Positions 1-64,000 of a stretch of DNA of 64,000 bases are shown here, in pieces. The notes under the pieces were generated by a model. That model did no database searches, had not been told where the DNA came from, and was given only the letters and a program-made list of their open reading frames with translations. The translations under genes and the position numbers were made by a program. The stretch comes from Candidatus Nitrosotalea sinensis (GTDB lineage Archaea; Thermoproteota; Nitrososphaeria; Nitrososphaerales; Nitrosopumilaceae): positions 608,523 through 672,522 of the forward strand of contig NZ_FRFC01000003.1 in the NCBI RefSeq assembly GCF_900143675.1, written 5' to 3'. Numbering within the stretch: position 1 is the stretch's first letter; each line of letters starts with the position of its first letter.

Positions 1-839
1 CCAGAGCCTGCGCCAAACCCTACGCCCAAGCCTGCAAGCGAGCCTGCCCCGCCTGATGGATTCTTGGCAGCTTCAGTCATTGCCTGTCCTGCTTGGTACT
101 GCATATAGTTGACACCAAGTACTGACATTTCTGACCTTGTGTTGATTGCCTTTTGTACCTCATCTGGTAAACTAATTGTAAGTCCTGAAATCTTGTTTAT
201 CTCTACTCCATATTGTCCAAAACTGGTTGCTGTATTTGACAGCACTATCTGCTCGATATTTTGCAAGTTTGTTGCAATGTCAGTTATCTTCATTCCACTC
301 TCTTTCATTTTTCCTAGTGCATTGAAAAGCAAAATCACAAGTTGTTCTTTCAAACGAGTCTCTATCTCATCTGATGTCTGTACCGCAAATGTACCAACAA
401 ACTGATTTATGAAATTCTCAGGCGATGATACCTTCCACCTAAACTCACCAAATACTCGTAAATTCACAATGCCAAAGACTGGGTCTACAAACTGATATGG
501 TCCCTGTGATCCAAACTTGCCATCAATGTATCTATTTTGTAAATAATACACTTCAGCTGCTTGCTGGACTCCTGTGAAAAATTTCAATAGGCCACCTACA
601 ATTGGTGCATTAAAGTCAGTCAGTGCGTATCTGTTTGGCTTGTCAAAATAAGTCAAAACTTTACCGTCTCTAAAAAATACTGCAATCTCGTCTTCTCTTA
701 CTACTATGTTGTCATTTAGTCTAATCAATCTTGGAACTTTCCACATGATATTTCCTTGCTTGTACTGTGTGTCCCACTCGATAGTAGTAGAACCAGCTAC
801 ACTTCCGCCATCGAATTGATCTTTTTTGTGCCCAAACAT
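1..839 (-). CDS. SPFH/Band-7 domain protein (YdjI-like), 3' end cut off
   Basis: The visible 279 residues read as an SPFH-domain protein of the YdjI (virion core protein-like) type. It starts MFGHKKDQFDGG and carries an early WKVPR segment, the SPFH-like stretch around VFGIVNLRVFGEFRWKV (about residues 125-145), and a helical region with repeated NLQNIEQI/ISGLTI elements. It ends in a Gly/Ala-rich linker (SGGAGSLAGLGVGFGAG) that in this family precedes a C-terminal zinc ribbon, which would lie beyond the window edge. SPFH proteins form membrane-associated oligomers. A coiled-coil gene lies just upstream on the same strand (25-base gap), probably the same operon. Function in archaea is unknown. 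Confidence 0.8.
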   Translation of the reverse strand, partial: MFGHKKDQFDGGSVAGSTTIEWDTQYKQGNIMWKVPRLIRLNDNIVVREDEIAVFFRDGKVLTYFDKPNRYALTDFNAPIVGGLLKFFTGVQQAAEVYYLQNRYIDGKFGSQGPYQFVDPVFGIVNLRVFGEFRWKVSSPENFINQFVGTFAVQTSDEIETRLKEQLVILLFNALGKMKESGMKITDIATNLQNIEQIVLSNTATSFGQYGVEINKISGLTISLPDEVQKAINTRSEMSVLGVNYMQYQAGQAMTEAAKNPSGGAGSLAGLGVGFGAGS

Positions 840-863
840 TTTACAAAACTCCTATCGATATCA

Positions 864-1403
864 TTATTTTGTCACCAATATGTTCTCAACTGATTCTAAT
901 CTCTGTTTCCATGAATGGTTGAGATTGTCAAGTGTTGCATTTATCGCAGATGCAATCTCTTGCACTGATTTTCCAGAATTGTACTCTGTAACAGAATTAG
1001 AGCATGATTGATACACCTGCTCTGCTGAATTTACAAAATTATAATCATATTCATACAACTTGTTCAATACTCCTTCATCAATTCTTATGTTTGGAGAAAT
1101 TCCAGCAGAGCCCTGCTGCGCATGTTGTATTTGACCTGAAACTTGCTGTATCTTTGATATGGTATTTCCTACCATAGTCAAATTCGTATAATCGCCCTTT
1201 GCAGTAACTGCCTGCCTTAGGCTATCAAGCAATGATCTTGATTCATTCAAGTTATCTGATACTTGTTTTCGTAGCAGCTGGTCTGCAGCACGAATGTCTT
1301 CAAGCTTGCGATACTCTTGTAACCCTGGTATCTTTAACTGCAGTTTTTTCCAAGTACCTCTGTTTTCAACTATCTTCTCTCGCAGATCTGGATTGTCTGA
1401 CAT
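864..1403 (-). CDS. Hypothetical coiled-coil protein next to SPFH gene
   Basis: A 179-residue soluble, mostly helical protein with no signal peptide and no catalytic motif that I recognise. It is rich in Gln, Asn and Leu heptads (for example LRKQVSDNLNESRSLLDSLR). It lies directly upstream of the SPFH gene on the same strand with a 25-base gap, so the two are probably co-transcribed and may act together at the membrane. The association is inferred from position only; bacterial ydjI-type operons also pair an SPFH protein with small helical partners. Confidence 0.7.
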   Translation of the reverse strand: MSDNPDLREKIVENRGTWKKLQLKIPGLQEYRKLEDIRAADQLLRKQVSDNLNESRSLLDSLRQAVTAKGDYTNLTMVGNTISKIQQVSGQIQHAQQGSAGISPNIRIDEGVLNKLYEYDYNFVNSAEQVYQSCSNSVTEYNSGKSVQEIASAINATLDNLNHSWKQRLESVENILVTK

Positions 1404-1495
1404 GTACTCTCTTGATCTATGTTACAAAACTTAAAGATTCCGAGAACTTTGTTAACTAATTTTTTATACAAAACCGTCTTGCAAAGGTCATATAG

Positions 1496-3406
1496 TTGAA
1501 TTTGTCTTATTTTCAGTATATGAAAAAAACTCTTCTGTTTGTTGTAATTATGTTGTTGTCATGCAATGCTCTACCATCATTTTCGCAAACAAATTCCACA
1601 CAAGATTTCAAAACCATGCAACAACAAAAAAATGAGAACAGCCCTGCGCTTTCTTATGCTGTTTTTTATATAACAGAAAATGATGCCTGCTCTGATTCTG
1701 AATACAAGAGCCTAAAGTTCTACCAGGTAATTGCAGATGAATATCTCTCAATGTATGGGATAAACCACGACTTGCAAGGATCACTCTGTGTACCATTGAA
1801 AAATTACCAGTCATATTTTTCAGGACTCTCTACATTTACGCTTCCAATTGTAATATCTGATAACAAGGTAGGACAACAACTAGTGCAACAAGGATACTAT
1901 GGAATGTATGAAATCACCGGTACCGGAAAACAAGTAATCTATGTTTGCTCATGTGATCCAAATGTAGAAAGTTGGGCAGGGGCATGGATTTTATCTCACG
2001 AGCTATCTCATTTCTCGCTTAGATATTTTGGAGAGCCTGACAATGTATCAATAACATGGGTACACTATATCCAGGCGCTTGAAAATGACTGTCAGCAAGG
2101 AAACTTTGGAAAGGTATGTCCAATGTATTCTGCATCTGTAACATCTCCAACTGGAAACCAAATTCCAGTGATGGAAGTATATGGCCAAGGACCATCAACG
2201 ACTCTACCAAAAGATGCACCACAAAGTGAGGTATCTACACTTGGAACAAACTCTACCATTGTTCCGGTATCAAATCCCACATGTCAGACAAACCAAATCT
2301 GTCTTCTTCCTGGAGACTATGTATCTTATCAAGTAACTCGTCCTAACCTAAACCAAACTGTCAGATTTGACTTTGTAACTCCAACTGACAATAAGCAAAT
2401 TACAGTCAAGACTACCGTATCCCAAAATGGTACAAATGCATACGAGTATGACACACTAGACCTGTCAAAATCAATATTCACAAGACCCGGAGGCCTTACT
2501 GCCAATTTCATGTATGTACTTCCAACCCCGTTGAATCTTAACGCTGCATATCATCAGAGCAATGCCACGGTTGGAAGCTATGACAGAACAATCATGTCTG
2601 CACAAAACACCAACCAGACATATTCTATTTTGGTACAAATTGACAAAGAAACTGGCATACTGACCAATCTTGCAATATCTAGTGTCACAAATACCAATGG
2701 CACTGTCTCTGTAACACAAGAATCTTACAAGTTGATTGGAACAAACAAGATATCTGCATCAAATTATGCTTTCACTACGCCACAAACAGAAGCAAAACAA
2801 AATGCCAAGTCTTGGTCTGACGGTTCAATTTCCGATGATACCTTCATGCAATATTTGATCTCAAATGGTATTGTAAAATCATCTACTCAAGGAACATTCT
2901 CTATTCCATCCTGGGTAAAAACTGATGCCAAGCTCTGGTATGGTGGTGCCATATCTGACACTGATTTTGCATCAGCAATCCAATATCTTGTATTACATGG
3001 TGTAATACATACGCAAAGCAATCTTACTCAATCCGGATTTCCAACTGGAAAAGTAAAGTTGGGGGGAATATCTCTTGATGTTGATATTGCAGACACGCCA
3101 CAACGCCAAGTCCAAGGATTACAATATCATACTGTGTTATCATATAGTCAAGGAATGCTGTTTCCATTTGCACAACCACAAGTTATACCAATATGGATGA
3201 AAGACATGCAATTTCCAATAGATATCATCTGGTTTGACAGCTCTGGAAATATTTTACATGTAGAAAAAAATGCACAACCCTGTGTTGACAATTGCACCAT
3301 ATATGGCCAAGACATATCTAATGCAAAATACGTTCTTGAAGTTGCATCCGGTTTTGTAGACAAGTTTAAGATAAACTCTGGCTCTGTCTTGCAAATTATG
3401 TCCTGA
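1496..3406 (+). CDS. Secreted HELSH metalloprotease-like protein with C-terminal DUF192
   Basis: A 636-residue exported protein. Residues 1-31 are a signal peptide (KKTLLFVVIMLLSCNALPS). At about 168-172 lies HELSH, a close match to the zinc-protease HExxH motif, in the context WILSHELSHFSLRYFGEPDN. About residues 435-510 hold two copies of a short Trp-containing module (KSWSDGSISDDTFMQYLISNGIV and KLWYGGAISDTDFASAIQYLV) that recurs in thaumarchaeal exported proteins. Residues about 518-636 match DUF192 (VDIADTPQRQVQGLQYH, MKDMQFPIDIIWFD). The TATA-like TTTTTATA at 1461 favours the leaderless TTG at 1496; the ATG at 1520 is the alternative. Protease activity is inferred from one motif only. 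Confidence 0.75.
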   Translation: MNLSYFQYMKKTLLFVVIMLLSCNALPSFSQTNSTQDFKTMQQQKNENSPALSYAVFYITENDACSDSEYKSLKFYQVIADEYLSMYGINHDLQGSLCVPLKNYQSYFSGLSTFTLPIVISDNKVGQQLVQQGYYGMYEITGTGKQVIYVCSCDPNVESWAGAWILSHELSHFSLRYFGEPDNVSITWVHYIQALENDCQQGNFGKVCPMYSASVTSPTGNQIPVMEVYGQGPSTTLPKDAPQSEVSTLGTNSTIVPVSNPTCQTNQICLLPGDYVSYQVTRPNLNQTVRFDFVTPTDNKQITVKTTVSQNGTNAYEYDTLDLSKSIFTRPGGLTANFMYVLPTPLNLNAAYHQSNATVGSYDRTIMSAQNTNQTYSILVQIDKETGILTNLAISSVTNTNGTVSVTQESYKLIGTNKISASNYAFTTPQTEAKQNAKSWSDGSISDDTFMQYLISNGIVKSSTQGTFSIPSWVKTDAKLWYGGAISDTDFASAIQYLVLHGVIHTQSNLTQSGFPTGKVKLGGISLDVDIADTPQRQVQGLQYHTVLSYSQGMLFPFAQPQVIPIWMKDMQFPIDIIWFDSSGNILHVEKNAQPCVDNCTIYGQDISNAKYVLEVASGFVDKFKINSGSVLQIMS

Positions 3407-3447
3407 TTTGGCAAGACTATTAAGATACAAATAGAAAAATCAAAACT

Positions 3448-3750
3448 GTGCCAAATAAAATAATGATAAATCTTGACAAGGCAATCTACACCGAAGGTGA
3501 TTACGTCAAGATAAAACTAGACTATGAAACACTAGCCCCAAAACAAGCGATGCATCTTGTAGTGTATGATCCATCAGAAAAGGAGGCATTTAGCGAGGAT
3601 CAGTATCTTAACTCCCAAAAAGGCTCATATTCTAACGTACTACGTTTTGATACCAAGCACTGGAAGACCCCTGGAAGATACAAGGTTGCTGCATGGGACC
3701 AGGAAGGAACGAGAAAAGAGGTGTTCTTCCAGTTCAAGACTAAAGGCTAA
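3448..3750 (+). CDS. Conserved hypothetical, beta-sandwich-like
   Basis: A 100-residue protein starting at GTG (MPNKIMINLDKAIYTEGDYVKIKL). The pattern of a Lys-Ala-Ile-Tyr-x-x-Gly-Asp start, alternating hydrophobic strands, and an ending GRYKVAAWDQEGTRKEVFFQF resembles a macroglobulin MG2-like or Ig-like extracellular beta-sandwich. No signal peptide is visible, so location is unclear. It sits 41 bases after the DUF192 fusion gene and could share its transcript. Function unknown. Confidence 0.65.
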   Translation: MPNKIMINLDKAIYTEGDYVKIKLDYETLAPKQAMHLVVYDPSEKEAFSEDQYLNSQKGSYSNVLRFDTKHWKTPGRYKVAAWDQEGTRKEVFFQFKTKG

Positions 3751-3801
3751 CTCTGCCTGAACCTAAACTTTCAGTTATTCTTAAATAGAAATCATGATAT
3801 C

Positions 3802-4323
3802 ATGATCTCATTGAAATCTAGTTCCAAACTGCTCTTGTCTGCAGTATCTGCACTAGTGTTGTCTCTTATCTTGGGCTCACTTGCACCAGCAATGGCTCAA
3901 ACAACACCGCAACAGAATTTGGAAAAGAGAAATTACTATTATTTGGATGACCAACACCTTACTGCACTTTATGGTAATGACAAAGTATGTGGTGATCACC
4001 TATGTGCACCAGGGGAATGGGCAAAACTACAAGAAAATCTAAACAAGGCACAGATTCATCCATCAAACAATACGAAAATTACTATTCCACCAACAACACC
4101 CATAACCCCAACTACAAATAAAACTTCAACAACTACAACCGTACCTGCAAATCAAACTGTAACAACCCCACCTCCAGTTACAAATCCACCACCAGCAACA
4201 AATTCCACAAGTACAACATCTGCAGTATCACCATCAGTATGTATGGCAGTAAAGACAGCTCTTGGCAACTCTACTTCATCTGATATAGTTGCAAAGATAA
4301 TGAATGATCTTGGTTGCAAATAA
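3802..4323 (+). CDS. Secreted protein with Thr/Pro-rich linker
   Basis: A 173-residue exported protein. Residues 1-32 form a clear signal peptide ending in LAPAMAQ. The mature N-terminus carries the motif KVCGDHLCAPGEW (two Cys), which I recognise as a recurring signature in thaumarchaeal exported proteins. About residues 92-140 are a low-complexity Thr/Pro/Asn linker likely to be extended and perhaps glycosylated. The C-terminal segment has two further Cys (VCMAVKTALGNS and NDLGCK) that could form a disulfide. Role unknown; a cell-surface or secreted location is the only firm inference. Confidence 0.75.
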   Translation: MISLKSSSKLLLSAVSALVLSLILGSLAPAMAQTTPQQNLEKRNYYYLDDQHLTALYGNDKVCGDHLCAPGEWAKLQENLNKAQIHPSNNTKITIPPTTPITPTTNKTSTTTTVPANQTVTTPPPVTNPPPATNSTSTTSAVSPSVCMAVKTALGNSTSSDIVAKIMNDLGCK

Positions 4324-4374
4324 CAAGTAAAATACTAATTTTCTAACTTGCTAAACTTGTTTGTGTGCTAAAAT

Positions 4375-4920
4375 CTAGTCTCCTTCTGGAAACTGATAGA
4401 ATGTTGGCATGTTTTGTGGAACATCGCCGTAGACTAGAGCAATCTCATCATGTGCATGCATTATGGTACTTGCCAAGCTTGTACTTACAAGATTTCCATT
4501 GACAAAAACCTCTGGTGTTCCAGATGATGGAATTCCAGTATTTGTTGCCTTCCAGATGTCCAAGAATTGTCCAACTGTAAAGTCTTGTTGTTTTGGAGAC
4601 TCGATGTGTATTATTCCATCCGATGTATGTGTGTGAAGCCAGTAAAGACATGTCTTTTCTAATCCTATTTGTGCTGGAATGCCTACATGTTGTCCATTTG
4701 AAAAGATATCAATGTGAGCATGAATGTGAAACGTAGAATATTCTTGAGTTTCACATGGTATGCCGTCTATTGAAGCAAAACTAGTATCAACTGTATTGTC
4801 TGATTTGTAAATCACATAGGCTGCTCCGGCAATTATTGCAGCAACAACTCCTAATGCAATTAACTTACCCTTGCCCTTTGTTGGCTTGGCAGGCATCTTG
4901 TCTTTTTTTGCGTCCTTCAT
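4375..4920 (-). CDS. Membrane-anchored His-rich extracytoplasmic protein
   Basis: A 181-residue protein with a basic cytoplasmic start (MKDAKKDKMPAKPTKGKGK), one membrane segment at about 20-40 and an exterior domain. That domain is notable for clustered histidines, HIHAH near residue 70 and WLHTHTSDGIIHIE near residue 95, plus IMHAHDE near 155 and two Cys (IPCETQ, KTCLYW). This suggests a metal-binding site facing outside, perhaps for copper or zinc, but no characterised family is certain. It is a single-gene unit on the minus strand. Confidence 0.7.
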   Translation of the reverse strand: MKDAKKDKMPAKPTKGKGKLIALGVVAAIIAGAAYVIYKSDNTVDTSFASIDGIPCETQEYSTFHIHAHIDIFSNGQHVGIPAQIGLEKTCLYWLHTHTSDGIIHIESPKQQDFTVGQFLDIWKATNTGIPSSGTPEVFVNGNLVSTSLASTIMHAHDEIALVYGDVPQNMPTFYQFPEGD

Positions 4921-5018
4921 TACTAGTACATGTGAGGTGTTTTAAATCAAGTATTAATGGGTTCTGATAGATTTATTCTAGTAGAAAATGACAAAGTTTT
5001 TTCAATAAATTCAAAAGA

Positions 5019-5249
5019 TCATTTGACCATCTGTCTGAGCTCATCAGGTGACGCATTCATTATCTCTTCTCTGGTATGAGGCTTGGCAAGTTTTCTGTTA
5101 ACCAATACTACACTCATCCCTCTTGGTATGACTCGTTTTGAGCTCAAAAGACCCATGTATTGCTCTTTTTCCTCTTCCGTACAAAATACCGTCTCATAGT
5201 TACTTGAGACCAATATTTCTTGGAATACCTCGCTGCTCATACTCATCAT
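5019..5249 (-). CDS. Small hypothetical protein
   Basis: A 76-residue soluble protein (MMSMSSEVFQEILVSSNYET...). There is no Cys cluster, membrane segment or known motif; the C-terminal PHTREEIMNASPDELRQMV is helical. A TATA-like TTATAG box about 26 bases before the ATG, read on the minus strand, fits a leaderless transcript and supports a real gene. Function unknown. Confidence 0.55.
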   Translation of the reverse strand: MMSMSSEVFQEILVSSNYETVFCTEEEKEQYMGLLSSKRVIPRGMSVVLVNRKLAKPHTREEIMNASPDELRQMVK

Positions 5250-5410
5250 AGCTCTAGTTACACTCTAGTTCCTATAAGGAATTACTACACAATGTTCTGT
5301 AACATGGTTCACTGAAAATTATGGTATCAAAGATGAATTGCTGTAGATTTATCTTTTAGTATGGATTTCTACGCTTATCTTTAATGCTAATTTGTTGTAC
5401 TGCATCTCTA

Positions 5411-5480
5411 GGCAAACGGGAAGATCTCTTGTGAGGAGTTGAACCCAAATCCACCTCCCATCATGTGAACCTGTTTGCCC
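5411..5480 (-). other. Hairpin-bounded tiny ORF or small structured RNA
   Basis: Read on the minus strand, the element begins GGGCAAAC and ends GTTTGCC, giving a 7-bp stem. A second short match (GGGA with TCCC) lies inside. Between them is an 18-codon ORF starting ATGATG and encoding MMGGGFGFNSSQEIFPFA, with a TATA-like GATATAAG about 41 bases before the first ATG. It could be a tiny protein gene or a small RNA. It is not a tRNA: no D arm or correctly placed T arm fits. The remainder of the 5250-5530 gap holds nothing else I recognise. Confidence 0.3.
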
Positions 5481-5530
5481 TGTAATGTGATGAAAATTTC
5501 TTATATCTTGCATGCTGCGTCCTAGGAACT

Positions 5531-5887
5531 ATGGTTGAACTAGATGACATTGCAAAAGCAAAGGCAGTTGCATTAATTCTAGATAAAAAAACAGAACAAG
5601 CACTAGAATACTTGAGCAAGTTGTATGGTATTCAAACACCTGAAATTACAGTGGGAACTATAAAGAGAAAACGAAGAACTGTATATGCAGTATACGTAGT
5701 ACAAGAAAAAAAGATCTATGCGTCAAATTCTGAAATATTCTACAACCCGTTTGTAATACTTCATGAATATTATCACCATATACGCTCAAAGCTTGACACT
5801 CACAAAGGTTCAGAAAAACACGCAAACATGTACGCAAAATCATTTATTGATTCGTATGTTAAAATCGCCCAAGCTCAGAAAGACTAG
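5531..5887 (+). CDS. Small HExxH metallopeptidase-like protein
   Basis: A 118-residue cytoplasmic protein. The motif ILHEYYHHIR at about residues 77-86 is a textbook HExxH zinc site. A downstream helix (GSEKHANMYAKSFIDSY) supplies Glu and His residues that could provide the third ligand, as in ImmA/IrrE-like and minigluzincin proteins. The N-terminal half is helical with a beta hairpin (RRTVYAVYVVQEKKIYA). It converges with the next gene and their stop codons overlap by four bases. Activity and substrate are unknown; it could also be an inactive scaffold. Confidence 0.7.
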   Translation: MVELDDIAKAKAVALILDKKTEQALEYLSKLYGIQTPEITVGTIKRKRRTVYAVYVVQEKKIYASNSEIFYNPFVILHEYYHHIRSKLDTHKGSEKHANMYAKSFIDSYVKIAQAQKD

Positions 5888-6240
5888 CTTGTTGTTTTCA
5901 TATAGTTTATGGCTTCTTTGATTCTTTTTATGGTTGATGCAAAACTGCCTTTCATTATTAGAACTATGATGTCCTGTCCTTTTGGTATTGATATTATGCG
6001 AAAATCTTTCCTCTCTGTTATGGTGTATTTTACAGAACCTAGATTCTCATCAAAGTCACGTTGCATGGACTCGTACAGTGATATTGACATGAAAAACATC
6101 TCTTTTTGTTCATCAGATAGCGTTACAGTATTTCTTGTCTTGTAATCAATCAGACGACCATTCTTTGTAATGCGCCCTGCAAATTCTACTCCATGAACCA
6201 AATAATCCTCAAGATTGCTGACATGGACGTTTTGCGACAT
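5884..6240 (-). CDS. Roadblock-like thaumarchaeal small protein
   Basis: A 118-residue protein belonging to a family that occurs four times in this window (also 8222, 9124 and 25678). The common plan is a helix, a strand pair with a small motif (VEFAGRITKNGRLIDYK), a long helix with a polar face (ISLYESMQRDFDENLG), then three strands (SVKYTITERKDFRIISIP) and a final helix. This resembles the Roadblock/LC7 fold, and I believe such proteins are catalogued as DUF6659, but neither assignment was checked. No partner GTPase is adjacent. Role unknown, perhaps regulatory. Confidence 0.65.
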   Translation of the reverse strand: MSQNVHVSNLEDYLVHGVEFAGRITKNGRLIDYKTRNTVTLSDEQKEMFFMSISLYESMQRDFDENLGSVKYTITERKDFRIISIPKGQDIIVLIMKGSFASTIKRIKEAINYMKTTS

Positions 6241-6356
6241 TAGTATACAATTGGTTTTCTTTGTTAATAAAACTGATCACAAATTTCATGTCCCGGTTAA
6301 GATGATAATCATGATTGACAAGTGTTATCTTCAAGTCTTTTCATAGTCTGTATATA

Positions 6357-6893
6357 ATGTCAAGTAAACTCGTTCTAACTGCATTATCTGTTTTATGTGT
6401 ATCATGTATGGTTCCTGACCTGAACATGCCTGTGCATGCAAGCTCACCAATTATGATATCGATGGATTCGTATCCTCAAGTAAATATTGTAATTTACGCA
6501 CCTGATTTTAACTCCAGTCCGTATGCAATTGATACAATAGGCGAAGACGGCAGTACAATCACAATCTCTACAAGAGAATCTAGCATTCCATATAGGCTAG
6601 TTGAGACTGGTCCTGATACTGGATATTTTGCAGGCTCTGTTATTGTCTCATCTACTACTTCTTCTTGTTCTCCTGTATGCGGTCCAAATGATGGGTTTCT
6701 CGCAGGAGGTGGAAATGATGCAATCACGGTGTCTTTCACATATGCAAACGGTCAGACAATTACTGCTTCATCAAGTGACAATTCAAGACCTGTGTACAAC
6801 ACAGCAGTCCCCGAGTTTCCTGCTGTAGACATTGCCCTTGTTGCAGGAGTGGCATTTCTGGTATATTTTTCCAGGACGAGCTTTATACGTTAA
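6357..6893 (+). CDS. Surface protein with IYAPDFN module and VPEFP membrane tail
   Basis: A 178-residue exported protein starting MSSKLVLTALSVLCVSC. The mature part is one copy of a beta-rich module with the landmarks VIYAPDFNSSPYAIDTIG, IPYRLVETGPDTGYFAG and CSPVCGPNDGFLAGGGNDAI; the same module is the first domain of the large protein at 27654-28886. The end is AVPEFPAVDIALVAG followed by a hydrophobic stretch and basic residues, the PEF-type C-terminal anchor seen on five proteins here. A TTG at 6315 would extend the start, but no TATA box supports it and the ATG precedes a proper signal peptide. Confidence 0.75.
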   Translation: MSSKLVLTALSVLCVSCMVPDLNMPVHASSPIMISMDSYPQVNIVIYAPDFNSSPYAIDTIGEDGSTITISTRESSIPYRLVETGPDTGYFAGSVIVSSTTSSCSPVCGPNDGFLAGGGNDAITVSFTYANGQTITASSSDNSRPVYNTAVPEFPAVDIALVAGVAFLVYFSRTSFIR

Positions 6894-6897
6894 ACAA

Positions 6898-7146
6898 ATG
6901 TCTGTACCTGTAATGAATCCTAAAACCAAAAATGCCCAATGCAAAAGATGTCTTGGAAAGTTCAAGGAAAAAGAGATTTACACAATACAACAGTTCCAAT
7001 ATAGAAAATCTCCACCATATCAGTGGACAAGGGAGTTTTTTGATATATTAGAAATTGGAGAGTGGGACTCGTTTTGTGAACCATGCATGAATTACTACAA
7101 AAAAATATCTCACGCCATCTGGATGAAATATTGTAATTCTATTTGA
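6898..7146 (+). CDS. Small zinc-ribbon-like protein
   Basis: An 82-residue protein with two CxxC pairs, CKRC near the N-terminus and CEPC near residue 62, separated by about 45 residues. This is a treble-clef or zinc-ribbon layout. The middle is aromatic and basic (YTIQQFQYRKSPPYQWTREFF). It starts four bases after the upstream surface protein gene and its 3' end overlaps the convergent hydrolase gene by eight bases. It is probably a nucleic-acid or protein interaction factor; function unknown. Confidence 0.6.
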   Translation: MSVPVMNPKTKNAQCKRCLGKFKEKEIYTIQQFQYRKSPPYQWTREFFDILEIGEWDSFCEPCMNYYKKISHAIWMKYCNSI

Positions 7147-8116
7147 GATATTTATCCATGAATGATAAAGTCTTGTTCCATGCGTCCTTTGTCTGCTCTG
7201 GTGCATAATTTGCACCTGATGGATTTGCAAATGCATGTCCTAATCCTGGATATGTGTAAATTTCATTTTGAATTCTCATCTTGTCAAGATCTGACTTGAA
7301 TTCTCTTACCTTGTTAATTGATATTGATTGGTCCTTTTCTCCAAAAAATCCAAGGATTGGCCATTTGATTGATGATAATGTTGTAGTATTTGTTACTGGT
7401 TGACCATAGTAAATTATTGTAGCATCTAATTTGTTTCCACTCAGGGCATAATTTAATGACTGGCTACCGCCAAAACACCACCCTATTGTAGAGATTTTGG
7501 TAACATTGTATTTTTCTTTGAGGATATTTGCAGCAGCGTTGATGTTCTCCATTCCTTTTTGCTCATCAAAAGAAAGCAACAGTTGCCTTGCCCCATCTGC
7601 TGTAGTTGCAACTTGCCCTGCGTACAAGTCCACTGCCATGGCTACATAACCATGAGAGGCAAGACCTCTTGCCATGCTTTTTATGTTGTCATTTAGTCCC
7701 CACCATTCGTGGATTAGTATGACTCCTGGAAAATTGCCCTTTTGTGATGGCATTGCTACATACCCTGTGGTATTTGCATAATAAGTGACAGGGCTAGTAG
7801 TAACTTGCATCGGTCCTCCCTCAAACATGTCAGAGTTCTTTGTCCCGTTTTTGGTATAATCAGGTAAAAGATGTACTGCCCATCCGCGCTCTATCAATAT
7901 TGAAACATCTCCTGATTTGATACATGCGGGACTGCCATCGCTTTTTTTCATTACTATCTGGAGATTGCCAGCACAGGTAATCTGGTTTATTGGAACATGC
8001 ATGTTCATTTGTTTTATTGGTGAAAACATCTGTGTATTTTGTGCACCAACAATTGGTACCTGTATTGCTAGAATCAAAATGAATGTTGAAAAAACTGCAA
8101 GAATTTTTTTCTGCAC
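7139..8116 (-). CDS. Secreted dienelactone hydrolase family protein
   Basis: A 325-residue exported alpha/beta hydrolase. A signal peptide covers about residues 1-25 (ending PIVGAQ). Residues about 45-85 are a small module seen in thaumarchaeal exported proteins (ITCAGNLQIVMKKSDGSPAC, IERGWAVHLLP). The catalytic domain follows: VILIHEWWGL, the nucleophile motif GWCFGG (Cys near 214), FFGEKDQSI with the Asp, and GLGHAFANP with the His. Cys as nucleophile is normal in dienelactone hydrolases. It starts at a GTG. The natural substrate is unknown. Confidence 0.85.
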   Translation of the reverse strand: MQKKILAVFSTFILILAIQVPIVGAQNTQMFSPIKQMNMHVPINQITCAGNLQIVMKKSDGSPACIKSGDVSILIERGWAVHLLPDYTKNGTKNSDMFEGGPMQVTTSPVTYYANTTGYVAMPSQKGNFPGVILIHEWWGLNDNIKSMARGLASHGYVAMAVDLYAGQVATTADGARQLLLSFDEQKGMENINAAANILKEKYNVTKISTIGWCFGGSQSLNYALSGNKLDATIIYYGQPVTNTTTLSSIKWPILGFFGEKDQSISINKVREFKSDLDKMRIQNEIYTYPGLGHAFANPSGANYAPEQTKDAWNKTLSFMDKYLK

Positions 8117-8221
8117 AAACTATTTTGTAACTAAAATATGATTTAAACTTGAATCCGTTTCTACTTACAATGAATCTATCTCTTGTAATTCTTATATGCA
8201 ATCAAGTGCATATTATAGTCC

Positions 8222-8608
8222 ATGTCACAGAGTATGCAATATCTGGACAGGATACTGGAAAATGTCATGCACACTGACAAGCAGATAAGGTATGCGACAA
8301 TCTTTGACAACGAAGGAAAAGAGATAGGAACAAGAATACAAGATGGAATGGAACCATTCCTTGATGAACTGGATACAAAAGAAACACTGCGCTATGCAGC
8401 AAATGCATGGAAGATAAGAAGATCCTTTGAACCAAAAATTGGCAAGGGAAGATACGTGTTGGCAGTATATGATAAACTACGAAGACTAACAATGCCTATT
8501 GGAGATAAATATCTCCTAATGGTAACATGGGGAATTGAGGGTGGCTCGTCTCAAATCATTGAACATCTTGAGAACATGTTCTCAGGTGATCCGACCCGAG
8601 ACTGGTGA
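8222..8608 (+). CDS. Roadblock-like thaumarchaeal small protein
   Basis: A 128-residue member of the same family as the genes at 5884, 9124 and 25678. It shows an N-terminal helix, a strand pair with IRYATIFDNEGKEIGTR, a central helix (TKETLRYAANAWKIRRSFEP), the strands YVLAVYDKLRRLTMPIGDKY and a C-terminal helix. It lies 123 bases upstream of a TPR gene that overlaps a second family member, forming a three-gene group. Function unknown; a dimerising regulatory scaffold is a guess from the fold. Confidence 0.65.
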   Translation: MSQSMQYLDRILENVMHTDKQIRYATIFDNEGKEIGTRIQDGMEPFLDELDTKETLRYAANAWKIRRSFEPKIGKGRYVLAVYDKLRRLTMPIGDKYLLMVTWGIEGGSSQIIEHLENMFSGDPTRDW

Positions 8609-8731
8609 TATCACAAATCTGCAAACTCATAGTACCTGTCTAGACTGTACTGTATTCTGAATGGTAAAGATCTAATCCTCCAGACAAAACTATCTTTCTG
8701 TTAAAATACTCCTCGATTGCTATTACTCTAC

Positions 8732-9127
8732 ATGGGGACACAGGATCACAATACTTGGTATAGCTCAGGCAACGAAAATGCAAAGCAAGGAAATTATGAT
8801 GATGCACTGCTTGCGTATGACAAAGCGCTTGAGATTGACCCTCGTCATGTTAGTGCCTGGAACAACAAGGGAATAGTACTGTCAAGATTGAAACGATATG
8901 AAGAAGCCATATCCTGCTATGACATGGCAATAGAATTGGATTCAACATATGCAAATGCATGGTACAACAAGGCAAACGCATTGCGAAATTTTGCACAGTT
9001 TCTTGTAGATACTGCGGCAGATGATAGGGCCAACGCACCCAAAACAATAACCCGCTCTATTGCATTATTTGATTCTGCTGACAAGTGTTATGATCAGGGA
9101 GATATACTCTCAGGAAAAAGAAAATGA
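8732..9127 (+). CDS. TPR-repeat protein
   Basis: A 131-residue protein with two clear tetratricopeptide repeats: WYSSGNENAKQGNYDDALLA with YDKALEIDPRHVSAWNNKG, then VLSRLKRYEEAISCYDMAIE with LDSTYANAWYNKANALRN. A third, degenerate repeat may follow. TPRs are protein-docking surfaces. The stop overlaps the next start as ATGA, indicating tight co-translation with the roadblock-like gene. The start is chosen at ATG 8732 because the TATA-like TTAAAATAC at 8701-8709 sits about 26 bases before it; a TTG at 8717 is less likely. Confidence 0.8.
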   Translation: MGTQDHNTWYSSGNENAKQGNYDDALLAYDKALEIDPRHVSAWNNKGIVLSRLKRYEEAISCYDMAIELDSTYANAWYNKANALRNFAQFLVDTAADDRANAPKTITRSIALFDSADKCYDQGDILSGKRK

Positions 9128-9480
9128 CTCTCGAAAAAATATGCAATGAAATCATCAAATCTGACAAGAACATCACTCTTGTAGCAATATCTCACAGAAC
9201 TGATTTTTTTTATGTAGAAAAAGAAGGAGTAAAAAGCCTTCAAACAAAAGAAGATGTGGAAAAGGCATTGGCTGATGCATCTCTAAGATGGGTCACGCGA
9301 AGATCACATCGAACACTTGGAGAACCACTCTATGCAATGGCAAAATACGAAAAAGCAAAACGAATTACAGTTCCATTTGGAAGATATGGTATAGTCCTAT
9401 GTGGAGTACACCCGGATTCTGACGCTGAACAAATTGCATCTCACTTGATACATATCTTGAAAAAACACATTGTGGACTAG
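9124..9480 (+). CDS. Roadblock-like thaumarchaeal small protein
   Basis: A 118-residue family member sharing the order helix, strands (ITLVAISHRTDFFYVEKEG), helix (VEKALADASLRWVTRRSH), strands (AMAKYEKAKRITVPFGRYG) and final helix (AEQIASHLIHILKKHI). The start overlaps the TPR gene stop (ATGA), so the two products are probably made together and may bind each other. Its alignment to the protein at 8222 is visible in the R-R-H/R-R-S and K-x-R-x-T-x-P-x-G positions. Function unknown. Confidence 0.65.
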   Translation: MTLEKICNEIIKSDKNITLVAISHRTDFFYVEKEGVKSLQTKEDVEKALADASLRWVTRRSHRTLGEPLYAMAKYEKAKRITVPFGRYGIVLCGVHPDSDAEQIASHLIHILKKHIVD

Positions 9481-9879
9481 TCATCCACCATATCCTGAAT
9501 TTCCAACAAAATCTGCACTTGTAGGAGTTCTATACTCTTTTGTCATGTTGATGCCTTCGTTTGTTGTTATGTGCACTTGATCAAGCTTACTTCCCTCAGG
9601 TGGTGAAAGTGAGACTTTCTCGCCTGGCTCAAGTATTGGTATGATGTCAGGTTTTGCAGTTCCTCCATAGTTAATCACTACATTGGTAAGAGAACTAGAA
9701 CCAGTATTTTTTATTGCAACATGAGTCTCAGTTCCCATTGCATCCTGAACTATGATTGGATCTACTGCAAGACTATATTTTTCTGAAGTTGGAATTATTG
9801 GCAAAAATACTAGCAACAAAAATGCAACTACTGCTGCAAATCCTCCTCCAATTGCAACTGTAATGATGGACCTTTTCAA
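9481..9879 (-). CDS. Membrane-anchored extracytoplasmic beta-domain protein
   Basis: A 132-residue protein with a single N-terminal membrane segment (IITVAIGGGFAAVVAFLLLV) acting as anchor or uncleaved signal. The exterior part (about residues 35-120) looks like a CARDB or FxLYD-like beta-sandwich: VDPIIVQDAMGTETHVAIKN, TGSSSLTNVVINYGG and LEPGEKVSLSPPEGS. It ends at the stop of the convergent roadblock-like gene without overlap. No enzymatic motif; a structural surface role is likely. Confidence 0.65.
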   Translation of the reverse strand: MKRSIITVAIGGGFAAVVAFLLLVFLPIIPTSEKYSLAVDPIIVQDAMGTETHVAIKNTGSSSLTNVVINYGGTAKPDIIPILEPGEKVSLSPPEGSKLDQVHITTNEGINMTKEYRTPTSADFVGNSGYGG

Positions 9880-9969
9880 CTGGTAATTATTTTACATTCT
9901 AAATATTTCAATTATTTCATAGACGTATTCCTACGAATCTATAATAAATGGAAAAAAACCAAATTTAAC

Positions 9970-10233
9970 ATGTCTGTAGACATATCTCTTCCAAACTTTG
10001 TTGAATGTAAGACAATTCTGCCTAATGCGTGCTGGGTTGAAGCTCAAAATGATCAAAAAGATGCAGTCTTGCTGGTCTCAGTACCATGTGAAGATCTCTC
10101 ATCAATTGTGGTTATCGACACAAATGGTAAAAGAAGCGAGATGTGTTTCTCAATAGGCTCCATGGTGAAAATTCATGAAAACAAATTATACTATAATAAA
10201 AACCGCCTAGAAGACTGTGATTCTGAAGACTAG
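9970..10233 (+). CDS. Small hypothetical protein
   Basis: An 87-residue soluble protein with alternating hydrophobic strands (AVLLVSVPCEDLSSIVVIDT) and an acidic end. Four Cys are present but not as CxxC pairs. A TATA-like TATAATAAATGG lies about 25-30 bases upstream, consistent with a leaderless start. Its 3' end overlaps the convergent glycosyltransferase gene by four bases. Not recognised. Confidence 0.5.
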   Translation: MSVDISLPNFVECKTILPNACWVEAQNDQKDAVLLVSVPCEDLSSIVVIDTNGKRSEMCFSIGSMVKIHENKLYYNKNRLEDCDSED

Positions 10234-11756
10234 GCTGTAACTTTCCTACTCTCTTTAATGCTATACATTACTATGAACATGCAAAATGCCAAAAAGACCA
10301 GGTTCACAACAAGCGTGGGCATGTTGGTAACAGATTCTTGAAGTGTTCCATATGGTATAGGGTTTGTCCAGAATGTTCCAGGGGATGAGTAAATTTTCTG
10401 CCAGTAATATAATGAAGTCATAGCATGTACAAATATTGTAACTGCAATAAAAGATACTTGGGTCTTCTTTGATACATGTCTTACAAAATTCCAAACTCCA
10501 TATGATGAAATCATTACAATTGATAACAAAAATGGCAATTGATATCTCTCAAGTGAGAGGTCTCTTGCAATCATCAATGTTGTGAAAAAAGTGCTTACAA
10601 ACCAAACTAGTAAAAGTATCTCAGGAACACATTCTTTTTGTTTTCGGATTTTATTTATCGCATATGCCATCCCTACAAAAAAGAATAATGTCATTGGAAC
10701 ACTAGAGTATGTAGCCGGATTATTCCAATCCAGGTTATACGTGGAGCCCGGGAATGCACCCGGTATTGTATTTGCTACGGGACTTGGAATCAATGCATAG
10801 TTGAACAATAATGCCATCCTGATTGGATGCAGCCCTTGTATTGTAGGGTATGCAATAAACCAGACATCTCTATTATAGTTGTCCATGTCATATTTCATGG
10901 AAATTATTTGCAAAACAGGATTTTTGTAAAATCCCGGCTCTGTCAACAAAAATCCTAGTATTGAAACCAGGAAAAATACCGAAACCAGAATGCCGATTTT
11001 AACGATTTTTCTACCATTGCTTCCATGTGTCTGCTGTATTCCATAAAACAAAATGATTGCACCAAACAATATTGCAAACTCTACTGATAACAATTTTGAG
11101 GTAAGTGCACAACCAAATGCAATGGAGCTTGCAATTAGATACTTGATCCTAAGATGTCTTACTCTGAAAGCATGAAGTAAAAGCAATAATGATAACATGC
11201 TAAAGAAAATGTAGTGCACCTCTGTCATTATTGTCCTGCTATACCACACCCACAAGTTGTAGAACAAAAAGAAACCCGAAAACACAATTCCTGTATTTCT
11301 ATTGAAAAGCATTTTGCCTACTAGGAATGCTATCACTACAGTCAGTGCCCCAAAGACTGGGGACAACAACCTCCCTGCAGCCATCTGCTGTATTGTCGGA
11401 GCATTGTGAAAATCATAACAAGAAAACCAATAACACGACCAATCGTAATAGTCACCTGGATCCTGATGTGCAAGACTAAATGGAAGTCCAATCAACATCA
11501 TACGTAACGGGCTGTATGTTGCACCATGAGCAGGTATGTGGTACAATAAACTACAATTATCAATTGAAACTAAACACGGATTTGCAAGATCTCCCTTGTT
11601 TACAAGGTGGATATAGTTTCCTGCCCATCCCAAATAATTTATCTCATCTCCATGTCTTGGCTGGCCTTCAAGATTGTAAGAATACGCAACAATTGCCACC
11701 GCAAAGAGTATTGCTGGAATGGTGTATCTTGTCTTGGCAAGACTTGACTGATTCAT
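10230..11756 (-). CDS. Membrane glycosyltransferase, GT39/ArnT-like (PMT family)
   Basis: A 508-residue polytopic membrane protein with about 11-13 hydrophobic segments. After the first segment comes the acidic catalytic-type motif RHGDEINYLGWAGNYIH in the first exterior loop, as in lipid-linked sugar transferases of the PMT_2 clan. Further landmarks are YYDWSCYWFSCYDFHN, WYSRTIMTEVHYIFF and ARDLSLERYQLPFLL. It would transfer a sugar from a polyprenyl-phosphate carrier to a surface protein or lipid on the outer face of the membrane, fitting the many secreted proteins in this window. The sugar and acceptor cannot be told. Confidence 0.75.
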   Translation of the reverse strand: MNQSSLAKTRYTIPAILFAVAIVAYSYNLEGQPRHGDEINYLGWAGNYIHLVNKGDLANPCLVSIDNCSLLYHIPAHGATYSPLRMMLIGLPFSLAHQDPGDYYDWSCYWFSCYDFHNAPTIQQMAAGRLLSPVFGALTVVIAFLVGKMLFNRNTGIVFSGFFLFYNLWVWYSRTIMTEVHYIFFSMLSLLLLLHAFRVRHLRIKYLIASSIAFGCALTSKLLSVEFAILFGAIILFYGIQQTHGSNGRKIVKIGILVSVFFLVSILGFLLTEPGFYKNPVLQIISMKYDMDNYNRDVWFIAYPTIQGLHPIRMALLFNYALIPSPVANTIPGAFPGSTYNLDWNNPATYSSVPMTLFFFVGMAYAINKIRKQKECVPEILLLVWFVSTFFTTLMIARDLSLERYQLPFLLSIVMISSYGVWNFVRHVSKKTQVSFIAVTIFVHAMTSLYYWQKIYSSPGTFWTNPIPYGTLQESVTNMPTLVVNLVFLAFCMFIVMYSIKESRKVTA

Positions 11757-11926
11757 CTTTTTCTTGTCATTTCTAATTGATTGATATATCTATTGTATGT
11801 TGATATTCGTGTTTGTCATGAAATTACTTGCTATTTTTGAATATATTGAGATTTTATGTTAATGACAAGACTAGAGATATTTTGCAAATATTAAAGTATT
11901 TCAAGTAACAAATCACTATATTCGTC

Positions 11927-11943
11927 TGTCCAGTACTGGAACA
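11927..11943. promoter_or_regulatory. Palindrome in the 11757-12064 intergenic gap
   Basis: The sequence TGTCCAGTACTGGAACA contains a perfect 10-bp palindrome, CCAGTACTGG, flanked by TGT and ACA. It lies about 120 bases before the histidine kinase start and could be an operator or a chance repeat. The rest of this roughly 300-base gap is AT-rich with a TATA-like TTTATTATT near 12031, and I see no gene in it. Confidence 0.3.
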
Positions 11944-12064
11944 ATCATCGAGATAAAATTTCGACATTGTACTATACACATTATCATATTTCTATACTTG
12001 TACGTTATAAACCGGACAATGTGAGCATAATGCTTTATTATTCCATCTGATATATTTGATCATA

Positions 12065-14071
12065 ATGATTCCACATTCACTTAGCAGCATGTATCGTACT
12101 TTTTATGAAATATCTCCAGATCTTATATGCATATTAGATGAAAAAGGAATAATTCTTGATATCAATAAACACATGCTAGAGCATCTAGGTTACACGACAG
12201 ATGAAGTGATAGGCAGGTCTTGTTTTGATTTTATTGTAGGAGATTCACAAATTACCGCATTAAATGGCTTTAAAGAAATGATGGAAAAAGGAATAGGGCC
12301 ACAAATTGAAATAGAAATAATTAGAAAAAATAAACAATCCATTTTCGGTTTATGCAAAGGCGCTCTCATACCAAATGAGTTCTCAAGTAAACGTAGCTAT
12401 ATCATAACAATCCGAGATATTTCCATACTGAAACAAACACTCCAAAGGGCACATATTGCTGAAGAACAAGCAGACAAAAGATATGCTGATCTAAAAAGCG
12501 CACATGATGATCTTTTGGCATTAGAAAAAAAATATAGAAACCTGTATGAACATGCCCCTGATCTTTTACGAACAATTAACCTCGATGGCGTAATACTGGA
12601 TTGTAACGAATCGTATGCACAAAATCTTGGTTATGCTAAAGAAGAAATTATTGGAAAATCCATATCTGATCATATTTCTGAAAAGAGCTGTAATACATTA
12701 TCAGATGGTATTGAAGAATGGAAGAAAACTGGAAAAATATCTAATTTGGAAATATGGCTTAAACGCAAAGATGGAACTATTTTTCCAACACTCATCTCTG
12801 GAACCAGTCTGTATGATGAAAATGGGAATGTAATTGGTAGAACCGTATCACTTCGAGATATTACAGATATTCATGATGCAAAGATGAAAATGGAACAAGA
12901 CCAAGAAAAAATAAACGAGCAATATAGTGAACTAAAAAAGACGCATGAACTCCTAAGTGTTGCTGAACAAAAATTCCGCAGCCTGTATGATACTTCGCCT
13001 GACATGATGCGTACGATTGATGTGAATGGGTTAATTGTTGATTGCAATGACTCTTATGCATCAAACTTGGGTCATGAAAAAAATGACATACTTGGCAAAT
13101 CTATATTCGAACATTCTGCAGAACAAAGTATCCCGCAACTTGTGGACATTTTCAACTCATGGAAAAAAGGCATTGATATCAAGAATAAAGAAATCTGGTT
13201 TAAAAGAAAAAATGGCACAATTTTTCCATGTCTCTTGAGTGCCACCACCTTTTGTCATGGGGATAAGATACTCGGAAGTAATACTGTGATAAAAGACATC
13301 ACTGAACTCTATGAAGCCAGAAAAACAATTGAGGAGAACCAATCTCATATAAAGGAACAATATGAAAAATTATGCCAAGTTGAAAAATCCAAAGAAGAAT
13401 TTATTACAATGATGACACATGAACTAAAAACTCCTCTAGTGCCAATAATTGGATACGTTGATCTGCTTCTTACCGAATCTTTTGGGACTCTCACAGAAGA
13501 ACAGAAGAAAAAATTGCGCCTAATAAGAACAAATTCACAATATCTGACTAATCTTATATCTGACATGCTGGATGTGCAAAAAATTGATCTTGGACAGCTT
13601 AAACTTACTATGAATAGGAATAACCTTCAAGAAATTATGCTGCAAGCAATTGAGGGAATCAGACCTGATATTGAAAAGCGCGGCATCACGTTGTCTACAA
13701 ATCTCCAACCTGATCTATTTTATGTGTGTGATAAGCTAAGGATGATCCAAGTCATAAACAACGTACTTTACAATGCTCTAGATTTTTGTCCTATAAATAC
13801 TGGCAACATATCTGTCAAATTGTATCTAGATGGTACAAACTATAGGATAATCATAAAAGATAATGGGGTTGGAATGCTAAAAGATAATCTTGAGAAAGTG
13901 TTTGTAAAATTTTATCAGATTGACACATCTGTCACAAGAGAGCATGGTGGTTCTGGACTTGGACTTGCCGTATGCAAAGGAATCGTAGAGATGCACCATG
14001 GAAAGATTTGGGCACATTCTGATGGACTAGGAAAAGGAACTGAAATTCACATATCTCTTTCTGCAGTCTGA
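12065..14071 (+). CDS. Sensor histidine kinase with three PAS domains
   Basis: A 668-residue cytoplasmic kinase without membrane segments. Three PAS domains lie at about 5-125 (YEISPDLICILDEKGIILDI), 155-280 (YEHAPDLLRTINLDGVILDC) and 305-425 (YDTSPDMMRTIDVNGLIVDC), joined by coiled coils. The HisKA H-box is MMTHELKTPLVPIIGY (His near 455). The ATPase domain shows NNVLYNALDF (N), DNGVGM (G1) and GGSGLGLAVCKGIVEMHHG (G2). The latter two PAS domains are closely similar, suggesting internal duplication. No response regulator is adjacent, so it is an orphan. The start is ATG 12065; a TTG at 12056 is possible. Confidence 0.9.
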   Translation: MIPHSLSSMYRTFYEISPDLICILDEKGIILDINKHMLEHLGYTTDEVIGRSCFDFIVGDSQITALNGFKEMMEKGIGPQIEIEIIRKNKQSIFGLCKGALIPNEFSSKRSYIITIRDISILKQTLQRAHIAEEQADKRYADLKSAHDDLLALEKKYRNLYEHAPDLLRTINLDGVILDCNESYAQNLGYAKEEIIGKSISDHISEKSCNTLSDGIEEWKKTGKISNLEIWLKRKDGTIFPTLISGTSLYDENGNVIGRTVSLRDITDIHDAKMKMEQDQEKINEQYSELKKTHELLSVAEQKFRSLYDTSPDMMRTIDVNGLIVDCNDSYASNLGHEKNDILGKSIFEHSAEQSIPQLVDIFNSWKKGIDIKNKEIWFKRKNGTIFPCLLSATTFCHGDKILGSNTVIKDITELYEARKTIEENQSHIKEQYEKLCQVEKSKEEFITMMTHELKTPLVPIIGYVDLLLTESFGTLTEEQKKKLRLIRTNSQYLTNLISDMLDVQKIDLGQLKLTMNRNNLQEIMLQAIEGIRPDIEKRGITLSTNLQPDLFYVCDKLRMIQVINNVLYNALDFCPINTGNISVKLYLDGTNYRIIIKDNGVGMLKDNLEKVFVKFYQIDTSVTREHGGSGLGLAVCKGIVEMHHGKIWAHSDGLGKGTEIHISLSAV

Positions 14072-14129
14072 TGAAACTTGCATGTTTTTGATCATTTTCT
14101 TAATATTGCCTATTTTAGACACTTGATCT

Positions 14130-15200
14130 GTGAAAGCTCTAGTCTATGAAAATTATGCACCTGATGATGATTACAAAAAAATTCTAAAAATAGTGGAGAT
14201 ACCTAACCCAAAACCAAAACCAAACGAGGTGGTCTTCAAAGTAGTTGTAGCAGGATTAAACCATGATGACATCTGGGGAATGAGGGGAAAACCAATCCAG
14301 ATCCCAATGCCACACATCTCAGGCACTGATGCAGCAGGCGAGGTAGTTGCTGTAGGGTCAGATGTCACTACTATCAAAGTTGGAGATAGGGTCGTCTCGC
14401 ATGGAAACTTGTCATGTCGAGTTTGTGTTGATTGTACTGATGGCAGAGAATATGACTGTAGACATAGAAAGGTTTGGGGATTTCAAACAGGCCCCTTGTG
14501 GGGCGGATATTGTGAGTATACTCATCTTCCAGAAGTAAATGTAGTCAAAATCCCTGATAATGTATCATACGAAGATGCAGCAGCTGCATCTATGACCATG
14601 ACAACTTCATGGCATATGCTTGTTGGCAGGGCAAAGATAAGGCCAGGACAAACAGTATTGATAATGGGAGGGGGTTCAGGTATGGGAACATTTGGAATCC
14701 AGATTGCCAAACTTTACGGGTGTGATGTTATTGCAACTGCAAGTGGCAGCAAACTTGAGGAATGTCTCAAACTTGGTGCAGATTTTGCAGTAGACCACCG
14801 AAAAGAAGATTGGAACAAACAAGTATTTGCAATATCAAAAGACTTGGCAAAACAAAAGCACACCAGTCCTGGAATTGATGTCATCTTTGAGCACATTGGA
14901 GGCTCACACTGGAACAAGGAACTTGCATTGCTCAAATATGGTGCAACTCTTGTCACGACAGGTGCTACAACCGGATATGATGTAGCATCTGATCTTCGAC
15001 ACATATTTTTCAAAGGAACAAATATTCTCGGTTCTACACAAGGAACACGTGCAGAACTAGAGGCTGGAATTCACTGGATGTCAAAAGGGAAAATAAAATC
15101 AATTGTAGATTCAATCTACACGTTCGAAAATGCAGTAGAAGCACATACCAAGATGCTAAAAGGCAATCTCTTTGGTAAAATACTGATGAAACCTGCATAA
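14130..15200 (+). CDS. MDR-family reductase, possible acryloyl-CoA-type enoyl reductase
   Basis: A 356-residue medium-chain dehydrogenase/reductase. The NAD(P) fold has GGGSGMGTFGIQIAKLYG at about 178-195. Four Cys in CRVCVDCTDGREYDC keep a structural-zinc lobe, but the catalytic zinc sites are gone: the usual C-x-H position reads LNHDDIWG and the usual GHE reads GTDAAG. The segments SGTDAAGEVVAVG, VWGFQTGPLWGGYCEY and SWHMLVGRAKIRPGQ resemble crotonyl-CoA carboxylase/reductase and acryloyl-CoA reductase. A role in the hydroxypropionate/hydroxybutyrate cycle is therefore possible but only inferred. GTG start, with a TATA-like TTAATAT near 14100, fits a leaderless mRNA. Confidence 0.75.
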   Translation: MKALVYENYAPDDDYKKILKIVEIPNPKPKPNEVVFKVVVAGLNHDDIWGMRGKPIQIPMPHISGTDAAGEVVAVGSDVTTIKVGDRVVSHGNLSCRVCVDCTDGREYDCRHRKVWGFQTGPLWGGYCEYTHLPEVNVVKIPDNVSYEDAAAASMTMTTSWHMLVGRAKIRPGQTVLIMGGGSGMGTFGIQIAKLYGCDVIATASGSKLEECLKLGADFAVDHRKEDWNKQVFAISKDLAKQKHTSPGIDVIFEHIGGSHWNKELALLKYGATLVTTGATTGYDVASDLRHIFFKGTNILGSTQGTRAELEAGIHWMSKGKIKSIVDSIYTFENAVEAHTKMLKGNLFGKILMKPA

Positions 15201-15244
15201 CCAGCATCTTTACTATATCTTTTTAGACTAGGAATATCATACGT

Positions 15245-15751
15245 ATGACAAGTATGTATGCTAGATTATTGACTATCTTGGTCTTGTCTGCATCTTTGAT
15301 TCTATTTGCAAATCCAGTACATGCGCAAACTCCTACCAAGTTTTCCACAAAAGGTGCCATATCTGAAAGCAGTAACTTTCATGGCGTCATACTGTGGACA
15401 ATAATTGACAACAACAAAGGCACTATGATACTTCAATCTCCTGTAGGTAGGGGCCTAGTACATGTATCTATTGCACCAAGCACTACGTGTGATTCTTCAA
15501 CACCTATTTGTCTCTTCTCAACCGTAATTGATTCAACTGATAGTAATGTTTTCAAAACCGGGGACACTGCAAGAATCTCAATTAACCTTGACTCTAAACA
15601 AGAATCACTTTCCATGTTGACTGGTGTTCTTGCAGGCTTTGACGCTTCAGTTGACTTGTCTAATACCTGGATTCCACATTCTGTGACCGACTCTACAAAA
15701 CACTATCAAATTGGACTAAACGAATCAATAGGCGTCACTGCAAAAAGTTGA
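15245..15751 (+). CDS. Secreted hypothetical protein
   Basis: A 168-residue exported protein with a signal peptide ending FANPVHAQ at about residue 28. The mature part is beta-rich and Ser/Thr-rich with one Cys pair (TTCDSSTPICLF) and no PEF tail or C-terminal anchor. It was not recognised. It follows the MDR reductase after 44 bases on the same strand, with its own possible promoter. A short T-run at 15763-15769 after the stop may terminate transcription. Confidence 0.65.
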   Translation: MTSMYARLLTILVLSASLILFANPVHAQTPTKFSTKGAISESSNFHGVILWTIIDNNKGTMILQSPVGRGLVHVSIAPSTTCDSSTPICLFSTVIDSTDSNVFKTGDTARISINLDSKQESLSMLTGVLAGFDASVDLSNTWIPHSVTDSTKHYQIGLNESIGVTAKS

Positions 15752-15788
15752 AAAACTGGGGATTTTTTTATCGGTCTATTTTGATTGT

Positions 15789-15944
15789 TTAACGACTCTT
15801 TTTAGATTTCTTGCCCAGCAATGAAGTCAGAAATGTGCTATTGTCCAATGATGGATCGCTTTTTTGAGCATCTCTTATAGCTCTTATGAATTTCTGAAAT
15901 GCCTCGACCTTGACAGTTATTGTCTTGTATTCTTTTCTTGGCAT
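15789..15944 (-). CDS. Small basic protein, 51 residues
   Basis: MPRKEYKTITVKVEAFQKFI begins a 51-residue, strongly basic protein ending in GKKSKKSR. The first part (KTITVKVEAFQKFIRAIRDA) looks like the strand-helix of a ribbon-helix-helix type DNA-binding protein, so a small transcriptional repressor is possible. It was read directly from the minus strand between two larger genes. The remaining bases up to 16068 hold only AT-rich sequence. Confidence 0.55.
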   Translation of the reverse strand: MPRKEYKTITVKVEAFQKFIRAIRDAQKSDPSLDNSTFLTSLLGKKSKKSR

Positions 15945-16068
15945 GCCAATAATAATCCGGTACAGTTAATAAATCTTGAGTGTAGTTTTCCATAAAATAT
16001 CATACTTTATACCCAAAAATATAGAAAAATATTTGTTCAATTGCCATAAATTGCAAATGTGTCCGGTG

Positions 16069-18177
16069 CTAGTACCTGATTATTCTGTTAGAAAAGACAA
16101 TTGCTGATACGATAGCGATCAACAAAACAACTAGTGCTGTGGGAAATTCAGGTACGGCACTTGTCCCGTAAATTGATATCTTGTTGGTATTTGCAGGAAA
16201 TGAAATGTTTAATGTCCTGTATGCTGATGTCTTTGTTTCATTGAACTTGGCAAGATTCTGGTCGTCTGCTACGATATATGTCTCATCTGTACCGTCTGGT
16301 TTTTTAGAATCTATCATGTCTCTTGGAAGCTGAATTGACAAAACACCTGGACTGCTTGCTCTTATATTCACATTAAGGGAGAATGTGTCCTGGTTTATGC
16401 CAGCTGTTAGTATCTGACCTCCAATTATCTTGTAACTGATTGTAGATGTCGTATTTATCACAGATACAAACCCTTGAGATTGTTGTGGTATGAACGGAGG
16501 CGGTGAAGAGTTTTGATTGGTATTTTGTGATGGTACTGTAACTGGTACTTGAGATGAAGGCTGGCTGATTCCTGCGTTACTTATTGACGATACTCTGAAA
16601 TAATATGATACTCCTGGCTGTAGCCCTGATTTGACAAATGATGTCTGGACTCCAGTATTTGTTGTATCTGTGACCCATGCACCTGATTGTCCTGTCATTG
16701 ATTCTACCTTGTATCCTGTCACAGGAAGTTTTCCATTGTTTGATGGTGCTATCCATGTTACTTGGACGCTGCTTGATGTGATCATTGTGGCATTAAGTCT
16801 GGTGGGTGGGTCTGGCAGTGTCTGATTTTGTGATGGTGTCTGTGTTGGGGTTTGACTGGAATCTGGAGGTGTTGATGTACTTGTAGGAGTGATAGTTGCA
16901 GGTGGAGAAGGATTTGTCTGAGACCCTCCTGACAGCTGGGCTGATACCACAAAACTGTATGTCTTGTCTGTTGTAAGACCTGATATTGTATAACTAGTGG
17001 TGCTTCCTTGAATTGAATCATCAATTGGAAGCATATTTCCATTTATCACTTGATCAATTGTATATCCGCTGATTATCTGACCATATGTCTGTGATGGTGC
17101 AATCCATGATATCTTTGCACTAGTAGGTGATATTGCGATTGCCGTTGTTATTATCGGCGTCATGGTATCTTGCGGCGTTACAGTTACACTGTTTGATGGA
17201 CTACCTACTCCTAGTGAGTTTATTGCACTGACACGGTATGTGTAACTTGTACCTGTAACAAGTCCACTATGTGTGTAGGATGTATTTGATGTTCCAGTGT
17301 TTGCTACAAGTACGATAAAGTTTGATGTTCCGTTGGAGTATTCTATCTTGTAACCCGTGATTGGCATTCCGCCATTATTTGATGGTGCAACCCATGACAA
17401 GCTTACACTTGTAGCAGAAGCAGGATTTGCACTAAGTGTTGGAGACCCTGGAACTGTATTTACCACAACAGGTGTTGCTGATGCAGTATTTGATGAATTG
17501 CTGATTCCTATCGAGTTTATGGCAAAGACCCTGTATGTGTATGTGTGACCTGTCTGCAAGCCTGTATGAGAGTACGCTGTAAATGAACTACCTGAATTTG
17601 CAACAAGATTTGTAAAGTTTCCAGAATCTAATTGGTAATCAATCTTGTAACCTGTAACTGGAGGCCCACCGTTTGATACAGGCGAACTCCATGAGAGATT
17701 TATCTGGGTTGAAGAATAGACTGTAGCACCAAGACTTTGCGGTGGATTTGGTACAATATTTTGAGGTGGTGCTGAACTGCTTGTAGGCGTGGCGCTCTGT
17801 TCTGGCGTAGGACTTCCATTACCTGCTGAATTTATTGCAAAGACTCGATAAAGATACGTTTTTCCGGTCACCAAGTTGGTATGGGTATAATTTGTAACAT
17901 TTCCTAATCTGACAAGTGTAGTATCTGACGGATTTGGAACCATTCTATAATCAATTTCATATCCTGTAATTGATGCACCACCGTTATTTTGCGGTGGACT
18001 CCATGCAAGAAAAACGCTTGTTGGCGATACTGGTGTTGCAGTAAACCCCGTCGGTACATCTGGGACATTGGCTGTCTGGGCATATGATTGACCTGCAAAA
18101 AACAAAGTTCCAGATAGAACAATCATCTGCAATATGATCAAGTTTGTAAAATTATTCCTGATACTGATCTTGTTCAT
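16069..18177 (-). CDS. Surface protein with five fibronectin type III domains and VPEFP tail
   Basis: A 702-residue exported protein with a signal peptide at about 1-33 (ending GQSYAQ). Five FN3 domains follow, each with a pattern like VFLAWSPPQNNGGASITGYEI and YTYRVFAINS; the last two are separated by a Thr/Pro/Gln-rich linker at about 425-460. A further beta domain at about 565-670 (IQLPRDMIDSKKPDGTDETY, NETKTSAYRTLNISFP) is shared with the protein at 39423. The end is SAVPEFPTALVVLLIAI plus a basic tail. It is probably a cell-surface adhesion or scaffold protein anchored by its C-terminus. Confidence 0.85.
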   Translation of the reverse strand: MNKISIRNNFTNLIILQMIVLSGTLFFAGQSYAQTANVPDVPTGFTATPVSPTSVFLAWSPPQNNGGASITGYEIDYRMVPNPSDTTLVRLGNVTNYTHTNLVTGKTYLYRVFAINSAGNGSPTPEQSATPTSSSAPPQNIVPNPPQSLGATVYSSTQINLSWSSPVSNGGPPVTGYKIDYQLDSGNFTNLVANSGSSFTAYSHTGLQTGHTYTYRVFAINSIGISNSSNTASATPVVVNTVPGSPTLSANPASATSVSLSWVAPSNNGGMPITGYKIEYSNGTSNFIVLVANTGTSNTSYTHSGLVTGTSYTYRVSAINSLGVGSPSNSVTVTPQDTMTPIITTAIAISPTSAKISWIAPSQTYGQIISGYTIDQVINGNMLPIDDSIQGSTTSYTISGLTTDKTYSFVVSAQLSGGSQTNPSPPATITPTSTSTPPDSSQTPTQTPSQNQTLPDPPTRLNATMITSSSVQVTWIAPSNNGKLPVTGYKVESMTGQSGAWVTDTTNTGVQTSFVKSGLQPGVSYYFRVSSISNAGISQPSSQVPVTVPSQNTNQNSSPPPFIPQQSQGFVSVINTTSTISYKIIGGQILTAGINQDTFSLNVNIRASSPGVLSIQLPRDMIDSKKPDGTDETYIVADDQNLAKFNETKTSAYRTLNISFPANTNKISIYGTSAVPEFPTALVVLLIAIVSAIVFSNRIIRY

Positions 18178-18284
18178 TTTTTACAAATTATCGTACATTT
18201 CATTATTCATAAGTTGTATAGGGAAAGTATTTTGAATCAATGTATGAAAAGAATCTTGACAAAACTTCTCACATGATTTTTTGC

Positions 18285-18620
18285 CTAGTATTTCTTTTTT
18301 AGTTCATTGTATTCTTCTTCTGGTGTCTTTTTTGATTTTGATCCTGGCTTGTTTCTGGGCCTTGATCTAACCATGCAATTACAACAGTTGCAATACAAAT
18401 CAACTGTCTCATCTGTTGCAGGTTTGTCTTCTCTATCATGACATGCCTCTCTTAACATAAAGACACCGCATATCTGGCAGCGTACTTGGCCTGATAAATA
18501 ACGACTAGACCCATCTCGTGGTTTTCTTACCTTGAATTCCTTACATATTCCAGTGCACGTGCCTCGGTCTTTATGCATGAACAATTTCTGGCACGGAAGA
18601 ATAAATTCCCATGCATTCAT
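18285..18620 (-). CDS. Cys-rich zinc-binding protein, paralogue of 43365
   Basis: A 111-residue cytoplasmic protein with at least eleven Cys. The layout is GTCTGICK, RYLSGQVRCQICGVFM, a loop with CHDRED, then CNCCNCMVRSRPRNK and a Lys-rich end. The core C-x-G-x-C ... RYxSGQxxCxIC ... CxCC ... RSRxRNK is repeated in the 60-residue protein at 43365. It probably binds two zinc ions and nucleic acid through the RSRPRNK segment. This family is common in thaumarchaea but uncharacterised as far as I know. Confidence 0.7.
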   Translation of the reverse strand: MNAWEFILPCQKLFMHKDRGTCTGICKEFKVRKPRDGSSRYLSGQVRCQICGVFMLREACHDREDKPATDETVDLYCNCCNCMVRSRPRNKPGSKSKKTPEEEYNELKKKY

Positions 18621-18763
18621 GTCTGATTTTTAGCCTAACACAATTTTATTGAACATGTTTGTTTATCCAGCAGAAGCTACTGGTTTATTGGTAGATCTAC
18701 GAATTTCGTATTGATGATACGCATCACTTTTATCGTTTTGGCTATTCATCTGGATTGTAACAT

Positions 18764-20143
18764 ATGATAAGAAAATTCAGCTCACATAGTCGTCCTAAAA
18801 CAAAGATACTCATACTTGGAGGAGGCTTTGCGGGAAGTAATATCCTACGTGAGATGCAAAAACAACAGCGTGACGATGTTGAAATAACTCTGGTAAGTCA
18901 AGACAACTTTTTCCTTTTTACTCCTATGCTTCCTGAGGTCTCATCAGGAATGCTTCACGCCAGTGATATTACTACACCAATCAGATCTTTTTGTAAGACT
19001 GCTAATTTTTGTCATGCGAAAATCACATCAATTGATTTACAAAACAAGAATGTATCTCTGGTTAGGATATTTGACCAAAAGGAAAGCACATTAGAATATG
19101 ACTATCTAGTATTAGCACTTGGAAGCAAAGATAATTTCTTTGGAAATGTCAACATTGAAAATTTTGCATTTACAATCAAGACTTTGGAAGATGCAATAGC
19201 TATTAGAAATCATATCATCAGCGTACTAGAGTGTGCAGACCAGGAAAAAGATCAAATCTTACAAGAAAAACTATTGAGATTTGTCATAGTTGGTGGAGGT
19301 TTTGCAGGTGTAGAAATTGCAACAGAAATACATCACTTTCTACTTGATGCAACAAAAAATTATTACAAAAACATTGATCCAAAAAATGTTAAAACAATAA
19401 TCATCTCTGCAAGAGATGGAATTTTACCTGAGGTTGGAGACGAGCTTGGAAAATTTGCCTTGGAATATGTAAGAAAATCGGGAATTGAAGTGTATGTAAA
19501 CACAAAAGCCATTGATGCAGGTGAGGACCATGTTCTATTAAGTGATAATACTATAATTCCGTGCGCAACACTTGTCTGGGCTGGTGGAGTTACAGTTGAC
19601 CCCCTAATTGCATCTCTTAAATGCGAACACGGTCAGTCTGGCAGACTTGTTGTAGATTCGTACCTCCGGCTAAAAGATAATACTCATGTCTTTGCGTTGG
19701 GGGATTGTGCACATTTGGTTGACGCTAAAAACAACCTGGTCTATCCTACAACTGCACAAATAGCAATAAGACAAGCAAAACTAGTCTCTGACAATTTGTT
19801 TGCAGAGATTACAGGAAATGCTAATCTGGTAAAACCCTTTGAATATCATAACAAAGGTGTGATGGCAACCATTGGAAAAAGAACTGGTGTTGCATTACTA
19901 AACGGACGACAGGTGCATGGATTTCCCGCATGGTTTCTATGGAGAACCTTTTATTGGTTGCATCTTCCCACTCGAGAAAAGAAACTCAAAGTAGGATTTG
20001 ACTGGATACTTGGAACAATCTTTAGAGCTGATATCATGACTGTAGGATTCATCAAGAAAAAGACGCTCTCAAGACTTGAGACTCCTATCTATTCTGCAAT
20101 AGAAAGAACAATAGACGAGTCACAAAATGTTTCATACTTGTAA
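18764..20143 (+). CDS. ndh: Type II NADH dehydrogenase (NDH-2)
   Basis: A 459-residue FAD enzyme. The FAD-binding motif ILGGGFAGSNILREMQ is at about 19-34, the NAD-binding motif FVIVGGGFAGVEIATEI near 175, and the second FAD motif THVFALGDCAHLV near 310. An AQIAIRQAKLV helix follows. The C-terminal part (WFLWRTFYWLHLPTREKKLK) is amphipathic and fits peripheral attachment to the inner membrane face. It would oxidise NADH and pass electrons to quinone without pumping protons. Sulfide:quinone reductases are related, but the sequence pattern fits NDH-2 better. Confidence 0.85.
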   Translation: MIRKFSSHSRPKTKILILGGGFAGSNILREMQKQQRDDVEITLVSQDNFFLFTPMLPEVSSGMLHASDITTPIRSFCKTANFCHAKITSIDLQNKNVSLVRIFDQKESTLEYDYLVLALGSKDNFFGNVNIENFAFTIKTLEDAIAIRNHIISVLECADQEKDQILQEKLLRFVIVGGGFAGVEIATEIHHFLLDATKNYYKNIDPKNVKTIIISARDGILPEVGDELGKFALEYVRKSGIEVYVNTKAIDAGEDHVLLSDNTIIPCATLVWAGGVTVDPLIASLKCEHGQSGRLVVDSYLRLKDNTHVFALGDCAHLVDAKNNLVYPTTAQIAIRQAKLVSDNLFAEITGNANLVKPFEYHNKGVMATIGKRTGVALLNGRQVHGFPAWFLWRTFYWLHLPTREKKLKVGFDWILGTIFRADIMTVGFIKKKTLSRLETPIYSAIERTIDESQNVSYL

Positions 20144-20173
20144 ATTCTCTAGTATCTGATTGAATCTGCTATC

Positions 20174-20371
20174 TTATTGAAACCAAGGAAAATGTTCTTT
20201 TTCTTCTTCCTTTGGAAACTCGTCAATTATTGCTTGTCCAATTTCACTGTGGTTGTATGTCAGATGGCGGAGAAATTTCTGTGAATTATCATCTGTTGGA
20301 AACCCTTCCTTGATCTCTTTTATCATTTCCTTGCATTCTTTGCATGGGTTAAACTCGATGTAAAATTTCAT
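20174..20371 (-). CDS. Small CxxC/HxxxxxH-type protein
   Basis: A 65-residue protein with CKECKEMIKEIKEGF near the start and a His-containing segment HLTYNHSEIG in the middle, giving a possible single zinc site of two Cys and two His. It is highly acidic toward the C-terminus (DEFPKEEEKEHF). No known family. It lies between NDH-2 and the FMN reductase on the opposite strand. Confidence 0.55.
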   Translation of the reverse strand: MKFYIEFNPCKECKEMIKEIKEGFPTDDNSQKFLRHLTYNHSEIGQAIIDEFPKEEEKEHFPWFQ

Positions 20372-20491
20372 TTTTTCTTCTCCATGGTATATCTGATTTA
20401 TTGTTATTAGTTGACTGGGGATTGTAAAACTCAGTCACACCCTCTGCCTCAGGAAGAGATTATTTATCCTGGCTATCTAGAAACCTATTGG

Positions 20492-21076
20492 ATGGCATTT
20501 CGAGTTTTAGGTGTAGGATCTAGTCTGCGTAGCAATGCCTCAAGTACTATTGCTGTATCAGTTTCACTTAATATTGCAAAAAAATATGGTGCTGAGACTC
20601 GTCTACTTGACCTCAAACAAAACAAATTGCCACTGTATGATCCCACTGAGAACCAATCTCTTCCTGAAATACTAAAGGCCAAAGATGATGTAGCCTGGTC
20701 AGATGCATTGATACTATCAACTCCTGATTATCACGGCTCAATGTCTGGTGCAATGAAGAACTTTCTTGATTATTTTTGGGCCGAATTTGCAGGAAAAACT
20801 TTTGGATATGTCTGCTCATCTCATGAAAAGGGCCTCACTGCAATGGATCAAATGCGAACCGCAGTAAGGCAATGTTATGGCTGGAGCATGCCATACGGGG
20901 TATCTGTAAGTGACAGTGATGATTTTATCGATGGAAAAATGACTCCAAAACTTGAATCACGCCTTGAGATGTTGGCACGAGATCTGGTTACATATGGACA
21001 AGTATTGAGAAAACAATTTCTAAATGACATGGGAAGCACAGAAAATACATTTGCATCAAGATATAAAAAATCATAA
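20492..21076 (+). CDS. NADPH-dependent FMN reductase family flavoprotein
   Basis: A 194-residue flavodoxin-like enzyme. The FMN phosphate loop is VLGVGSSLRSNASSTIAV at about 5-22, followed by LPLYDPTENQSLP and the PDYHGSMSGAMKNFLDYF motif near 98-115 typical of the NADPH-dependent FMN reductase family. It reduces flavins or quinones with NAD(P)H. The start is ATG 20492, because the family begins at this point and a TATA-like GATTATTTATCC lies about 30 bases before it; an upstream TTG at 20411 would add 27 unlikely residues. Confidence 0.8.
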   Translation: MAFRVLGVGSSLRSNASSTIAVSVSLNIAKKYGAETRLLDLKQNKLPLYDPTENQSLPEILKAKDDVAWSDALILSTPDYHGSMSGAMKNFLDYFWAEFAGKTFGYVCSSHEKGLTAMDQMRTAVRQCYGWSMPYGVSVSDSDDFIDGKMTPKLESRLEMLARDLVTYGQVLRKQFLNDMGSTENTFASRYKKS

Positions 21077-21124
21077 AAATTTCTTTTCTTAAGATTTATT
21101 AGAAATGGAATTGGGACACTAGTC

Positions 21125-21424
21125 ATGTTGTTTGGAATATTTGCAGTGCACAGTCCTGATCTATGTCCATTAAACAACAGCCGCAGCAAGAAAACATTTC
21201 TTGAAATTAAAGGAAAACTAAAGTCTGCGCAAAAGAAATTCGGTATCAAAAAGATGCTTGGATTCTACATGTCAGTGCTTGAGCATGAATGGATAATAAT
21301 CCTCGATGCAAAAAGTGCTCACGATATAGAACAAATGTGCATTGCAGTGGGAATATCTTCAACAAGTACAGTAAAAATTGTACCAATAAACGACTTTAAT
21401 GACGTGATTGCACGTATAAAATAG
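21125..21424 (+). CDS. Conserved small alpha/beta protein
   Basis: A 99-residue protein with a ferredoxin-like pattern: strand MLFGIFAVHSPDLCPLNN, helix with FLEIKGKLKSAQKKFG, strand MLGFYMSVLEHEWIIILDA, helix SAHDIEQMCIAVG, strand STVKIVPIND. This resembles small dimeric alpha/beta barrel proteins (GYD-like). Its one Cys sits in a SPDLCPLN motif that looks family-specific. It follows the flavin reductase after 48 bases. Function unknown. Confidence 0.6.
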   Translation: MLFGIFAVHSPDLCPLNNSRSKKTFLEIKGKLKSAQKKFGIKKMLGFYMSVLEHEWIIILDAKSAHDIEQMCIAVGISSTSTVKIVPINDFNDVIARIK

Positions 21425-21475
21425 TCTTCAAATATTTGGTATAGTGTACTGGACTGACTCTTTTTATTATTCTGT

Positions 21476-22648
21476 TTATTTCTTGTAGAATTTCTTCAAT
21501 GCGTGAGTTATGTTGTGCTGTAGTCTGTTGTTTCCTACGTCTGGTATGATGTTGTTTACATGTAGTTTATCTCTTGGAATTGTGTTTGCAACTGCAACTG
21601 CTGCCGCATAGAGTATCTTCACATCTATCTTTGATATTTGATGATCTAGTATTGCTCTCATCAAGTAGGGAAAGACCAAAGCATTGTTCACTCTATTGTG
21701 AAACTGGTAACTTCCAGTTGCAACAATTTTTGCCCCTGCTTTTTTTGCAATTACTGGATTTATCTCAGGCTCTGGATTGGTAAGGGCAAAAACTATTGAG
21801 TTACTTGCCATTTTTGATATAATCTCACCTGTTGCCAAATTTCGTATTCCTGAAACCCCGATGAATACGTCTGCATCAACCATGACTTCCTCAAGGGAAC
21901 CTCGTGTTCTTTTTTGATTGGTACTTGCAGCAATCTCTTTTTTGTATCTAGTCATGTTCTCTCTTCTTCCTTTGTAAATTGCACCTGATGAATCTGTCAC
22001 AATCATATTTTTACATCCTGCAAATCGTAACAATTCTGCAATACCAATCCCTGCAGATCCTGCACCTGCTATGATTATCTTTGATGTTGCCAGAGATTTT
22101 TTTACAACTCTTGACGCATTAAGAAGTGCTGCAAGAGCCACTACTGATGTACCATGTCTGTCATCATGAAAAACAGGAATTGGTATTTTTTTTCCTAATT
22201 CTTTTGAGATATCTAAAACCTTGGGCGATTCAATGTCTTCTAGATTGATTGCTCCAAATGATGGCTCAATTGCCACTATTGCATCAATTATCTTGTCTTT
22301 ATCTGTAGTACCAAGACATATTGGAAACGCAGTAATCCCTGCATATTGTTTGTACAATATTGCCTTTCCCTCCATCACAGGCATTGCAGCGTATGGACCG
22401 ATGTTTCCTAGTCCTAAAATTCTTGTACCATCTGTTACTATTGCAACATTGTTTCTCTTAGATGTAAGTGTAAATTTTTTCTCTGGATGATCATATACTT
22501 CTTTTGAGACTGCCGCAACTCCTGGGGTGTAGATAAGCTGAATTTCTTTTGTACTGAGTTTGTGCATTTTTCGCCCAAGTAATATCGTGCCTCTTAATTT
22601 CTTGTGAAATTCTATTGATTTTTTACCAATCTCCTGCGTTGATGTCAC
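21476..22648 (-). CDS. Malic enzyme (malate dehydrogenase, decarboxylating)
   Basis: A 390-residue cytosolic enzyme converting malate to pyruvate and CO2 with NAD(P)+. Landmarks are the tyrosine-containing IYTPGVAAVSKEVY near 40, the metal-site signature VFHDDRHGTSVVALAALLNA near 155, the cofactor loop IIIAGAGSAGIGIAELLRFAG near 195, and FALTNPEPEINP near 285. It is the short, bacterial/archaeal type without a phosphotransacetylase domain. It begins at a GTG codon. It could link C4 intermediates of the carbon-fixation cycle to pyruvate. Confidence 0.88.
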   Translation of the reverse strand: MTSTQEIGKKSIEFHKKLRGTILLGRKMHKLSTKEIQLIYTPGVAAVSKEVYDHPEKKFTLTSKRNNVAIVTDGTRILGLGNIGPYAAMPVMEGKAILYKQYAGITAFPICLGTTDKDKIIDAIVAIEPSFGAINLEDIESPKVLDISKELGKKIPIPVFHDDRHGTSVVALAALLNASRVVKKSLATSKIIIAGAGSAGIGIAELLRFAGCKNMIVTDSSGAIYKGRRENMTRYKKEIAASTNQKRTRGSLEEVMVDADVFIGVSGIRNLATGEIISKMASNSIVFALTNPEPEINPVIAKKAGAKIVATGSYQFHNRVNNALVFPYLMRAILDHQISKIDVKILYAAAVAVANTIPRDKLHVNNIIPDVGNNRLQHNITHALKKFYKK

Positions 22649-22770
22649 AGTTTTACTCTGTCAAGCTTGCTATTAACAATTAGTGATAAAATCAAACATT
22701 AGATTGCAGCTAAATTATATTTATAAAAAATTCCAATTGAGAAAAAAAAGTCCGTCTCATCTATTGGATT

Positions 22771-22848
22771 TTATTTCTTCTTTGATTTTGCTTTTGGTTT
22801 TGCTTTACTTTTTGATTTTGCTTTTGGTTTTGCTTTAGCTTTTGCCAT
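22771..22848 (-). CDS. Lysine/alanine-rich 25-residue peptide
   Basis: A tiny gene that starts MAKAKAKPKAKSKSKAKP and consists almost entirely of Lys, Ala, Pro and Ser in two near-identical repeats (KAKPKAKSK). It resembles the basic tails of histones and HU-type proteins and could bind DNA or RNA. An in-frame ATG at 22861-22863 would add MGPIT in front. The repeat is also visible in the DNA as a duplicated TTTTGCTTTTGGTTTTGC tract. A low-complexity artefact cannot be excluded. Confidence 0.45.
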   Translation of the reverse strand: MAKAKAKPKAKSKSKAKPKAKSKKK

Positions 22849-22966
22849 TGTTATTGGCCCCATGTTGTATGTATTAAGTATAGTGAAATCCATAAGATCT
22901 CAAGAAAACTAGACACAAAACAACTTTCAAGCATTTTTATGGAGTGATATGTACCATAGGGTAGAA

Positions 22967-22973
22967 GGAGGTG
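22967..22973 (+). promoter_or_regulatory. Strong ribosome binding site GGAGGTG
   Basis: GGAGGTG lies five bases before the ATG at 22979 and sets the start of the TRAM gene, overriding the in-frame ATG at 22949. A TATA-like TTTTTATGG at about 22934 would start a short leader of roughly 20 bases. Most genes here have no such site. Confidence 0.7.
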
Positions 22974-22978
22974 CAACG

Positions 22979-23266
22979 ATGAGTTACAACGAACGAGGTT
23001 CATACGGTGGACGATCAGGAGGATACGGCGGCGGTCGAAGATTTGGCGGTGGCGGTAGAAGTTTTGATAACAGTCCAAAACCAGTAGAAACCGGTAAAGA
23101 ATACGACGTTTCTATCACTGAAATCAGTAGAAAAGGCGACGGTATTGCAAGAGTAGAAGGCTTTGTGATATTTGTTAAAGATGGCAAGGCTGGCCAGAAC
23201 GCTAAGGTAAGAATTACCCAAGTAGGCCAGAGATTTGCTTCTGCTGAAATAGTAGAAAGTCAATAA
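22979..23266 (+). CDS. TRAM-domain RNA-binding protein with Gly/Arg-rich N-terminus
   Basis: A 95-residue protein. The first 30 residues are Gly/Arg/Tyr-rich (SYGGRSGGYGGGRRFGGGG), an RGG-like RNA-binding tail. Residues about 33-95 form a TRAM domain (EYDVSITEISRKGDGIARVE, GFVIFVKDGKAGQNAKVRIT, FASAEIVE). Small archaeal TRAM proteins act as RNA chaperones, often linked to cold adaptation. It has a strong ribosome binding site and a T-rich terminator, so it is probably abundant and monocistronic. Confidence 0.85.
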   Translation: MSYNERGSYGGRSGGYGGGRRFGGGGRSFDNSPKPVETGKEYDVSITEISRKGDGIARVEGFVIFVKDGKAGQNAKVRITQVGQRFASAEIVESQ

Positions 23267-23302
23267 AACAACAACAAAATTCAGATTCAGGATAACTTCC
23301 TG

Positions 23303-23317
23303 TTTTTCTTATTTTTA
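23303..23317 (+). terminator. T-rich terminator after TRAM gene
   Basis: Two T-runs (TTTTTCTTATTTTT) start about 37 bases after the TRAM stop codon, with no strong hairpin, as expected for archaeal termination. Confidence 0.45.
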
Positions 23318-23359
23318 TCAAAATTTTTTATAATTGTGCATATTTGACATCCTGTCATG

Positions 23360-23659
23360 TCATTTTACTTTAGATATGGCATCTCGTATCTCTGTTGATT
23401 TTTCAAATATCGTCCTTCCAATATCATCCACCTCTTGACTACTTGGCTTTTTCCCAGAATGTACCACAAAATAATATGTCTCAAACTTACCTACGATGGC
23501 ACCATGCGTGTATCCGTAGATGTATTCTGATTCATTACCTATGTGAAATGCCTGTTGGAACTGTGGCAGACGAATGTTTCTGGCAAGTCCCGGAATCTTT
23601 GAGATCTCCTCATCTATCATGGTGTCAAGAATTTTCTTATCTTTTTTTTCTAAAGGCAC
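23360..23659 (-). CDS. Small paralogue A of a tandem pair
   Basis: A 99-residue cytoplasmic protein sharing a core with its neighbour at 23704: GNESEYIYGYTHGAIVGKFE, then GKKPSSQEVDDIGRTIFEK and TEIRDAISKVK. The shared layout is N-x-S-x-[FY]-IYGY-x-x-G, GK-x-P-x-x-x-E-x-x-DI and EIR-x-x-IS. It starts at GTG. The family was not recognised; a two-strand plus helix fold that dimerises is plausible. Confidence 0.6.
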   Translation of the reverse strand: MPLEKKDKKILDTMIDEEISKIPGLARNIRLPQFQQAFHIGNESEYIYGYTHGAIVGKFETYYFVVHSGKKPSSQEVDDIGRTIFEKSTEIRDAISKVK

Positions 23660-23703
23660 ATCATGATGGTAAATACTTCATCAATAAAAATATGACACCT
23701 ATT

Positions 23704-24009
23704 CTAACTTGTCTTTTTTTCTTGTACTGATATGATTTGTCTTATCTCTTTTGCACGAACTTCTACCATTTTCCTTATATCTTTGCTTTCTTCCACGTCT
23801 GGTATCTTGCCATATCTTCCTACAACTAGTCCTGCAATGTATCCTTCCATCTGACCTACAAGGTATCCGTATATGAAATCAGAGCCATTTTTGAATTTCC
23901 AGACTTTTTGCAACCTTGATTCACCCTTTTTTATCAGTGTGATATTGGGGCACCAGTTCTTGACTGCACTTTCCAACTCCTTTCTAATGTATGCCTCTAG
24001 TACCAACAA
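23704..24009 (-). CDS. Small paralogue B of a tandem pair
   Basis: A 101-residue protein starting at TTG, paralogous to the gene at 23360. Common positions: GSDFIYGYLVGQMEGYIAG, GRYGKIPDVEESKDIRKM and AKEIRQIISVQ. Unlike its neighbour it has a single Cys in KNWCPNI. The 44-base gap suggests one operon produced by local duplication. Function unknown. Confidence 0.6.
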   Translation of the reverse strand: MLVLEAYIRKELESAVKNWCPNITLIKKGESRLQKVWKFKNGSDFIYGYLVGQMEGYIAGLVVGRYGKIPDVEESKDIRKMVEVRAKEIRQIISVQEKKTS

Positions 24010-24043
24010 ATCCTCTTCTCATCTTAAACCCTAAAAGGGTTTG

Positions 24044-24592
24044 TCATTGTATCATAACAGGTCGTAGCCCATATGGAACTATGGTATCATTTATTCCATT
24101 TACAAGACCTGTGATTCCAGGAATCTGTACTATGTTTCTTGCAAGGTCTGATTTTATCACATTTAGATAAAACAGACTTTTTTTCATCTCTTTTATCTTA
24201 CGACTCTTTGAAAACGAGGAGGCCTTGAGATCCTTGAGATTTGCCGAAATATCACACAATTTTATTATTTTTGCCTCAATTGGTGCATCTTTTAGTTGCT
24301 TTACGTATTGCTCTTCTTGCTTTGATTTTGTAAGACTCTTGTCTTTTGATATTGACAGCACCAACACTGCAACCTTTGAGCCAAATCGCTGGTCTATCTC
24401 ATCAAAACTTGTTGTGGTGTATTCCATGATGTCATGCAACCACGTAGCAGATATTGTATCCTGATCTGTTATCCCCAAATTCTTCAATCTAGCAACTACT
24501 GCACTTAGGTGTACATAATGCGATATGTCGTTTATCGTCCTCCCAAGATGTCTTTCTTTTGCAAAGTTTTCTGCAGATTGGAGCCTTGACAA
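24044..24592 (-). CDS. SpoT/MESH1-like HD-domain hydrolase
   Basis: A 182-residue HD protein of the RelA/SpoT hydrolase type, without a synthetase domain. Motifs: YVHLSAVVARLKNLG (first His), TWLHDIMEYTTTSFDEID (the HD pair, like HDTVEDT in SpoT), FGSKVAVLVLSISKDKSL and AKIIKLCDISANLKDLKAS. Such enzymes can hydrolyse (p)ppGpp or other nucleotides; archaea mostly lack RelA, so the substrate is open. It begins at TTG with a TATA-like sequence uncertain. Confidence 0.75.
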   Translation of the reverse strand: MSRLQSAENFAKERHLGRTINDISHYVHLSAVVARLKNLGITDQDTISATWLHDIMEYTTTSFDEIDQRFGSKVAVLVLSISKDKSLTKSKQEEQYVKQLKDAPIEAKIIKLCDISANLKDLKASSFSKSRKIKEMKKSLFYLNVIKSDLARNIVQIPGITGLVNGINDTIVPYGLRPVMIQ

Positions 24593-24680
24593 TATTGTAT
24601 GGTTTTACAAAATCCAATTAATTGTTCTGATCTAACAATATGGTAAAAATTCAAAAAAATTTTTTTAAGCGTTTTTCAGC

Positions 24681-24824
24681 CTAAAATCTTCGTGCTGGAC
24701 GATGTTTTGGTAAACATTCTCTGCAATATACTGGTCTTCCTTCTGCTGGTTTGAAAGGAACTTGTGTTTCCTTCTTGCAGTCTGAGCATGTAGCAGGAAA
24801 CGTTTGTCTGTCTTCTGTTGACAT
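24681..24824 (-). CDS. 47-residue CxxC-x17-CxxC zinc protein
   Basis: Read directly on the minus strand: ATCSDCKKETQVPFKPAEG then RPVYCRECLPKHRPARRF. The two CxxC pairs 17 residues apart and the ending R-P-V-Y-C-R-E-C define a small zinc-ribbon family found in many bacteria and archaea. It is basic at its C-terminus and probably binds nucleic acid or a protein partner. The gene is too short for most automated calls. Confidence 0.75.
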   Translation of the reverse strand: MSTEDRQTFPATCSDCKKETQVPFKPAEGRPVYCRECLPKHRPARRF

Positions 24825-24905
24825 GATCTTCGTAATCTTATGCTACATAATAACTGTTAACTCCAAACTTTTAGACCTTGATCACATGTTTGTCTAATTT
24901 GGTAC

Positions 24906-25622
24906 CTAGTTTGAATGACCAAGTCTTGTAAAAAGGCCTACTCTTGTAGATGCTATTATCAATGCCATTCCTACTGCCAGCGCAACTGGGACAATTGGAA
25001 ATTCTGGCACAGCACTTGGTTGATTTACCAGAAACGTCTCTGCCGAATCTGCAAATAACTGGGCATTTTTCTGAATGTTGGTTGGGTTGCTTGCCATCTC
25101 TAGGATGTACTGGTTTCCATTATCAAGAAAATAATATACGTTCTCACTTAGTATTGTGGAATCATCTGCAGTGTAATGTGTGGTATAGCTGACTGCAACC
25201 CTTACCCCGTCACTATATCTGTCCACTAGGCCGTTTAGGACTGATGTGCTAGAATCTGAACTGTTTGAATTTATCGTTCTTGCAACTATGGAGAATATGT
25301 CATTGTCTGAATGGTTTATGATTGAACGAGTGATGTTTTGGCTTATGAATGAGTGCTGTATTCCAAAGGTAGCAAGTTGACTCTTGTCCCCATTTGTAAA
25401 TATGACAATTGTTCCATTTGATATGTTTGCAGGCACGCTTGCAATTCCCCAATTAAGAGGAGGCTGGATTGAGAAACCATGTTCTGAATTTTTATAAGAA
25501 TTTGAATCTGCATATCTTTGAGCATTTGAAAATATTGAACTGGTGTAGTTCATTGCATATGCAGAATTGGTAAAAACTGCAGCGACAATCACTAATGTAA
25601 TCAGCAGTAATGTCTTGTACAT
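24906..25622 (-). CDS. PsbP-like surface protein with VPEFP tail
   Basis: A 238-residue exported protein. A signal peptide covers about 1-23 (LLLITLVIVAAVFTNSAYA). The body has a PsbP/MOG1-like pattern: NSEHGFSIQPPLNWGIAS, IVIFTNGDKSQLATFGIQ, STSVLNGLVDRYSDGVRV and QYILEMASNPTNIQKNAQ. It ends SAVPEFPIVPVALAVGMALI with a basic tail, the PEF anchor. The start at 25622 is chosen because of the signal peptide and a TATA-like CATAAATAAC about 28 bases before it. Confidence 0.75.
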   Translation of the reverse strand: MYKTLLLITLVIVAAVFTNSAYAMNYTSSIFSNAQRYADSNSYKNSEHGFSIQPPLNWGIASVPANISNGTIVIFTNGDKSQLATFGIQHSFISQNITRSIINHSDNDIFSIVARTINSNSSDSSTSVLNGLVDRYSDGVRVAVSYTTHYTADDSTILSENVYYFLDNGNQYILEMASNPTNIQKNAQLFADSAETFLVNQPSAVPEFPIVPVALAVGMALIIASTRVGLFTRLGHSN

Positions 25623-25677
25623 TATTCTGTTCTGTTTTGTACTGTTATTTATGTTGAAATTATTGCATGAAATTACT

Positions 25678-26052
25678 TTAGGAGAATTGCTTGACAATTG
25701 GCAAACAGTTGTCTATTATTCTAAGAACCTCAGAACGAATGACTTTTTTATCGATTGAAACCCATACTGTATTTTTTCCTACTGCAAAAGATATTGTCTG
25801 CACTTTTTCTCTTTCCTCCCACATGAATTTCACATCACCTAATTGCTTGTTAAACTGGGACGACATGCGAGTCTTGATTGCAAGATGTGAAAACTGATCC
25901 GAAGTACTCTTTATATTCAATAATGGTTCATGTCCAGGCCTTCTCTCATATGCTATTATCTTTCCCTTGCTGTCAACAACGCCTGCAAATCTTACATATT
26001 GGCTGATTGTTCGAATCTCTCGCACTATATCCTGAGCGTCTTTTTTGTTCAA
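25678..26052 (-). CDS. Roadblock-like thaumarchaeal small protein
   Basis: A 124-residue member of the family at 5884, 8222 and 9124, starting at TTG (MNKKDAQDIVREIRTISQYV). It has VRFAGVVDSKGKIIAYERRP, the helix SDQFSHLAIKTRMSSQFNKQ, the strands VKFMWEEREKVQTISFAVG and a final helix EVLRIIDNCLPIVKQF. A TPR gene lies 75 bases upstream on the same strand, repeating the TPR/roadblock pairing seen at 8732-9480. Confidence 0.65.
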   Translation of the reverse strand: MNKKDAQDIVREIRTISQYVRFAGVVDSKGKIIAYERRPGHEPLLNIKSTSDQFSHLAIKTRMSSQFNKQLGDVKFMWEEREKVQTISFAVGKNTVWVSIDKKVIRSEVLRIIDNCLPIVKQFS

Positions 26053-26127
26053 CTATCTGAAACATTCTATTTTTACTATTTATCTATTGTCCAAGAGTTA
26101 CATGCCTTGCATATGTCTATTGAAGTG

Positions 26128-26766
26128 TCATTGCAAAAAATCTCGTTTCATGCTTTTCTGAGCTTCTTGTTTTAACTGAATTGCAAAGAAATTATCAGGT
26201 TCTATATCCAATACAGAATCAAAATAAGCCGTTGCCTCATCGTATTTTCCAAGGTGTGATAATGCAAGGCCCTTGTTTATCAAAATATTCACTTCTTTTG
26301 GTTGCACTAGTAAAATTTTATCAAAGCACTCTATTGCCTCCTTGTACCTCCCAAGACTGTCAAGTGAATATCCTCTAAGTGAGAGAGCCCCCAGATCCTC
26401 TGGCGTTATCTCAAGTGCCATCTCAAAGCACTCTAGTGCTTCTTGATGTCTGTTTGTCTCTGGGTTTGACAAGCACAATCCCTTGTTGACAAGCGCACCA
26501 AAGTTTTTCTTGTTTTTTTTAAGTGATTTATCATAGTACTCTATTGCATCATCAAATCTCAAAAGCATCTGTAATGATACTGCCTTGTCATAAAGTAACT
26601 CTGGATTGTCCGGCTCTATGTCCAGTGCCATGTCTAATTGGACAAGCGCCTTGTCCTGTTCGCCATTTTTCTGAAATCCTAGAGCCTTTTTATGTATTGA
26701 TTCCACATTGTCTTTTTGATTGGTTTTTCCCAATTGTAAAACTACGTCATTCTTACTGATAAACAT
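26128..26766 (-). CDS. TPR-repeat protein
   Basis: A 212-residue protein with five tetratricopeptide repeats: HKKALGFQKNGEQDKALVQL, YDKAVSLQMLLRFDDAIEYY, VNKGLCLSNPETNRHQEALE, LRGYSLDSLGRYKEAIECFD and INKGLALSHLGKYDEATAYF. It is cytoplasmic with no enzyme domain and so is an adaptor. It is upstream of and probably co-transcribed with the roadblock-like gene at 25678, the second such pair in the window. Confidence 0.85.
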   Translation of the reverse strand: MFISKNDVVLQLGKTNQKDNVESIHKKALGFQKNGEQDKALVQLDMALDIEPDNPELLYDKAVSLQMLLRFDDAIEYYDKSLKKNKKNFGALVNKGLCLSNPETNRHQEALECFEMALEITPEDLGALSLRGYSLDSLGRYKEAIECFDKILLVQPKEVNILINKGLALSHLGKYDEATAYFDSVLDIEPDNFFAIQLKQEAQKSMKRDFLQ

Positions 26767-26851
26767 TAGACTCTGTAAACCAAAACTATGAATTGCTCAA
26801 ACTGATAATGATCTTGACAGTTATAATGATCTTTAGAGGTATGGTGTCTAG

Positions 26852-27130
26852 TTGAATCTAACTCGAAAAAAGACCATTAACTTGTTTGCTATTGTGATTG
26901 TATTGTTAATCGCAGTACCTGAAATTGTAGGACATTCTCTTTTTGACAAACCACACCCTGAAAACTCGTCTGTTGTAGCAGCCGTCTCGCTTGCAAATAA
27001 AATGGTAGAAAATAAGAATAGCCCATCATGCGCACTTACAATCCAGAATGATCCGTCTGGCGCAGGTGTTACAAGAGCAGTTGGTCTGCACGGACAATTT
27101 GGAAACTTTACCTGCTCTTCTAGTCCCTGA
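26852..27130 (+). CDS. Small secreted protein
   Basis: A 92-residue exported protein starting at a leaderless TTG, with a TATA-like TTATAATG about 26 bases upstream. The signal peptide is INLFAIVIVLLIAVPEIVG. The mature part (HSLFDKPHPENSSVVAAVSL, two Cys in PSCALTIQ and FTCSSSP) has no known family. It converges with the membrane protein gene at 27133 with a gap of two bases. Confidence 0.6.
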   Translation: MNLTRKKTINLFAIVIVLLIAVPEIVGHSLFDKPHPENSSVVAAVSLANKMVENKNSPSCALTIQNDPSGAGVTRAVGLHGQFGNFTCSSSP

Positions 27131-27132
27131 TT

Positions 27133-27612
27133 TTACTTGACTATCTTGCACTTGGCAGTTATTTCTTTTGCTGATATAAAATAAGTAATTCCCAATATTG
27201 CAATGGACCCTAGTCTTAAGGGAGTTTCATAATTTGACAAAAATGCAGTTGCAGTACCTCCTACTGTTCCAAGTGCTGATACCAGTGAAAATCCAATTGG
27301 TCCGCAACCGCATGCTCCTGCACCAGCTCCAATTATGGAACCAAAAAATCCGACACCTGATTTTAATCCGCTTTTAACCAATCGCATACGGTATATGCTC
27401 ATGCTTGCAACAATTCCAGATAGTACAGATATTGCAACAATCAATCCAAAACTAAAGACAGAGTCCTGTGGAATGTAAAAAACAAAGCCTGGTGAAAAAA
27501 AGATAAACTGAGATATTGTGCCAAGTGTCACAAGCAATGTTGCAAAAATTGCAATTGACAAGTAAAGGTAATTTTTGTTTGAATATGTTATCTTGAATGC
27601 TTCCTTGTGCAT
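27133..27612 (-). CDS. Four-segment membrane protein with CGCGP motif
   Basis: A 159-residue inner-membrane protein with four predicted segments. The loop GAGAGACGCGPIGFSLVSAL around residue 95 has a Cys-x-Cys pair that could bind a metal or be redox active, followed by GTVGGTATAFLSNYETPLRL. It is probably a lineage-conserved protein. It precedes the surface protein at 27654 in chromosome order on the same strand, so it may be transcribed downstream of it. Confidence 0.65.
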   Translation of the reverse strand: MHKEAFKITYSNKNYLYLSIAIFATLLVTLGTISQFIFFSPGFVFYIPQDSVFSFGLIVAISVLSGIVASMSIYRMRLVKSGLKSGVGFFGSIIGAGAGACGCGPIGFSLVSALGTVGGTATAFLSNYETPLRLGSIAILGITYFISAKEITAKCKIVK

Positions 27613-27653
27613 TAGATAATAATTGTTCTAGGAATTATTTAATGATACACCGT

Positions 27654-28886
27654 TTATCTAACCTGGATTGGCAGCGTTGACGGCGTAGCAAGCGCATTTG
27701 GTTCTTTTATGCTCTCCCACACAAAGATTTGTGCAGTATAGCTTCCCGGGCTTGTGGGCATCCATGACTGACCCAAATTCATTGTCTGATGAGGGGCCAT
27801 GGAACCTGTTATCCATGACAGTGACACTGTAATGCCATTGTTATCTTGTATCTGTACCAAATATGCAAAAGGCTGGTCTTTGTCTTCATTGTTTGTTACA
27901 TCTGACACAATGTGTATCTGTTGATTGACATTTACTTTGGTCAGAGGGTTTCCTGTAGAGTCCAGGACTCGGGCATTGCTTGATGATGCTTGCTCTAGTG
28001 GAGGTACCGAGCCTGCAGTTGTTGTTGCAACCATGCGCATCTGGTCTGATGGAGAATGCGGCAAAGGCAATGTGGTATCTATGTACTCTCCTGTTACAGT
28101 ATCTCCAGGCGATACATGAAGTCTATTGCCGGATGAGCTCAAGTCTGATGTAAGGTACACGGTCCCTTGAAATACGCCCGTGTCAGGACCTGTTTCTGTC
28201 ATTGAGACTTTGATTCCACCCGAGTCAGAGTCTGACCACACACTTGTGTCAAACTTGTCAATTGCATCTGGGTTGAGATTCATGTCAGGATCTGTTATCT
28301 GCAGTATGGCTTGTCCACCGACTGGATAGTTTGGAGCAAGCCACTTTATCTGACCTTCATTCCATCTGATAAGAGCAGAGCCTGTGATGACTTGGTCTCG
28401 GTTGTACTCAAATGATACTGAGATTCCGTCATTTCCAGTGCTTGGGAGAAAACCGTTTGTTGGACCGCATGTTGGATTACATGTTGATTGGATTCCTGTT
28501 GGATTTGTCCCTTGTCCGTCTACTCCTATAGTGCCTTTGATGGTAGGATCTCCTGTCAATGTAACATACCCTGAAAATATTCCAGTGTTTGTGCCAGTCT
28601 CAACAAGGTGGTATGGAATACTATGTCCATTTGTAGAGACTGTAATCTTGTCATCTGATGTAACTCCAATCTCATCTATCAAATTTGGATCAGAGTTAAA
28701 GTCCGGAGCATAGATTGTGATATACACCCTGTCTGTCCAACTAAACACATTCTTGTTGAAATGAATCAATGACGATCCTGATGAAGTAGAAACTGTCTGG
28801 CCTGATACTGGCTGGAAAGAAAACGCATTAAATGGAACAAGTAATGCTAGAATAATCAAAATGGGGACAATTTTTTTCAATATCAA
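27654..28886 (-). CDS. Secreted protein with two IYAPDFN-type modules
   Basis: A 410-residue exported protein starting at TTG with a signal peptide at about 1-30 (ending FQPVSGQ). Module one at about 40-160 has VYITIYAPDFNSDPNLIDEI, IPYHLVETGTNTGIFSGYV and CNPTCGPTNGFLPSTGNDGI and is homologous to the protein at 6357. Module two at about 185-280 has AILQITDPDMNLNPDAIDKF and MTETGPDTGVFQGTVYLTS. The C-terminal domain (about 300-410) looks Ig/CARDB-like (FAYLVQIQDNNGITVSLSW). There is no C-terminal anchor. It is probably a surface-layer or adhesin component. Confidence 0.75.
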   Translation of the reverse strand: MILKKIVPILIILALLVPFNAFSFQPVSGQTVSTSSGSSLIHFNKNVFSWTDRVYITIYAPDFNSDPNLIDEIGVTSDDKITVSTNGHSIPYHLVETGTNTGIFSGYVTLTGDPTIKGTIGVDGQGTNPTGIQSTCNPTCGPTNGFLPSTGNDGISVSFEYNRDQVITGSALIRWNEGQIKWLAPNYPVGGQAILQITDPDMNLNPDAIDKFDTSVWSDSDSGGIKVSMTETGPDTGVFQGTVYLTSDLSSSGNRLHVSPGDTVTGEYIDTTLPLPHSPSDQMRMVATTTAGSVPPLEQASSSNARVLDSTGNPLTKVNVNQQIHIVSDVTNNEDKDQPFAYLVQIQDNNGITVSLSWITGSMAPHQTMNLGQSWMPTSPGSYTAQIFVWESIKEPNALATPSTLPIQVR

Positions 28887-28985
28887 ATCATATTGAAAAT
28901 GGGCTGGTCATAAACATTAAGTAAAATTTTTCCATGTCTTGTCACTGCAAGTTTCTTATTTGGGTCAATTACAGCCTAGGATATC

Positions 28986-29555
28986 TTGGTAAAACTGTAT
29001 CTTGTCAGAGGGCCAATTATTGCGGCAGCAGGGCTTGTTATTGTGGTAATAGGAGCAGGGCTCTTTGATACTTCGTATCAATCAGTGGAATCACTTCTTG
29101 GGGAAAAAACTGACATATTTTCTGGCACTCAGATTCTCCCAAACCAATTTGTCAACTCTACCATAAAGTCAGGACAACTCCATGAACACAATGTGATACT
29201 TGTTCATGTCACGCCCTCATCTGGCTCTGTAAAGCTTGAAGGATCTGATCCTAATGGAATGACATTTGAAAAAGACAGCACAAACGGTTTTCTGTACCAT
29301 ATAATAGAACGAAGCAATGATGGCGGCTCGTATTACATAAAAATAGCAAATACTGGTAACCAACCTGTAGTGGTAGATTCCATAATTGCAGAAGATCCGT
29401 TTTTGAGCAAAAATTGTAATGCGTCAGATGGAATAAAGTGCAATATAGTACAAGTGTCGATGGGAATGGTTGCAATAGGTATAGTCGCATTTATTGCAGG
29501 TGTAGCAATCGGTATGTATTATTTCAGAAAAGAGAGAAATCTTCAGAAAAAGTAA
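28986..29555 (+). CDS. Membrane protein with exterior beta domain
   Basis: A 189-residue protein, starting at a leaderless TTG, with an N-terminal membrane segment (IIAAAGLVIVVIGAGLF), an exterior beta-sandwich of about 115 residues (VILVHVTPSSGSVKLEGSD, GGSYYIKIANTGNQPVVVDS) and a second segment near 165-185 followed by a short basic tail (FRKERNLQKK). This is a two-pass topology with both ends inside. Not a recognised family. Confidence 0.6.
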   Translation: MVKLYLVRGPIIAAAGLVIVVIGAGLFDTSYQSVESLLGEKTDIFSGTQILPNQFVNSTIKSGQLHEHNVILVHVTPSSGSVKLEGSDPNGMTFEKDSTNGFLYHIIERSNDGGSYYIKIANTGNQPVVVDSIIAEDPFLSKNCNASDGIKCNIVQVSMGMVAIGIVAFIAGVAIGMYYFRKERNLQKK

Positions 29556-29643
29556 CTGGATTTTCAAGTTTTGTTTGATTCTTGATTGCAATTCCATGAT
29601 AACTAACAATATTCTTATCAAGTGATACTCCTACTGTATTGAT

Positions 29644-29994
29644 ATGTCCAAAGAGAATGCCTCAAAAGACTGGGACAAATTGTGGATTGAATACAACAAA
29701 TCACTCAAGACATGGATGCACTCCTTTGAATCGCTACAAAAGGCTACCAAGGATGTCCAGTCAAAGTATAATGATGTAGTTGCAAAAGCAGTCAAAGAAT
29801 CAAGTGACAAGACCCTACACCAATTCTCTGAGAATTGGCAAAAGGCCATGAGTGATTCTGGGATAAGCACCTTCAAACAATTTGGCGATAACTGGCAAAA
29901 GATCATCAATCAATCTGGAATGGATCAAGTCAAGGCGTATGGCGATATGATGAACAAGTTCGCAGAGACTTGGCAGAAGATGTGGAACAAGTAA
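29644..29994 (+). CDS. Phasin-like helical protein with WQK repeats
   Basis: A 116-residue, wholly helical, soluble protein. From about residue 55 a motif recurs every 23-28 residues: HQFSENWQKAMSDSG, KQFGDNWQKIINQSG and NKFAETWQKMWNK. The amphipathic helices, absence of Cys and high Ser/Asn/Lys content resemble phasins, which coat polyhydroxyalkanoate granules, and the pattern echoes the N-terminal part of the phasin/AbrB fusion at 48242. It lies 16 kb from the PHA cluster. Its phasin role is inferred. Confidence 0.65.
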   Translation: MSKENASKDWDKLWIEYNKSLKTWMHSFESLQKATKDVQSKYNDVVAKAVKESSDKTLHQFSENWQKAMSDSGISTFKQFGDNWQKIINQSGMDQVKAYGDMMNKFAETWQKMWNK

Positions 29995-30098
29995 CACGTT
30001 TGCCTTTTTCATTTATTTTTCAGAAACTATCTAAAATGTGAAGTTTCAAAAAATGATCAGTGGTGGAGGCAATTTATGAGATCTAAAAATTCTTCAAA

Positions 30099-30140
30099 CC
30101 ATTTTTTTGAGTGGAAAATGGATCTTTTTGAGCTCAAAAA
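30099..30140. repeat. Two adjacent inverted repeats upstream of surface protein gene
   Basis: CCATTTT (30099-30105) pairs with AAAATGG (30115-30121), and four bases later TTTTTGAGCTCAAAAA (30125-30140) is a perfect 16-bp palindrome. They lie in the 248-base gap between 29994 and 30243, about 105-160 bases before the PKD-like protein gene. They may terminate transcription from the WQK-repeat gene or act as an operator. Nothing else but a promoter was seen in this gap. Confidence 0.4.
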
Positions 30141-30204
30141 TCATTTTTCACATAAAATTTGTTGTCAACTTTCTTAGCGATCCTAACTAATTAATAATTT
30201 GAGA

Positions 30205-30220
30205 GAAAGGTTTTTAATAT
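30205..30220 (+). promoter_or_regulatory. TATA box and BRE for the PKD-like surface protein
   Basis: GAAAGG followed by TTTTTAATAT at 30211-30220 matches an archaeal BRE plus TATA. Its centre is about 26-28 bases before the TTG at 30243, supporting a leaderless non-AUG start and fairly strong transcription. Confidence 0.55.
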
Positions 30221-30242
30221 TCGAAAATTTACAACACACACG

Positions 30243-31502
30243 TTGAATAATTCCAAAGTAATATTCGCAGTCTTGGCAGTTATAGTTTTCTCAGTTGGCA
30301 TGACATCAATGTCAGCATACGGTGCCACTCAACAAAAAACAAGTGAGGCAACCGTTTATGAACAAACCCAAGTCACCCTGTCAGGTGAGGATTCAACTGA
30401 TCCACACTTCCAAGCAATCTCATACCAATGGCAACAACTAGGTGGAGAACCAGTGACTTTGTCATCTACAAGCGATGTAGATATCTCCTTTACAACACCA
30501 GCAGTTGCACCAGGCCAAGTAAAAGATCTCAAGTTTTCATTAATTGTAACAAACCCACAGGGACTTACAAGCATTACAGCATTTACACTTCATGTTATAC
30601 ACAATAATCATCCTCCAGTAGTAACAACTGATCATGAATTGACTGTCATGGAAGGTGCTCCAATGACTTTGATGGCAACAGCAACTGACCCAGACGGTGA
30701 CAACATGACTTATGCATGGACACAAAATTCTGGTACCAAAGTCACATTATCTAATCCGACTGACCTTACTACAACACTTGTAGCACCTGCAGTAGGTCCA
30801 AGTGGAAATGCAACTTTACAATTCACAATTACAGCCAAGGATCCATATGGTGGAGTTGGCTCTGACTCTGTTCTAGTACATGTAATTAGCGCATCTGTAT
30901 ACAAACTTGCATCACTTAGCTGTGGTCCTATCATAAGATCACACGAAGGTGGTTCTGCAACACTTGTTGAAATGATTGACAATCCATCTAATGCTCCATT
31001 GACTTATGAATGGGCACAAACATCTGGAGCACCAATCGGAATCTCATCATCTACTGATGCTTCACCAACAGTAACTCTTCCATCAGGTTCTGGTGGCAGT
31101 GTTTACGCATTCCAGTTAACAATTAAACAAGACGGTTCAATCGTAGGAAACTGTGAACAGTATGTCTACGCTGCATATCCTGAACCAGGCGGTGCTCCAA
31201 CAGCAGATGCCGGTCCAGACACAACTGTCAACGCAACATCTACTGTCACTCTCGACGGTACAAAGAGTACTGGCGCATTCATCCAGTTCTCATGGAGACA
31301 AATCGCAGGTGAACCAGTACAATTGGTTGATGCTAACACAGCAAAGCCAAGCTTTGTAGCACCAGATGTAGCACTTGGCCAAACCAAAGACCTAGTCTTT
31401 GAGAACACTGTAAGCAACGCCTTTGGAAAGGATGCTGCTATAGTGCACATTACAGTGGTCAACCCATCATCACCACCACACGCTGTAATCACAATCAAGT
31501 AG
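30243..31502 (+). CDS. Secreted PKD/Ig-repeat protein
   Basis: A 419-residue exported protein starting at TTG with a signal peptide at about 1-28 (ending MSAYGA). The rest is three to four PKD/REJ-like beta-sandwich repeats with recurring elements such as DPDGDNMTYAWTQNSGTKV, ADAGPDTTVNATSTVTLDGT and SFVAPDVALGQTKDLVFENT. No C-terminal anchor is present. Codon use is clean and the promoter strong, so it may be an abundant surface or S-layer-associated protein, but S-layer identity is not shown. Confidence 0.75.
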   Translation: MNNSKVIFAVLAVIVFSVGMTSMSAYGATQQKTSEATVYEQTQVTLSGEDSTDPHFQAISYQWQQLGGEPVTLSSTSDVDISFTTPAVAPGQVKDLKFSLIVTNPQGLTSITAFTLHVIHNNHPPVVTTDHELTVMEGAPMTLMATATDPDGDNMTYAWTQNSGTKVTLSNPTDLTTTLVAPAVGPSGNATLQFTITAKDPYGGVGSDSVLVHVISASVYKLASLSCGPIIRSHEGGSATLVEMIDNPSNAPLTYEWAQTSGAPIGISSSTDASPTVTLPSGSGGSVYAFQLTIKQDGSIVGNCEQYVYAAYPEPGGAPTADAGPDTTVNATSTVTLDGTKSTGAFIQFSWRQIAGEPVQLVDANTAKPSFVAPDVALGQTKDLVFENTVSNAFGKDAAIVHITVVNPSSPPHAVITIK

Positions 31503-31615
31503 ATTTTTCAAAACTACTTTTCTTCCAGTATCTTTGATGCCAAAACCATTTTAGGTTGAATTGAAAAATTTGTACGAATAAATATGCTATATCTAAAGCA
31601 AAAAGGGCAGCGACC

Positions 31616-33283
31616 ATGATAAATAGAAAATTTCTACTCTTTGCATTATTTCTTGTACTAGTTGGGGCATACGCGTCTAACTCTGCACAAGGTGCAATGA
31701 CTCCTGTACTTACAGAATATCCAACAGGACTTGTTGCAACTGCAGTCTCTCCAACACAGGTAAATTTGTCATGGACTGCACCTACACAAAATTATGGAAA
31801 AACAATTGTGGGATACAAAATAGAGCAAGAGGTGGGAATAGGGGTATATGACACTCTGGTCTACAACAGTGGCAGTACCATCACAGCATATTCTGTGACC
31901 GGTCTTAAGACTGGCACCACATACACCTACCGGGTCTCTGCAGTATACTCTGACGATACATCCTCTTCTGCATCAAATCCCGCATCTGCAACGCCAACTA
32001 CAACATCCAAGCCAACAACATCAAGTATCCCTGGTGCTACTATGACTAATACACAATTTGACTTTGTACCACCTGATGGAACTGCACTCTCAGGTGTCAT
32101 CATGAGCTCTGATGATTATCTTTCATTACAGTACAAAAAAGATCCACGAGCAGTCTTGCTAAATCCAGTACCTACAGCATATCCTGCAAATAATAATCTC
32201 AGTAACTTGCTTGCATATCAGGCAAATCACCTTGCTGCTGATTCAATTCCAGCACCGCTTGTAGCAAAGGCAATCTCTGACAAGGGAATCCTCCTGACCT
32301 GGCTTCCACCGCTTGAGCAATATGGGCAGAAACTACTCGGATACAAGGTTGAAGTAAAAAACAATCAAGGACTCTTCCAGTCAATTGATGATGACACTGA
32401 AAACAGCGATACAAAATATTATGTGACAGGCCTTGACTCTAATACTACGTACACATATCGCGTATCTGCAGTATATCCTGGAACTCATAGCAATCCTTCA
32501 AATGAAGCAACTGCAACAACACTTGCACCTGTAATCTCCACTCCGCAAAACCAAACTGTAACTCCACCTCCAGTTACAACGCCATCACAAACTCCACCTC
32601 AAACCACGCCAACCTCGACTGTAAATAATGTCAAGTTTGATCTTACCGCTCCCGATGGAACACTTCTTGCAGGAATAGTTGCAACACAGGCCGACTATCA
32701 ACAATTTGTCCTAATTAAAGACCCAAGAACCATACTATCAAATGTAAACACAACATCATTTCCAATAAACAACAATCTCGCAGGATTGTTAAGATACCAA
32801 GATCTTCATCCAGTCCAGCAGCAATCAATTCCTACAACAACACCTGTCACAAATACTAGCCAGCCGGTCCAATCAAATCCTCCGCCTCCAGATAATTCTG
32901 CACCTGATAAAACACTCGTCAACGGAGTATTGACATCTGTAGTAGCATCTGGAGTCGTAGGTATTATCACATGGTTTGTCAAGACAAAGGTTGCAAGAAA
33001 GATTGCAAAAGATTATCACTTTACACTAGAACATGTCTCATCTGGCACTCCACAAATAAGAATACGAAACAGTGGTGAGACAATAGAAGACTGTGTCATA
33101 CTATGTGGCAAGGATGCATGTGTCTGGGTTGACACTAATCTTGACAGGCCAAGGCATGTCTATGAGGGAAGCGTCTCATCTGCAAAGCTTCCAGAACAAT
33201 ATGATGACAACCCACTTGTCAGCGTAAAAAGCGGCAAAAAGATACTGCGAAGAATAAATCTAGATGAAATGGCTCATGGTTAG
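31616..33283 (+). CDS. FN3 surface protein with internal duplication and cytoplasmic tail
   Basis: A 555-residue exported protein. After the signal peptide come FN3-like domain one (about 35-125), repeat A (TQFDFVPPDGTALSGVIMSS ... AYPANNNLSNLLAYQ), FN3-like domain two (about 215-300), a Pro/Thr linker and repeat B (VKFDLTAPDGTLLAGIVATQ ... SFPINNNLAGLLRYQ). A membrane segment near 440-460 (GVVGIITWFVKTKVARK) is followed by a soluble domain of about 95 residues inside the cell (FTLEHVSSGTPQIRIRNSG). An exterior sensor or attachment protein with an interior tail is likely. Confidence 0.75.
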   Translation: MINRKFLLFALFLVLVGAYASNSAQGAMTPVLTEYPTGLVATAVSPTQVNLSWTAPTQNYGKTIVGYKIEQEVGIGVYDTLVYNSGSTITAYSVTGLKTGTTYTYRVSAVYSDDTSSSASNPASATPTTTSKPTTSSIPGATMTNTQFDFVPPDGTALSGVIMSSDDYLSLQYKKDPRAVLLNPVPTAYPANNNLSNLLAYQANHLAADSIPAPLVAKAISDKGILLTWLPPLEQYGQKLLGYKVEVKNNQGLFQSIDDDTENSDTKYYVTGLDSNTTYTYRVSAVYPGTHSNPSNEATATTLAPVISTPQNQTVTPPPVTTPSQTPPQTTPTSTVNNVKFDLTAPDGTLLAGIVATQADYQQFVLIKDPRTILSNVNTTSFPINNNLAGLLRYQDLHPVQQQSIPTTTPVTNTSQPVQSNPPPPDNSAPDKTLVNGVLTSVVASGVVGIITWFVKTKVARKIAKDYHFTLEHVSSGTPQIRIRNSGETIEDCVILCGKDACVWVDTNLDRPRHVYEGSVSSAKLPEQYDDNPLVSVKSGKKILRRINLDEMAHG

Positions 33284-33318
33284 AGCCAAAAATAAATTAA
33301 TAAAAAACTCGGGGTTCT

Positions 33319-33948
33319 CTAGTATGCCGAGTACTTTTTGAGATTTCCATACTTGTCAAACAAGTCCTGGACTGTCCCATCTGCCAAGTTGTACTTGACA
33401 TTTGTTTCCTTGTTTACGCTAACAAGGTCGGTCTTTTGAGTTGCAGCTCCGTTGTTAAATGCACTGAGTGCTTGGTCATGGGTGCCACCGTTCTGGATTA
33501 CTTGGTTCATTGCAAGTCGTCCCTGTGCCACTTTTTGTTGCATGTATGCAAACTCGTCCATGAATACTCCTTGTGCTGAGCCATTTACCTTGCTGACAAA
33601 ACCTGCATATGCGTTTGATACGCTTGCATCGTTTTGCTGGTTCACACTTGCGATATCTGCTTGGAGATATTGCTGTGCAAGTTTGCGCTGCTGCTCAACC
33701 AACTGGTTCTGTTGATCCTGTATGGTTTGTTTTTGTTGCTGTGCTGCATACTGCTGCTTGAAGAGCTCTATGGTCTGAAGTATGCTCATTGCTTTTGGAT
33801 CATTTTTGATTGCATTTGTTGCCTTTATCTGCACGTTTCCTGTTGGGTTTTGACCTGCATCAGCCCATGCAAATCCTAGGTAACTTGAACTTAGTATCAA
33901 TGATCCTGCAGCAAGTGCAAGCACTAGCTGAATTTTGCTTCCAATCAT
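33319..33948 (-). CDS. Secreted Gln-rich coiled-coil protein
   Basis: A 209-residue exported protein with a signal peptide at about 1-29 (ending LGFAWADA). About residues 50-110 are a Gln-rich coiled coil (QQQKQTIQDQQNQLVEQQRK). The remainder is helical with Ser/Asn-rich turns and ends YGNLKKYSAY. It has a strong GGAGGTG ribosome binding site, unusual here, so it is probably made in quantity. Periplasm-like space or surface location; function unknown. Confidence 0.7.
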   Translation of the reverse strand: MIGSKIQLVLALAAGSLILSSSYLGFAWADAGQNPTGNVQIKATNAIKNDPKAMSILQTIELFKQQYAAQQQKQTIQDQQNQLVEQQRKLAQQYLQADIASVNQQNDASVSNAYAGFVSKVNGSAQGVFMDEFAYMQQKVAQGRLAMNQVIQNGGTHDQALSAFNNGAATQKTDLVSVNKETNVKYNLADGTVQDLFDKYGNLKKYSAY

Positions 33949-33959
33949 TTACTGTCTTT

Positions 33960-33966
33960 CACCTCC
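33960..33966 (-). promoter_or_regulatory. Ribosome binding site GGAGGTG
   Basis: On the minus strand GGAGGTG lies eleven bases before the ATG at 33948, a leadered mRNA in contrast to the mostly leaderless neighbours. Confidence 0.6.
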
Positions 33967-34034
33967 TAGTTCTCTCCCGACAACTGTGTTGTTTCGTTCG
34001 AATCTCACGAACTCATCAGGGGATTTGCAGAAAT

Positions 34035-34262
34035 TCATATCGACTTTAACATTGCCTCCGCAACTTGTTTGATTATTTCCTTAAAGTCGTCCCGAAGTAG
34101 TGAGTGGACCAGTGCTTTGAATCCGCCACACTTTTCCAAGTGTCTTAGCATGTGCTTTTTGCAAAAGTTTCTTCCACACTGTGTGCACAACTGTACACAA
34201 TCGCGCTCACAGGTGTTGCACTTGGCTGTCTCTGTTTTTTCGACTGCTGGTACTGCTGTCAT
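34035..34262 (-). CDS. B-box/AN1-like zinc-finger protein
   Basis: A 75-residue protein with CNTCERDCVQLCTQCGRNFC and KKHMLRHLEKCGG, a Cys/His array resembling B-box or AN1-type zinc fingers that bind two zinc ions. The C-terminal helix (LVHSLLRDDFKEIIKQVAEA) may dimerise. A TATA-like ATTTATAATT at 34281-34290 (minus strand) is about 24 bases from the start, fitting leaderless transcription. It probably acts as an adaptor; function unknown. Confidence 0.7.
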   Translation of the reverse strand: MTAVPAVEKTETAKCNTCERDCVQLCTQCGRNFCKKHMLRHLEKCGGFKALVHSLLRDDFKEIIKQVAEAMLKSI

Positions 34263-34280
34263 GAAGTGACTTGTCAGAGA

Positions 34281-34290
34281 AATTATAAAT
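34281..34290 (-). promoter_or_regulatory. TATA box for zinc-finger gene
   Basis: ATTTATAATT on the minus strand, centred about 24 bases before the ATG at 34262. Confidence 0.5.
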
Positions 34291-34435
34291 CAATTAGAAC
34301 ACTTTTTGCAGCAAAAATGTTGACCATATCTAGGAACAAAAAATCGTCCTCCATGCCTGACATGGTATGGATCAGAACACTTGTGCGACAAAAATGTAGT
34401 AAATGTTTTTAATAATAGTATGAGAGGTTCTCATC

Positions 34436-35218
34436 ATGGTAGGCAGGGGAACTGATAGCGACGAAGGGGCAATACCGATGAAGAACCTTACAAAAAATGG
34501 TATCAGCCCACTGGATGTATTGATACTACAAGTACTACAAGAAGGCGCAACCCCTGACACTGCAAACAAGGAACTTGAAAGTCATGGATATGTGCTATCT
34601 CGTGACAATGTAAAAAGTAGAATTGAGGATCTTGTAAAAAAAGGCGTCATACTCGAGCACAACAATACTGCAGACAGCAAACGTGATGATAAAATAAAGT
34701 GGATACTTGTAGACCCCAGCAAGCTCTTTGATAATCAATGGTATACTTTTATCAAAACACAAAATCCACTCTTTGAGAGACGAGTCATTCCATACTCTGA
34801 GATGTATAACAATCTTGTAGAAATTAGCAGGGAATATGGAATTGTAACTACAATAGATGTGGTCCAGGGAGAGGGACAAAATTATGACTTTATCTTGAGA
34901 ATTGTCACAAATGATCTTGGCCACTTTGAAGAGATGATTGAAAAAATAAGGTCGCTTGGCTGGGTTCATTCAGTTGACAGTAAACCAATCCATGTGCTTG
35001 AGGGTGTTGGGATTTCAAAGAACAATCTCACCAAAGTTCACATGAACTATTACTATGAACCAATAAAGCTTCCAGACTTTGAATCCTATCTTAAAACAAT
35101 ACGACAAGTGTATCGCACTTATGATGGGTACATAAAAGAAGAAAGTGCATCAAAACAAAAGGTTGTAAAAAAGAAGAGCAGCGAGAACGCGTATGATGCC
35201 ACCTCTGAAGAAAAATAA
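34436..35218 (+). CDS. Winged-helix transcriptional regulator, Lrp-like C-terminus
   Basis: A 260-residue protein. Residues about 20-85 form a winged helix (SPLDVLILQVLQEGATPDTA, NVKSRIEDLVKKGVILEHNN). A central region is followed at about 140-185 by an alpha/beta segment like Lrp/AsnC ligand domains (GIVTTIDVVQGEGQNYDFIL, EEMIEKIRSLGWVHSVDSKP). The C-terminus is Lys-rich. A TATA-like TTTTTAATAAT lies about 28 bases before the ATG. It is followed by a methyltransferase gene only two bases away, so the regulator may control or serve that enzyme. Confidence 0.7.
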   Translation: MVGRGTDSDEGAIPMKNLTKNGISPLDVLILQVLQEGATPDTANKELESHGYVLSRDNVKSRIEDLVKKGVILEHNNTADSKRDDKIKWILVDPSKLFDNQWYTFIKTQNPLFERRVIPYSEMYNNLVEISREYGIVTTIDVVQGEGQNYDFILRIVTNDLGHFEEMIEKIRSLGWVHSVDSKPIHVLEGVGISKNNLTKVHMNYYYEPIKLPDFESYLKTIRQVYRTYDGYIKEESASKQKVVKKKSSENAYDATSEEK

Positions 35219-35220
35219 TC

Positions 35221-36363
35221 TTGTCTTTTTCAAATCATAGAATCATTGCAAACTGTTCTCTATGTGATGGCACACTACGATTTGACGAGTCCCACAAGAA
35301 TAAAGTGTATTGTAGTCGCTGCAAGACCGGCTATGATTTCAAAGGAGATTATCTTAACATGCTGTCTCCGCACATACGAAATGAAATATGCACAAAGGGA
35401 ATGCTTGCAAGAAAGATACAGCAGAGTCTACATCTTGGCAGGCTGTCAAAAAATGATCATGACCTAATCAAGGGAATTGTTGCAAGCAAGAACATGGCAC
35501 GGCAGTATTTCAAAAATGTTGTACATCCTACAGAGGCTGCCTGGTCTGCAAGGTCTTATGAAAGATTTGAAGAGATTTTCATCATAAATCACTTGGATTC
35601 TATTTTAAAAACAAAAAAAATCACGTTTGTAGATGTGGGCTCGGGCCCTGGAAGATACCTGATATTGCTTGGCTCAAAAATCAGCCAAAATTCTTGCAAG
35701 GATTTTAAAAAAAACCCAGAGACTGCCAAGCTGTATGGGTATGACAAAACCTATGAAAATAAACTCTCAAGTGTGATAGGAATAGATTATTCTGAAGAGA
35801 TGGTCTCATACTCTGCAAGGCTGCTCAAAAAATATGGCCTTGGGAAATTGCTTAACACTAGAATATTTCCTGTAAATGGAATTGCGCAAAACTTTCATCT
35901 AAATGACAAACTATTTTCAGGAACACACAAGGTCATAGTGTGCACGTTCCAGACTTTGGGGAATCAGGAAAATACTGAACTTCAAATCCAGATGTTAAAA
36001 TCCATGAAAAAACTTGCATCTCCAAGCGGTACAATTATTGTCTCTGTGTTTAACAAGAAACTGTTTCGAGACTTTGGACTCAAAAAATTCTATGGACGTG
36101 AGGTCAAAAGAACTGTAGGTGAGATTGTAACTTCAAAACAAGATGTGCAAAATGCCATACTTCGAACATCAAAAGGTGTCTATTCCAAGTGGTTCTCAAA
36201 AGAGGATCTTGAGGACTTGTTCTCTGGAGCAAAAATATCACGATATACAATAATGGACTCTAAATCATTGGAACCAATATCTGGGTATGAACAATATCTA
36301 AAATCTGAAGAACAGAGAAAAGATGTCTTTCCACGTGCAATTGTGGGAGTTGCCAAGATCTAG
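35221..36363 (+). CDS. Class I SAM-dependent methyltransferase with zinc ribbon
   Basis: A 380-residue enzyme. The N-terminal zinc ribbon has two CxxC pairs (NCSLCDGTL and YCSRCKTGYDF). The Rossmann SAM-binding motif is FVDVGSGPGRYLILLG near 135-150, followed by VIGIDYSEEMVSYSARLLKK (motif II) and VIVCTFQTLGNQENTELQIQ (motif IV/V region). It starts at TTG two bases after the upstream regulator stop, a likely operon. The substrate is unknown; fused zinc ribbons often contact RNA or protein. Confidence 0.78.
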   Translation: MSFSNHRIIANCSLCDGTLRFDESHKNKVYCSRCKTGYDFKGDYLNMLSPHIRNEICTKGMLARKIQQSLHLGRLSKNDHDLIKGIVASKNMARQYFKNVVHPTEAAWSARSYERFEEIFIINHLDSILKTKKITFVDVGSGPGRYLILLGSKISQNSCKDFKKNPETAKLYGYDKTYENKLSSVIGIDYSEEMVSYSARLLKKYGLGKLLNTRIFPVNGIAQNFHLNDKLFSGTHKVIVCTFQTLGNQENTELQIQMLKSMKKLASPSGTIIVSVFNKKLFRDFGLKKFYGREVKRTVGEIVTSKQDVQNAILRTSKGVYSKWFSKEDLEDLFSGAKISRYTIMDSKSLEPISGYEQYLKSEEQRKDVFPRAIVGVAKI

Positions 36364-36528
36364 CAAATTAAAATAATTCCCAGATGAGAGTTTGCAGTTT
36401 TTCAAAATCAATAAAGATGGTATAATTTTTGAAATTTGTATCTGGTTGTACGCTGACAATCTTTTGAGTTGATTGTGGGTTTTTTAATCACTTGATCACT
36501 TTTATCTGGGACAAATTTAACAAATTCA

Positions 36529-37053
36529 TTGTCTGAAGATCTAATCGGAGCAATACAGCAACTCTTGATTCTTGGAAAAGGAGACCAGGGAAGACTAGAG
36601 TATCTGCTTGAATCTCTACAAAAGGGCAGACCGCTTCCAGATTCTGATCAAAATTATCTAAAAATGATGATTCCAATTTATCTTGGTTCCCAAGAGCCTG
36701 ACCTATACAAGAAAAATGTTGAAGCTGCACTTGAAAAGATGCACGATCAAATAAAGCAACTTGATGAAAAGATTGGCTCCAAAAAAGGATTTGAAAAATA
36801 TGTAGGACGAAAAGCAGTCTTGTTCTTTGTTACAGTATTTGTGGGATGGAATGCATTCCAGTCGTATATCCAACATGTGATATCCTATTACGTAAAACCT
36901 GATCTTCTCCAGTATGTGTTTCCACTAAATCTTGCAGCAGGGTATCTAAATTATGGCCAGATAGTATGGTTTGGATTTCTTGTACTTGCCATATCATGGC
37001 CATTTATTGGCGCAATTCACCTTGCCAAATTCATAGCCTCTCGCAAGAGATAG
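36529..37053 (+). CDS. Membrane protein with helical cytoplasmic N-terminus
   Basis: A 174-residue protein starting at a leaderless TTG (TATA-like CTTTTATCTGG about 26 bases upstream). The first 105 residues are helical and soluble (GAIQQLLILGKGDQGRLEYL, coiled coil MHDQIKQLDEKIGSKKG). Two membrane segments at about 108-128 and 145-165 follow, and a short basic tail ends it. The design resembles a membrane-tethered scaffold. Not recognised. It converges with the HD gene, with a gap of three bases. Confidence 0.6.
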   Translation: MSEDLIGAIQQLLILGKGDQGRLEYLLESLQKGRPLPDSDQNYLKMMIPIYLGSQEPDLYKKNVEAALEKMHDQIKQLDEKIGSKKGFEKYVGRKAVLFFVTVFVGWNAFQSYIQHVISYYVKPDLLQYVFPLNLAAGYLNYGQIVWFGFLVLAISWPFIGAIHLAKFIASRKR

Positions 37054-37056
37054 AAT

Positions 37057-38388
37057 CTATTGTAGTGCTATTCTGTAATAGTCCCAACGCTCTGGGTCAA
37101 ACTGCCTGACAAACTCGATTGGCTCTTTTCTCTCAATCCTGCTTGCTATGACATCTCTTAATGCAAAGCTTGTCAGATACTTGTATCCCTTTGACTGGGC
37201 TTGCATGTTGAATAGCAGCCTCATCTCTCTGCCTCCCCTCTGACCCCAGTACCCCATTCTGATTGCAAGTGGTTCCATAAATGCAGTATTATTTTTTCCA
37301 AGGTTGACATCATTTATCTCCGGTCGCAGCCTGTATGTTTCAAGCGGACCACCCTTTGTAAAACCGATTACCGGACCATTGTCGCTTCCAAGCCTTAGTG
37401 TGTTTAGTATGGTATCTTTTGACATGACAGACTCGACAAAATCATCTTTTTTGAACTGGAGTGGCTGTGGAAGCTGTTTGTGAATTTCAGCAAGGGTGTG
37501 GATAAATTCCGGTTCCTGTCTTGTAGAGGCTGGCTCTATCACTGCAAAAAATTTAGTATTATCATATACTAGTGACCCTTCTATCTGGATTTCCTGTTCA
37601 CGCAATTTCATAAATGACAACACATTGTCCGTGAAATGCTTTCTCATCTCTCTTGGCAATGCGCGCAAAACACTCTGACACATCTCTGCATCGTTGTTCA
37701 AAAGATCCTCAAAGTACGCAACAGACCTTCTTACGATATAATATGGGTGCCAAGCAAGTGCATGTGCATTTTTTTGTGCCATCTCAAGTGCTTTAGCAAA
37801 ATCACCAAGCGTATATCCTGCAATCCTGTCCGTTACAGACAAGAACCATCCCATCTTTCTAAAGTGCTCTTGCTTGGCAATGTCTTGCTGAACCAAATCT
37901 GACATTGAAAGGCATTCTTCAATTTTCTTTTCTGTTTTTTCTTTTATCTCTCCGCTCCAAGGATATGTAGTTCTATGAATTAATGCTGCAATAAGGTTCT
38001 TGTCAATGTTTGCGTCTTTTAGTAAAGTGTCAAGCTTGTCATCTGTCATGACAAATTTTATGGCGTCTTCCTCGTGAGGCTTGTCTACTTTTTTCTGCGG
38101 ATCGTAATCATGGAATAAAGCTGCAGCAAACAGATATGGCAAGTCCTCTTGTTTTATTATGGTGTGCGAGCTCTCCCCTTGAGCTGCCAAGAGAGTAATG
38201 TATGTCACCTCAAGCTCGTGAATAATATTGTGATATCCGTAATAATCAATTCCAAGTCCCTTTGACTCGAACAGGTTTATTGTATAATCTAGTATCTTTC
38301 CGTAACATTCTCGTTTAAAACCATTGGCTACCATTATGCTTTGAATTTTTTCCCTCAAGGATACTGGATCCTGATTTTGCAGCAACAC
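37057..38388 (-). CDS. HD-domain phosphohydrolase fused to a GNAT-like domain
   Basis: A 443-residue cytoplasmic protein starting at GTG with a TATA-like CTTAAAACC before it. The HD domain at about 40-235 shows YYGYHNIIHELEVTYITLLA, AAALFHDYDP (the HD pair), IHRTTYPWSGE and SVTDRIAGYTLGDFAKALE. The C-terminal half (about 260-443) is separate; IRMGYWGQRGGREMRLLFNM with AQSKGYKYLTSFALRDVI resembles the acyl-CoA loop of GNAT acetyltransferases, but this is only a visual impression. The substrate could be a cyclic nucleotide or nucleotide; no partner is adjacent. Confidence 0.7.
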   Translation of the reverse strand: MLLQNQDPVSLREKIQSIMVANGFKRECYGKILDYTINLFESKGLGIDYYGYHNIIHELEVTYITLLAAQGESSHTIIKQEDLPYLFAAALFHDYDPQKKVDKPHEEDAIKFVMTDDKLDTLLKDANIDKNLIAALIHRTTYPWSGEIKEKTEKKIEECLSMSDLVQQDIAKQEHFRKMGWFLSVTDRIAGYTLGDFAKALEMAQKNAHALAWHPYYIVRRSVAYFEDLLNNDAEMCQSVLRALPREMRKHFTDNVLSFMKLREQEIQIEGSLVYDNTKFFAVIEPASTRQEPEFIHTLAEIHKQLPQPLQFKKDDFVESVMSKDTILNTLRLGSDNGPVIGFTKGGPLETYRLRPEINDVNLGKNNTAFMEPLAIRMGYWGQRGGREMRLLFNMQAQSKGYKYLTSFALRDVIASRIERKEPIEFVRQFDPERWDYYRIALQ

Positions 38389-38433
38389 CTTTGGTAATTG
38401 ATGCTGGTGGTTTTAAGTTCTCCCTATTCTTGA

Positions 38434-39336
38434 TTATATTTTTGCAGGATTTCTTCTTTTTTTGTAAATTGTAATTATGACCAAAACTGCAATTGCGATT
38501 ATTGCAATTATGGATATATCAGTATAGTCTACAGACCAGTTTGCAACCATCACCTTTGGCGAGTCCACCAGAATTTCAGCAGAATATTGTGACGCATCGC
38601 CAATTACTTGACCCTGCCACCCGAGAAACACATGATGTAAAATGCTGTCGTCTCCTGGAATTACAGATATGTTTGCAATGGTCCCAGAATCATACCAGCC
38701 TGTTCCAAGTGGCTTGCCAAAATTTGAGATAACGTTGACATAGTATTGGTTCTTGTATTGCGGAGACAGATCGTGTTTTTCTGTCACTTGAATGACATGA
38801 GATCTAAACAAACCTGCATCTTGCCTTGGGATTATAGTGACATCTGAATTACCTTCTGACCATCCTGCAAGCTGCTGTCTTGACTGATTGTCTGATTGTA
38901 TCACATATGGTACAACAAACTGGACGCCAGAGCCGTCATCAAACCAATTGTCGCCTGTCGGAGATGGTGGAGAAAATGTAATGCCATCATATGTTGATGT
39001 TATCTCAAACTGTTGTATGGTGCGAAATGTCACAGTATGGTCCTTGTCAGTTGGAATGTTTATTGTAAAGTTACCATCAGAATGTCGCGGTATGGTAACA
39101 TCAGGTCCCTCATCTATTGTATATGATGTTACATCCAGTCTTCCTAGAGTATTTTGCCATGTGTATTTTTGAGATATGGTATACTCTTGTCCTAACTCTA
39201 AAGATACCGAATAGTTCCTTGACGGGTCTTTCTCGTAATTGACTAGTATGTTGACATGTTGCATTTGTGCTGACGCTACTGGGGTTATTGCAACCATCAA
39301 TGATATCACACAAAGACCAAGCCCTGTTGTAAACAA
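38434..39336 (-). CDS. Membrane-anchored exterior beta protein
   Basis: A 300-residue protein starting at TTG, with a signal peptide at about 1-24 (VISLMVAITPVASAQ), beta-rich modules (VNILVNYEKDPSRNYSVSLE, TFRTIQQFEITSTYDGITFS, VNVISNFGKPLGTGWYDSG, VFLGWQGQVIGDASQYSAEI) and a C-terminal membrane segment (ISIIAIIAIAVLVIITIY) with basic tail KKRRNPAKI. The repeated G-W-x-x-G patterns resemble bacterial repeat (Listeria-like) InlB-type beta units (about 90 residues each). The N-terminal start is limited by an adjacent stop codon. Confidence 0.65.
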   Translation of the reverse strand: MFTTGLGLCVISLMVAITPVASAQMQHVNILVNYEKDPSRNYSVSLELGQEYTISQKYTWQNTLGRLDVTSYTIDEGPDVTIPRHSDGNFTINIPTDKDHTVTFRTIQQFEITSTYDGITFSPPSPTGDNWFDDGSGVQFVVPYVIQSDNQSRQQLAGWSEGNSDVTIIPRQDAGLFRSHVIQVTEKHDLSPQYKNQYYVNVISNFGKPLGTGWYDSGTIANISVIPGDDSILHHVFLGWQGQVIGDASQYSAEILVDSPKVMVANWSVDYTDISIIAIIAIAVLVIITIYKKRRNPAKI

Positions 39337-39422
39337 TTACTCTATGGGTTTGATACCAGACTAAATTTGTTCTGGTATTTTTTGCTAGCAAAAGTCAAAT
39401 AATACTTTGTAAATCAAGATGC

Positions 39423-39929
39423 ATGAACCGCTCATCGTATGCAATTATGGCGGCACTAGTGTTTTCACTTGGAGCCGCACCGGTATTTGCACAGACTGCA
39501 CAACAGTACACTGTACAAGATGCCACAAGCGGACAGTCTTTTCAGGTGCCTTATACCATGGACGCAGGAACAATAAGTGACATGTCACTTAGTCACCAAG
39601 ATACTTCACTCATAGTGTCTGTCACTGCAACCTCTGATGGTAACCTCACATTGACTATGCCGCGTGCATTAATTGATGCAAAAGATGGTGCAAATGACGA
39701 CCAGTTCTTTGTTCTAGTTGATGGCGCAGACACTGACTTTACAGAAACAAAAACCAACACTGACAGAACTGTAACTGTAACAGTTCCACAAGATACAAGC
39801 CAGGTAGAAGTCATTGGAACCCAAGTAGTTCCAGAATTTGGAGCCTTGTCTGCTCTAGTACTAGTGATTGCAATATTGAGCATTGTCCTAGTCTCGGCAA
39901 AAACCAGACTTAGATTTGCACAAGTGTAA
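39423..39929 (+). CDS. Small surface protein with VPEFG tail
   Basis: A 168-residue exported protein with a signal peptide ending APVFAQ. The body is a single beta module (FQVPYTMDAGTISDMSLSHQ, LTLTMPRALIDAKDGANDDQ, FTETKTNTDRTVTVTVPQDT) homologous to the domain preceding the anchor in the FN3 protein at 16069. It ends VVPEFGALSALVLVIAILSI plus KTRLRFAQV, a PEFG-type sorting and anchor segment like that described for Nitrosopumilus. A TATA-like CAAATAATAC precedes it by about 26 bases. Confidence 0.78.
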   Translation: MNRSSYAIMAALVFSLGAAPVFAQTAQQYTVQDATSGQSFQVPYTMDAGTISDMSLSHQDTSLIVSVTATSDGNLTLTMPRALIDAKDGANDDQFFVLVDGADTDFTETKTNTDRTVTVTVPQDTSQVEVIGTQVVPEFGALSALVLVIAILSIVLVSAKTRLRFAQV

Positions 39930-39949
39930 TTTTTTTATTTTTTATTTTA
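39930..39949 (+). terminator. T-rich terminator after VPEFG surface protein
   Basis: A run reading TTTTTTTATTTTTTATTTT directly follows the stop codon, without a hairpin, as in archaeal intrinsic termination. It reaches into the end of the convergent small gene at 39947. Confidence 0.6.
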
Positions 39950-40192
39950 ACTAAATCCGGCCCCAAACTGGTCGCCATGCTGCAAGGGGTCTATAGAATC
40001 AGATCCTTTTAGCTTGAGATACAAAAATGCCTCGTTGACAAGTTGCATGGCCGATTCATCTTTTAGGCTAAACTGGTTTTTTGCCATGTCATAGTATTTT
40101 TTGAGTTTTGATTGATCTTGCTCATCAAGGGATATCTTATCATGTGATATTGCATCTGCAATTTTTTCAATTTGGTTGTTGTAATTGTTCAC
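39947..40192 (-). CDS. Small hypothetical helical protein
   Basis: An 81-residue soluble, helical, acidic protein starting at GTG (MNNYNNQIEKIADAISHDKI). Landmarks are DQSKLKKYYDMAKNQFSL and AMQLVNEAFLYLKLKG. No Cys or known motif. It converges with the VPEFG gene. Function unknown. Confidence 0.5.
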   Translation of the reverse strand: MNNYNNQIEKIADAISHDKISLDEQDQSKLKKYYDMAKNQFSLKDESAMQLVNEAFLYLKLKGSDSIDPLQHGDQFGAGFS

Positions 40193-40234
40193 TTGAGTAA
40201 AGATGAGAATATCTTGCTTTTAAGTAGTTGGCAT

Positions 40235-40372
40235 TATTTGTATGAATTAGGATTTTTCTTCGTCAATGTCTTCCTCAAACTCGTCATCTAAAAACTCGAC
40301 AGATTCGTCATTGTTTTCAGTGGTGGGCTCATCTAAGAAATCTTCCTTTTCTTTGGCCTTTTTTGGTTTCAT
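40235..40372 (-). CDS. Small acidic protein, 45 residues
   Basis: Starts MKPKKAKEKEDFLDEPTTEN and continues with a strongly acidic run (FLDDEFEEDIDE). A basic N-terminus with an acidic C-terminus suggests a disordered, charged peptide. It was read directly from the gap between two genes; nothing else is seen there. Could be a real small protein or a chance ORF. Confidence 0.4.
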
Positions 40373-40404
40373 GGTATGTTTGCTATAGTTTATCTTTATA
40401 ACTT

Positions 40405-41484
40405 CTATTTTTTTCCAAAGTTTTCAAGCGCACTTTTTGCATCCTGGTGGCCGTTTCGAATCAATTTCTTTATGGTACCAAGTGAAAAGTCTGCATCTTC
40501 AAACAAATAATGAGATTCCTCCTTTCTCTCAATTCTTATGATTTCCTTGATTATTGTTCCTCGCTGGCATGCAAGCTTGTGATACTCTGATTCTAATTCC
40601 TCTAGTTTTTTCTTGTTGGTCTCATCAAGAGATACATTCTCTAAAATGTCATGCATCTTTTTTATCACAAGAAGATATCTTGAGATTATCTTTGACATGC
40701 GAATTGCCTGGTCTGTCTTGTCTGTATGCATGATGTCTCTTGCACGATGCCATGCCTCTGACATGGTCCTTGGCAGATCCTCCTGCTGTCTTGGGAATAG
40801 ATTTGCAATTATTACTCGCTTGTCGCATACCGGTGATGCATCAATTACCTCCCTGAGCGGAGTGTTGTTGAGAAGTGTGCCATCCCACAAGTATCTAGAG
40901 CCAACCTTTGTCCAAGATATTCCATAAAATGGATATCCTGCGCTTGCAAGCACGTGGTCTGATGTAAATGTGTCATACTTGCTATCAAATATGGACGACT
41001 TGCCATTTTGCACATCTGTTGATGTTATCACAAGTCTTGGCCTTGATGCATCCTTTATTTTTGCATAATCTACATATTTTTCTAGTGTCTTTTTCAGGGG
41101 AGATATGTCATACAAATATGGTGAGCTTGAAAAATTAAATGATGGTTTGAGCCAGAGTGGAAGAAATGCATTTGGGTTTCCCCACATTGCAGCATACATT
41201 GATGATGATAATTCACGCATCTTTTCTGGAAGATAAGATGGCGTGACGCCTTCTGCCATGTTGAGCCAAAACTCTTCCAAGTCCTTTGCAGGGTTGCCGC
41301 TCTTGTTTGCAGCAATGATTGTTGCATTGATTGCCCCAATTGACGTGCCTGCAACGACATCAAGTTTTATGCCACATTCCTGTATTGCCTTGTATACTCC
41401 GCACTCGTAGGCCCCAAGTGAGCCTCCGCCCTGGAGCACAAGCACATTTTCCTCACAACTTTTCTCTTTTTTTATTTCAGGCAA
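40405..41484 (-). CDS. Patatin-like phospholipase, candidate PHA depolymerase
   Basis: A 359-residue patatin-fold hydrolase. The oxyanion loop is LQGGGSLGAYECGVYKAI near 17-34, the nucleophile motif GTSIGAINA near 44, and the Asp of the Ser-Asp dyad sits in YLWDGTLLNNTPL near 200. The C-terminal region (about 230-359) is helical (DUF3734-like in layout). In Haloferax mediterranei a patatin-like protein on PHA granules is the depolymerase, and this gene is 4-6 kb from phaEC, so it is a good candidate here. It starts at TTG. A phospholipase role cannot be excluded. Confidence 0.8.
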   Translation of the reverse strand: MPEIKKEKSCEENVLVLQGGGSLGAYECGVYKAIQECGIKLDVVAGTSIGAINATIIAANKSGNPAKDLEEFWLNMAEGVTPSYLPEKMRELSSSMYAAMWGNPNAFLPLWLKPSFNFSSSPYLYDISPLKKTLEKYVDYAKIKDASRPRLVITSTDVQNGKSSIFDSKYDTFTSDHVLASAGYPFYGISWTKVGSRYLWDGTLLNNTPLREVIDASPVCDKRVIIANLFPRQQEDLPRTMSEAWHRARDIMHTDKTDQAIRMSKIISRYLLVIKKMHDILENVSLDETNKKKLEELESEYHKLACQRGTIIKEIIRIERKEESHYLFEDADFSLGTIKKLIRNGHQDAKSALENFGKK

Positions 41485-41587
41485 TTTGGGTACACTTGGT
41501 ATGACATTCTTGGGTTATGATGTTTTCTGCGATTCTCATCTTGCTGTCAAGAGATTGCCTGTACCATGCGTATCCTGTATGGTTTCA

Positions 41588-42964
41588 TCACACAGGCCTT
41601 CCTTGATGCTGAACCATGCGAATCTTGTGAAATACATTGTGTGATGATGCCACACTTAATGCTGCCACTCCGACTCCTACAAAGTTTCGTACTGTCATCA
41701 CAAAGTCTGGCCTTGTAGCTATAACTGCAGTATGAAATGCAACATAATAATTGTCAAACATCCAAAATGCAAGTGTCACCCATGATAGTATCCCTGCTAT
41801 TAGATACCCTAATCTTGTTTTGTTAAAAACAAACAGTATAGCAAATCCTATTGCACCATACCATATGGTTGATGCTGCAAGCCACGTCCACCGGTACACT
41901 TCTTTTCTGTCATCTAGGTAATAGTATGTAGTTCCAATAACTGCGAGAGCAAAAAGACAGCCAATCAAAAGTTTATGGTTGGTCTGAAATCGCGTTCTTC
42001 CTTCAGGTCCCCCTTCTGGAGGATTTGCTCTTATCTCCTTTGTTGCAATATCTATTGCCTCTCTGACTGGACGTAATCGTAGTGGAATTATTTTTGTTAT
42101 CGAATCATCTTTTACGGTAGAATCATGCCTTAGACTGTCAATTAATGGTCTTGCAAGTGATGCCGGAACTGGGGTAATCAGATCTACCCAGTATGATGAT
42201 AACCTTGGAGTAAGAAACGGTATGTTCATGACAAATATGTTCTTGTTAAGATATGCCGCGTATTGTCGCATCATTTCCTCATATGACAACTTTTCAGGCC
42301 CTCCAATGTCAAATGTCCTTCCAACAGTCTCTTGTTTTTCAAGTGACTGTGCGAGATATTCTATAACATCATCTACTGCTATTGGTTGGGCCTGGGACTT
42401 GACCCATCTTGGAGTTATCATGACTCTGAGTCTTTCAACTAGGTACCTGAGCATGGCATACGAGCCTCCACCTGCTCCAATTATCAGGGATGCTCTAAGT
42501 TGCGTCACAGGAATGTCTCCTGATGCAAGTATGTCTCCTACTTCTTTTCTGCTCTGCATGTGTTTTGATAATTCTAAACTGTCATTTACCAGCCCGCCAA
42601 GGTATATGATGCGCTCTACTCCTGCTGCAGTAGCAGCTTTGAGAAAGTTTTGCGCTTGTCTTCTCTCCCTGTCTGCAAATTCCTTCCAATATCTCTTGTC
42701 TCCTTCCATTGAATGCAACAAATAATATGCAACTCTGATTCCCTCCAAAGATTTTGCAAGCTCGTCAGAATTTAGAACATCTGCTTGGACGTATCTTATA
42801 TTTTTTTCATCCGGTATCTTTTTTCTAGACAAGGCAGTAACGGTATATCCTAAAGCGACAAGTTTTTTCAAAAGGCGAGATCCGATAAATCCTGTAGAGC
42901 CAGTTACCATGATGTCATATGCATGCAACTGGCTTAGATTTTTTTGGGTGGATGTTTGGGTCAT
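41588..42964 (-). CDS. SDR-type NAD(P)-binding protein fused to a membrane domain
   Basis: A 458-residue protein. Residues about 15-290 form an extended SDR/NmrA-like domain with IMVTGSTGFIGSRLLKKL (cofactor loop), AYYLLHSMEGDK, GVERIIYLGGLV and FDIGGPEKLSYEEMMRQYA. About residues 330-458 contain three or four membrane segments (LIGCLFALAVIGTTYYYLDD, GYLIAGILSWVTLAFWMF). Its N-terminal part resembles complex I NDUFA9-like and DUF2867-linked SDR proteins. It overlaps the following small membrane gene by four bases. The substrate is unknown; it may act on a membrane lipid. Confidence 0.75.
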   Translation of the reverse strand: MTQTSTQKNLSQLHAYDIMVTGSTGFIGSRLLKKLVALGYTVTALSRKKIPDEKNIRYVQADVLNSDELAKSLEGIRVAYYLLHSMEGDKRYWKEFADRERRQAQNFLKAATAAGVERIIYLGGLVNDSLELSKHMQSRKEVGDILASGDIPVTQLRASLIIGAGGGSYAMLRYLVERLRVMITPRWVKSQAQPIAVDDVIEYLAQSLEKQETVGRTFDIGGPEKLSYEEMMRQYAAYLNKNIFVMNIPFLTPRLSSYWVDLITPVPASLARPLIDSLRHDSTVKDDSITKIIPLRLRPVREAIDIATKEIRANPPEGGPEGRTRFQTNHKLLIGCLFALAVIGTTYYYLDDRKEVYRWTWLAASTIWYGAIGFAILFVFNKTRLGYLIAGILSWVTLAFWMFDNYYVAFHTAVIATRPDFVMTVRNFVGVGVAALSVASSHNVFHKIRMVQHQGRPV

Positions 42965-43155
42965 CTCATCTGCTCTACATTCTTTTTGGTGCTTATTTTT
43001 TTGCCCAGTATTGTCATAACTGTTCCTATTACTAGAGCCCCTATGCCGCCTGAAACATATGCTGAGCTAAGATATGGATCTACAGCATGTGCTACAATAA
43101 AGCCTACGCCCACTGCAACAGTTATTCCTCCTGAAACTAGTACTAGCTTATCCAA
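42961..43155 (-). CDS. Small two-pass membrane protein
   Basis: A 64-residue protein starting at TTG with two hydrophobic segments (LVSGGITVAVGVGFIVAHAV, VSGGIGALVIGTVMTILG) and a basic end. It has a strong ribosome binding site and its 3' end overlaps the SDR fusion gene by four bases, so the two are translationally coupled. It may form a complex with the membrane part of the SDR protein. Confidence 0.6.
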   Translation of the reverse strand: MDKLVLVSGGITVAVGVGFIVAHAVDPYLSSAYVSGGIGALVIGTVMTILGKKISTKKNVEQMR

Positions 43156-43161
43156 TCAATT

Positions 43162-43168
43162 CACCTCC
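43162..43168 (-). promoter_or_regulatory. Ribosome binding site GGAGGTG
   Basis: GGAGGTG on the minus strand, six bases before the TTG at 43155; decides this non-AUG start. Confidence 0.6.
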
Positions 43169-43364
43169 CAGATTTCTGATTCTTGCGTGACTTGATCTTT
43201 TTGTCTTGTTTTTTTGTGATTGAATCTTCATGTGATATATTGAGCAATCCTATGATATAAACTAGTGACTAAAATACTATCTAGTGCTAACTTTTTGTGT
43301 GTAAAATTACCACTAGAAACAAAAATGGCACTAGTATTAATAATGCTGAAGACAAAAAACCACT

Positions 43365-43547
43365 ATGGTGTATACGTGCAAAGGAATGTGTTCAAAAAAC
43401 ACTCCAGCTGTTGCCACTAGAAGATATGATTCTGGACAAAAATTCTGTAGCATATGCTGCATGTTTTTACATCTTGCCAGTCCGCGATGTGACTGCTGCG
43501 GTTCACTGACAAGGTCGCGATCACGAAACAAGGGAGTGGGAAAATAA
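43365..43547 (+). CDS. Cys-rich zinc-binding protein, paralogue of 18285
   Basis: A 60-residue protein with YTCKGMCSKNTP, RRYDSGQKFCSICCMF and RCDCCGSLTRSRSRNKG. The order matches the 111-residue protein at 18285 with a shorter middle. Probably two zinc sites and a basic nucleic-acid-binding tail. Its stop overlaps the next start (TAATG), so it is co-translated with the gene at 43547. The 43156-43364 gap upstream is otherwise featureless. Confidence 0.7.
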   Translation: MVYTCKGMCSKNTPAVATRRYDSGQKFCSICCMFLHLASPRCDCCGSLTRSRSRNKGVGK

Positions 43548-43906
43548 TGCCCCATGTCGTGCTTGATAAAAAAATCAACCTCGGTATCTTTGCAGAAAAA
43601 TTTGTATCCATTATAGAAAAAAAGTCATCTCTAGTAAAACTCACTGATGTTTTTGTTGGTAAAAACAAGGCCCTAGTATCTGCACTAGTAATTGATGAAT
43701 TACACCAAGAATTTCTAATAGAGATTAGCACCCATGATGATTCGACCACAATACGTCTGTTATCACTTGCTGATCCTCAGAAAAAAACAGATGGCGTCAA
43801 GACTGCATTGGGCCTTGTTGCAGCAAATGCCATGAGCATGTTCCCTGATGTATCCACTTTGAGAACTAATATTCAGGATTTTATTCCAGTGGTGGGTAGA
43901 AACTAG
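43547..43906 (+). CDS. Conserved hypothetical alpha/beta protein
   Basis: A 119-residue soluble protein (VVLDKKINLGIFAEKFVSII, KALVSALVIDELHQEFLIEI, TALGLVAANAMSMFPD). It is co-translated with the upstream zinc protein through a one-base overlap. No known family or catalytic motif. The order strand-helix-strand with a long helix could be a small binding fold. Function unknown. Confidence 0.6.
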   Translation: MPHVVLDKKINLGIFAEKFVSIIEKKSSLVKLTDVFVGKNKALVSALVIDELHQEFLIEISTHDDSTTIRLLSLADPQKKTDGVKTALGLVAANAMSMFPDVSTLRTNIQDFIPVVGRN

Positions 43907-43911
43907 CTATT

Positions 43912-44706
43912 TTACTGGGAGCTCAGCACAATGACCATGTCCCAGGGGCTAATTACTCCCTGACTAGTCAGTACATATGGAGACTGCATATCTTGCATCA
44001 TGGTGCACGCTGAACTTATTGTGATATCCTCTGTTGCCTTTTTTGCCTCTTCTAGAGAAAATATCTCTGAGCTTGTTTTCATAAAGTCAGTACTATCACG
44101 CAGGCAATCAAACTCTCGTACCAATTTTTGTATGATTATTCTATCATTGATGAACAGATTTGTTCCTTCAAGCAAAAGCTTTCTTGTGTGATTCTCAAAC
44201 ATGCTTGAGATTATCTTCTCTACAGTGTCTTTTTTGTTAAATGTTACAATTTTTTTTCTTGGAATTGTACTGATTTTTCTTTCAATCTTGTGTATGGTGC
44301 CTATCTCAAGAATCTTCCTTGCAGATATTGCCGAGTATCCATGATACTTGTTTGCTGTTATCGCAAAAGCTCGCCGTGTTTTTGACCACTTGTCTGCAAG
44401 ATCAGCTAGCTTGTCCCTGACATTAATTATTGTAATGTTTTTGTTCATTACATCTCCAGTCTTGGTTTTATCAAGATGCCCTCTGGTTTGATTTTTTAAT
44501 ATCGTATCCAGAATCTCTACTCCTCCAACAATGCCTACTGGCAAATCATTTTTTGCTACAACAAGTGAATCCGTAAATGTCTCAAGGTGATGTGGCAAAA
44601 GAACTGCCACTTCTGCAAGTGTATCATCTGAATTAATGCTTATTGCAGGCGTAGAGGATATGGATTCTGGTAAAAGCTCTTCAAGTGACTTGTCCTTCAA
44701 AGACAT
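43912..44706 (-). CDS. CBS-domain protein
   Basis: A 264-residue cytoplasmic protein made of two CBS pairs. Pair one (about 1-130) has SDDTLAEVAVLLPHHLETF, DLPVGIVGGVEILDTILKN and TGDVMNKNITIINVRDKLAD. Pair two (about 145-264) has FNKKDTVEKIISSMFENHTR, INDRIIIQKLVREFDCLRD and DITISSACTMMQDMQSPYV. CBS pairs bind adenosine nucleotides and sense energy state. No enzyme domain is fused, so it is a stand-alone regulator. It lies in the PHA island. Confidence 0.8.
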   Translation of the reverse strand: MSLKDKSLEELLPESISSTPAISINSDDTLAEVAVLLPHHLETFTDSLVVAKNDLPVGIVGGVEILDTILKNQTRGHLDKTKTGDVMNKNITIINVRDKLADLADKWSKTRRAFAITANKYHGYSAISARKILEIGTIHKIERKISTIPRKKIVTFNKKDTVEKIISSMFENHTRKLLLEGTNLFINDRIIIQKLVREFDCLRDSTDFMKTSSEIFSLEEAKKATEDITISSACTMMQDMQSPYVLTSQGVISPWDMVIVLSSQ

Positions 44707-44767
44707 GATGCATTTCCCCTCATGGTGTGATTTTCTTTTTGTTCCTTATTTACATTGACTGTGATTC

Positions 44768-45568
44768 TCATCCTTGATGCCTCGCTGATAGAAACTTGGT
44801 TATTATCTTGGCTAGCTCTTCTGGGTCCTCGACATACGGTGAGTGCCCGCATCCATCCATTGCAACAAACTCGCAGTTTGGAATTGTGGATACAAATTGC
44901 TGGGAATATTCAAACGGTATGAGCTTGTCATCTCTACCCCATATCACCAGTGTCGGTATTGTAATACTTGCAAGCTTGTCATGAATGTCTGGAGCATTTT
45001 TTAATCCCAATAATGTTGACAGGAAGACCATCTTTGCATTTGGCCTTGACATGTTGTTTACAAACCTCTCAACCGAAGTCTCTGAGATCTGCTTTCCTGG
45101 ACCTACCATCATCTGATATGCATTTTTGACAGAATCCTTGTTTGGATATAGTGCTGCCATTGTATATGCATCAAGTGTGGGAGTTGATTTTCGCATGATT
45201 CCTGCAGGTGATATCAAGATGATTTTTTCAATAATGTCATTTTGTGATGCAGCACATTCTATTACTATCTGTCCACCAAGTGAGGTGCCAATCAGAAATG
45301 TCTTTTTTATTCCAACTGCATTCATGAAATTAAATACAAATTTTGTAAAAAATTCTGGAGTGTAATCAACTGATGGCTTGTCGCTCTGCCCGTATCCTAT
45401 AAGATCTGGAGCTATGACGCGATATTTCTTGCTCAAAAATGGAAATAGGTTGTTCCATCTTTCCGCATACCCTCCAAGACCGTGAAGCAACACAATGGTG
45501 CGATCAGAATTTCCGTCCTCAAGATATCGTATGTTAAACCTATTGACCTCAACAAATTTTTCCTTCAT
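44768..45568 (-). CDS. Alpha/beta hydrolase near PHA genes
   Basis: A 266-residue hydrolase. The core has IVLLHGLGGYAERWNNLFPF (oxyanion), IGTSLGGQIVIECAASQ (Ser of the nucleophile elbow near 95), VIWGRDDKLIPFEYSQ (Asp near 213) and MDGCGHSPYVEDPEELA (His near 245). It resembles carboxylesterase/MhpC-like enzymes. Located between the CBS and phasin-like genes, it may cleave PHA oligomers or acyl-CoA esters, but this is inferred from place only. Confidence 0.82.
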   Translation of the reverse strand: MKEKFVEVNRFNIRYLEDGNSDRTIVLLHGLGGYAERWNNLFPFLSKKYRVIAPDLIGYGQSDKPSVDYTPEFFTKFVFNFMNAVGIKKTFLIGTSLGGQIVIECAASQNDIIEKIILISPAGIMRKSTPTLDAYTMAALYPNKDSVKNAYQMMVGPGKQISETSVERFVNNMSRPNAKMVFLSTLLGLKNAPDIHDKLASITIPTLVIWGRDDKLIPFEYSQQFVSTIPNCEFVAMDGCGHSPYVEDPEELAKIITKFLSARHQG

Positions 45569-45639
45569 TTATCAAATTTTGGAGTTTTTACAAACAAGAT
45601 AAGTTTTTGCCGATACTAGTTATGACAAGACATCAAGTA

Positions 45640-46068
45640 TTATTTGCTTGAAACCTTTGGTATGGACGCTGAAGCGTATTCTAACATCTTGGCATACGTT
45701 GACAGCATGGCCTTTACCTGGTTGTCGTATGATTCTAGTGCCATCTTTGCATTATCTACAAATGTCTTTTGCATGTTGGAGAACATCTCTATCTGTGATA
45801 TTGCAGTCTGCGACATTATCTTGGAAAACTTTTCAAATGACTCGATTGCTTTTTGGTCCACTCCAAGCTTGTCTTCCAGTTCCTTTTCTGCGATATAACA
45901 TGTGCCAAAAAAGTCCCTGGCAATGCGCAAACCCTCTGACTGCAAGTCTGCAAAGCCCTCAATGTATAATGGCAGCAAGCCTTCTAGTTTCATGATGACA
46001 TCGTTTGTACTATCTCGCATGACATCACATACTGAGAGGGGGCTTTTTGATTCGGTCTTTTGGGCCAT
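45640..46068 (-). CDS. Phasin-like granule protein
   Basis: A 142-residue, all-helical, soluble protein with amphipathic helices (GLLPLYIEGFADLQSEGLRI, IEMFSNMQKTFVDNAKMALE, VKAMLSTYAKMLEYASASI). It lacks catalytic residues and is encoded divergently next to phaE and phaC, which is the standard place for phasins. It would coat the surface of PHA granules. The phasin assignment rests on context and helix pattern, not on a sequence match. Confidence 0.65.
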   Translation of the reverse strand: MAQKTESKSPLSVCDVMRDSTNDVIMKLEGLLPLYIEGFADLQSEGLRIARDFFGTCYIAEKELEDKLGVDQKAIESFEKFSKIMSQTAISQIEMFSNMQKTFVDNAKMALESYDNQVKAMLSTYAKMLEYASASIPKVSSK

Positions 46069-46166
46069 GATGCCATTTATACCATTAACATGTTTTTAAC
46101 AATTTGCAATCATTAACAATGTCAAGTAATCCCTATATGCATTGAGTCCTAACTTATTTTGTTTTC

Positions 46167-46742
46167 ATGTCTACACCTGATGAGAAAAAACTATTGACAG
46201 GATTCAAGCACAATTCACTATTTTGGACAGACCTGCTGTATTTGATGTCAAATAGGCAACAATCAATTGCAGCAACAGGACCGTTTCGTAAATTTGCAAT
46301 CAATGCCAAAAACATTAGCACTGAAACTATAGAGATGAATGAAGACTTGGCAGAGTTTAACAAAAGACTTGGCACATACTACAAGCAACTATCTGATACC
46401 TGGAATGATGCGCAAGGTGAGTACACAAGAAAGGTGCCTGAACTGCCAAATGATGTAGAACACATCGAGGCATCAAAGAGGATCTGGATTGACATATTTG
46501 AGAATTATTTCACAAGGTTGTTTGATTCTGTAGAATTTGCAGAAAATTTTGGCAAACTGGTGACAAGTGAGCTTGAGATTGCCAAGCACTGGAATAACAT
46601 TGCATCCACGCTGCTTGAGAGTGCAAACATGCCTACAAAAAAAGAGATGGATGAGGTGTACAAAGAGTTACACTCTTTGCGAAAAAGAGTTGCCAAACTT
46701 GAAAAAATAGCAAACAAGGAAGTACAAGAAAATGACAAATGA
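46167..46742 (+). CDS. phaE: Class III PHA synthase subunit PhaE
   Basis: A 191-residue helical protein without catalytic residues. It begins STPDEKKLLTGFKHNSLFWT and has a long central helix (FFENYFTRL-like IWIDIFENYFTRLFDSV), then SELEIAKHWNNIASTLLE and MDEVYKELHSLRKRVAKL, the C-terminal coiled coil characteristic of PhaE. It overlaps phaC by eleven bases, so the two are translated together. With PhaC it polymerises hydroxyacyl-CoA on granules; archaeal PhaE proteins are short and divergent. Confidence 0.8.
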   Translation: MSTPDEKKLLTGFKHNSLFWTDLLYLMSNRQQSIAATGPFRKFAINAKNISTETIEMNEDLAEFNKRLGTYYKQLSDTWNDAQGEYTRKVPELPNDVEHIEASKRIWIDIFENYFTRLFDSVEFAENFGKLVTSELEIAKHWNNIASTLLESANMPTKKEMDEVYKELHSLRKRVAKLEKIANKEVQENDK

Positions 46743-47796
46743 AATCAGGGTAGACCCTAAGGTAATTGCTGAATTTATCAAGCTAAATGCCAACATATTC
46801 GAGGCTCCAAACTTTGCCAAGTCTTTAGAAGAGGTGGACCTTGAAACAACTCCATACGAGGTAGTCTACTCTGAAGGAAAGGTCCGTCTGTTGCATTTTG
46901 TGCCACAGGTGCAAAGACAACTCAAGACACCGCTTGTCATTGCATATGCACTTGTAAACAGATTTCACATTTTAGATATTCATCCAAAAAAGAGTTGGGT
47001 GCGAAATTTGCTCAACCAGGGAATTGATGTATATCTAATAGATTGGGGAACTCCAACCCAGATAAACCGACATGAGGGCTTTGATGACTATGTCAACGGG
47101 TACATGGACAACTGCGTTGACTATGTTTTGAATGAATCACAATCAAAACGAGTGTCATTGCAGGGCTATTGCACAGGCGGTACGCTATCTACAGTATATG
47201 CTGCACTGCATACAAACAAGGTACAAACACTTACACTTACTGCACCTATAATCGATGGACGACGGGACAGCACGGTAGTGTCAAATCTTGCCAAGCACCT
47301 GGATGTTGACAAGCTAATTGACACACTTGGCAACATGCCGCCTGAGATGATGTACTATGTTTTTTCCATACTCAAACCATTTGAGCAAGGATTTGAAAAA
47401 TACCTGAATTTCTTCAAAAACATTCACAATAAAGACTATGTGGACAACTTTTTGCGTGTTGAAAAGTGGGTCTCTGACACACCTCCGATTCCTGGTGAGC
47501 TGTATCGCCAGTGGATTAAAGACGTCTACCAGGAGAATCTCTTGATAAACAACAACATGTATGTGGCAGGAAGGCGGGTCTCACTCAAAAATATAACAAT
47601 GCCGCTTCTCACGCAGGTTGCAGTAGGGGACCATCTGGTATCCCCTGAATGCAGCATGCCTATACACTATGCAGTATCTTCTGAAGACAAGACCTTGAAA
47701 ATATACCCTACAGGACACGTTGGAATGATTGCAAGCTCTTTCTCGCAGAAAAAAGTTCTTCCCGAGTTTGCCCAGTGGCTTGCTCAAAGATCATAA
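46732..47796 (+). CDS. phaC: Class III PHA synthase catalytic subunit PhaC
   Basis: A 354-residue synthase. The lipase-like box GYCTGG carries the catalytic Cys near 147; Asp near 300 is in VAVGDHLVSPE and His near 329 in PTGHVGMIASSF. Upstream are LVIAYALVNRFHILDIHP and LLNQGIDVYLIDWGTPT, typical of PhaC. Length fits the short class III/archaeal enzyme. It joins (R)-3-hydroxyacyl-CoA units into polyester storage granules. It overlaps phaE and is followed by convergent phasin genes with poly-T signals in between. Confidence 0.93.
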   Translation: MTNEIRVDPKVIAEFIKLNANIFEAPNFAKSLEEVDLETTPYEVVYSEGKVRLLHFVPQVQRQLKTPLVIAYALVNRFHILDIHPKKSWVRNLLNQGIDVYLIDWGTPTQINRHEGFDDYVNGYMDNCVDYVLNESQSKRVSLQGYCTGGTLSTVYAALHTNKVQTLTLTAPIIDGRRDSTVVSNLAKHLDVDKLIDTLGNMPPEMMYYVFSILKPFEQGFEKYLNFFKNIHNKDYVDNFLRVEKWVSDTPPIPGELYRQWIKDVYQENLLINNNMYVAGRRVSLKNITMPLLTQVAVGDHLVSPECSMPIHYAVSSEDKTLKIYPTGHVGMIASSFSQKKVLPEFAQWLAQRS

Positions 47797-47811
47797 AAAA
47801 AAGTAAAAAAA
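47795..47811 (-). terminator. Poly-T terminator of phasin operon
   Basis: On the minus strand two T-runs (TTTTTTTACTTTTTTTT) follow the stop of the phasin gene at 47817. The same region holds only A-runs on the plus strand. Confidence 0.5.
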
Positions 47812-47816
47812 TTATG

Positions 47817-48230
47817 TTAGTTCTTGCTTGGAGTCCATGCTGAGAACCAAGATTGCAGTATGTTTGCATCCATTGTTGTAAATGCCTTGAGGTTGTCATT
47901 GAAGGTCTTTACATTTTGTCTTGCTGCCTCCATTGCTGCTAGTACCGCCTTGTTCTGAACTGAACTTGTCTTTAGAATTTCTTCAGTTGCATCATTTATT
48001 GCCTTGATGTATGTTGGCGGGAGGTTTGCATTAAATCCATTCTTTGTTGCTGATTCCTGCTGGAATTCAATTGCAGATTCTACTGCATTTTTGTATGCTG
48101 TTGCAAATTCCTGCTGGAGGTTTGATGCTGCCTGGATGTATTGAGTGATGTTTTTCTCTGCTTCCTCAAAGTATCTGTTTATGTTTTGCTTGTACACTGC
48201 ATATGCTTCTTTTGTTTCTGTCTTGCTCAT
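47817..48230 (-). CDS. Phasin-like granule protein
   Basis: A 137-residue helical protein (AVYKQNINRYFEEAEKNITQ, YKNAVESAIEFQQESATKNG, AAMEAARQNVKTFNDNLKAF) ending with WFSAWTPSKN. Its amphipathic helices and Ala/Gln/Asn-rich make-up are typical of phasins. A GGAGGTG ribosome binding site five bases before the ATG overlaps the stop codon of the AbrB fusion gene, giving tight coupling. It probably covers PHA granules made by PhaE and PhaC. Confidence 0.75.
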   Translation of the reverse strand: MSKTETKEAYAVYKQNINRYFEEAEKNITQYIQAASNLQQEFATAYKNAVESAIEFQQESATKNGFNANLPPTYIKAINDATEEILKTSSVQNKAVLAAMEAARQNVKTFNDNLKAFTTMDANILQSWFSAWTPSKN

Positions 48231-48235
48231 CTTTT

Positions 48236-48242
48236 CACCTCC
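48236..48242 (-). promoter_or_regulatory. Ribosome binding site GGAGGTG
   Basis: GGAGGTG on the minus strand five bases before the phasin ATG; its first base overlaps the stop codon of the upstream gene. Confidence 0.65.
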
Positions 48243-48646
48243 TATTTCGAATTTCTTTTATTGATTGGAACTATGATGACTTGAACCAAGTCATTTTCCT
48301 TGATTCCAATTGCTTCTCGTTCTGCTTCAGGTATTGAGATTCTCCCATTGCTTCCAACTGATGTCTTAAATGCACCCCATGATGAAAATTGAGGTAAATT
48401 CTGCATTAGGCCAAACCAATTGTACATTGCTTTTGATCCTGTCTCTGCAAAGTTTTGCACCATGTCAGTCTGTGCACGGGTCGACTTGTCTGCCATCTCC
48501 TTTAGTGTATCCAAAGGATTTGATTGATTTGTACGGTTCATCATCTCTCCAAATGTCTTCATAAAATCCATCTGTGCCCTACCGCTTTTTTGGATCCATT
48601 CGCGAAAGATTGCTGATGGGTCCGGTTGGTCATAGTTACCAGTCAT
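48242..48646 (-). CDS. Phasin-like/AbrB fusion, candidate PHA regulator
   Basis: A 134-residue protein with two parts. Residues about 10-85 are amphipathic and phasin-like (IFREWIQKSGRAQMDFMKTF, STRAQTDMVQNFAETGSKAM). Residues about 92-130 match a SpoVT/AbrB swapped-hairpin DNA-binding domain (SVGSNGRISIPEAEREAIGI, ENDLVQVIIVPI). Haloferax PhaR is an AbrB-type regulator that binds granules and DNA; this fusion could do both jobs. It is the first gene of the operon with the phasin at 47817, under a shared TATA box at 48668-48678. Confidence 0.78.
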   Translation of the reverse strand: MTGNYDQPDPSAIFREWIQKSGRAQMDFMKTFGEMMNRTNQSNPLDTLKEMADKSTRAQTDMVQNFAETGSKAMYNWFGLMQNLPQFSSWGAFKTSVGSNGRISIPEAEREAIGIKENDLVQVIIVPINKRNSK

Positions 48647-48667
48647 TGGTAATGATAACCAGCTAAA

Positions 48668-48678
48668 GGTATATAACC
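48668..48678. promoter_or_regulatory. Near-palindromic TATA box shared by divergent genes
   Basis: GGTATATAACC lies midway between the divergent starts at 48646 (minus) and 48699/48702 (plus). The centre at 48673 is 27 bases from the minus start and 26-29 from the plus start, the right distance for leaderless transcription both ways. Confidence 0.6.
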
Positions 48679-48701
48679 CTATTGCTGTACTGGTACAATT
48701 G

Positions 48702-50090
48702 ATGTCTATTCAGACAATCAATCCTGCCACTGAATCGCAAATTGCTCAATATCAAATCATCACTGATGCAGAACTTAAAACCAAGGTGGCAAAATCACGT
48801 GAGACTTTTTCCAAGTGGAAGACAGACCCAAAAAAACGTGCCATGTTTTTGCACTTGCTGTCTGAACAATTGCGAAAAAACAAGGACTCTCTTGCCAAGA
48901 TTGCAACCCAAGAGATGGGAAAGACAATCAAGGAATCTGCCGCAGAGGTTGAAAAGTGTGCATGGGTGATGGAGTTTTACGGAGACAATGGGGAGACATT
49001 TCTAAATTCTGAAGTAATAAACACTGATGCAAGAAAAAGCTATATTGCATTTGAACCGCTTGGATTAATTGCAAGTATAATGCCGTGGAACTTTCCATAT
49101 TGGCAGGCATTGAGATTTGCAGCGCCATCTCTTATGGCTGGCAACACTATACTTCTCAAGCCCGCAAGTGTCACAATGAACTGTGGACTACAAATTGAGC
49201 AAATGTTTCTAAAAGCAGGATTTCCTGAAGGTGTATTTCAGACACTTGTCAGCGATTCCAAGATGGCAGAAAAATTAATTGATTCTGATATTAATGCAGT
49301 TACGTTTACTGGAAGCAATATTGCAGGTTCCAAGGTTGCTCAAAGGGCAACATCCCAGATAAAAAAATGTGTACTGGAACTTGGTGGCAGCGATCCGTTC
49401 ATTGTGTGCTCTGATGCTGATGTAGACAAGGCCTCAACAGGTGCAGTAAAGGGACGATTCATCAATTGCGGACAGAGCTGCATTGCATCAAAGAGATTTT
49501 TTGTAACAAAAAACATAGCAAAAGAGTTCATAGAGCAGTTTGTACAAAAAACTGAGAAACTTGTTGTAGGTGACCCAATGTCTGACAGTACAGATATTGG
49601 CCCTCTTGTAAATGCAGATGGCCTTGCTAGGATTGAGGCAATGGTAAAAGATGCCACAAGCAAGGGAGCTCAGGTGTTAACAGGCGGAAAAAGACTAGGC
49701 AGCAAGGGTTACTTTTACACCCCTACAGTTCTTGGAGGGATATCACCTGATATGGCAGTGGCAAATGAAGAGGTCTTTGGACCTGTAGCACCTGTCACTA
49801 TCGTAGAAGACGAGCAAGAGGCAATAAAACTTGCAAACCAGTCACAGTATGGCCTTGGGGCAAGCATTTGGACAAAAAACCTGGACAAGGCAGACAAGAT
49901 GTCAGCACTTGTAGAATCAGGAATTGTATCTGTGAATAATGTTGTAATATCAGACCCTAGGATTCCGTTTGGCGGTGTAAAGCACAGCGGATTTGGAAGG
50001 GAATTGTCAAGATACGGCATGATGGAATTTGTAAACATCAAGTCTGTACGATACTATGATCAGCTAGTACAGCATCATCGCGTAGAATAA
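48702..50090 (+). CDS. Succinate-semialdehyde-type aldehyde dehydrogenase
   Basis: A 462-residue NAD(P)-dependent aldehyde dehydrogenase. Features are PWNFPYWQALRFAAPSLMAG, FTGSNIAGSKVAQRA, the general base in VLELGGSDPFIV (Glu near 226), the catalytic Cys in NCGQSCIASKRFF (near 260) and EEVFGPVAPV near 350. The pattern is GabD/Sad-like. In thaumarchaea a related enzyme acts as succinyl-CoA reductase in the hydroxypropionate/hydroxybutyrate cycle, a possible role here, but substrate cannot be read from sequence. It shares a TATA box with the phasin/AbrB operon. Confidence 0.85.
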   Translation: MSIQTINPATESQIAQYQIITDAELKTKVAKSRETFSKWKTDPKKRAMFLHLLSEQLRKNKDSLAKIATQEMGKTIKESAAEVEKCAWVMEFYGDNGETFLNSEVINTDARKSYIAFEPLGLIASIMPWNFPYWQALRFAAPSLMAGNTILLKPASVTMNCGLQIEQMFLKAGFPEGVFQTLVSDSKMAEKLIDSDINAVTFTGSNIAGSKVAQRATSQIKKCVLELGGSDPFIVCSDADVDKASTGAVKGRFINCGQSCIASKRFFVTKNIAKEFIEQFVQKTEKLVVGDPMSDSTDIGPLVNADGLARIEAMVKDATSKGAQVLTGGKRLGSKGYFYTPTVLGGISPDMAVANEEVFGPVAPVTIVEDEQEAIKLANQSQYGLGASIWTKNLDKADKMSALVESGIVSVNNVVISDPRIPFGGVKHSGFGRELSRYGMMEFVNIKSVRYYDQLVQHHRVE

Positions 50091-50116
50091 TATCTTTGAA
50101 AAATTAAAAAACAGTC

Positions 50117-50257
50117 CTATCTTACTAGGACTGCTGTAATTATTCCTGCTCCAATCATGATGCCTAATCCAAAAAACAAGGCATCAAATGCTATTACTTT
50201 CTTAAAGGGAGCACGGACTTCGCCTGCCCACACGGTAGGTTTTGTTTTGGTCTCCAT
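50117..50257 (-). CDS. Small one-pass membrane protein, 46 residues
   Basis: Read directly on the minus strand: METKTKPTVWAGEVRAPFKK followed by a hydrophobic segment (VIAFDALFFGLGIMIGAGII) that ends TAVLVR. A short N-terminal cytoplasmic part plus one membrane helix suggests a subunit or regulator of a membrane complex. No family recognised. The 50258-50408 gap holds no other gene. Confidence 0.5.
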   Translation of the reverse strand: METKTKPTVWAGEVRAPFKKVIAFDALFFGLGIMIGAGIITAVLVR

Positions 50258-50408
50258 GTCTTGTATATGCACTGGGAATCTCATAAGTTGTCATAAGCTT
50301 GTATGGTTACAGTTAAGCTAGGTTTGTTACAAGTTAACTTGGATTATTTCCTTGTTGATATATCAAAGAGATATCTTGAAATGCCCATGATTCTGCCTTC
50401 AGGGTGTA

Positions 50409-51035
50409 ATGAAATACGTTGTATCTTCTGCTGTGTTGCTTGCATTGTTTGCCGTACTTGCAGTATTGATTTCTCATAATAATTCCGGTATTGTATCATT
50501 TGATAATTCTGTGTTGTCTGGTGTAAACCCTGTAGGTGGAGCACTTGATCATATCATGGTATTTTTGAGCAAATACGGAAGAGAGTTTGTTTGGATTCCT
50601 GTTGTTGCAATATTGTTTGTGTTTGGTAAAAAAGATGGAAGAAAAACAGCAGTGTTTCTTACAATGGCATTTTTGATTTTAATTCCGCTTGGAAGCGTGA
50701 TAAAGTCAGAAATTGACAGACAAAGGCCTGTAGTATCTGATGATAGGCTGTTGATAAAAAATGAACATGATGCATCATTTCCGTCAGGACATGCAGTAAT
50801 GGTGTCGGCAGGCGCAACCATACTATTGTTGACATTTAACAGGTCAAGGCAGATTGTATTTTCAATAATGCTTGCTATTGAATCAATATTGGTATCATTT
50901 TCTAGAATCTATGTAGGGGTACATTATCCAACAGACGTGATAGGTGGAATACTTTTGGGCTGTGGCGTATCATTGGCTGTCATTGCATCAGGCAAGTACA
51001 TGGGGCCAATATTTACAAAAATAAATGGAAAATAA
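50409..51035 (+). CDS. PAP2 superfamily membrane phosphatase
   Basis: A 208-residue protein with six hydrophobic segments and the three PAP2 motifs: KSEIDRQRP near 98, PSGHAVM near 123 and SRIYVGVHYPTD near 160. It dephosphorylates a lipid phosphate, probably undecaprenyl- or dolichyl-type pyrophosphate, on the outer membrane face, thereby recycling the carrier for surface glycosylation. The gene stands alone between a small membrane ORF and a nitroreductase. Confidence 0.88.
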   Translation: MKYVVSSAVLLALFAVLAVLISHNNSGIVSFDNSVLSGVNPVGGALDHIMVFLSKYGREFVWIPVVAILFVFGKKDGRKTAVFLTMAFLILIPLGSVIKSEIDRQRPVVSDDRLLIKNEHDASFPSGHAVMVSAGATILLLTFNRSRQIVFSIMLAIESILVSFSRIYVGVHYPTDVIGGILLGCGVSLAVIASGKYMGPIFTKINGK

Positions 51036-51083
51036 AACACCACTGCTAGACTTAATTATCCAAAATTATTGTATCATGGTATC

Positions 51084-51686
51084 ATGATAGATTCCGAAGT
51101 GCAAAAAACTAGGACACCTCAATTTTCAATAAATGAAGTACTGGTGAACAGGTGGTCGTCAAGATCCTTTGCTAAATATGACATAAAAGACAAGGAACTT
51201 TTCTCACTCTTTGAATCTGCAAGGTGGGCACCGTCTGCATCAAACAGCCAACCGTGGAGATTTGTGTATGCAAAAAATGGCTCTAGCGAATGGAACGGCT
51301 TTTTTGATCTTTTAATTGACTTTAACAAGCAATGGTGCAAGGATGCATCTGCACTTGTTGTTGTTTTATCAAAAAAAGAGCACAACGGCAAGCCATCCAT
51401 GACGCACCAGTTTGATACTGGTGCTGCATGGGAAAATCTTGCAATCCAGGCAGTCTCACAGGGACTTGTCACACACGCAATGGCAGGATTTGACTCTGCC
51501 AAGGCAAGAGAAACACTTCAAGTTCCGCAAGACTATGATGTAATGATAATGATTGCAATTGGAAAAAAAGGCCAGAAAGAAAAGTTACCTCAAGACCTTC
51601 AAGCAAGGGAATCACCAAATACTAGGGTGCCGCTCTCTGATATTGTAATGCATGGCAAGTTTGGAAACAAAGCTCCTATATCATGA
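51084..51686 (+). CDS. Nitroreductase family protein
   Basis: A 200-residue FMN enzyme of the nitroreductase family. The start of the FMN-binding region is VNRWSSRSFAKYDI, with WAPSASNSQPWRFVYA near 45-60, then DTGAAWENLAIQAVSQGLVT and IAIGKKGQKEKLP. These enzymes reduce quinones, nitro groups or flavins. The ATG at 51084 is chosen since a TATA-like TTAATTATCC lies about 26 bases upstream. Its stop overlaps the PPOX gene (ATGA). Confidence 0.85.
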   Translation: MIDSEVQKTRTPQFSINEVLVNRWSSRSFAKYDIKDKELFSLFESARWAPSASNSQPWRFVYAKNGSSEWNGFFDLLIDFNKQWCKDASALVVVLSKKEHNGKPSMTHQFDTGAAWENLAIQAVSQGLVTHAMAGFDSAKARETLQVPQDYDVMIMIAIGKKGQKEKLPQDLQARESPNTRVPLSDIVMHGKFGNKAPIS

Positions 51687-52084
51687 AACTTGAACCTGAA
51701 GTTGCAAAATTATTCCTTGATGCAAATCTTGGATACATTGCAACTATAATGTCTGACAATTCTCCGCAGGTAACACCGGTGTGGATAGACATGGTAGATG
51801 ATGTCATTCTAGTAAATACCGCACAAGGGCGAGTCAAGCAAAAAAATGTATCACGGGACCCACGAGTTGCAATATCAATAGTTGACAAGAACAACCCGTA
51901 CCACATGGTAACAGTTAGAGGCAAAGTGATAGAGCAGACAGATGTGGGAGCAAATATTCACATTGACAAGATGGCAAAAAAATATCTCGGTGTGGAAAAA
52001 TATCCATTTTCAAGACCTGGTGAAAAAAGAATTTTGCTAAAAATATTGCCAGATAAAGTACATCACATGGTTCCACCTTCCTGA
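51683..52084 (+). CDS. PPOX-class flavin/F420-binding protein
   Basis: A 133-residue split-barrel protein of the pyridoxamine 5'-phosphate oxidase-like family. Motifs are LGYIATIMSDNSPQVTPVWI, ILVNTAQGRVKQKNVSRDPR, VAISIVDKNNPYHMVTVRGK and YPFSRPGEKRILLKILPDK. The short length and pattern suit the F420-dependent group (TIGR03618-like). It is translationally coupled to the nitroreductase, so the two may work on the same cofactor or substrate. Confidence 0.82.
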   Translation: MKLEPEVAKLFLDANLGYIATIMSDNSPQVTPVWIDMVDDVILVNTAQGRVKQKNVSRDPRVAISIVDKNNPYHMVTVRGKVIEQTDVGANIHIDKMAKKYLGVEKYPFSRPGEKRILLKILPDKVHHMVPPS

Positions 52085-52147
52085 TCTCTTTCTTGCAAAC
52101 CTGTTTGGAAAATACTTAATAGTGCATATATTCAGGATATCTCCATC

Positions 52148-53404
52148 TTGCCCGTTCCGATTAACACAGGCGATACCGCCTGGCTGATGATAGCATCTAG
52201 CTTGGTACTGCTCATGATCCCAGCACTTGGGATGTTTGAAGCAGGCCTTTTGAGACAAAAAAATGCAGTCTCTGTTTTCATGCAGATTTTCTTTGGTCTT
52301 GCACTTCTTAGTGTAATGTGGTTTACAGCAGGCTTTAGTCTTACATTTGGACCTGACACAGGAGAAGGAATTACCGGAAACATGGACTGGAGATTCCTAA
52401 AAGGTGTATCTCAAAATGAAGGGCTCCATTATGCCCCTACAGTTCCAGGGGTATCATTTGCCATGTTCCAGATGATGTTTGCAGTCATTACTCCTCTGAT
52501 ACTTACAGGCGCTGTTGCAGAGAGGATGAAGTTTAGTGCTTATATTTTGTTTATAGTTGCATGGAGTGCGCTGATTTACTATCCGCTTGTACACTGGATA
52601 TGGGGAGACGGTTGGCTCCACAAACTCGGCGTAGTGGATTTTGCAGGAGGAATGATAATTCACACAACTACAGGTGTTGGAGGAATTGCAGCGGCACTTG
52701 TTCTTGGGAGAAGACTTGGATTTGGCCCTGGAATTATGGTGCCCCACAATATTCCACTTGCAGTTTTAGGCTCTTCATTATTGTGGCTAGGTTGGTTTGG
52801 ATTTAATGCAGGAAGTGCATATGCGGCAGGCTCACTTTCAGGAATTACAATTGTCAACACACAGATGGCATCTGCGGTGTCATGTCTTATCTGGGTTGTA
52901 GTATTTTGGATTAGGACAAGAAAATCAAGTGTCATTGCAGCAATCAACGGCGCAGTTGCAGGACTTGCAGGAATTACTCCTGCATCAGGTTATGTCGGAG
53001 TAGAATATGCTGTAGTAATTGGAATTGTTGCAGGCTTTGCATCGTCTTTGATGGTTCCAATCTTTAAGGAGAAACTAAAGATTGATGACGCACTTGATAT
53101 TGGAGCAGTACACGGAGTCGCAGGAATTGTCGGTTCTTTGCTAGTTGGAGTATTTGCAGATTCTGCAGTAAATCATCTTGGAATAAACGGCTGGCTCTTT
53201 GGAAACCCTGGACAGCTTGGAGCACAAGCAATAGGTGTGGCAATTGCAATAATCATGGGATTTGGAGGAACCTGGGTCATACTGAAGATAATAAAATCAT
53301 TGATTCCAATCCGTGTCAAGCCAGAAGTTGAAGAGGCAGGACTTGATATTGAAGAACACGCAGAAAGGGCATACTCTGATGAAGAAGAGTATGGAAAACT
53401 CTAG
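52148..53404 (+). CDS. amt: Ammonium transporter Amt
   Basis: A 418-residue transporter with 11 membrane segments. The recruitment site and pore residues are visible: VDFAGGMIIHTTTGVGG (Asp near 164, His near 172) and IGAVHGVAGIVGSLL (His near 320); Phe-rich FAMFQMMFAVITP supplies the gate. The C-terminal tail is acidic (EEAGLDIEEHAERAYSDEEE). It brings ammonium into an ammonia oxidiser for assimilation or oxidation. It starts at a leaderless TTG. No GlnK gene is adjacent. Confidence 0.95.
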   Translation: MPVPINTGDTAWLMIASSLVLLMIPALGMFEAGLLRQKNAVSVFMQIFFGLALLSVMWFTAGFSLTFGPDTGEGITGNMDWRFLKGVSQNEGLHYAPTVPGVSFAMFQMMFAVITPLILTGAVAERMKFSAYILFIVAWSALIYYPLVHWIWGDGWLHKLGVVDFAGGMIIHTTTGVGGIAAALVLGRRLGFGPGIMVPHNIPLAVLGSSLLWLGWFGFNAGSAYAAGSLSGITIVNTQMASAVSCLIWVVVFWIRTRKSSVIAAINGAVAGLAGITPASGYVGVEYAVVIGIVAGFASSLMVPIFKEKLKIDDALDIGAVHGVAGIVGSLLVGVFADSAVNHLGINGWLFGNPGQLGAQAIGVAIAIIMGFGGTWVILKIIKSLIPIRVKPEVEEAGLDIEEHAERAYSDEEEYGKL

Positions 53405-53513
53405 TGCTACAGAATGCTTGATTTTATTCTTAGATGAGATATCTCTTGATTGTCTAAAAATAGTACCGTTTGTGTAGATCATCCATAAATATCCGTAATG
53501 TCATCTGGATGCA

Positions 53514-54176
53514 ATGACTATACTACAACCTCGTTACCTAAACTTGCTCATTATAGTGGCAAGTTCCATGGCAATCATATCACTAATTGCGCCAATAGGA
53601 TCAGCAAATGCAATACCTACACACAATATGTCTCACAAATCTTTTCTCCATAATGGAAATGTACCACATGGCTCTTCCTTGGTACTTGATATCAACTACA
53701 AAGTTACAAATGATGAAGATTCTGGATTTCTTGGCTATTGGGCCTTGGATGATTATGTCAAACACATCAAAATCTGGAAAGTACCTGATGGAAGCTTCTA
53801 TGCTCTAGTGCAGTATGACGGAAGATTCCATACCTTTGCAGGCGTTCCCAGTCCGCAAAATGGGGTGCCTGAACCAAAGACTGCAACAGGTGAATTCAGT
53901 GGTGGATATGTTGCAACATTTACCGGAACATTTTCACCCGCTCTGGCCACAAGGGGAGATATGGGAAAATTTGATTTTGGAGGCTCCAAAGCAGACATAC
54001 TGTTGGGAACATATGGCAATGGGCAAGCTGGATCTATAACACCATTTAGCTATCTTGATCATTATTTCACAGGTATTGGCTCTTTCAATGAAGATCCGTG
54101 GGGGTGGACGTATCATTACAAGAATCAATCATGGAGCAATCTATCCACTGGTTCAAGTGGAGACATTGTTACATAG
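53514..54176 (+). CDS. Secreted conserved beta protein
   Basis: A 220-residue exported protein with a signal peptide to about residue 33 (ending SANA). The mature part has LVLDINYKVTNDEDSGFLGY, DDYVKHIKIWKVPDGSFYAL, FAGVPSPQNGVPEPKTATGE and HYFTGIGSFNEDPWGWTYHY. It is a compact beta-rich domain found also in bacteria as an uncharacterised family, in my impression. No anchor is present. It is followed by a T-run. Confidence 0.65.
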   Translation: MTILQPRYLNLLIIVASSMAIISLIAPIGSANAIPTHNMSHKSFLHNGNVPHGSSLVLDINYKVTNDEDSGFLGYWALDDYVKHIKIWKVPDGSFYALVQYDGRFHTFAGVPSPQNGVPEPKTATGEFSGGYVATFTGTFSPALATRGDMGKFDFGGSKADILLGTYGNGQAGSITPFSYLDHYFTGIGSFNEDPWGWTYHYKNQSWSNLSTGSSGDIVT

Positions 54177-54178
54177 CA

Positions 54179-54186
54179 TTTTTTTT
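54179..54186 (+). terminator. T-run after secreted protein
   Basis: Eight T residues directly after the stop codon at 54176; no hairpin. Confidence 0.4.
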
Positions 54187-54292
54187 ATCCTGTCTTGTAT
54201 GCAGAAAATAATATCTGAATTTGCGTTTTTACAAAAAAGAGAATCTGCAAGAACGATAAATACAAGATTATACAATGTATTTCTGACATACC

Positions 54293-54475
54293 TTGACAAG
54301 CAAAGAAGAATTTCTTGAAGCAGCACGAAAAATACATGAAAGTGAGACTGCGCCTATTCAAAAACCGATGGACCGTGGAGCACCAACGGTACTAGAAGTA
54401 ATTAACAATCAAAAGAGACTTGCAAAAATGATGGAATATTTGGTTCAGACAATAGAAATGTCTGGCAAGAAATAA
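54293..54475 (+). CDS. Small hypothetical helical protein
   Basis: A 60-residue soluble protein starting at TTG (MTSKEEFLEAARKIHESETA) and ending with helices (VINNQKRLAKMMEYLVQTIE). A TATA-like CGATAAATAC lies about 30 bases upstream. Acidic/basic mixed helix, no Cys. Function unknown. Confidence 0.55.
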   Translation: MTSKEEFLEAARKIHESETAPIQKPMDRGAPTVLEVINNQKRLAKMMEYLVQTIEMSGKK

Positions 54476-54590
54476 CTGCATTACTTTACATTTGTTTTCA
54501 CTGAACCGATTTTTATAGGGCTTGCTATCTCTGATTTGGTTCTAACAGGGACGTGATAATCTAGAATATCTTAAAATATAAAATTCTGCA

Positions 54591-54755
54591 ATGTATCTCA
54601 TGGGCGGATTTTCAAAGGACTGTCCTGTTTGCGGAAAAAATTTTACCAGTCTGATAGAGTATACAAATCACATTGGTATAGATCACAAAGACATTCCTCC
54701 GGACCAGATACTAAAGATGCACAAGGAAGACAAGTGGTCATTTTCAAACAAATAG
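54591..54755 (+). CDS. C2H2 zinc-finger protein, 54 residues
   Basis: Read directly from the plus strand. It contains one classical C2H2 finger: CPVCGKNFTSLIEYTNHIGI followed by DH, with the spacing Cys-x2-Cys-x12-His-x4-His. The C-terminus is helical (PDQILKMHKEDKWSF). A second in-frame ATG at 54600 gives 51 residues. A TATA-like TTAAAATATAAA lies 20-30 bases upstream. Small C2H2 proteins are common in archaea; targets unknown. Confidence 0.75.
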   Translation: MYLMGGFSKDCPVCGKNFTSLIEYTNHIGIDHKDIPPDQILKMHKEDKWSFSNK

Positions 54756-54756
54756 G

Positions 54757-55086
54757 TTACTTGTCTTTTATCTTATCTAGTATAGAATCTATCTTTTTGT
54801 CCAATTCTTGCAATGAATCAAGTGACGACTCGTGCTTGTCGTCAAACTCCTCTAATCGCTTCAAGATTTCGGTATGGTTTTCTTCTAAATCCTTTATCCT
54901 TCCTAGTATCTTGTCTTGCTGATCTGATGTTCTTTTCTGTCTGTTGTATATCCACCAGCTAACAACTCCTCCAATTATGGTACCAGCTATTATTCCAAGA
55001 TATGTTGATGCAGCATTACTCATGTCACTGCAGTTCTTTGATAGTTCTGTCATGCATCCCCAAAGGTCGAAAGTAACAGGCAGCAT
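54757..55086 (-). CDS. Membrane-anchored coiled-coil protein
   Basis: A protein with one membrane segment near the N-terminus (STYLGIIAGTIIGGVVSWWI) followed by a cytoplasmic, charged coiled coil (GRIKDLEENHTEILKRLEEF, SLDSLQELDKKIDSILDKIK). Two starts are possible: ATG 55086 (109 residues, TATA-like TAAAACTA about 26 bases before it) or ATG 55023 (88 residues). It may tether other proteins to the membrane. It ends one base after the convergent C2H2 gene. Confidence 0.6.
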   Translation of the reverse strand: MLPVTFDLWGCMTELSKNCSDMSNAASTYLGIIAGTIIGGVVSWWIYNRQKRTSDQQDKILGRIKDLEENHTEILKRLEEFDDKHESSLDSLQELDKKIDSILDKIKDK

Positions 55087-55163
55087 GATGTTATCACAAG
55101 ACTGGCCATAGTTTTACAGTATCTATGAGCATGAATTAACGAGCTTGTAAAATGATTGACATC

Positions 55164-55442
55164 TTATTGTATTCTGGCAAGAAAGTCTGCTATTGGCTTT
55201 TGGTATGTAAATTCTTGCAGGTATGAGTTTACATCTCTCACCACTTTGGAATGTGCTGTACCAAATATGCTCTTGAGAACACTTGAGAGGTAATCTGGAT
55301 GGTCATAACAGTCGGATATGCTGGAATTGTATTCATTTTGAAGCGTTGATTCTACTTTGGTTAGGGTGTCATTGCTTATCTTTAGAAGGGTGTGCTCTAT
55401 TGCAAGCACTGCTATTGCTTTTTGCTCTCTTAGAGTACTCAT
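55164..55442 (-). CDS. Small helical protein, possible archaeal output domain
   Basis: A 92-residue protein, helical, with the element SISDCYDHPDYLSSVLKSIF and then GTAHSKVVRDVNSYLQEF. It resembles the small archaeal signalling output domain called NitrOD5 in my memory, but that was not verified. No receiver domain is fused. It probably binds other regulators. The 55443-55657 gap upstream holds only AT-rich sequence with a possible TATA for the next gene. Confidence 0.5.
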   Translation of the reverse strand: MSTLREQKAIAVLAIEHTLLKISNDTLTKVESTLQNEYNSSISDCYDHPDYLSSVLKSIFGTAHSKVVRDVNSYLQEFTYQKPIADFLARIQ

Positions 55443-55657
55443 GGTATGCTCCTTATGGTATCATGGATTTGTGACGTTATACTCATATTTTTGATTGTTA
55501 CAAAATTATACAAAAAGAGTCTGGCAAACCCCGTCGATCTTTGATTCCAATCTGGCATTTTAGAGCATACTGCGGTACTGTATCAAGATAAGAATTTCTA
55601 CAGAGTTGAACCAATCCTTGTTAAATTATATGTTGTAAACCATATCTTGATTATGTC

Positions 55658-56353
55658 ATGGCAAATGATGATGATTTTCTAGTCAAGGCAGAAGAGCATA
55701 TCGAGGTAATCAGTACTGAGGATCAGAGAATAAAAATAATTGGAGAAGAGCTTGCAAATGATACCGGAAGGGCAATCTTTGGAAAGATATCACAAGGTGT
55801 GCTGAGCACAAACGATATCGCAAAAGCACTTGATGTCTCATTACCTCTTGTCAACTGGCACATAAATCGGCTGCTTGGAGTGGGACTCATCAAGGTCGAA
55901 AAGATAGAACTCAGCTCAAAAAACAAGCAAATGAAATACTATGGACCTGTCAAGACGGCATTTGTGATTGTACCTCCATCTACGCCCATGGAAAATAATG
56001 TTTCAAAATCAAAAAAAGATGCAATCTTTATGCAGCTTCGACACTATCTGGCAGCAATTGCAGCCTTTGTTATAGTAGGTCCGCTTGTGTATGTAATGGA
56101 ACAAAACCAATCTGAAAATCAACCGCCTCAAATACCTGAGATGACACAAAGGGCAATGATGAAGGCCTCTGAATCACTCCATTCCAACATGACTGCAGCT
56201 CCATTTGCTGTAACCAGTGCGCCTGTAGAGCATGTTTCAACAATGTCTGATCCTGCCATGATTGTAATTGCAATACTTGGTGCTTCTGCTGCTTTTCTTG
56301 CAGTATTTTTTGGAACAAGGCTTTTTTCAAAATTTAGACAATCTAGAAAATAA
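55658..56353 (+). CDS. Membrane-anchored winged-helix transcription factor
   Basis: A 231-residue protein. The N-terminal 100 residues are an ArsR-like winged helix (GRAIFGKISQGVLSTNDIAK, LDVSLPLVNWHINRLLGVGL). Two membrane segments follow near 130-148 (YLAAIAAFVIVGPLVYVME) and 205-222 (MIVIAILGASAAFLAVFFG) with an exterior loop of about 55 residues and a basic tail. A one-component membrane sensor that controls nearby transcription from the membrane is plausible. Its target is unknown. Confidence 0.75.
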   Translation: MANDDDFLVKAEEHIEVISTEDQRIKIIGEELANDTGRAIFGKISQGVLSTNDIAKALDVSLPLVNWHINRLLGVGLIKVEKIELSSKNKQMKYYGPVKTAFVIVPPSTPMENNVSKSKKDAIFMQLRHYLAAIAAFVIVGPLVYVMEQNQSENQPPQIPEMTQRAMMKASESLHSNMTAAPFAVTSAPVEHVSTMSDPAMIVIAILGASAAFLAVFFGTRLFSKFRQSRK

Positions 56354-56487
56354 TTACAATATTTACAAAATATATCCCATCAACAAAAAATGCTACATCT
56401 TGATTTGTATTTTATAATTTTTTAAAAAAATTAAGTTAAAATAAAATTTAATCAAAGCCTATAAGCTGTACTGTATATTGGTATGGC

Positions 56488-57261
56488 ATGGCAACAAAAA
56501 AAATGCTTGCAACACTTGCAGCAATCTTGATTGTATCAACTGCAATCTTTGCAAGTCTTGAAGTATCACAACAGGGAGCTTATGGCCAGACAACAGTAAT
56601 TCCTGCATCGCGGGAAAGAACGGTATCTGTTACAGGCTCTGCAACTGAATCTGTAACACCTGATTTGGTTACAGTCCAATTTGGTGTAGATACTGATGCC
56701 AAGACTGCAAAAGATGCAATCAGCGAAAACTCGCAGCTAATGAATACTGTAGTAGCTGCAGTTCAAAGTGCAGGTGTCACAACAGACGAAATTAGTACTG
56801 CAGGATTTTCAATCTATCCTGTGTATAATGACTCTGTACCAGATCCTATGACTGGAATACACAAGAGTGTTCTGACAGGATATCGAGCATCAAACACACT
56901 TTATGTCAAGACAACCAAGTTGTCTCTGGCAGGAAGCATCGTTGATTCTGCTGTCGGTGCAGGAGCAAACAGGGTGGACAATATATCGTTCTCACTCTCA
57001 CCTGACAAGCAACAGAGCATGCAAGATGACCTGCTTGGAAAAGCAGTACTTAATGCCAAATCACGAGCAGAAAAGGCAATTGGACCTCTAAGCCAAAAGA
57101 TAATCGGAGTCAAGGCTGTCAGTCTGTCTGAATTTACTCCGTCACCAATGCCGATGTACTATGGCGCAATGGCCATGGTTGACAAGTCTACGCCCGTATT
57201 TACGGCAAACCAACAAGTAACAACTACTGTAAATGTGACCTTCCTAATTGGGGACCAGTAG
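56488..57261 (+). CDS. Secreted SIMPL-domain (DUF541) protein
   Basis: A 257-residue exported protein with a signal peptide to about residue 32 (ending GAYGQ). The remainder is a SIMPL/DUF541 domain: VSVTGSATESVTPDLVTVQF, VTTDEISTAGFSIYPVYND, LTGYRASNTLYVKTTKLSL and TTTVNVTFLIGD. The fold occurs in many exported bacterial and archaeal proteins of unknown function. It begins at MATKKML with a TATA-like box upstream; the 56354-56487 gap is AT-rich with no gene. Confidence 0.85.
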   Translation: MATKKMLATLAAILIVSTAIFASLEVSQQGAYGQTTVIPASRERTVSVTGSATESVTPDLVTVQFGVDTDAKTAKDAISENSQLMNTVVAAVQSAGVTTDEISTAGFSIYPVYNDSVPDPMTGIHKSVLTGYRASNTLYVKTTKLSLAGSIVDSAVGAGANRVDNISFSLSPDKQQSMQDDLLGKAVLNAKSRAEKAIGPLSQKIIGVKAVSLSEFTPSPMPMYYGAMAMVDKSTPVFTANQQVTTTVNVTFLIGDQ

Positions 57262-57285
57262 TTTTACATTTCTTTCTTTTTTGTT
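57262..57285 (+). terminator. T-rich terminator after SIMPL gene
   Basis: The run TTTTACATTTCTTTCTTTTTTG directly follows the stop codon; no clear hairpin. Confidence 0.4.
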
Positions 57286-57426
57286 TATATTGATATTGAA
57301 AATCTTGAATCTGGTCTTGTCACGCACAAGTGGTTTTTGCATGAAATTGACACATTTGGGCTTGTGTCCCGGATCTTGTGGTGTATTAGCAAAAATTTGA
57401 TATATTATAACTACCATATATTATAG

Positions 57427-57657
57427 TTGGAGACCGCATATATCATGATAAATTGTGAGATGGGTGCGGAAGGGGCAATCGTAGATGGTGTAAAAACAAT
57501 AGATGACGTAAAAGAAGTCTCAGGTGTTTTTGGCAACTATGATATCATAATAAAAGTAGAATGCTCAGATATTGAAGATCTGCGAGATATCATAACAAGA
57601 AAGATACGCCATTTGGATCAGGTCAAGTGCACTACTACACTGATGTGCGCAAATTGA
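57427..57657 (+). CDS. Stand-alone Lrp/AsnC effector (RAM) domain protein
   Basis: A 76-residue protein consisting only of the Lrp/AsnC ligand-binding RAM fold (AYIMINCEMGAEGAIVDGVK, VSGVFGNYDIIIKVECSDIE, IRHLDQVKCTTTLMC). It lacks a DNA-binding domain, so it likely modulates full-length regulators or forms effector-sensing oligomers. It starts at TTG. A radical SAM gene follows 95 bases downstream. Confidence 0.8.
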   Translation: METAYIMINCEMGAEGAIVDGVKTIDDVKEVSGVFGNYDIIIKVECSDIEDLRDIITRKIRHLDQVKCTTTLMCAN

Positions 57658-57752
57658 TCCTCCTGTCTGCGGTATTTCCCAGGACGCCCATGTTATTGTA
57701 AAATCAGTATGCAAAATTCCTTTTAAGCACCTTTGTGTGATTGTATGGTATC

Positions 57753-58703
57753 ATGGAGATAATGGGAAGAGGGTTTACGCAGATAATCCAAGAGATGCCA
57801 TGCTATTTTCACATATTTGGCAAGTTTGCAGGATACAAGTTACTCAATAGAAAAAGTCCACTTTATGGTTCTGCTGATATAATTAACGTCTGCAATCTCC
57901 ACTGTACTCATTGCTACTGGTGGCTAAACAGAAAAGAAAATGAAGAGCTGACAGTTGAGCAGTGGCAAAAAGTAATTGATGAGAAATTCAAGAAAAACCA
58001 TGTTTTTATCATAACGTTGGTTGGGGGAGAGCCAACACTACGCCCTGATGTCATAGACTTGTTTGTCAAGCAATTTCCAAAACGGGTCTGCATTGTATCA
58101 AATGGTACCCTGCCTATACGAAAAATTCCAAACCTGTACTTTTACTGGATCTCAATTGATGGCACAAAAGAAATCCATGACAAGATTCGTGGGCCTGGTT
58201 CTTATGATAAAACGCGAAAACATGTTCTAGAGTATGTGCAAAATAATGGAGACAAGGCCTGGAAAGATATCTGGATAACAATGACAATCAACTCGCAAAA
58301 CTACAAGACAGTAAAAGATGTCATGGAGGAGTGGCATGATCACACAAACAAGATTGGATTCCAGTTCCATACTCCGTTTGCAAAGGGAGACCCCTTGTTC
58401 CTACCATTTGGTCCTGAGAGGACTAGAGTTGTAGATGACATCATGGCAATGAGGAAAAAATTTGATGATGATTACATCATAAATCCTGACAGCCAGCTGG
58501 AGTTGATGAAAAAAAATTGGGGAGGACGTGGAACAACTCCTATTGACTGTCCTACTTGGGCAATTGTATCAGTTGATCACATGGGAAGAGAAAAGCGGCC
58601 ATGCTGTATTGGAAGTGCGGAAAACTCGGCAATGAAGCCAATATGCGAAGAATGTGGGCTTGGTTGCTATTCAGTCCTAGTAGGATATGGCATGAAAGGG
58701 TAG
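57753..58703 (+). CDS. Radical SAM enzyme with SPASM-like Cys-rich C-terminus
   Basis: A 316-residue enzyme. The cluster motif CNLHCTHC at about 47-54 binds the radical-generating [4Fe-4S]; LVGGEPTLRPDVIDLF near 90 is the GGE motif. The C-terminus holds extra Cys (CPTWAIVSVDHMGREKRPCC, CEECGLGCYS) for an auxiliary cluster. It is HpnH-like in layout. The start ATG 57753 has a TATA-like CTTTTAAGC about 26 bases upstream. It could modify a lipid, peptide or cofactor; no substrate gene is adjacent. Confidence 0.82.
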   Translation: MEIMGRGFTQIIQEMPCYFHIFGKFAGYKLLNRKSPLYGSADIINVCNLHCTHCYWWLNRKENEELTVEQWQKVIDEKFKKNHVFIITLVGGEPTLRPDVIDLFVKQFPKRVCIVSNGTLPIRKIPNLYFYWISIDGTKEIHDKIRGPGSYDKTRKHVLEYVQNNGDKAWKDIWITMTINSQNYKTVKDVMEEWHDHTNKIGFQFHTPFAKGDPLFLPFGPERTRVVDDIMAMRKKFDDDYIINPDSQLELMKKNWGGRGTTPIDCPTWAIVSVDHMGREKRPCCIGSAENSAMKPICEECGLGCYSVLVGYGMKG

Positions 58704-58705
58704 AA

Positions 58706-58954
58706 TCATCTTCCTGCTCTTCTGTCGATGAAAAACACAAATGCGCCAATCACTAACGCAATAATTCCAAACTGGCTTATGGTTGTCAATTGATTGCTCA
58801 TTGCTATCATGTGATAGTTTGCATCTGCAATCAAACTTGAATTTGCGGGATTTATTGTTGGAGTCAGATTCAATACCATTTGGGAGAGAAAATGTCCTGC
58901 TAGGAACATGACAATACCTGCAATCATGATTCCTGCACCTCGTTTTAGTTTCAT
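58706..58954 (-). CDS. Small two-pass membrane protein
   Basis: An 82-residue protein with two segments (GAGIMIAGIVMFLAGHFLSQ, FGIIALVIGAFVFFIDRRAG) and an exterior loop (LTPTINPANSSLIADANYHM). Its start overlaps the stop of the surface protein gene (ATGA), so it is co-translated and could help export or anchor that protein. Confidence 0.65.
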   Translation of the reverse strand: MKLKRGAGIMIAGIVMFLAGHFLSQMVLNLTPTINPANSSLIADANYHMIAMSNQLTTISQFGIIALVIGAFVFFIDRRAGR

Positions 58955-60318
58955 GTCTTTAAAAATCTGGGCAAAATCAGGGCTGCAGTAAATACTACTA
59001 TTGATATCATGATAACTCCTGATGGAAATTCAGGCACTATGGCAGGTCTTGATACGATTCCAGTAAACTCGGCATCTGCAAAACTATTTCCATTTAGGTT
59101 CTCAAATCCCAAAGTTATCGGGCCTGTATAGTTGTCTGGAATGTTCATGTCTATTGTGCTTGGTGTACCGTCACTGTTTGTTGTTCCACTCTTATGATAT
59201 ACAAGACCATTCTTTCCTTCAATTGCAGAAAAGTCATATGGTATCGAGCCTACCGTCTTGTTTACAATATAGGGGTCAAATACCTGGAAGGATAACTTTG
59301 TTGTGTGTCCTGCCATGATTTGAGGTGGGTCCCAGCTGAGGCCTACCTTGTATTGGGCATTTCTTGTATACTGGATTATTGGAAATGCAGTCTGATTGCT
59401 TGGAGACAATGTAAAGTCCATCTCTTGTTTTGTGTTTTGTTGCTGACTTATGGCGGTTATTTCTTGTTTGTACAGTATCAGGTGAATGATTCTGTATTCG
59501 TCTGAAGAATAGTCATCAATGCTTATTGCCTTGTCTGGAAGTTGTACGCCGTTAACGCTTGCATCATATTTTGTAACAACAAATGTTGCAAAGGATCTTG
59601 GTATCTTTAGTTCTTGGTGTACAACTGTGACTTGTTTTAGATTGTCAGGGCTCCAGTTAAACGGCATTGTAAAGCTCATTTTTTTATTGTCTTTATCATA
59701 CTGGAAATTTCCTATTGTATCATAGTACGCAACAATGGAGACTGTCTGTTTTCCGTCGTCTTTATCGTCTACAGTGTACTGGTTTGTTTGCGGTATTGAT
59801 ATTGCAGCATCATATGACTTGCTAATTTGGTTATCATAAGAGCCAAGTGTTAGAACACTAATCTTGAATTTATATAGACCGCCTGACACAAAGACTGGAC
59901 CTTTTATGTCGTAGGTTCCGCTATGACCTAATAGTCCTGGCAATACGCCGCCCTTTTCTGTTATTGTTATATTGTTTGTGGAATTGTCAGGTATGACATT
60001 GAACAAAAAGTTGCCACTGTCACTCATGAATATGTGGCCAAACAGCGCATTGTTGTCCTTGAAGGCTGCAACTGAGAGTGTTACCTGCTGGAATGGGACT
60101 TGGTTTGATGCATCTTGAACTATGAAGTTTATCTGGGTTCCTACATGATTGTTGTCAATCAAAAATGGTGATGAGTTAATTGACAATGTAACATTCTTGT
60201 TTCCAATCATTGCAGGGGGGAGTATCTCACTTGCAAGCCCGTCACCGTATACTGATGTGAAAAAAATACCTGAAAACAAGACAAATCCACTAATGCATAA
60301 AATGGCAATCTTTTTCAA
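58951..60318 (-). CDS. Large surface protein with VPEFP tail
   Basis: A 455-residue exported protein starting at TTG with a signal peptide to about residue 25. Several beta-sandwich domains follow (VTLSINSSPFLIDNNHVGTQ, FVSGGLYKFKISVLTLGSYD, MDFTLSPSNQTAFPIIQYT, LSFQVFDPYIVNKTVGSIPY). It ends RPAIVPEFPSGVIMISIVVF and a short basic tail, the PEF anchor. It probably forms part of the cell surface. It is coupled to the small membrane protein at 58706. Confidence 0.72.
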   Translation of the reverse strand: MKKIAILCISGFVLFSGIFFTSVYGDGLASEILPPAMIGNKNVTLSINSSPFLIDNNHVGTQINFIVQDASNQVPFQQVTLSVAAFKDNNALFGHIFMSDSGNFLFNVIPDNSTNNITITEKGGVLPGLLGHSGTYDIKGPVFVSGGLYKFKISVLTLGSYDNQISKSYDAAISIPQTNQYTVDDKDDGKQTVSIVAYYDTIGNFQYDKDNKKMSFTMPFNWSPDNLKQVTVVHQELKIPRSFATFVVTKYDASVNGVQLPDKAISIDDYSSDEYRIIHLILYKQEITAISQQQNTKQEMDFTLSPSNQTAFPIIQYTRNAQYKVGLSWDPPQIMAGHTTKLSFQVFDPYIVNKTVGSIPYDFSAIEGKNGLVYHKSGTTNSDGTPSTIDMNIPDNYTGPITLGFENLNGNSFADAEFTGIVSRPAIVPEFPSGVIMISIVVFTAALILPRFLKT

Positions 60319-60413
60319 TTTTCACGAATTGTTATCTTTTATCTATAAATAAACAATGGGTATCTTCTCATTGTATTATAACAGAACCTAGATGATGGTA
60401 TTTTCTGATATTG

Positions 60414-60911
60414 TTAGAGGTTTGCAAATGTGTCTGCAAAGTTGTATGCAGTTCTCTCAAGCAACACTGGATTGTATTTTTCTATTATCTCTCTGACCAT
60501 GTCTGGATTTTTCAACGAATATGTCTTTCGTAGTTCCATGATCTTGATTTCAATAATGTCATCTTCTACAAGTTTTGAAAGAAATGTAGATACTGTGGAT
60601 GGTGCCTTTTTGACTAGACCTACAAGATCATTGAATGCAAGGGGCGAATTCTGGAGTAGTGCTAAAAGTATCTGTCTTTGAGTGTCACGCCTAAGACTTG
60701 ATATCAGGACTGATTCTTTTTCTGTTACAAAAAGAGGATAAAATCTAGTCTCCCCTGATTTTCTGTCAATTTTTACAACTCCATTTTCTTCTAGCTTTCT
60801 TGTATGGTAGCTCAGCACTCCATTTTTGAGTCCTGTCTCCCTCATTATCTCCCTGAATTTTATCCCGGGATTTTTTTCAATAATGTTGACTATCTCTGAT
60901 GTTCTATCCAT
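60414..60911 (-). CDS. Double winged-helix regulator
   Basis: A 165-residue protein with two consecutive winged helices. The first (about 1-60) has IKFREIMRETGLKNGVLSYH and KLEENGVVKIDRKSGETRFY; the second (about 68-125) has DTQRQILLALLQNSPLAFND and SKLVEDDIIEIKIMELR. No ligand domain is fused. It lies two bases after a four-segment membrane protein on the same strand, an arrangement typical of archaeal membrane-protein-linked ArsR-type regulators. Confidence 0.78.
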   Translation of the reverse strand: MDRTSEIVNIIEKNPGIKFREIMRETGLKNGVLSYHTRKLEENGVVKIDRKSGETRFYPLFVTEKESVLISSLRRDTQRQILLALLQNSPLAFNDLVGLVKKAPSTVSTFLSKLVEDDIIEIKIMELRKTYSLKNPDMVREIIEKYNPVLLERTAYNFADTFANL

Positions 60912-60913
60912 GT

Positions 60914-61306
60914 CTAGTCCTTCCTAAATACACTAATCGCAAACATTCCGAGGGTTGACAATTCAAAGAAATGACCTACCTCTTCTGCGGGAAACGGACC
61001 TAAATAGTATGTGTATTGCCATGCTGCATCTACAAGCGATAATGCTTCTGCTATGACAAACAATGAAAATGCTATCATTGTGAAGAACATTCTTTTGGTC
61101 TTGACCCTGGAATATGCAATTGCTGAAATCACACTAAGAAACACTGCAAGACTTATTCCGCTGAGATGAATCAAAATGTGGAATACTTGGAACTTGTGAA
61201 GCAGGTGTGGCAAAATTACAGGCACCGCTAAAATACCAATTACTAGAAACATTATCAGAGTCAACAAATTTGATCTATTTTCAATAATGTTGTTGTATCT
61301 TAACAC
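60914..61306 (-). CDS. Four-segment membrane protein, partner of winged-helix regulator
   Basis: A membrane protein with four predicted segments (LLTLIMFLVIGILAVPVILP, HILIHLSGISLAVFLSVISA, RMFFTMIAFSLFVIAEALSL, near the C-terminus FELSTLGMFAISVFRKD). The GTG at 61306 (130 residues) is chosen because a TATA-like TTTAAATT lies about 28 bases before it; a more distant ATG at 61498 would add unlikely residues. It is two bases upstream of the winged-helix gene, so the pair may form a membrane-sensing switch. Confidence 0.6.
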   Translation of the reverse strand: MLRYNNIIENRSNLLTLIMFLVIGILAVPVILPHLLHKFQVFHILIHLSGISLAVFLSVISAIAYSRVKTKRMFFTMIAFSLFVIAEALSLVDAAWQYTYYLGPFPAEEVGHFFELSTLGMFAISVFRKD

Positions 61307-61625
61307 ATCTCTAAATGGTTCAAATTTTAATTTAAATGAAATGGTACAATCATCGAACAAATTAGTTGAATATGTGGTATATTCGTTAAATGTACCATCT
61401 TGTTTATTTTGTAAATTGGTGTCATATGTGGTACAGCATATCGTCTTGGCTTCATCATGCTCTTTTTTTGCTGTGTGACAAGTGCGGTCATGCAGCAAAA
61501 ATGAGCCATTTTTCTAAATATTTTTTGATATGATTTTTGTAATGGGTTATTGCGTCTTTGCATGATTGGTATATTCGTAGAACATACCAATTTCTTGAAA
61601 TATTTTTTCAAGTTTCAAAATTTTA

Positions 61626-62138
61626 ATGTATAAAAAAATCTTGACTGCAATTATGGCAATTGTCATAGTTGCTGCTATGGGACTTGGAATCAGTCCTACG
61701 ACACAAACAAACGCGTATGCAGCTGGTCCAAAATACCAACCGGTCACAAATGACATACCGACTGAAGAATGGTTTTCCTTCAAAGGAATAACTTTGCAAC
61801 CTGGTGAATTCCTGGACATGGTGGATACCACACCATTTCTGACCACCAGAGGACATGTTGCAATGTATATTCCGTGCAACAGTGATGGAACTTCAAGGAT
61901 ATCATTTGTGCAAGGTAGGGTAGATGTTGGTGTAAACACATTGTCTCCAATATCTCCGGAATACTTACCACAATTGTCTACGCCTGGACAGAGTTGCCTG
62001 TATCACTTTGATATTGGCACACCAAACGGGGTCACAGACTTTGCAATAGTAAACACCAGCCATGATCCAATCACCTTTGGAGATAGAAACACTGCAACAT
62101 TTTCTATTGCAGAGGGCCTCAAAAAACTAAGTGGGTAA
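61626..62138 (+). CDS. Small secreted protein
   Basis: A 170-residue exported protein with a signal peptide to about residue 33 (ending TNAYAA). The body is beta-rich (MVDTTPFLTTRGHVAMYIPC, RISFVQGRVDVGVNTLSPIS, CLYHFDIGTPNGVTDFAIVN) with two Cys probably forming a disulfide. No known family or C-terminal anchor. The start is leaderless-like, directly after an AT-rich promoter region. Confidence 0.65.
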   Translation: MYKKILTAIMAIVIVAAMGLGISPTTQTNAYAAGPKYQPVTNDIPTEEWFSFKGITLQPGEFLDMVDTTPFLTTRGHVAMYIPCNSDGTSRISFVQGRVDVGVNTLSPISPEYLPQLSTPGQSCLYHFDIGTPNGVTDFAIVNTSHDPITFGDRNTATFSIAEGLKKLSG

Positions 62139-62145
62139 AACCGCT

Positions 62146-62163
62146 TTTCCTTTTTTTGTTTTT
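62146..62163 (+). terminator. T-rich terminator after secreted protein
   Basis: TTTTCCTTTTTTTGTTTT follows the stop codon at 62138 by eight bases; no hairpin. Confidence 0.45.
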
Positions 62164-62184
62164 GTTATGTTGGTAATGCTTTAT

Positions 62185-64000
62185 CTAATTTTGTGATTTT
62201 ACTTGTTCAGTAGCTCTTCTAAGATCAATTATGCCCTTGGAATAAAACAATCCCACAATTACTAAAAGTCCGGTCATTGCAGGAGCTGCTACCTGGGTGT
62301 AATTTACACCAAGGCTTGGAATTGAAGACTGGGCTTGTTGCGGTGTACTTTGTACCGGTCCTGCAGATATGTCTATTACACCAAGTGCATTTGCCTTTTC
62401 TTCTGCCATGATGATGTTTCCTTCAGAGTCTGATGTTAACCACTGGACCCATGTGCCAGATGTTGGGATGTTCTTTTCTATTACTTGGTTTGTCCTTGTA
62501 TCTATTACTGATATTTTGTCAAGTGTATGCTGTGCGACCCATAGGTTGTGGTATTTATCAAATGCCATGCCGTATGGTAGATTGTCCGGGTTTGAGTCAA
62601 GTGGAATTTTTCTAAATGTCTTTAACAGAGGATCAAAGACCGTGACTGCCTGTCCTTCGTGCTCTGAGATGTATATCTTACCTGTCTGAGAGTCCAGGAT
62701 TATTCCTGTGGGACCTTTCATGGTGAAATTGCCCTGTGGAGCATAATCTGTCACCTTGCTTGTTGCAATGTCAAGACTTGATATCTTTCCAATACCGTCT
62801 GCAATCCATATCATACCTTGTGTGTTGTCAATTGCCATATCAAGCGGGTCTGATTTTGGTGTAAGTTTTATGGAATCAAATTTTGCTGTAGATGGAGAAA
62901 ATTTCAATATATCATCAGAATGTGAAGTTATCCACACTGTGTCATTTTTGTCAATTGCTATTGATGTGAGAAAGTCCTGGTTTGGAATTGGATACTCTTT
63001 GTTGGAGTTGTCATCTGGGTTGTAGTTTCCAAGGACTTTTCTTGTAAAGTCAATATACCACAAGGTGCCATGTGAATCAAGTGCAGAATAGACCATGCTG
63101 TTTAGTCCTGGAATCTTGTGTTCTGTGAATTTGTTTGTAGCCAAATCAAAATCAAGTATATTGCCGCTTCCAAGTGTGGTATCTCCAACCCATACCTTGT
63201 TTCGCTCACTGTCATATACTGGGTATCTTGGAGTGCTACTGTTTCCAGGAGTCTTGTATTCCTTGATGTCTGTCTGAAGGTTATCTAGTCCTGGCTTGAC
63301 AAAAAAGTTGTATGAATAGACAAGGTTCAAAGAATTTTGTTTGTTTTGTACTCCCTCCACTCGTAATGTCCAGTGTCCTGGAAATCCAAAGTCTGTCTTG
63401 GCAGTAAAGGTGCCAGTGTTTGTCTTGTTGGCATCTATTGTTATTGGTCCTATGTTATTGTCAGTCTGGGTGAGTTTTATCTGTGCAGATTCCATATCTA
63501 TCTGATTTTTGGAGGAATCAAGAAATGATACTACAAAATCGTTATCCCCTGTAGTAAATGGCGAAATTGATGAGACAATTCTACTTCCGTTTTCTATGAA
63601 TCCTGTCTGGGAAAGACCTGATGGTGCCTGGTTTGCATTTACCGCAAGCCCAAATACATCATATTGCACTGATTGGAGTTGATTTTGAAACTCGCCTGAT
63701 GGCAGACCTGAATCTACAAGTATTGCAACAGTGGCAACAAGTGCAATACCAATTAGAGCTTCTATCTTTATGGTTTTATCAAATCTTGAAAGTGAATGAT
63801 TTGGACTGGATAATTGCATGATGGGGTTTCTGATGCCTTGACTTGATGGTGTCAGTATTTTCTCTTTGTGATAATACTGGTGATATGCTCCAAATGCAAT
63901 CATGACACAAGCTAAAAGTAATTTTACAATCAAAACTCGACCATAAAATGATGCCAATGTTAATGCGAGGTTGTTTTCTAGTAAATACATCAGGAATGGT
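62185..64000 (-). CDS. CopD-type membrane protein fused to a beta-propeller, 5' end cut off
   Basis: At least 601 residues are visible; the reading frame stays open to the window edge, so the start lies outside. The first visible part (TLASFYGRVLIVKLLLACVM) matches the end of a CopD copper-import domain. Another membrane segment (EALIGIALVATVAILVDSGL) leads to an exterior Ig-like domain (about 95-225), then a streptogramin-lyase/NHL-like beta-propeller (about 235-545) with repeats such as VWVGDTTLGSGNILDFDLAT and IWIADGIGKISSLDIATS. A last membrane segment follows. This suggests surface copper handling linked to a propeller sensor or binder. Confidence 0.8.
   Translation of the reverse strand, partial: PFLMYLLENNLALTLASFYGRVLIVKLLLACVMIAFGAYHQYYHKEKILTPSSQGIRNPIMQLSSPNHSLSRFDKTIKIEALIGIALVATVAILVDSGLPSGEFQNQLQSVQYDVFGLAVNANQAPSGLSQTGFIENGSRIVSSISPFTTGDNDFVVSFLDSSKNQIDMESAQIKLTQTDNNIGPITIDANKTNTGTFTAKTDFGFPGHWTLRVEGVQNKQNSLNLVYSYNFFVKPGLDNLQTDIKEYKTPGNSSTPRYPVYDSERNKVWVGDTTLGSGNILDFDLATNKFTEHKIPGLNSMVYSALDSHGTLWYIDFTRKVLGNYNPDDNSNKEYPIPNQDFLTSIAIDKNDTVWITSHSDDILKFSPSTAKFDSIKLTPKSDPLDMAIDNTQGMIWIADGIGKISSLDIATSKVTDYAPQGNFTMKGPTGIILDSQTGKIYISEHEGQAVTVFDPLLKTFRKIPLDSNPDNLPYGMAFDKYHNLWVAQHTLDKISVIDTRTNQVIEKNIPTSGTWVQWLTSDSEGNIIMAEEKANALGVIDISAGPVQSTPQQAQSSIPSLGVNYTQVAAPAMTGLLVIVGLFYSKGIIDLRRATEQVKSQN

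What the first reader, a model, noticed from the sequence alone, without database searches (positions are those of the whole stretch)
48242..48646. Phasin-like helices fused to an AbrB DNA-binding domain
The N-terminal half looks like a granule-coating helix bundle and the C-terminal half is an AbrB hairpin (SVGSNGRISIPEAEREAIGI). A protein that can sit on granules or on DNA would sense free granule surface directly. Haloferax PhaR is an AbrB-type PHA regulator, which makes this credible.
Basis: partly seen in the sequence, partly recalled or inferred. Interest (0 to 1): 0.7.

Follow-up and report, generated by a model that had tools for sequence, protein, structure and literature searches.

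The report
Archaeal PhaR repressor of storage-granule genes
This gene in an ammonia-oxidizing archaeon makes a repressor of the PhaR type known from salt-loving archaea, which probably switches off itself and its granule-coat partner until plastic (PHA) storage granules appear; the kind is known, but its DNA target, which here runs into the gene's own first codons, seems to be undescribed.

Summary
The ORF is real (134 aa, minus strand) and the AbrB hairpin is there (residues 95-124), in a Candidatus Nitrosotalea-type genome. It is not a new fusion. Haloarchaeal PhaR, the AbrB-type repressor of the phaRP operon in Haloferax, is reported to carry its AbrB domain at the C-terminus and to sit on PHA granules. 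The window protein is its counterpart: homologous AbrB domain, phaR-phaP order, and phaE-phaC next door. PhaR and class III PhaC co-occur in 138 of 200 Nitrososphaeria genomes, with only 4 carrying just one of them. The N-terminal half is predicted as amphipathic helices, but shows no homology to the neighbouring phasins, to PhaE or to any Pfam family, so 'phasin-like' is unproven. The new part is the operator. GGT/ACC half-sites alternate exactly every 10 bp from the TATA box through codon 7 of phaR. The five-site array occurs once in the 1.6-Mb genome, is conserved across Nitrosopumilaceae, and constrains wobble bases inside the ORF (codon 3 is GGT in 76 of 79). Best explanation: PhaR represses phaRP (and, near the window, a divergent aldehyde dehydrogenase) and is titrated away by granules. 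Binding and granule localisation in these archaea remain untested.

The parts
48242..48646 (-). phaR: haloarchaeal-type PhaR repressor, 134 aa; residues 1-92 predicted amphipathic helices, 93-128 swapped-hairpin AbrB domain
48628..48670 (-). candidate PhaR operator ACC-N7-GGT-N7-ACC-N7-GGT-N7-ACC (half-sites every 10 bp, alternating), from the TATA box to codon 7 of phaR
   Evidence: only exact occurrence in 1.6 Mb; 79 loci, period-10 signal; wobble-base constraint
48670..48676 (-). phaR TATA box (TTATATA), 24-30 bp upstream of ATG; suggests leaderless transcription
   Evidence: conserved at -30 to -24 in 79 loci
47817..48230 (-). phaP-type phasin candidate, 137 aa, two-helix hairpin; gene directly downstream of phaR
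   Evidence: conserved next to phaR; AlphaFold2 two long helices, pLDDT 83.5
46167..46742 (+). phaE, class III PHA synthase subunit
   Evidence: PHA_synth_III_E 5e-12, over the Pfam cut-off
46732..47796 (+). phaC, class III PHA synthase
   Evidence: TIGR01836 416 bits, over cut-off 365
45640..46068 (-). second phasin-like protein, paralog of the 47817-48230 product
   Evidence: hhalign probability 95%, E 5e-8
48699..50090 (+). aldehyde dehydrogenase (succinate-semialdehyde-dehydrogenase-like) divergent from phaR, sharing its promoter region; possible second PhaR target near the window
44768..45568 (-). alpha/beta hydrolase whose homolog lies directly upstream of phaR in most other Nitrosopumilaceae; possible PHA-mobilising enzyme

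Best explanation
The gene is the Nitrososphaeria counterpart of haloarchaeal PhaR. A PhaR dimer (AbrB swapped hairpin) binds an array of GGT/ACC half-sites that lie one per helical turn on one face of DNA, from the TATA box across the start codon into codon 7 of phaR, and so blocks assembly of the basal transcription machinery at the phaR-phaP promoter. When PHA granules form, the amphipathic N-terminal helices hold PhaR on the granule surface, the operator is freed, and phasin PhaP is made to coat the new surface; PhaR then represses itself again. Shown here: domain, homology, gene order, co-occurrence with PhaC, the conserved unique operator and selection on its bases within the ORF. Reported for the Haloferax relative: autorepression of phaRP, need for the AbrB domain, granule location, higher phaRP expression when PHA is present. 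Inferred for this organism: binding by PhaR, repression, granule binding, titration.
For: AbrB domain. Homology to haloarchaeal proteins encoded in maoC-AbrB-phaP-phaE-phaC clusters: H. larsenii and Haladaptatus, 34-35% overall, AbrB core KTRVQSGGRISIPDAERxxLxIxEGDxVQ. Order (alpha/beta hydrolase)-phaR-phaP convergent with phaC-phaE in nearly all of 80 loci. PhaR and PhaC over cut-off: both in 138, PhaR only 1, PhaC only 3, neither 58 of 200 genomes, Fisher p 2e-45 (counts read; test). Operator: exact five-site array once in the genome, at phaR; mean chain 3.73 at period 10 against 1.2-1.4 at other periods; at least 3 of 5 sites in 64 of 79 loci against 4 of 1580 shuffles; no other place with 4 sites in 721 kb. 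Codon 3 Gly is GGT in 76 of 79 (25% background); codon 6 has 10 amino-acid changes on the tree but 3 third-base changes. The bacterial AbrB pseudo-consensus TGGNA-N5-TGGNA also repeats every 10 bp (PMC11497800). Haloferax facts: PMC9049629, PMC7137286.
Against: No binding, expression or localisation data for any Nitrososphaeria PhaR. The N-terminal half shows no homology to phasins and its model is poor. Outside Nitrosopumilaceae the N-terminal half is much shorter and the strict operator is not obvious. Three genomes have PhaC but no detected PhaR, one the reverse.
Confidence: 0.8

Rival explanations
1. PhaR autorepresses phaRP through the operator, but the N-terminal half is only an oligomerisation module that lets dimers occupy neighbouring half-sites; it does not touch granules, and the inducing signal is something else.
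For: The array of five phased half-sites calls for side-by-side dimers; no homology of the N-terminal half to granule proteins.
Against: The Haloferax relative is reported on granules and phaRP expression rises when PHA is present (PMC7137286); the helices are amphipathic; near-perfect co-occurrence with PhaC.
Confidence: 0.15
2. The array is bound by another factor (a different regulator, or it is an extended core-promoter/start-region element), and PhaR acts elsewhere or mainly as a granule protein.
For: No direct evidence links PhaR to the array; the conserved TATA and start-codon region could partly reflect transcription or translation start signals.
Against: The array continues into the ORF with constrained wobble bases, is found only at phaR in 721 kb of flanks and once in the genome, as expected for autoregulation; half-site TGGTA fits AbrB TGGNA.
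Confidence: 0.08
3. The AbrB domain belongs to a MazE-type antitoxin of a toxin-antitoxin pair.
For: Best Pfam name is MazE_antitoxin.
Against: No toxin-like gene adjacent; the partner is a conserved two-helix phasin candidate and the neighbours are PHA synthase genes.
Confidence: 0.02

Closest known systems
Haloarchaeal PhaR (Haloferax mediterranei, Cai et al. 2015; described in PMC9049629 and PMC7137286)
   Same: C-terminal AbrB-like domain, short helical N-terminus, phaR-phaP tandem, phaE-phaC adjacent, repeats in its promoter
   Different: Nitrosopumilaceae proteins have a longer N-terminal half; phaEC is convergent rather than downstream; operator overlaps the start codon; no MaoC/PhaJ gene beside phaR; no experiments
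Bacterial PhaR (Cupriavidus/Paracoccus type)
   Same: Works alike: a repressor of phasin genes that can bind granules or DNA (general knowledge of the field and PMC9049629)
   Different: Different, non-AbrB DNA-binding domain (general knowledge); no bacterial PhaR domain among the Pfam matches here
Pseudomonas PhaF
   Same: Granule-binding helical part plus a DNA-binding part in one protein (general knowledge)
   Different: Histone-like DNA-binding tail, role in granule segregation; not AbrB (general knowledge)
Bacillus AbrB and archaeal swapped-hairpin proteins (2l66; 2glw)
   Same: DNA-binding fold; 2glw matches the profile at 2.6e-9; TGGNA half-sites spaced 10 bp for bacterial AbrB
   Different: No N-terminal amphipathic half, no PHA link

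Membership tests
Haloarchaeal-type PhaR | AbrB-like domain at the C-terminus | tested here: met
Haloarchaeal-type PhaR | Sequence homology to PhaR proteins of haloarchaeal pha clusters | tested here: met
   tblastn 2e-9 to 3e-7; 34-36% overall, AbrB core mostly identical. The H. mediterranei protein itself was not in the collection; H. larsenii and Haladaptatus stood in
Haloarchaeal-type PhaR | phaR directly upstream of phaP, next to phaE-phaC | tested here: met
   phaEC is convergent, not in line
Haloarchaeal-type PhaR | Repeated cis-element in its own promoter | tested here: met
   identity of the repeat with the Haloferax element was not testable (paper not held)
Haloarchaeal-type PhaR | Binds and represses the phaRP promoter | not testable with these tools
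   needs EMSA or reporter
Haloarchaeal-type PhaR | Located on PHA granules | not testable with these tools
   needs localisation or granule proteome
Phasin (N-terminal half) | Homology to a phasin family or to the adjacent phasins | tested here: not met
   hhalign probability under 3% with PhaP, second phasin and PhaE; no Pfam phasin in 43 members
Phasin (N-terminal half) | Amphipathic helices | tested here: inconclusive
   hydrophobic moments high but the structure model has low confidence
MazE antitoxin | Adjacent toxin gene | tested here: not met
   neighbours are phasin candidate, PHA synthase, aldehyde dehydrogenase

The most novel reading that the evidence does not exclude
The N-terminal half of Nitrosopumilaceae PhaR is a granule-surface-binding domain unrelated to known phasins, and its operator is an array of phased half-sites that straddles the start codon, so that the DNA target has helped to fix the first seven residues (M-[STN]-G-N-x-x-Q) of the repressor: one stretch of DNA is at once promoter, operator and coding sequence in most ammonia-oxidizing archaea.
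Probability: 0.45. Interest if true: 0.55.

Novelty: new member of a known kind. Interest (0 to 1): 0.42.

Why it matters
PHA storage in ammonia-oxidizing archaea is known from synthase genes, Raman and microscopy (PMC11082331), but the searches made here of the held papers found no description of its regulator there. The locus offers a named repressor, its likely 43-bp target, and a testable switch in organisms central to the nitrogen cycle, and it suggests that one archaeal PhaR family serves both haloarchaea and Nitrososphaeria.

Tried and rejected
Homology of the N-terminal half to PhaP, the second phasin or PhaE by profile comparison: none. An apparent internal duplication in the N-terminal half (KSGRAQMDFMKTF / KSTRAQTDMVQNF) was not supported by profile self-comparison. 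AlphaFold2 of PhaR as a monomer: too poor to search with, as expected for a swapped-hairpin dimer. Foldseek of the PhaP model against the PDB: no match. A short palindrome search gave one exact hit but no excess of near hits over control; the phased five-site pattern was far more specific. The same array was not found before phaE or the second phasin. A period-10 pattern in haloarchaeal phaR promoters is suggestive by eye for H. larsenii but not significant with three sequences. Original Cai 2012/2015 papers are not held. MazE toxin-antitoxin reading rejected on neighbourhood.

Full report
OBSERVATION. The ORF 48242-48646 (-) encodes 134 aa. Residues 95-124 match the AbrB looped-hinge-helix/MazE models, just under the curated cut-offs, and all 43 aligned orthologs do so. 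The window belongs to a Candidatus Nitrosotalea-type genome of 1.6 Mb (relatives named; placement). The gene occurs once there and in 35 of 37 genomes of the genus.

WHAT IT IS. Searching plasmids, the only good matches are AbrB proteins of haloarchaea. In Haloferax larsenii and Haladaptatus these lie in MaoC-AbrB-hypothetical-PhaE-PhaC clusters, the order reported for haloarchaeal maoC-phaR-phaP-phaE-phaC (PMC7137286). The AbrB core is nearly the same: window KTSVGSNGRISIPEAEREAIGIKENDLVQVIIVPI, H. larsenii KTRVQSGGRISIPDAERDALDIEEGDLVQAFVVPI. The window has the same partners: a phaP-type gene 47817-48230 behind phaR, and class III phaE-phaC 46167-47796 facing it. Across 80 fetched loci the order hydrolase-phaR-phaP convergent with phaC-phaE is kept almost everywhere, and phaR and phaP overlap by 4 bp in many.

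CO-OCCURRENCE. In the same 200 genomes of the class, strong PhaR matches (E 5e-18 or better) are in 139 and class III PhaC over cut-off in 141; both in 138 (my count from the lists). PhaR only: G181. PhaC only: G122, G169, G173. Fisher p 2e-45. These genomes are related, so the p-value overstates independence, but losses coincide.

THE OPERATOR. Upstream of phaR lies a conserved TATA box at -30 to -24, so transcription is probably leaderless (inference). From its edge onward, half-sites ACC(-24), GGT(-14), ACC(-4), GGT(+7), ACC(+17) stand exactly 10 bp apart, alternating in orientation. In the window this is ACCTTTAGCTGGTTATCATTACCAATGACTGGTAACTATGACC, 48670-48628 on the minus strand, with the ATG in the middle. 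The pattern with no mismatch occurs once in the genome. Over 79 loci the mean number of in-phase sites is 3.73 at period 10 and 1.2-1.4 at all other periods from 6 to 15; 64 of 79 have at least three sites against 4 of 1580 dinucleotide shuffles; nowhere else in 721 kb of these loci are four sites found. In many Nitrosopumilus-like promoters the -14 slot holds CC instead of GG.

SELECTION ON DNA INSIDE THE GENE. Codon 3 (Gly) is GGT in 76 of 79, with GGT 25% of Gly codons in neighbouring genes. Codon 6 changes amino acid 10 times on a PhaC tree (N, D, S, I, Y, G) but its third base only 3 times, staying C, while C is used in 31-41% of such codons elsewhere; codon 10, an almost invariant Pro, has 14 third-base changes. 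So the first seven codons are held by the DNA, not only by the protein.

N-TERMINAL HALF. It is predicted helical with amphipathic segments, but the model is weak and no homology to PhaP, the second phasin, PhaE or any Pfam family was found. In other families of the order and in haloarchaea it is much shorter. The downstream PhaP is a clear two-helix hairpin (pLDDT 83.5).

MECHANISM. Haloferax PhaR represses phaRP through its common promoter, needs its AbrB domain (PMC9049629), is found on granules, and phaRP is expressed more when PHA is present (PMC7137286). AbrB of bacteria favours TGGNA-N5-TGGNA, also a 10-bp repeat (PMC11497800). The most likely mechanism is the same titration switch here: PhaR on the array blocks the basal transcription machinery at phaRP; granule surface draws PhaR off. 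Binding, repression and granule location are inferred for this organism. Because the array is absent before phaE and the second phasin, the regulon is probably phaRP alone, plus, in the close relatives of the window, the divergent aldehyde dehydrogenase that shares the TATA region.

VERDICT. Known kind, apparently not described in ammonia-oxidizing archaea in the papers searched here; the novelty is the phased operator through the start codon and the longer N-terminal half.

Noticed in passing
45640-46068 (-): A second phasin-like protein, paralogous to the one behind phaR (hhalign probability 95%), present mainly in the Nitrosotalea-type loci.
   Followed up: partly
48647-48701: phaR and the aldehyde dehydrogenase diverge from a shared near-palindromic TATA element (GGTATATAACC); this arrangement is limited to the closest relatives (about 19 loci), elsewhere an alpha/beta hydrolase lies upstream of phaR.
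   Followed up: partly
44768-45568 (-): Alpha/beta hydrolase conserved next to the PHA genes across Nitrososphaeria; may be a PHA depolymerase or oligomer hydrolase.
   Followed up: no
48231-48241: The window phaR lacks the C-terminal EVKK tail and the 4-bp overlap with phaP seen in most relatives.
   Followed up: no
G022, G115, G155 and others: A few genomes have a second, weak AbrB match whose role was not examined.
   Followed up: no
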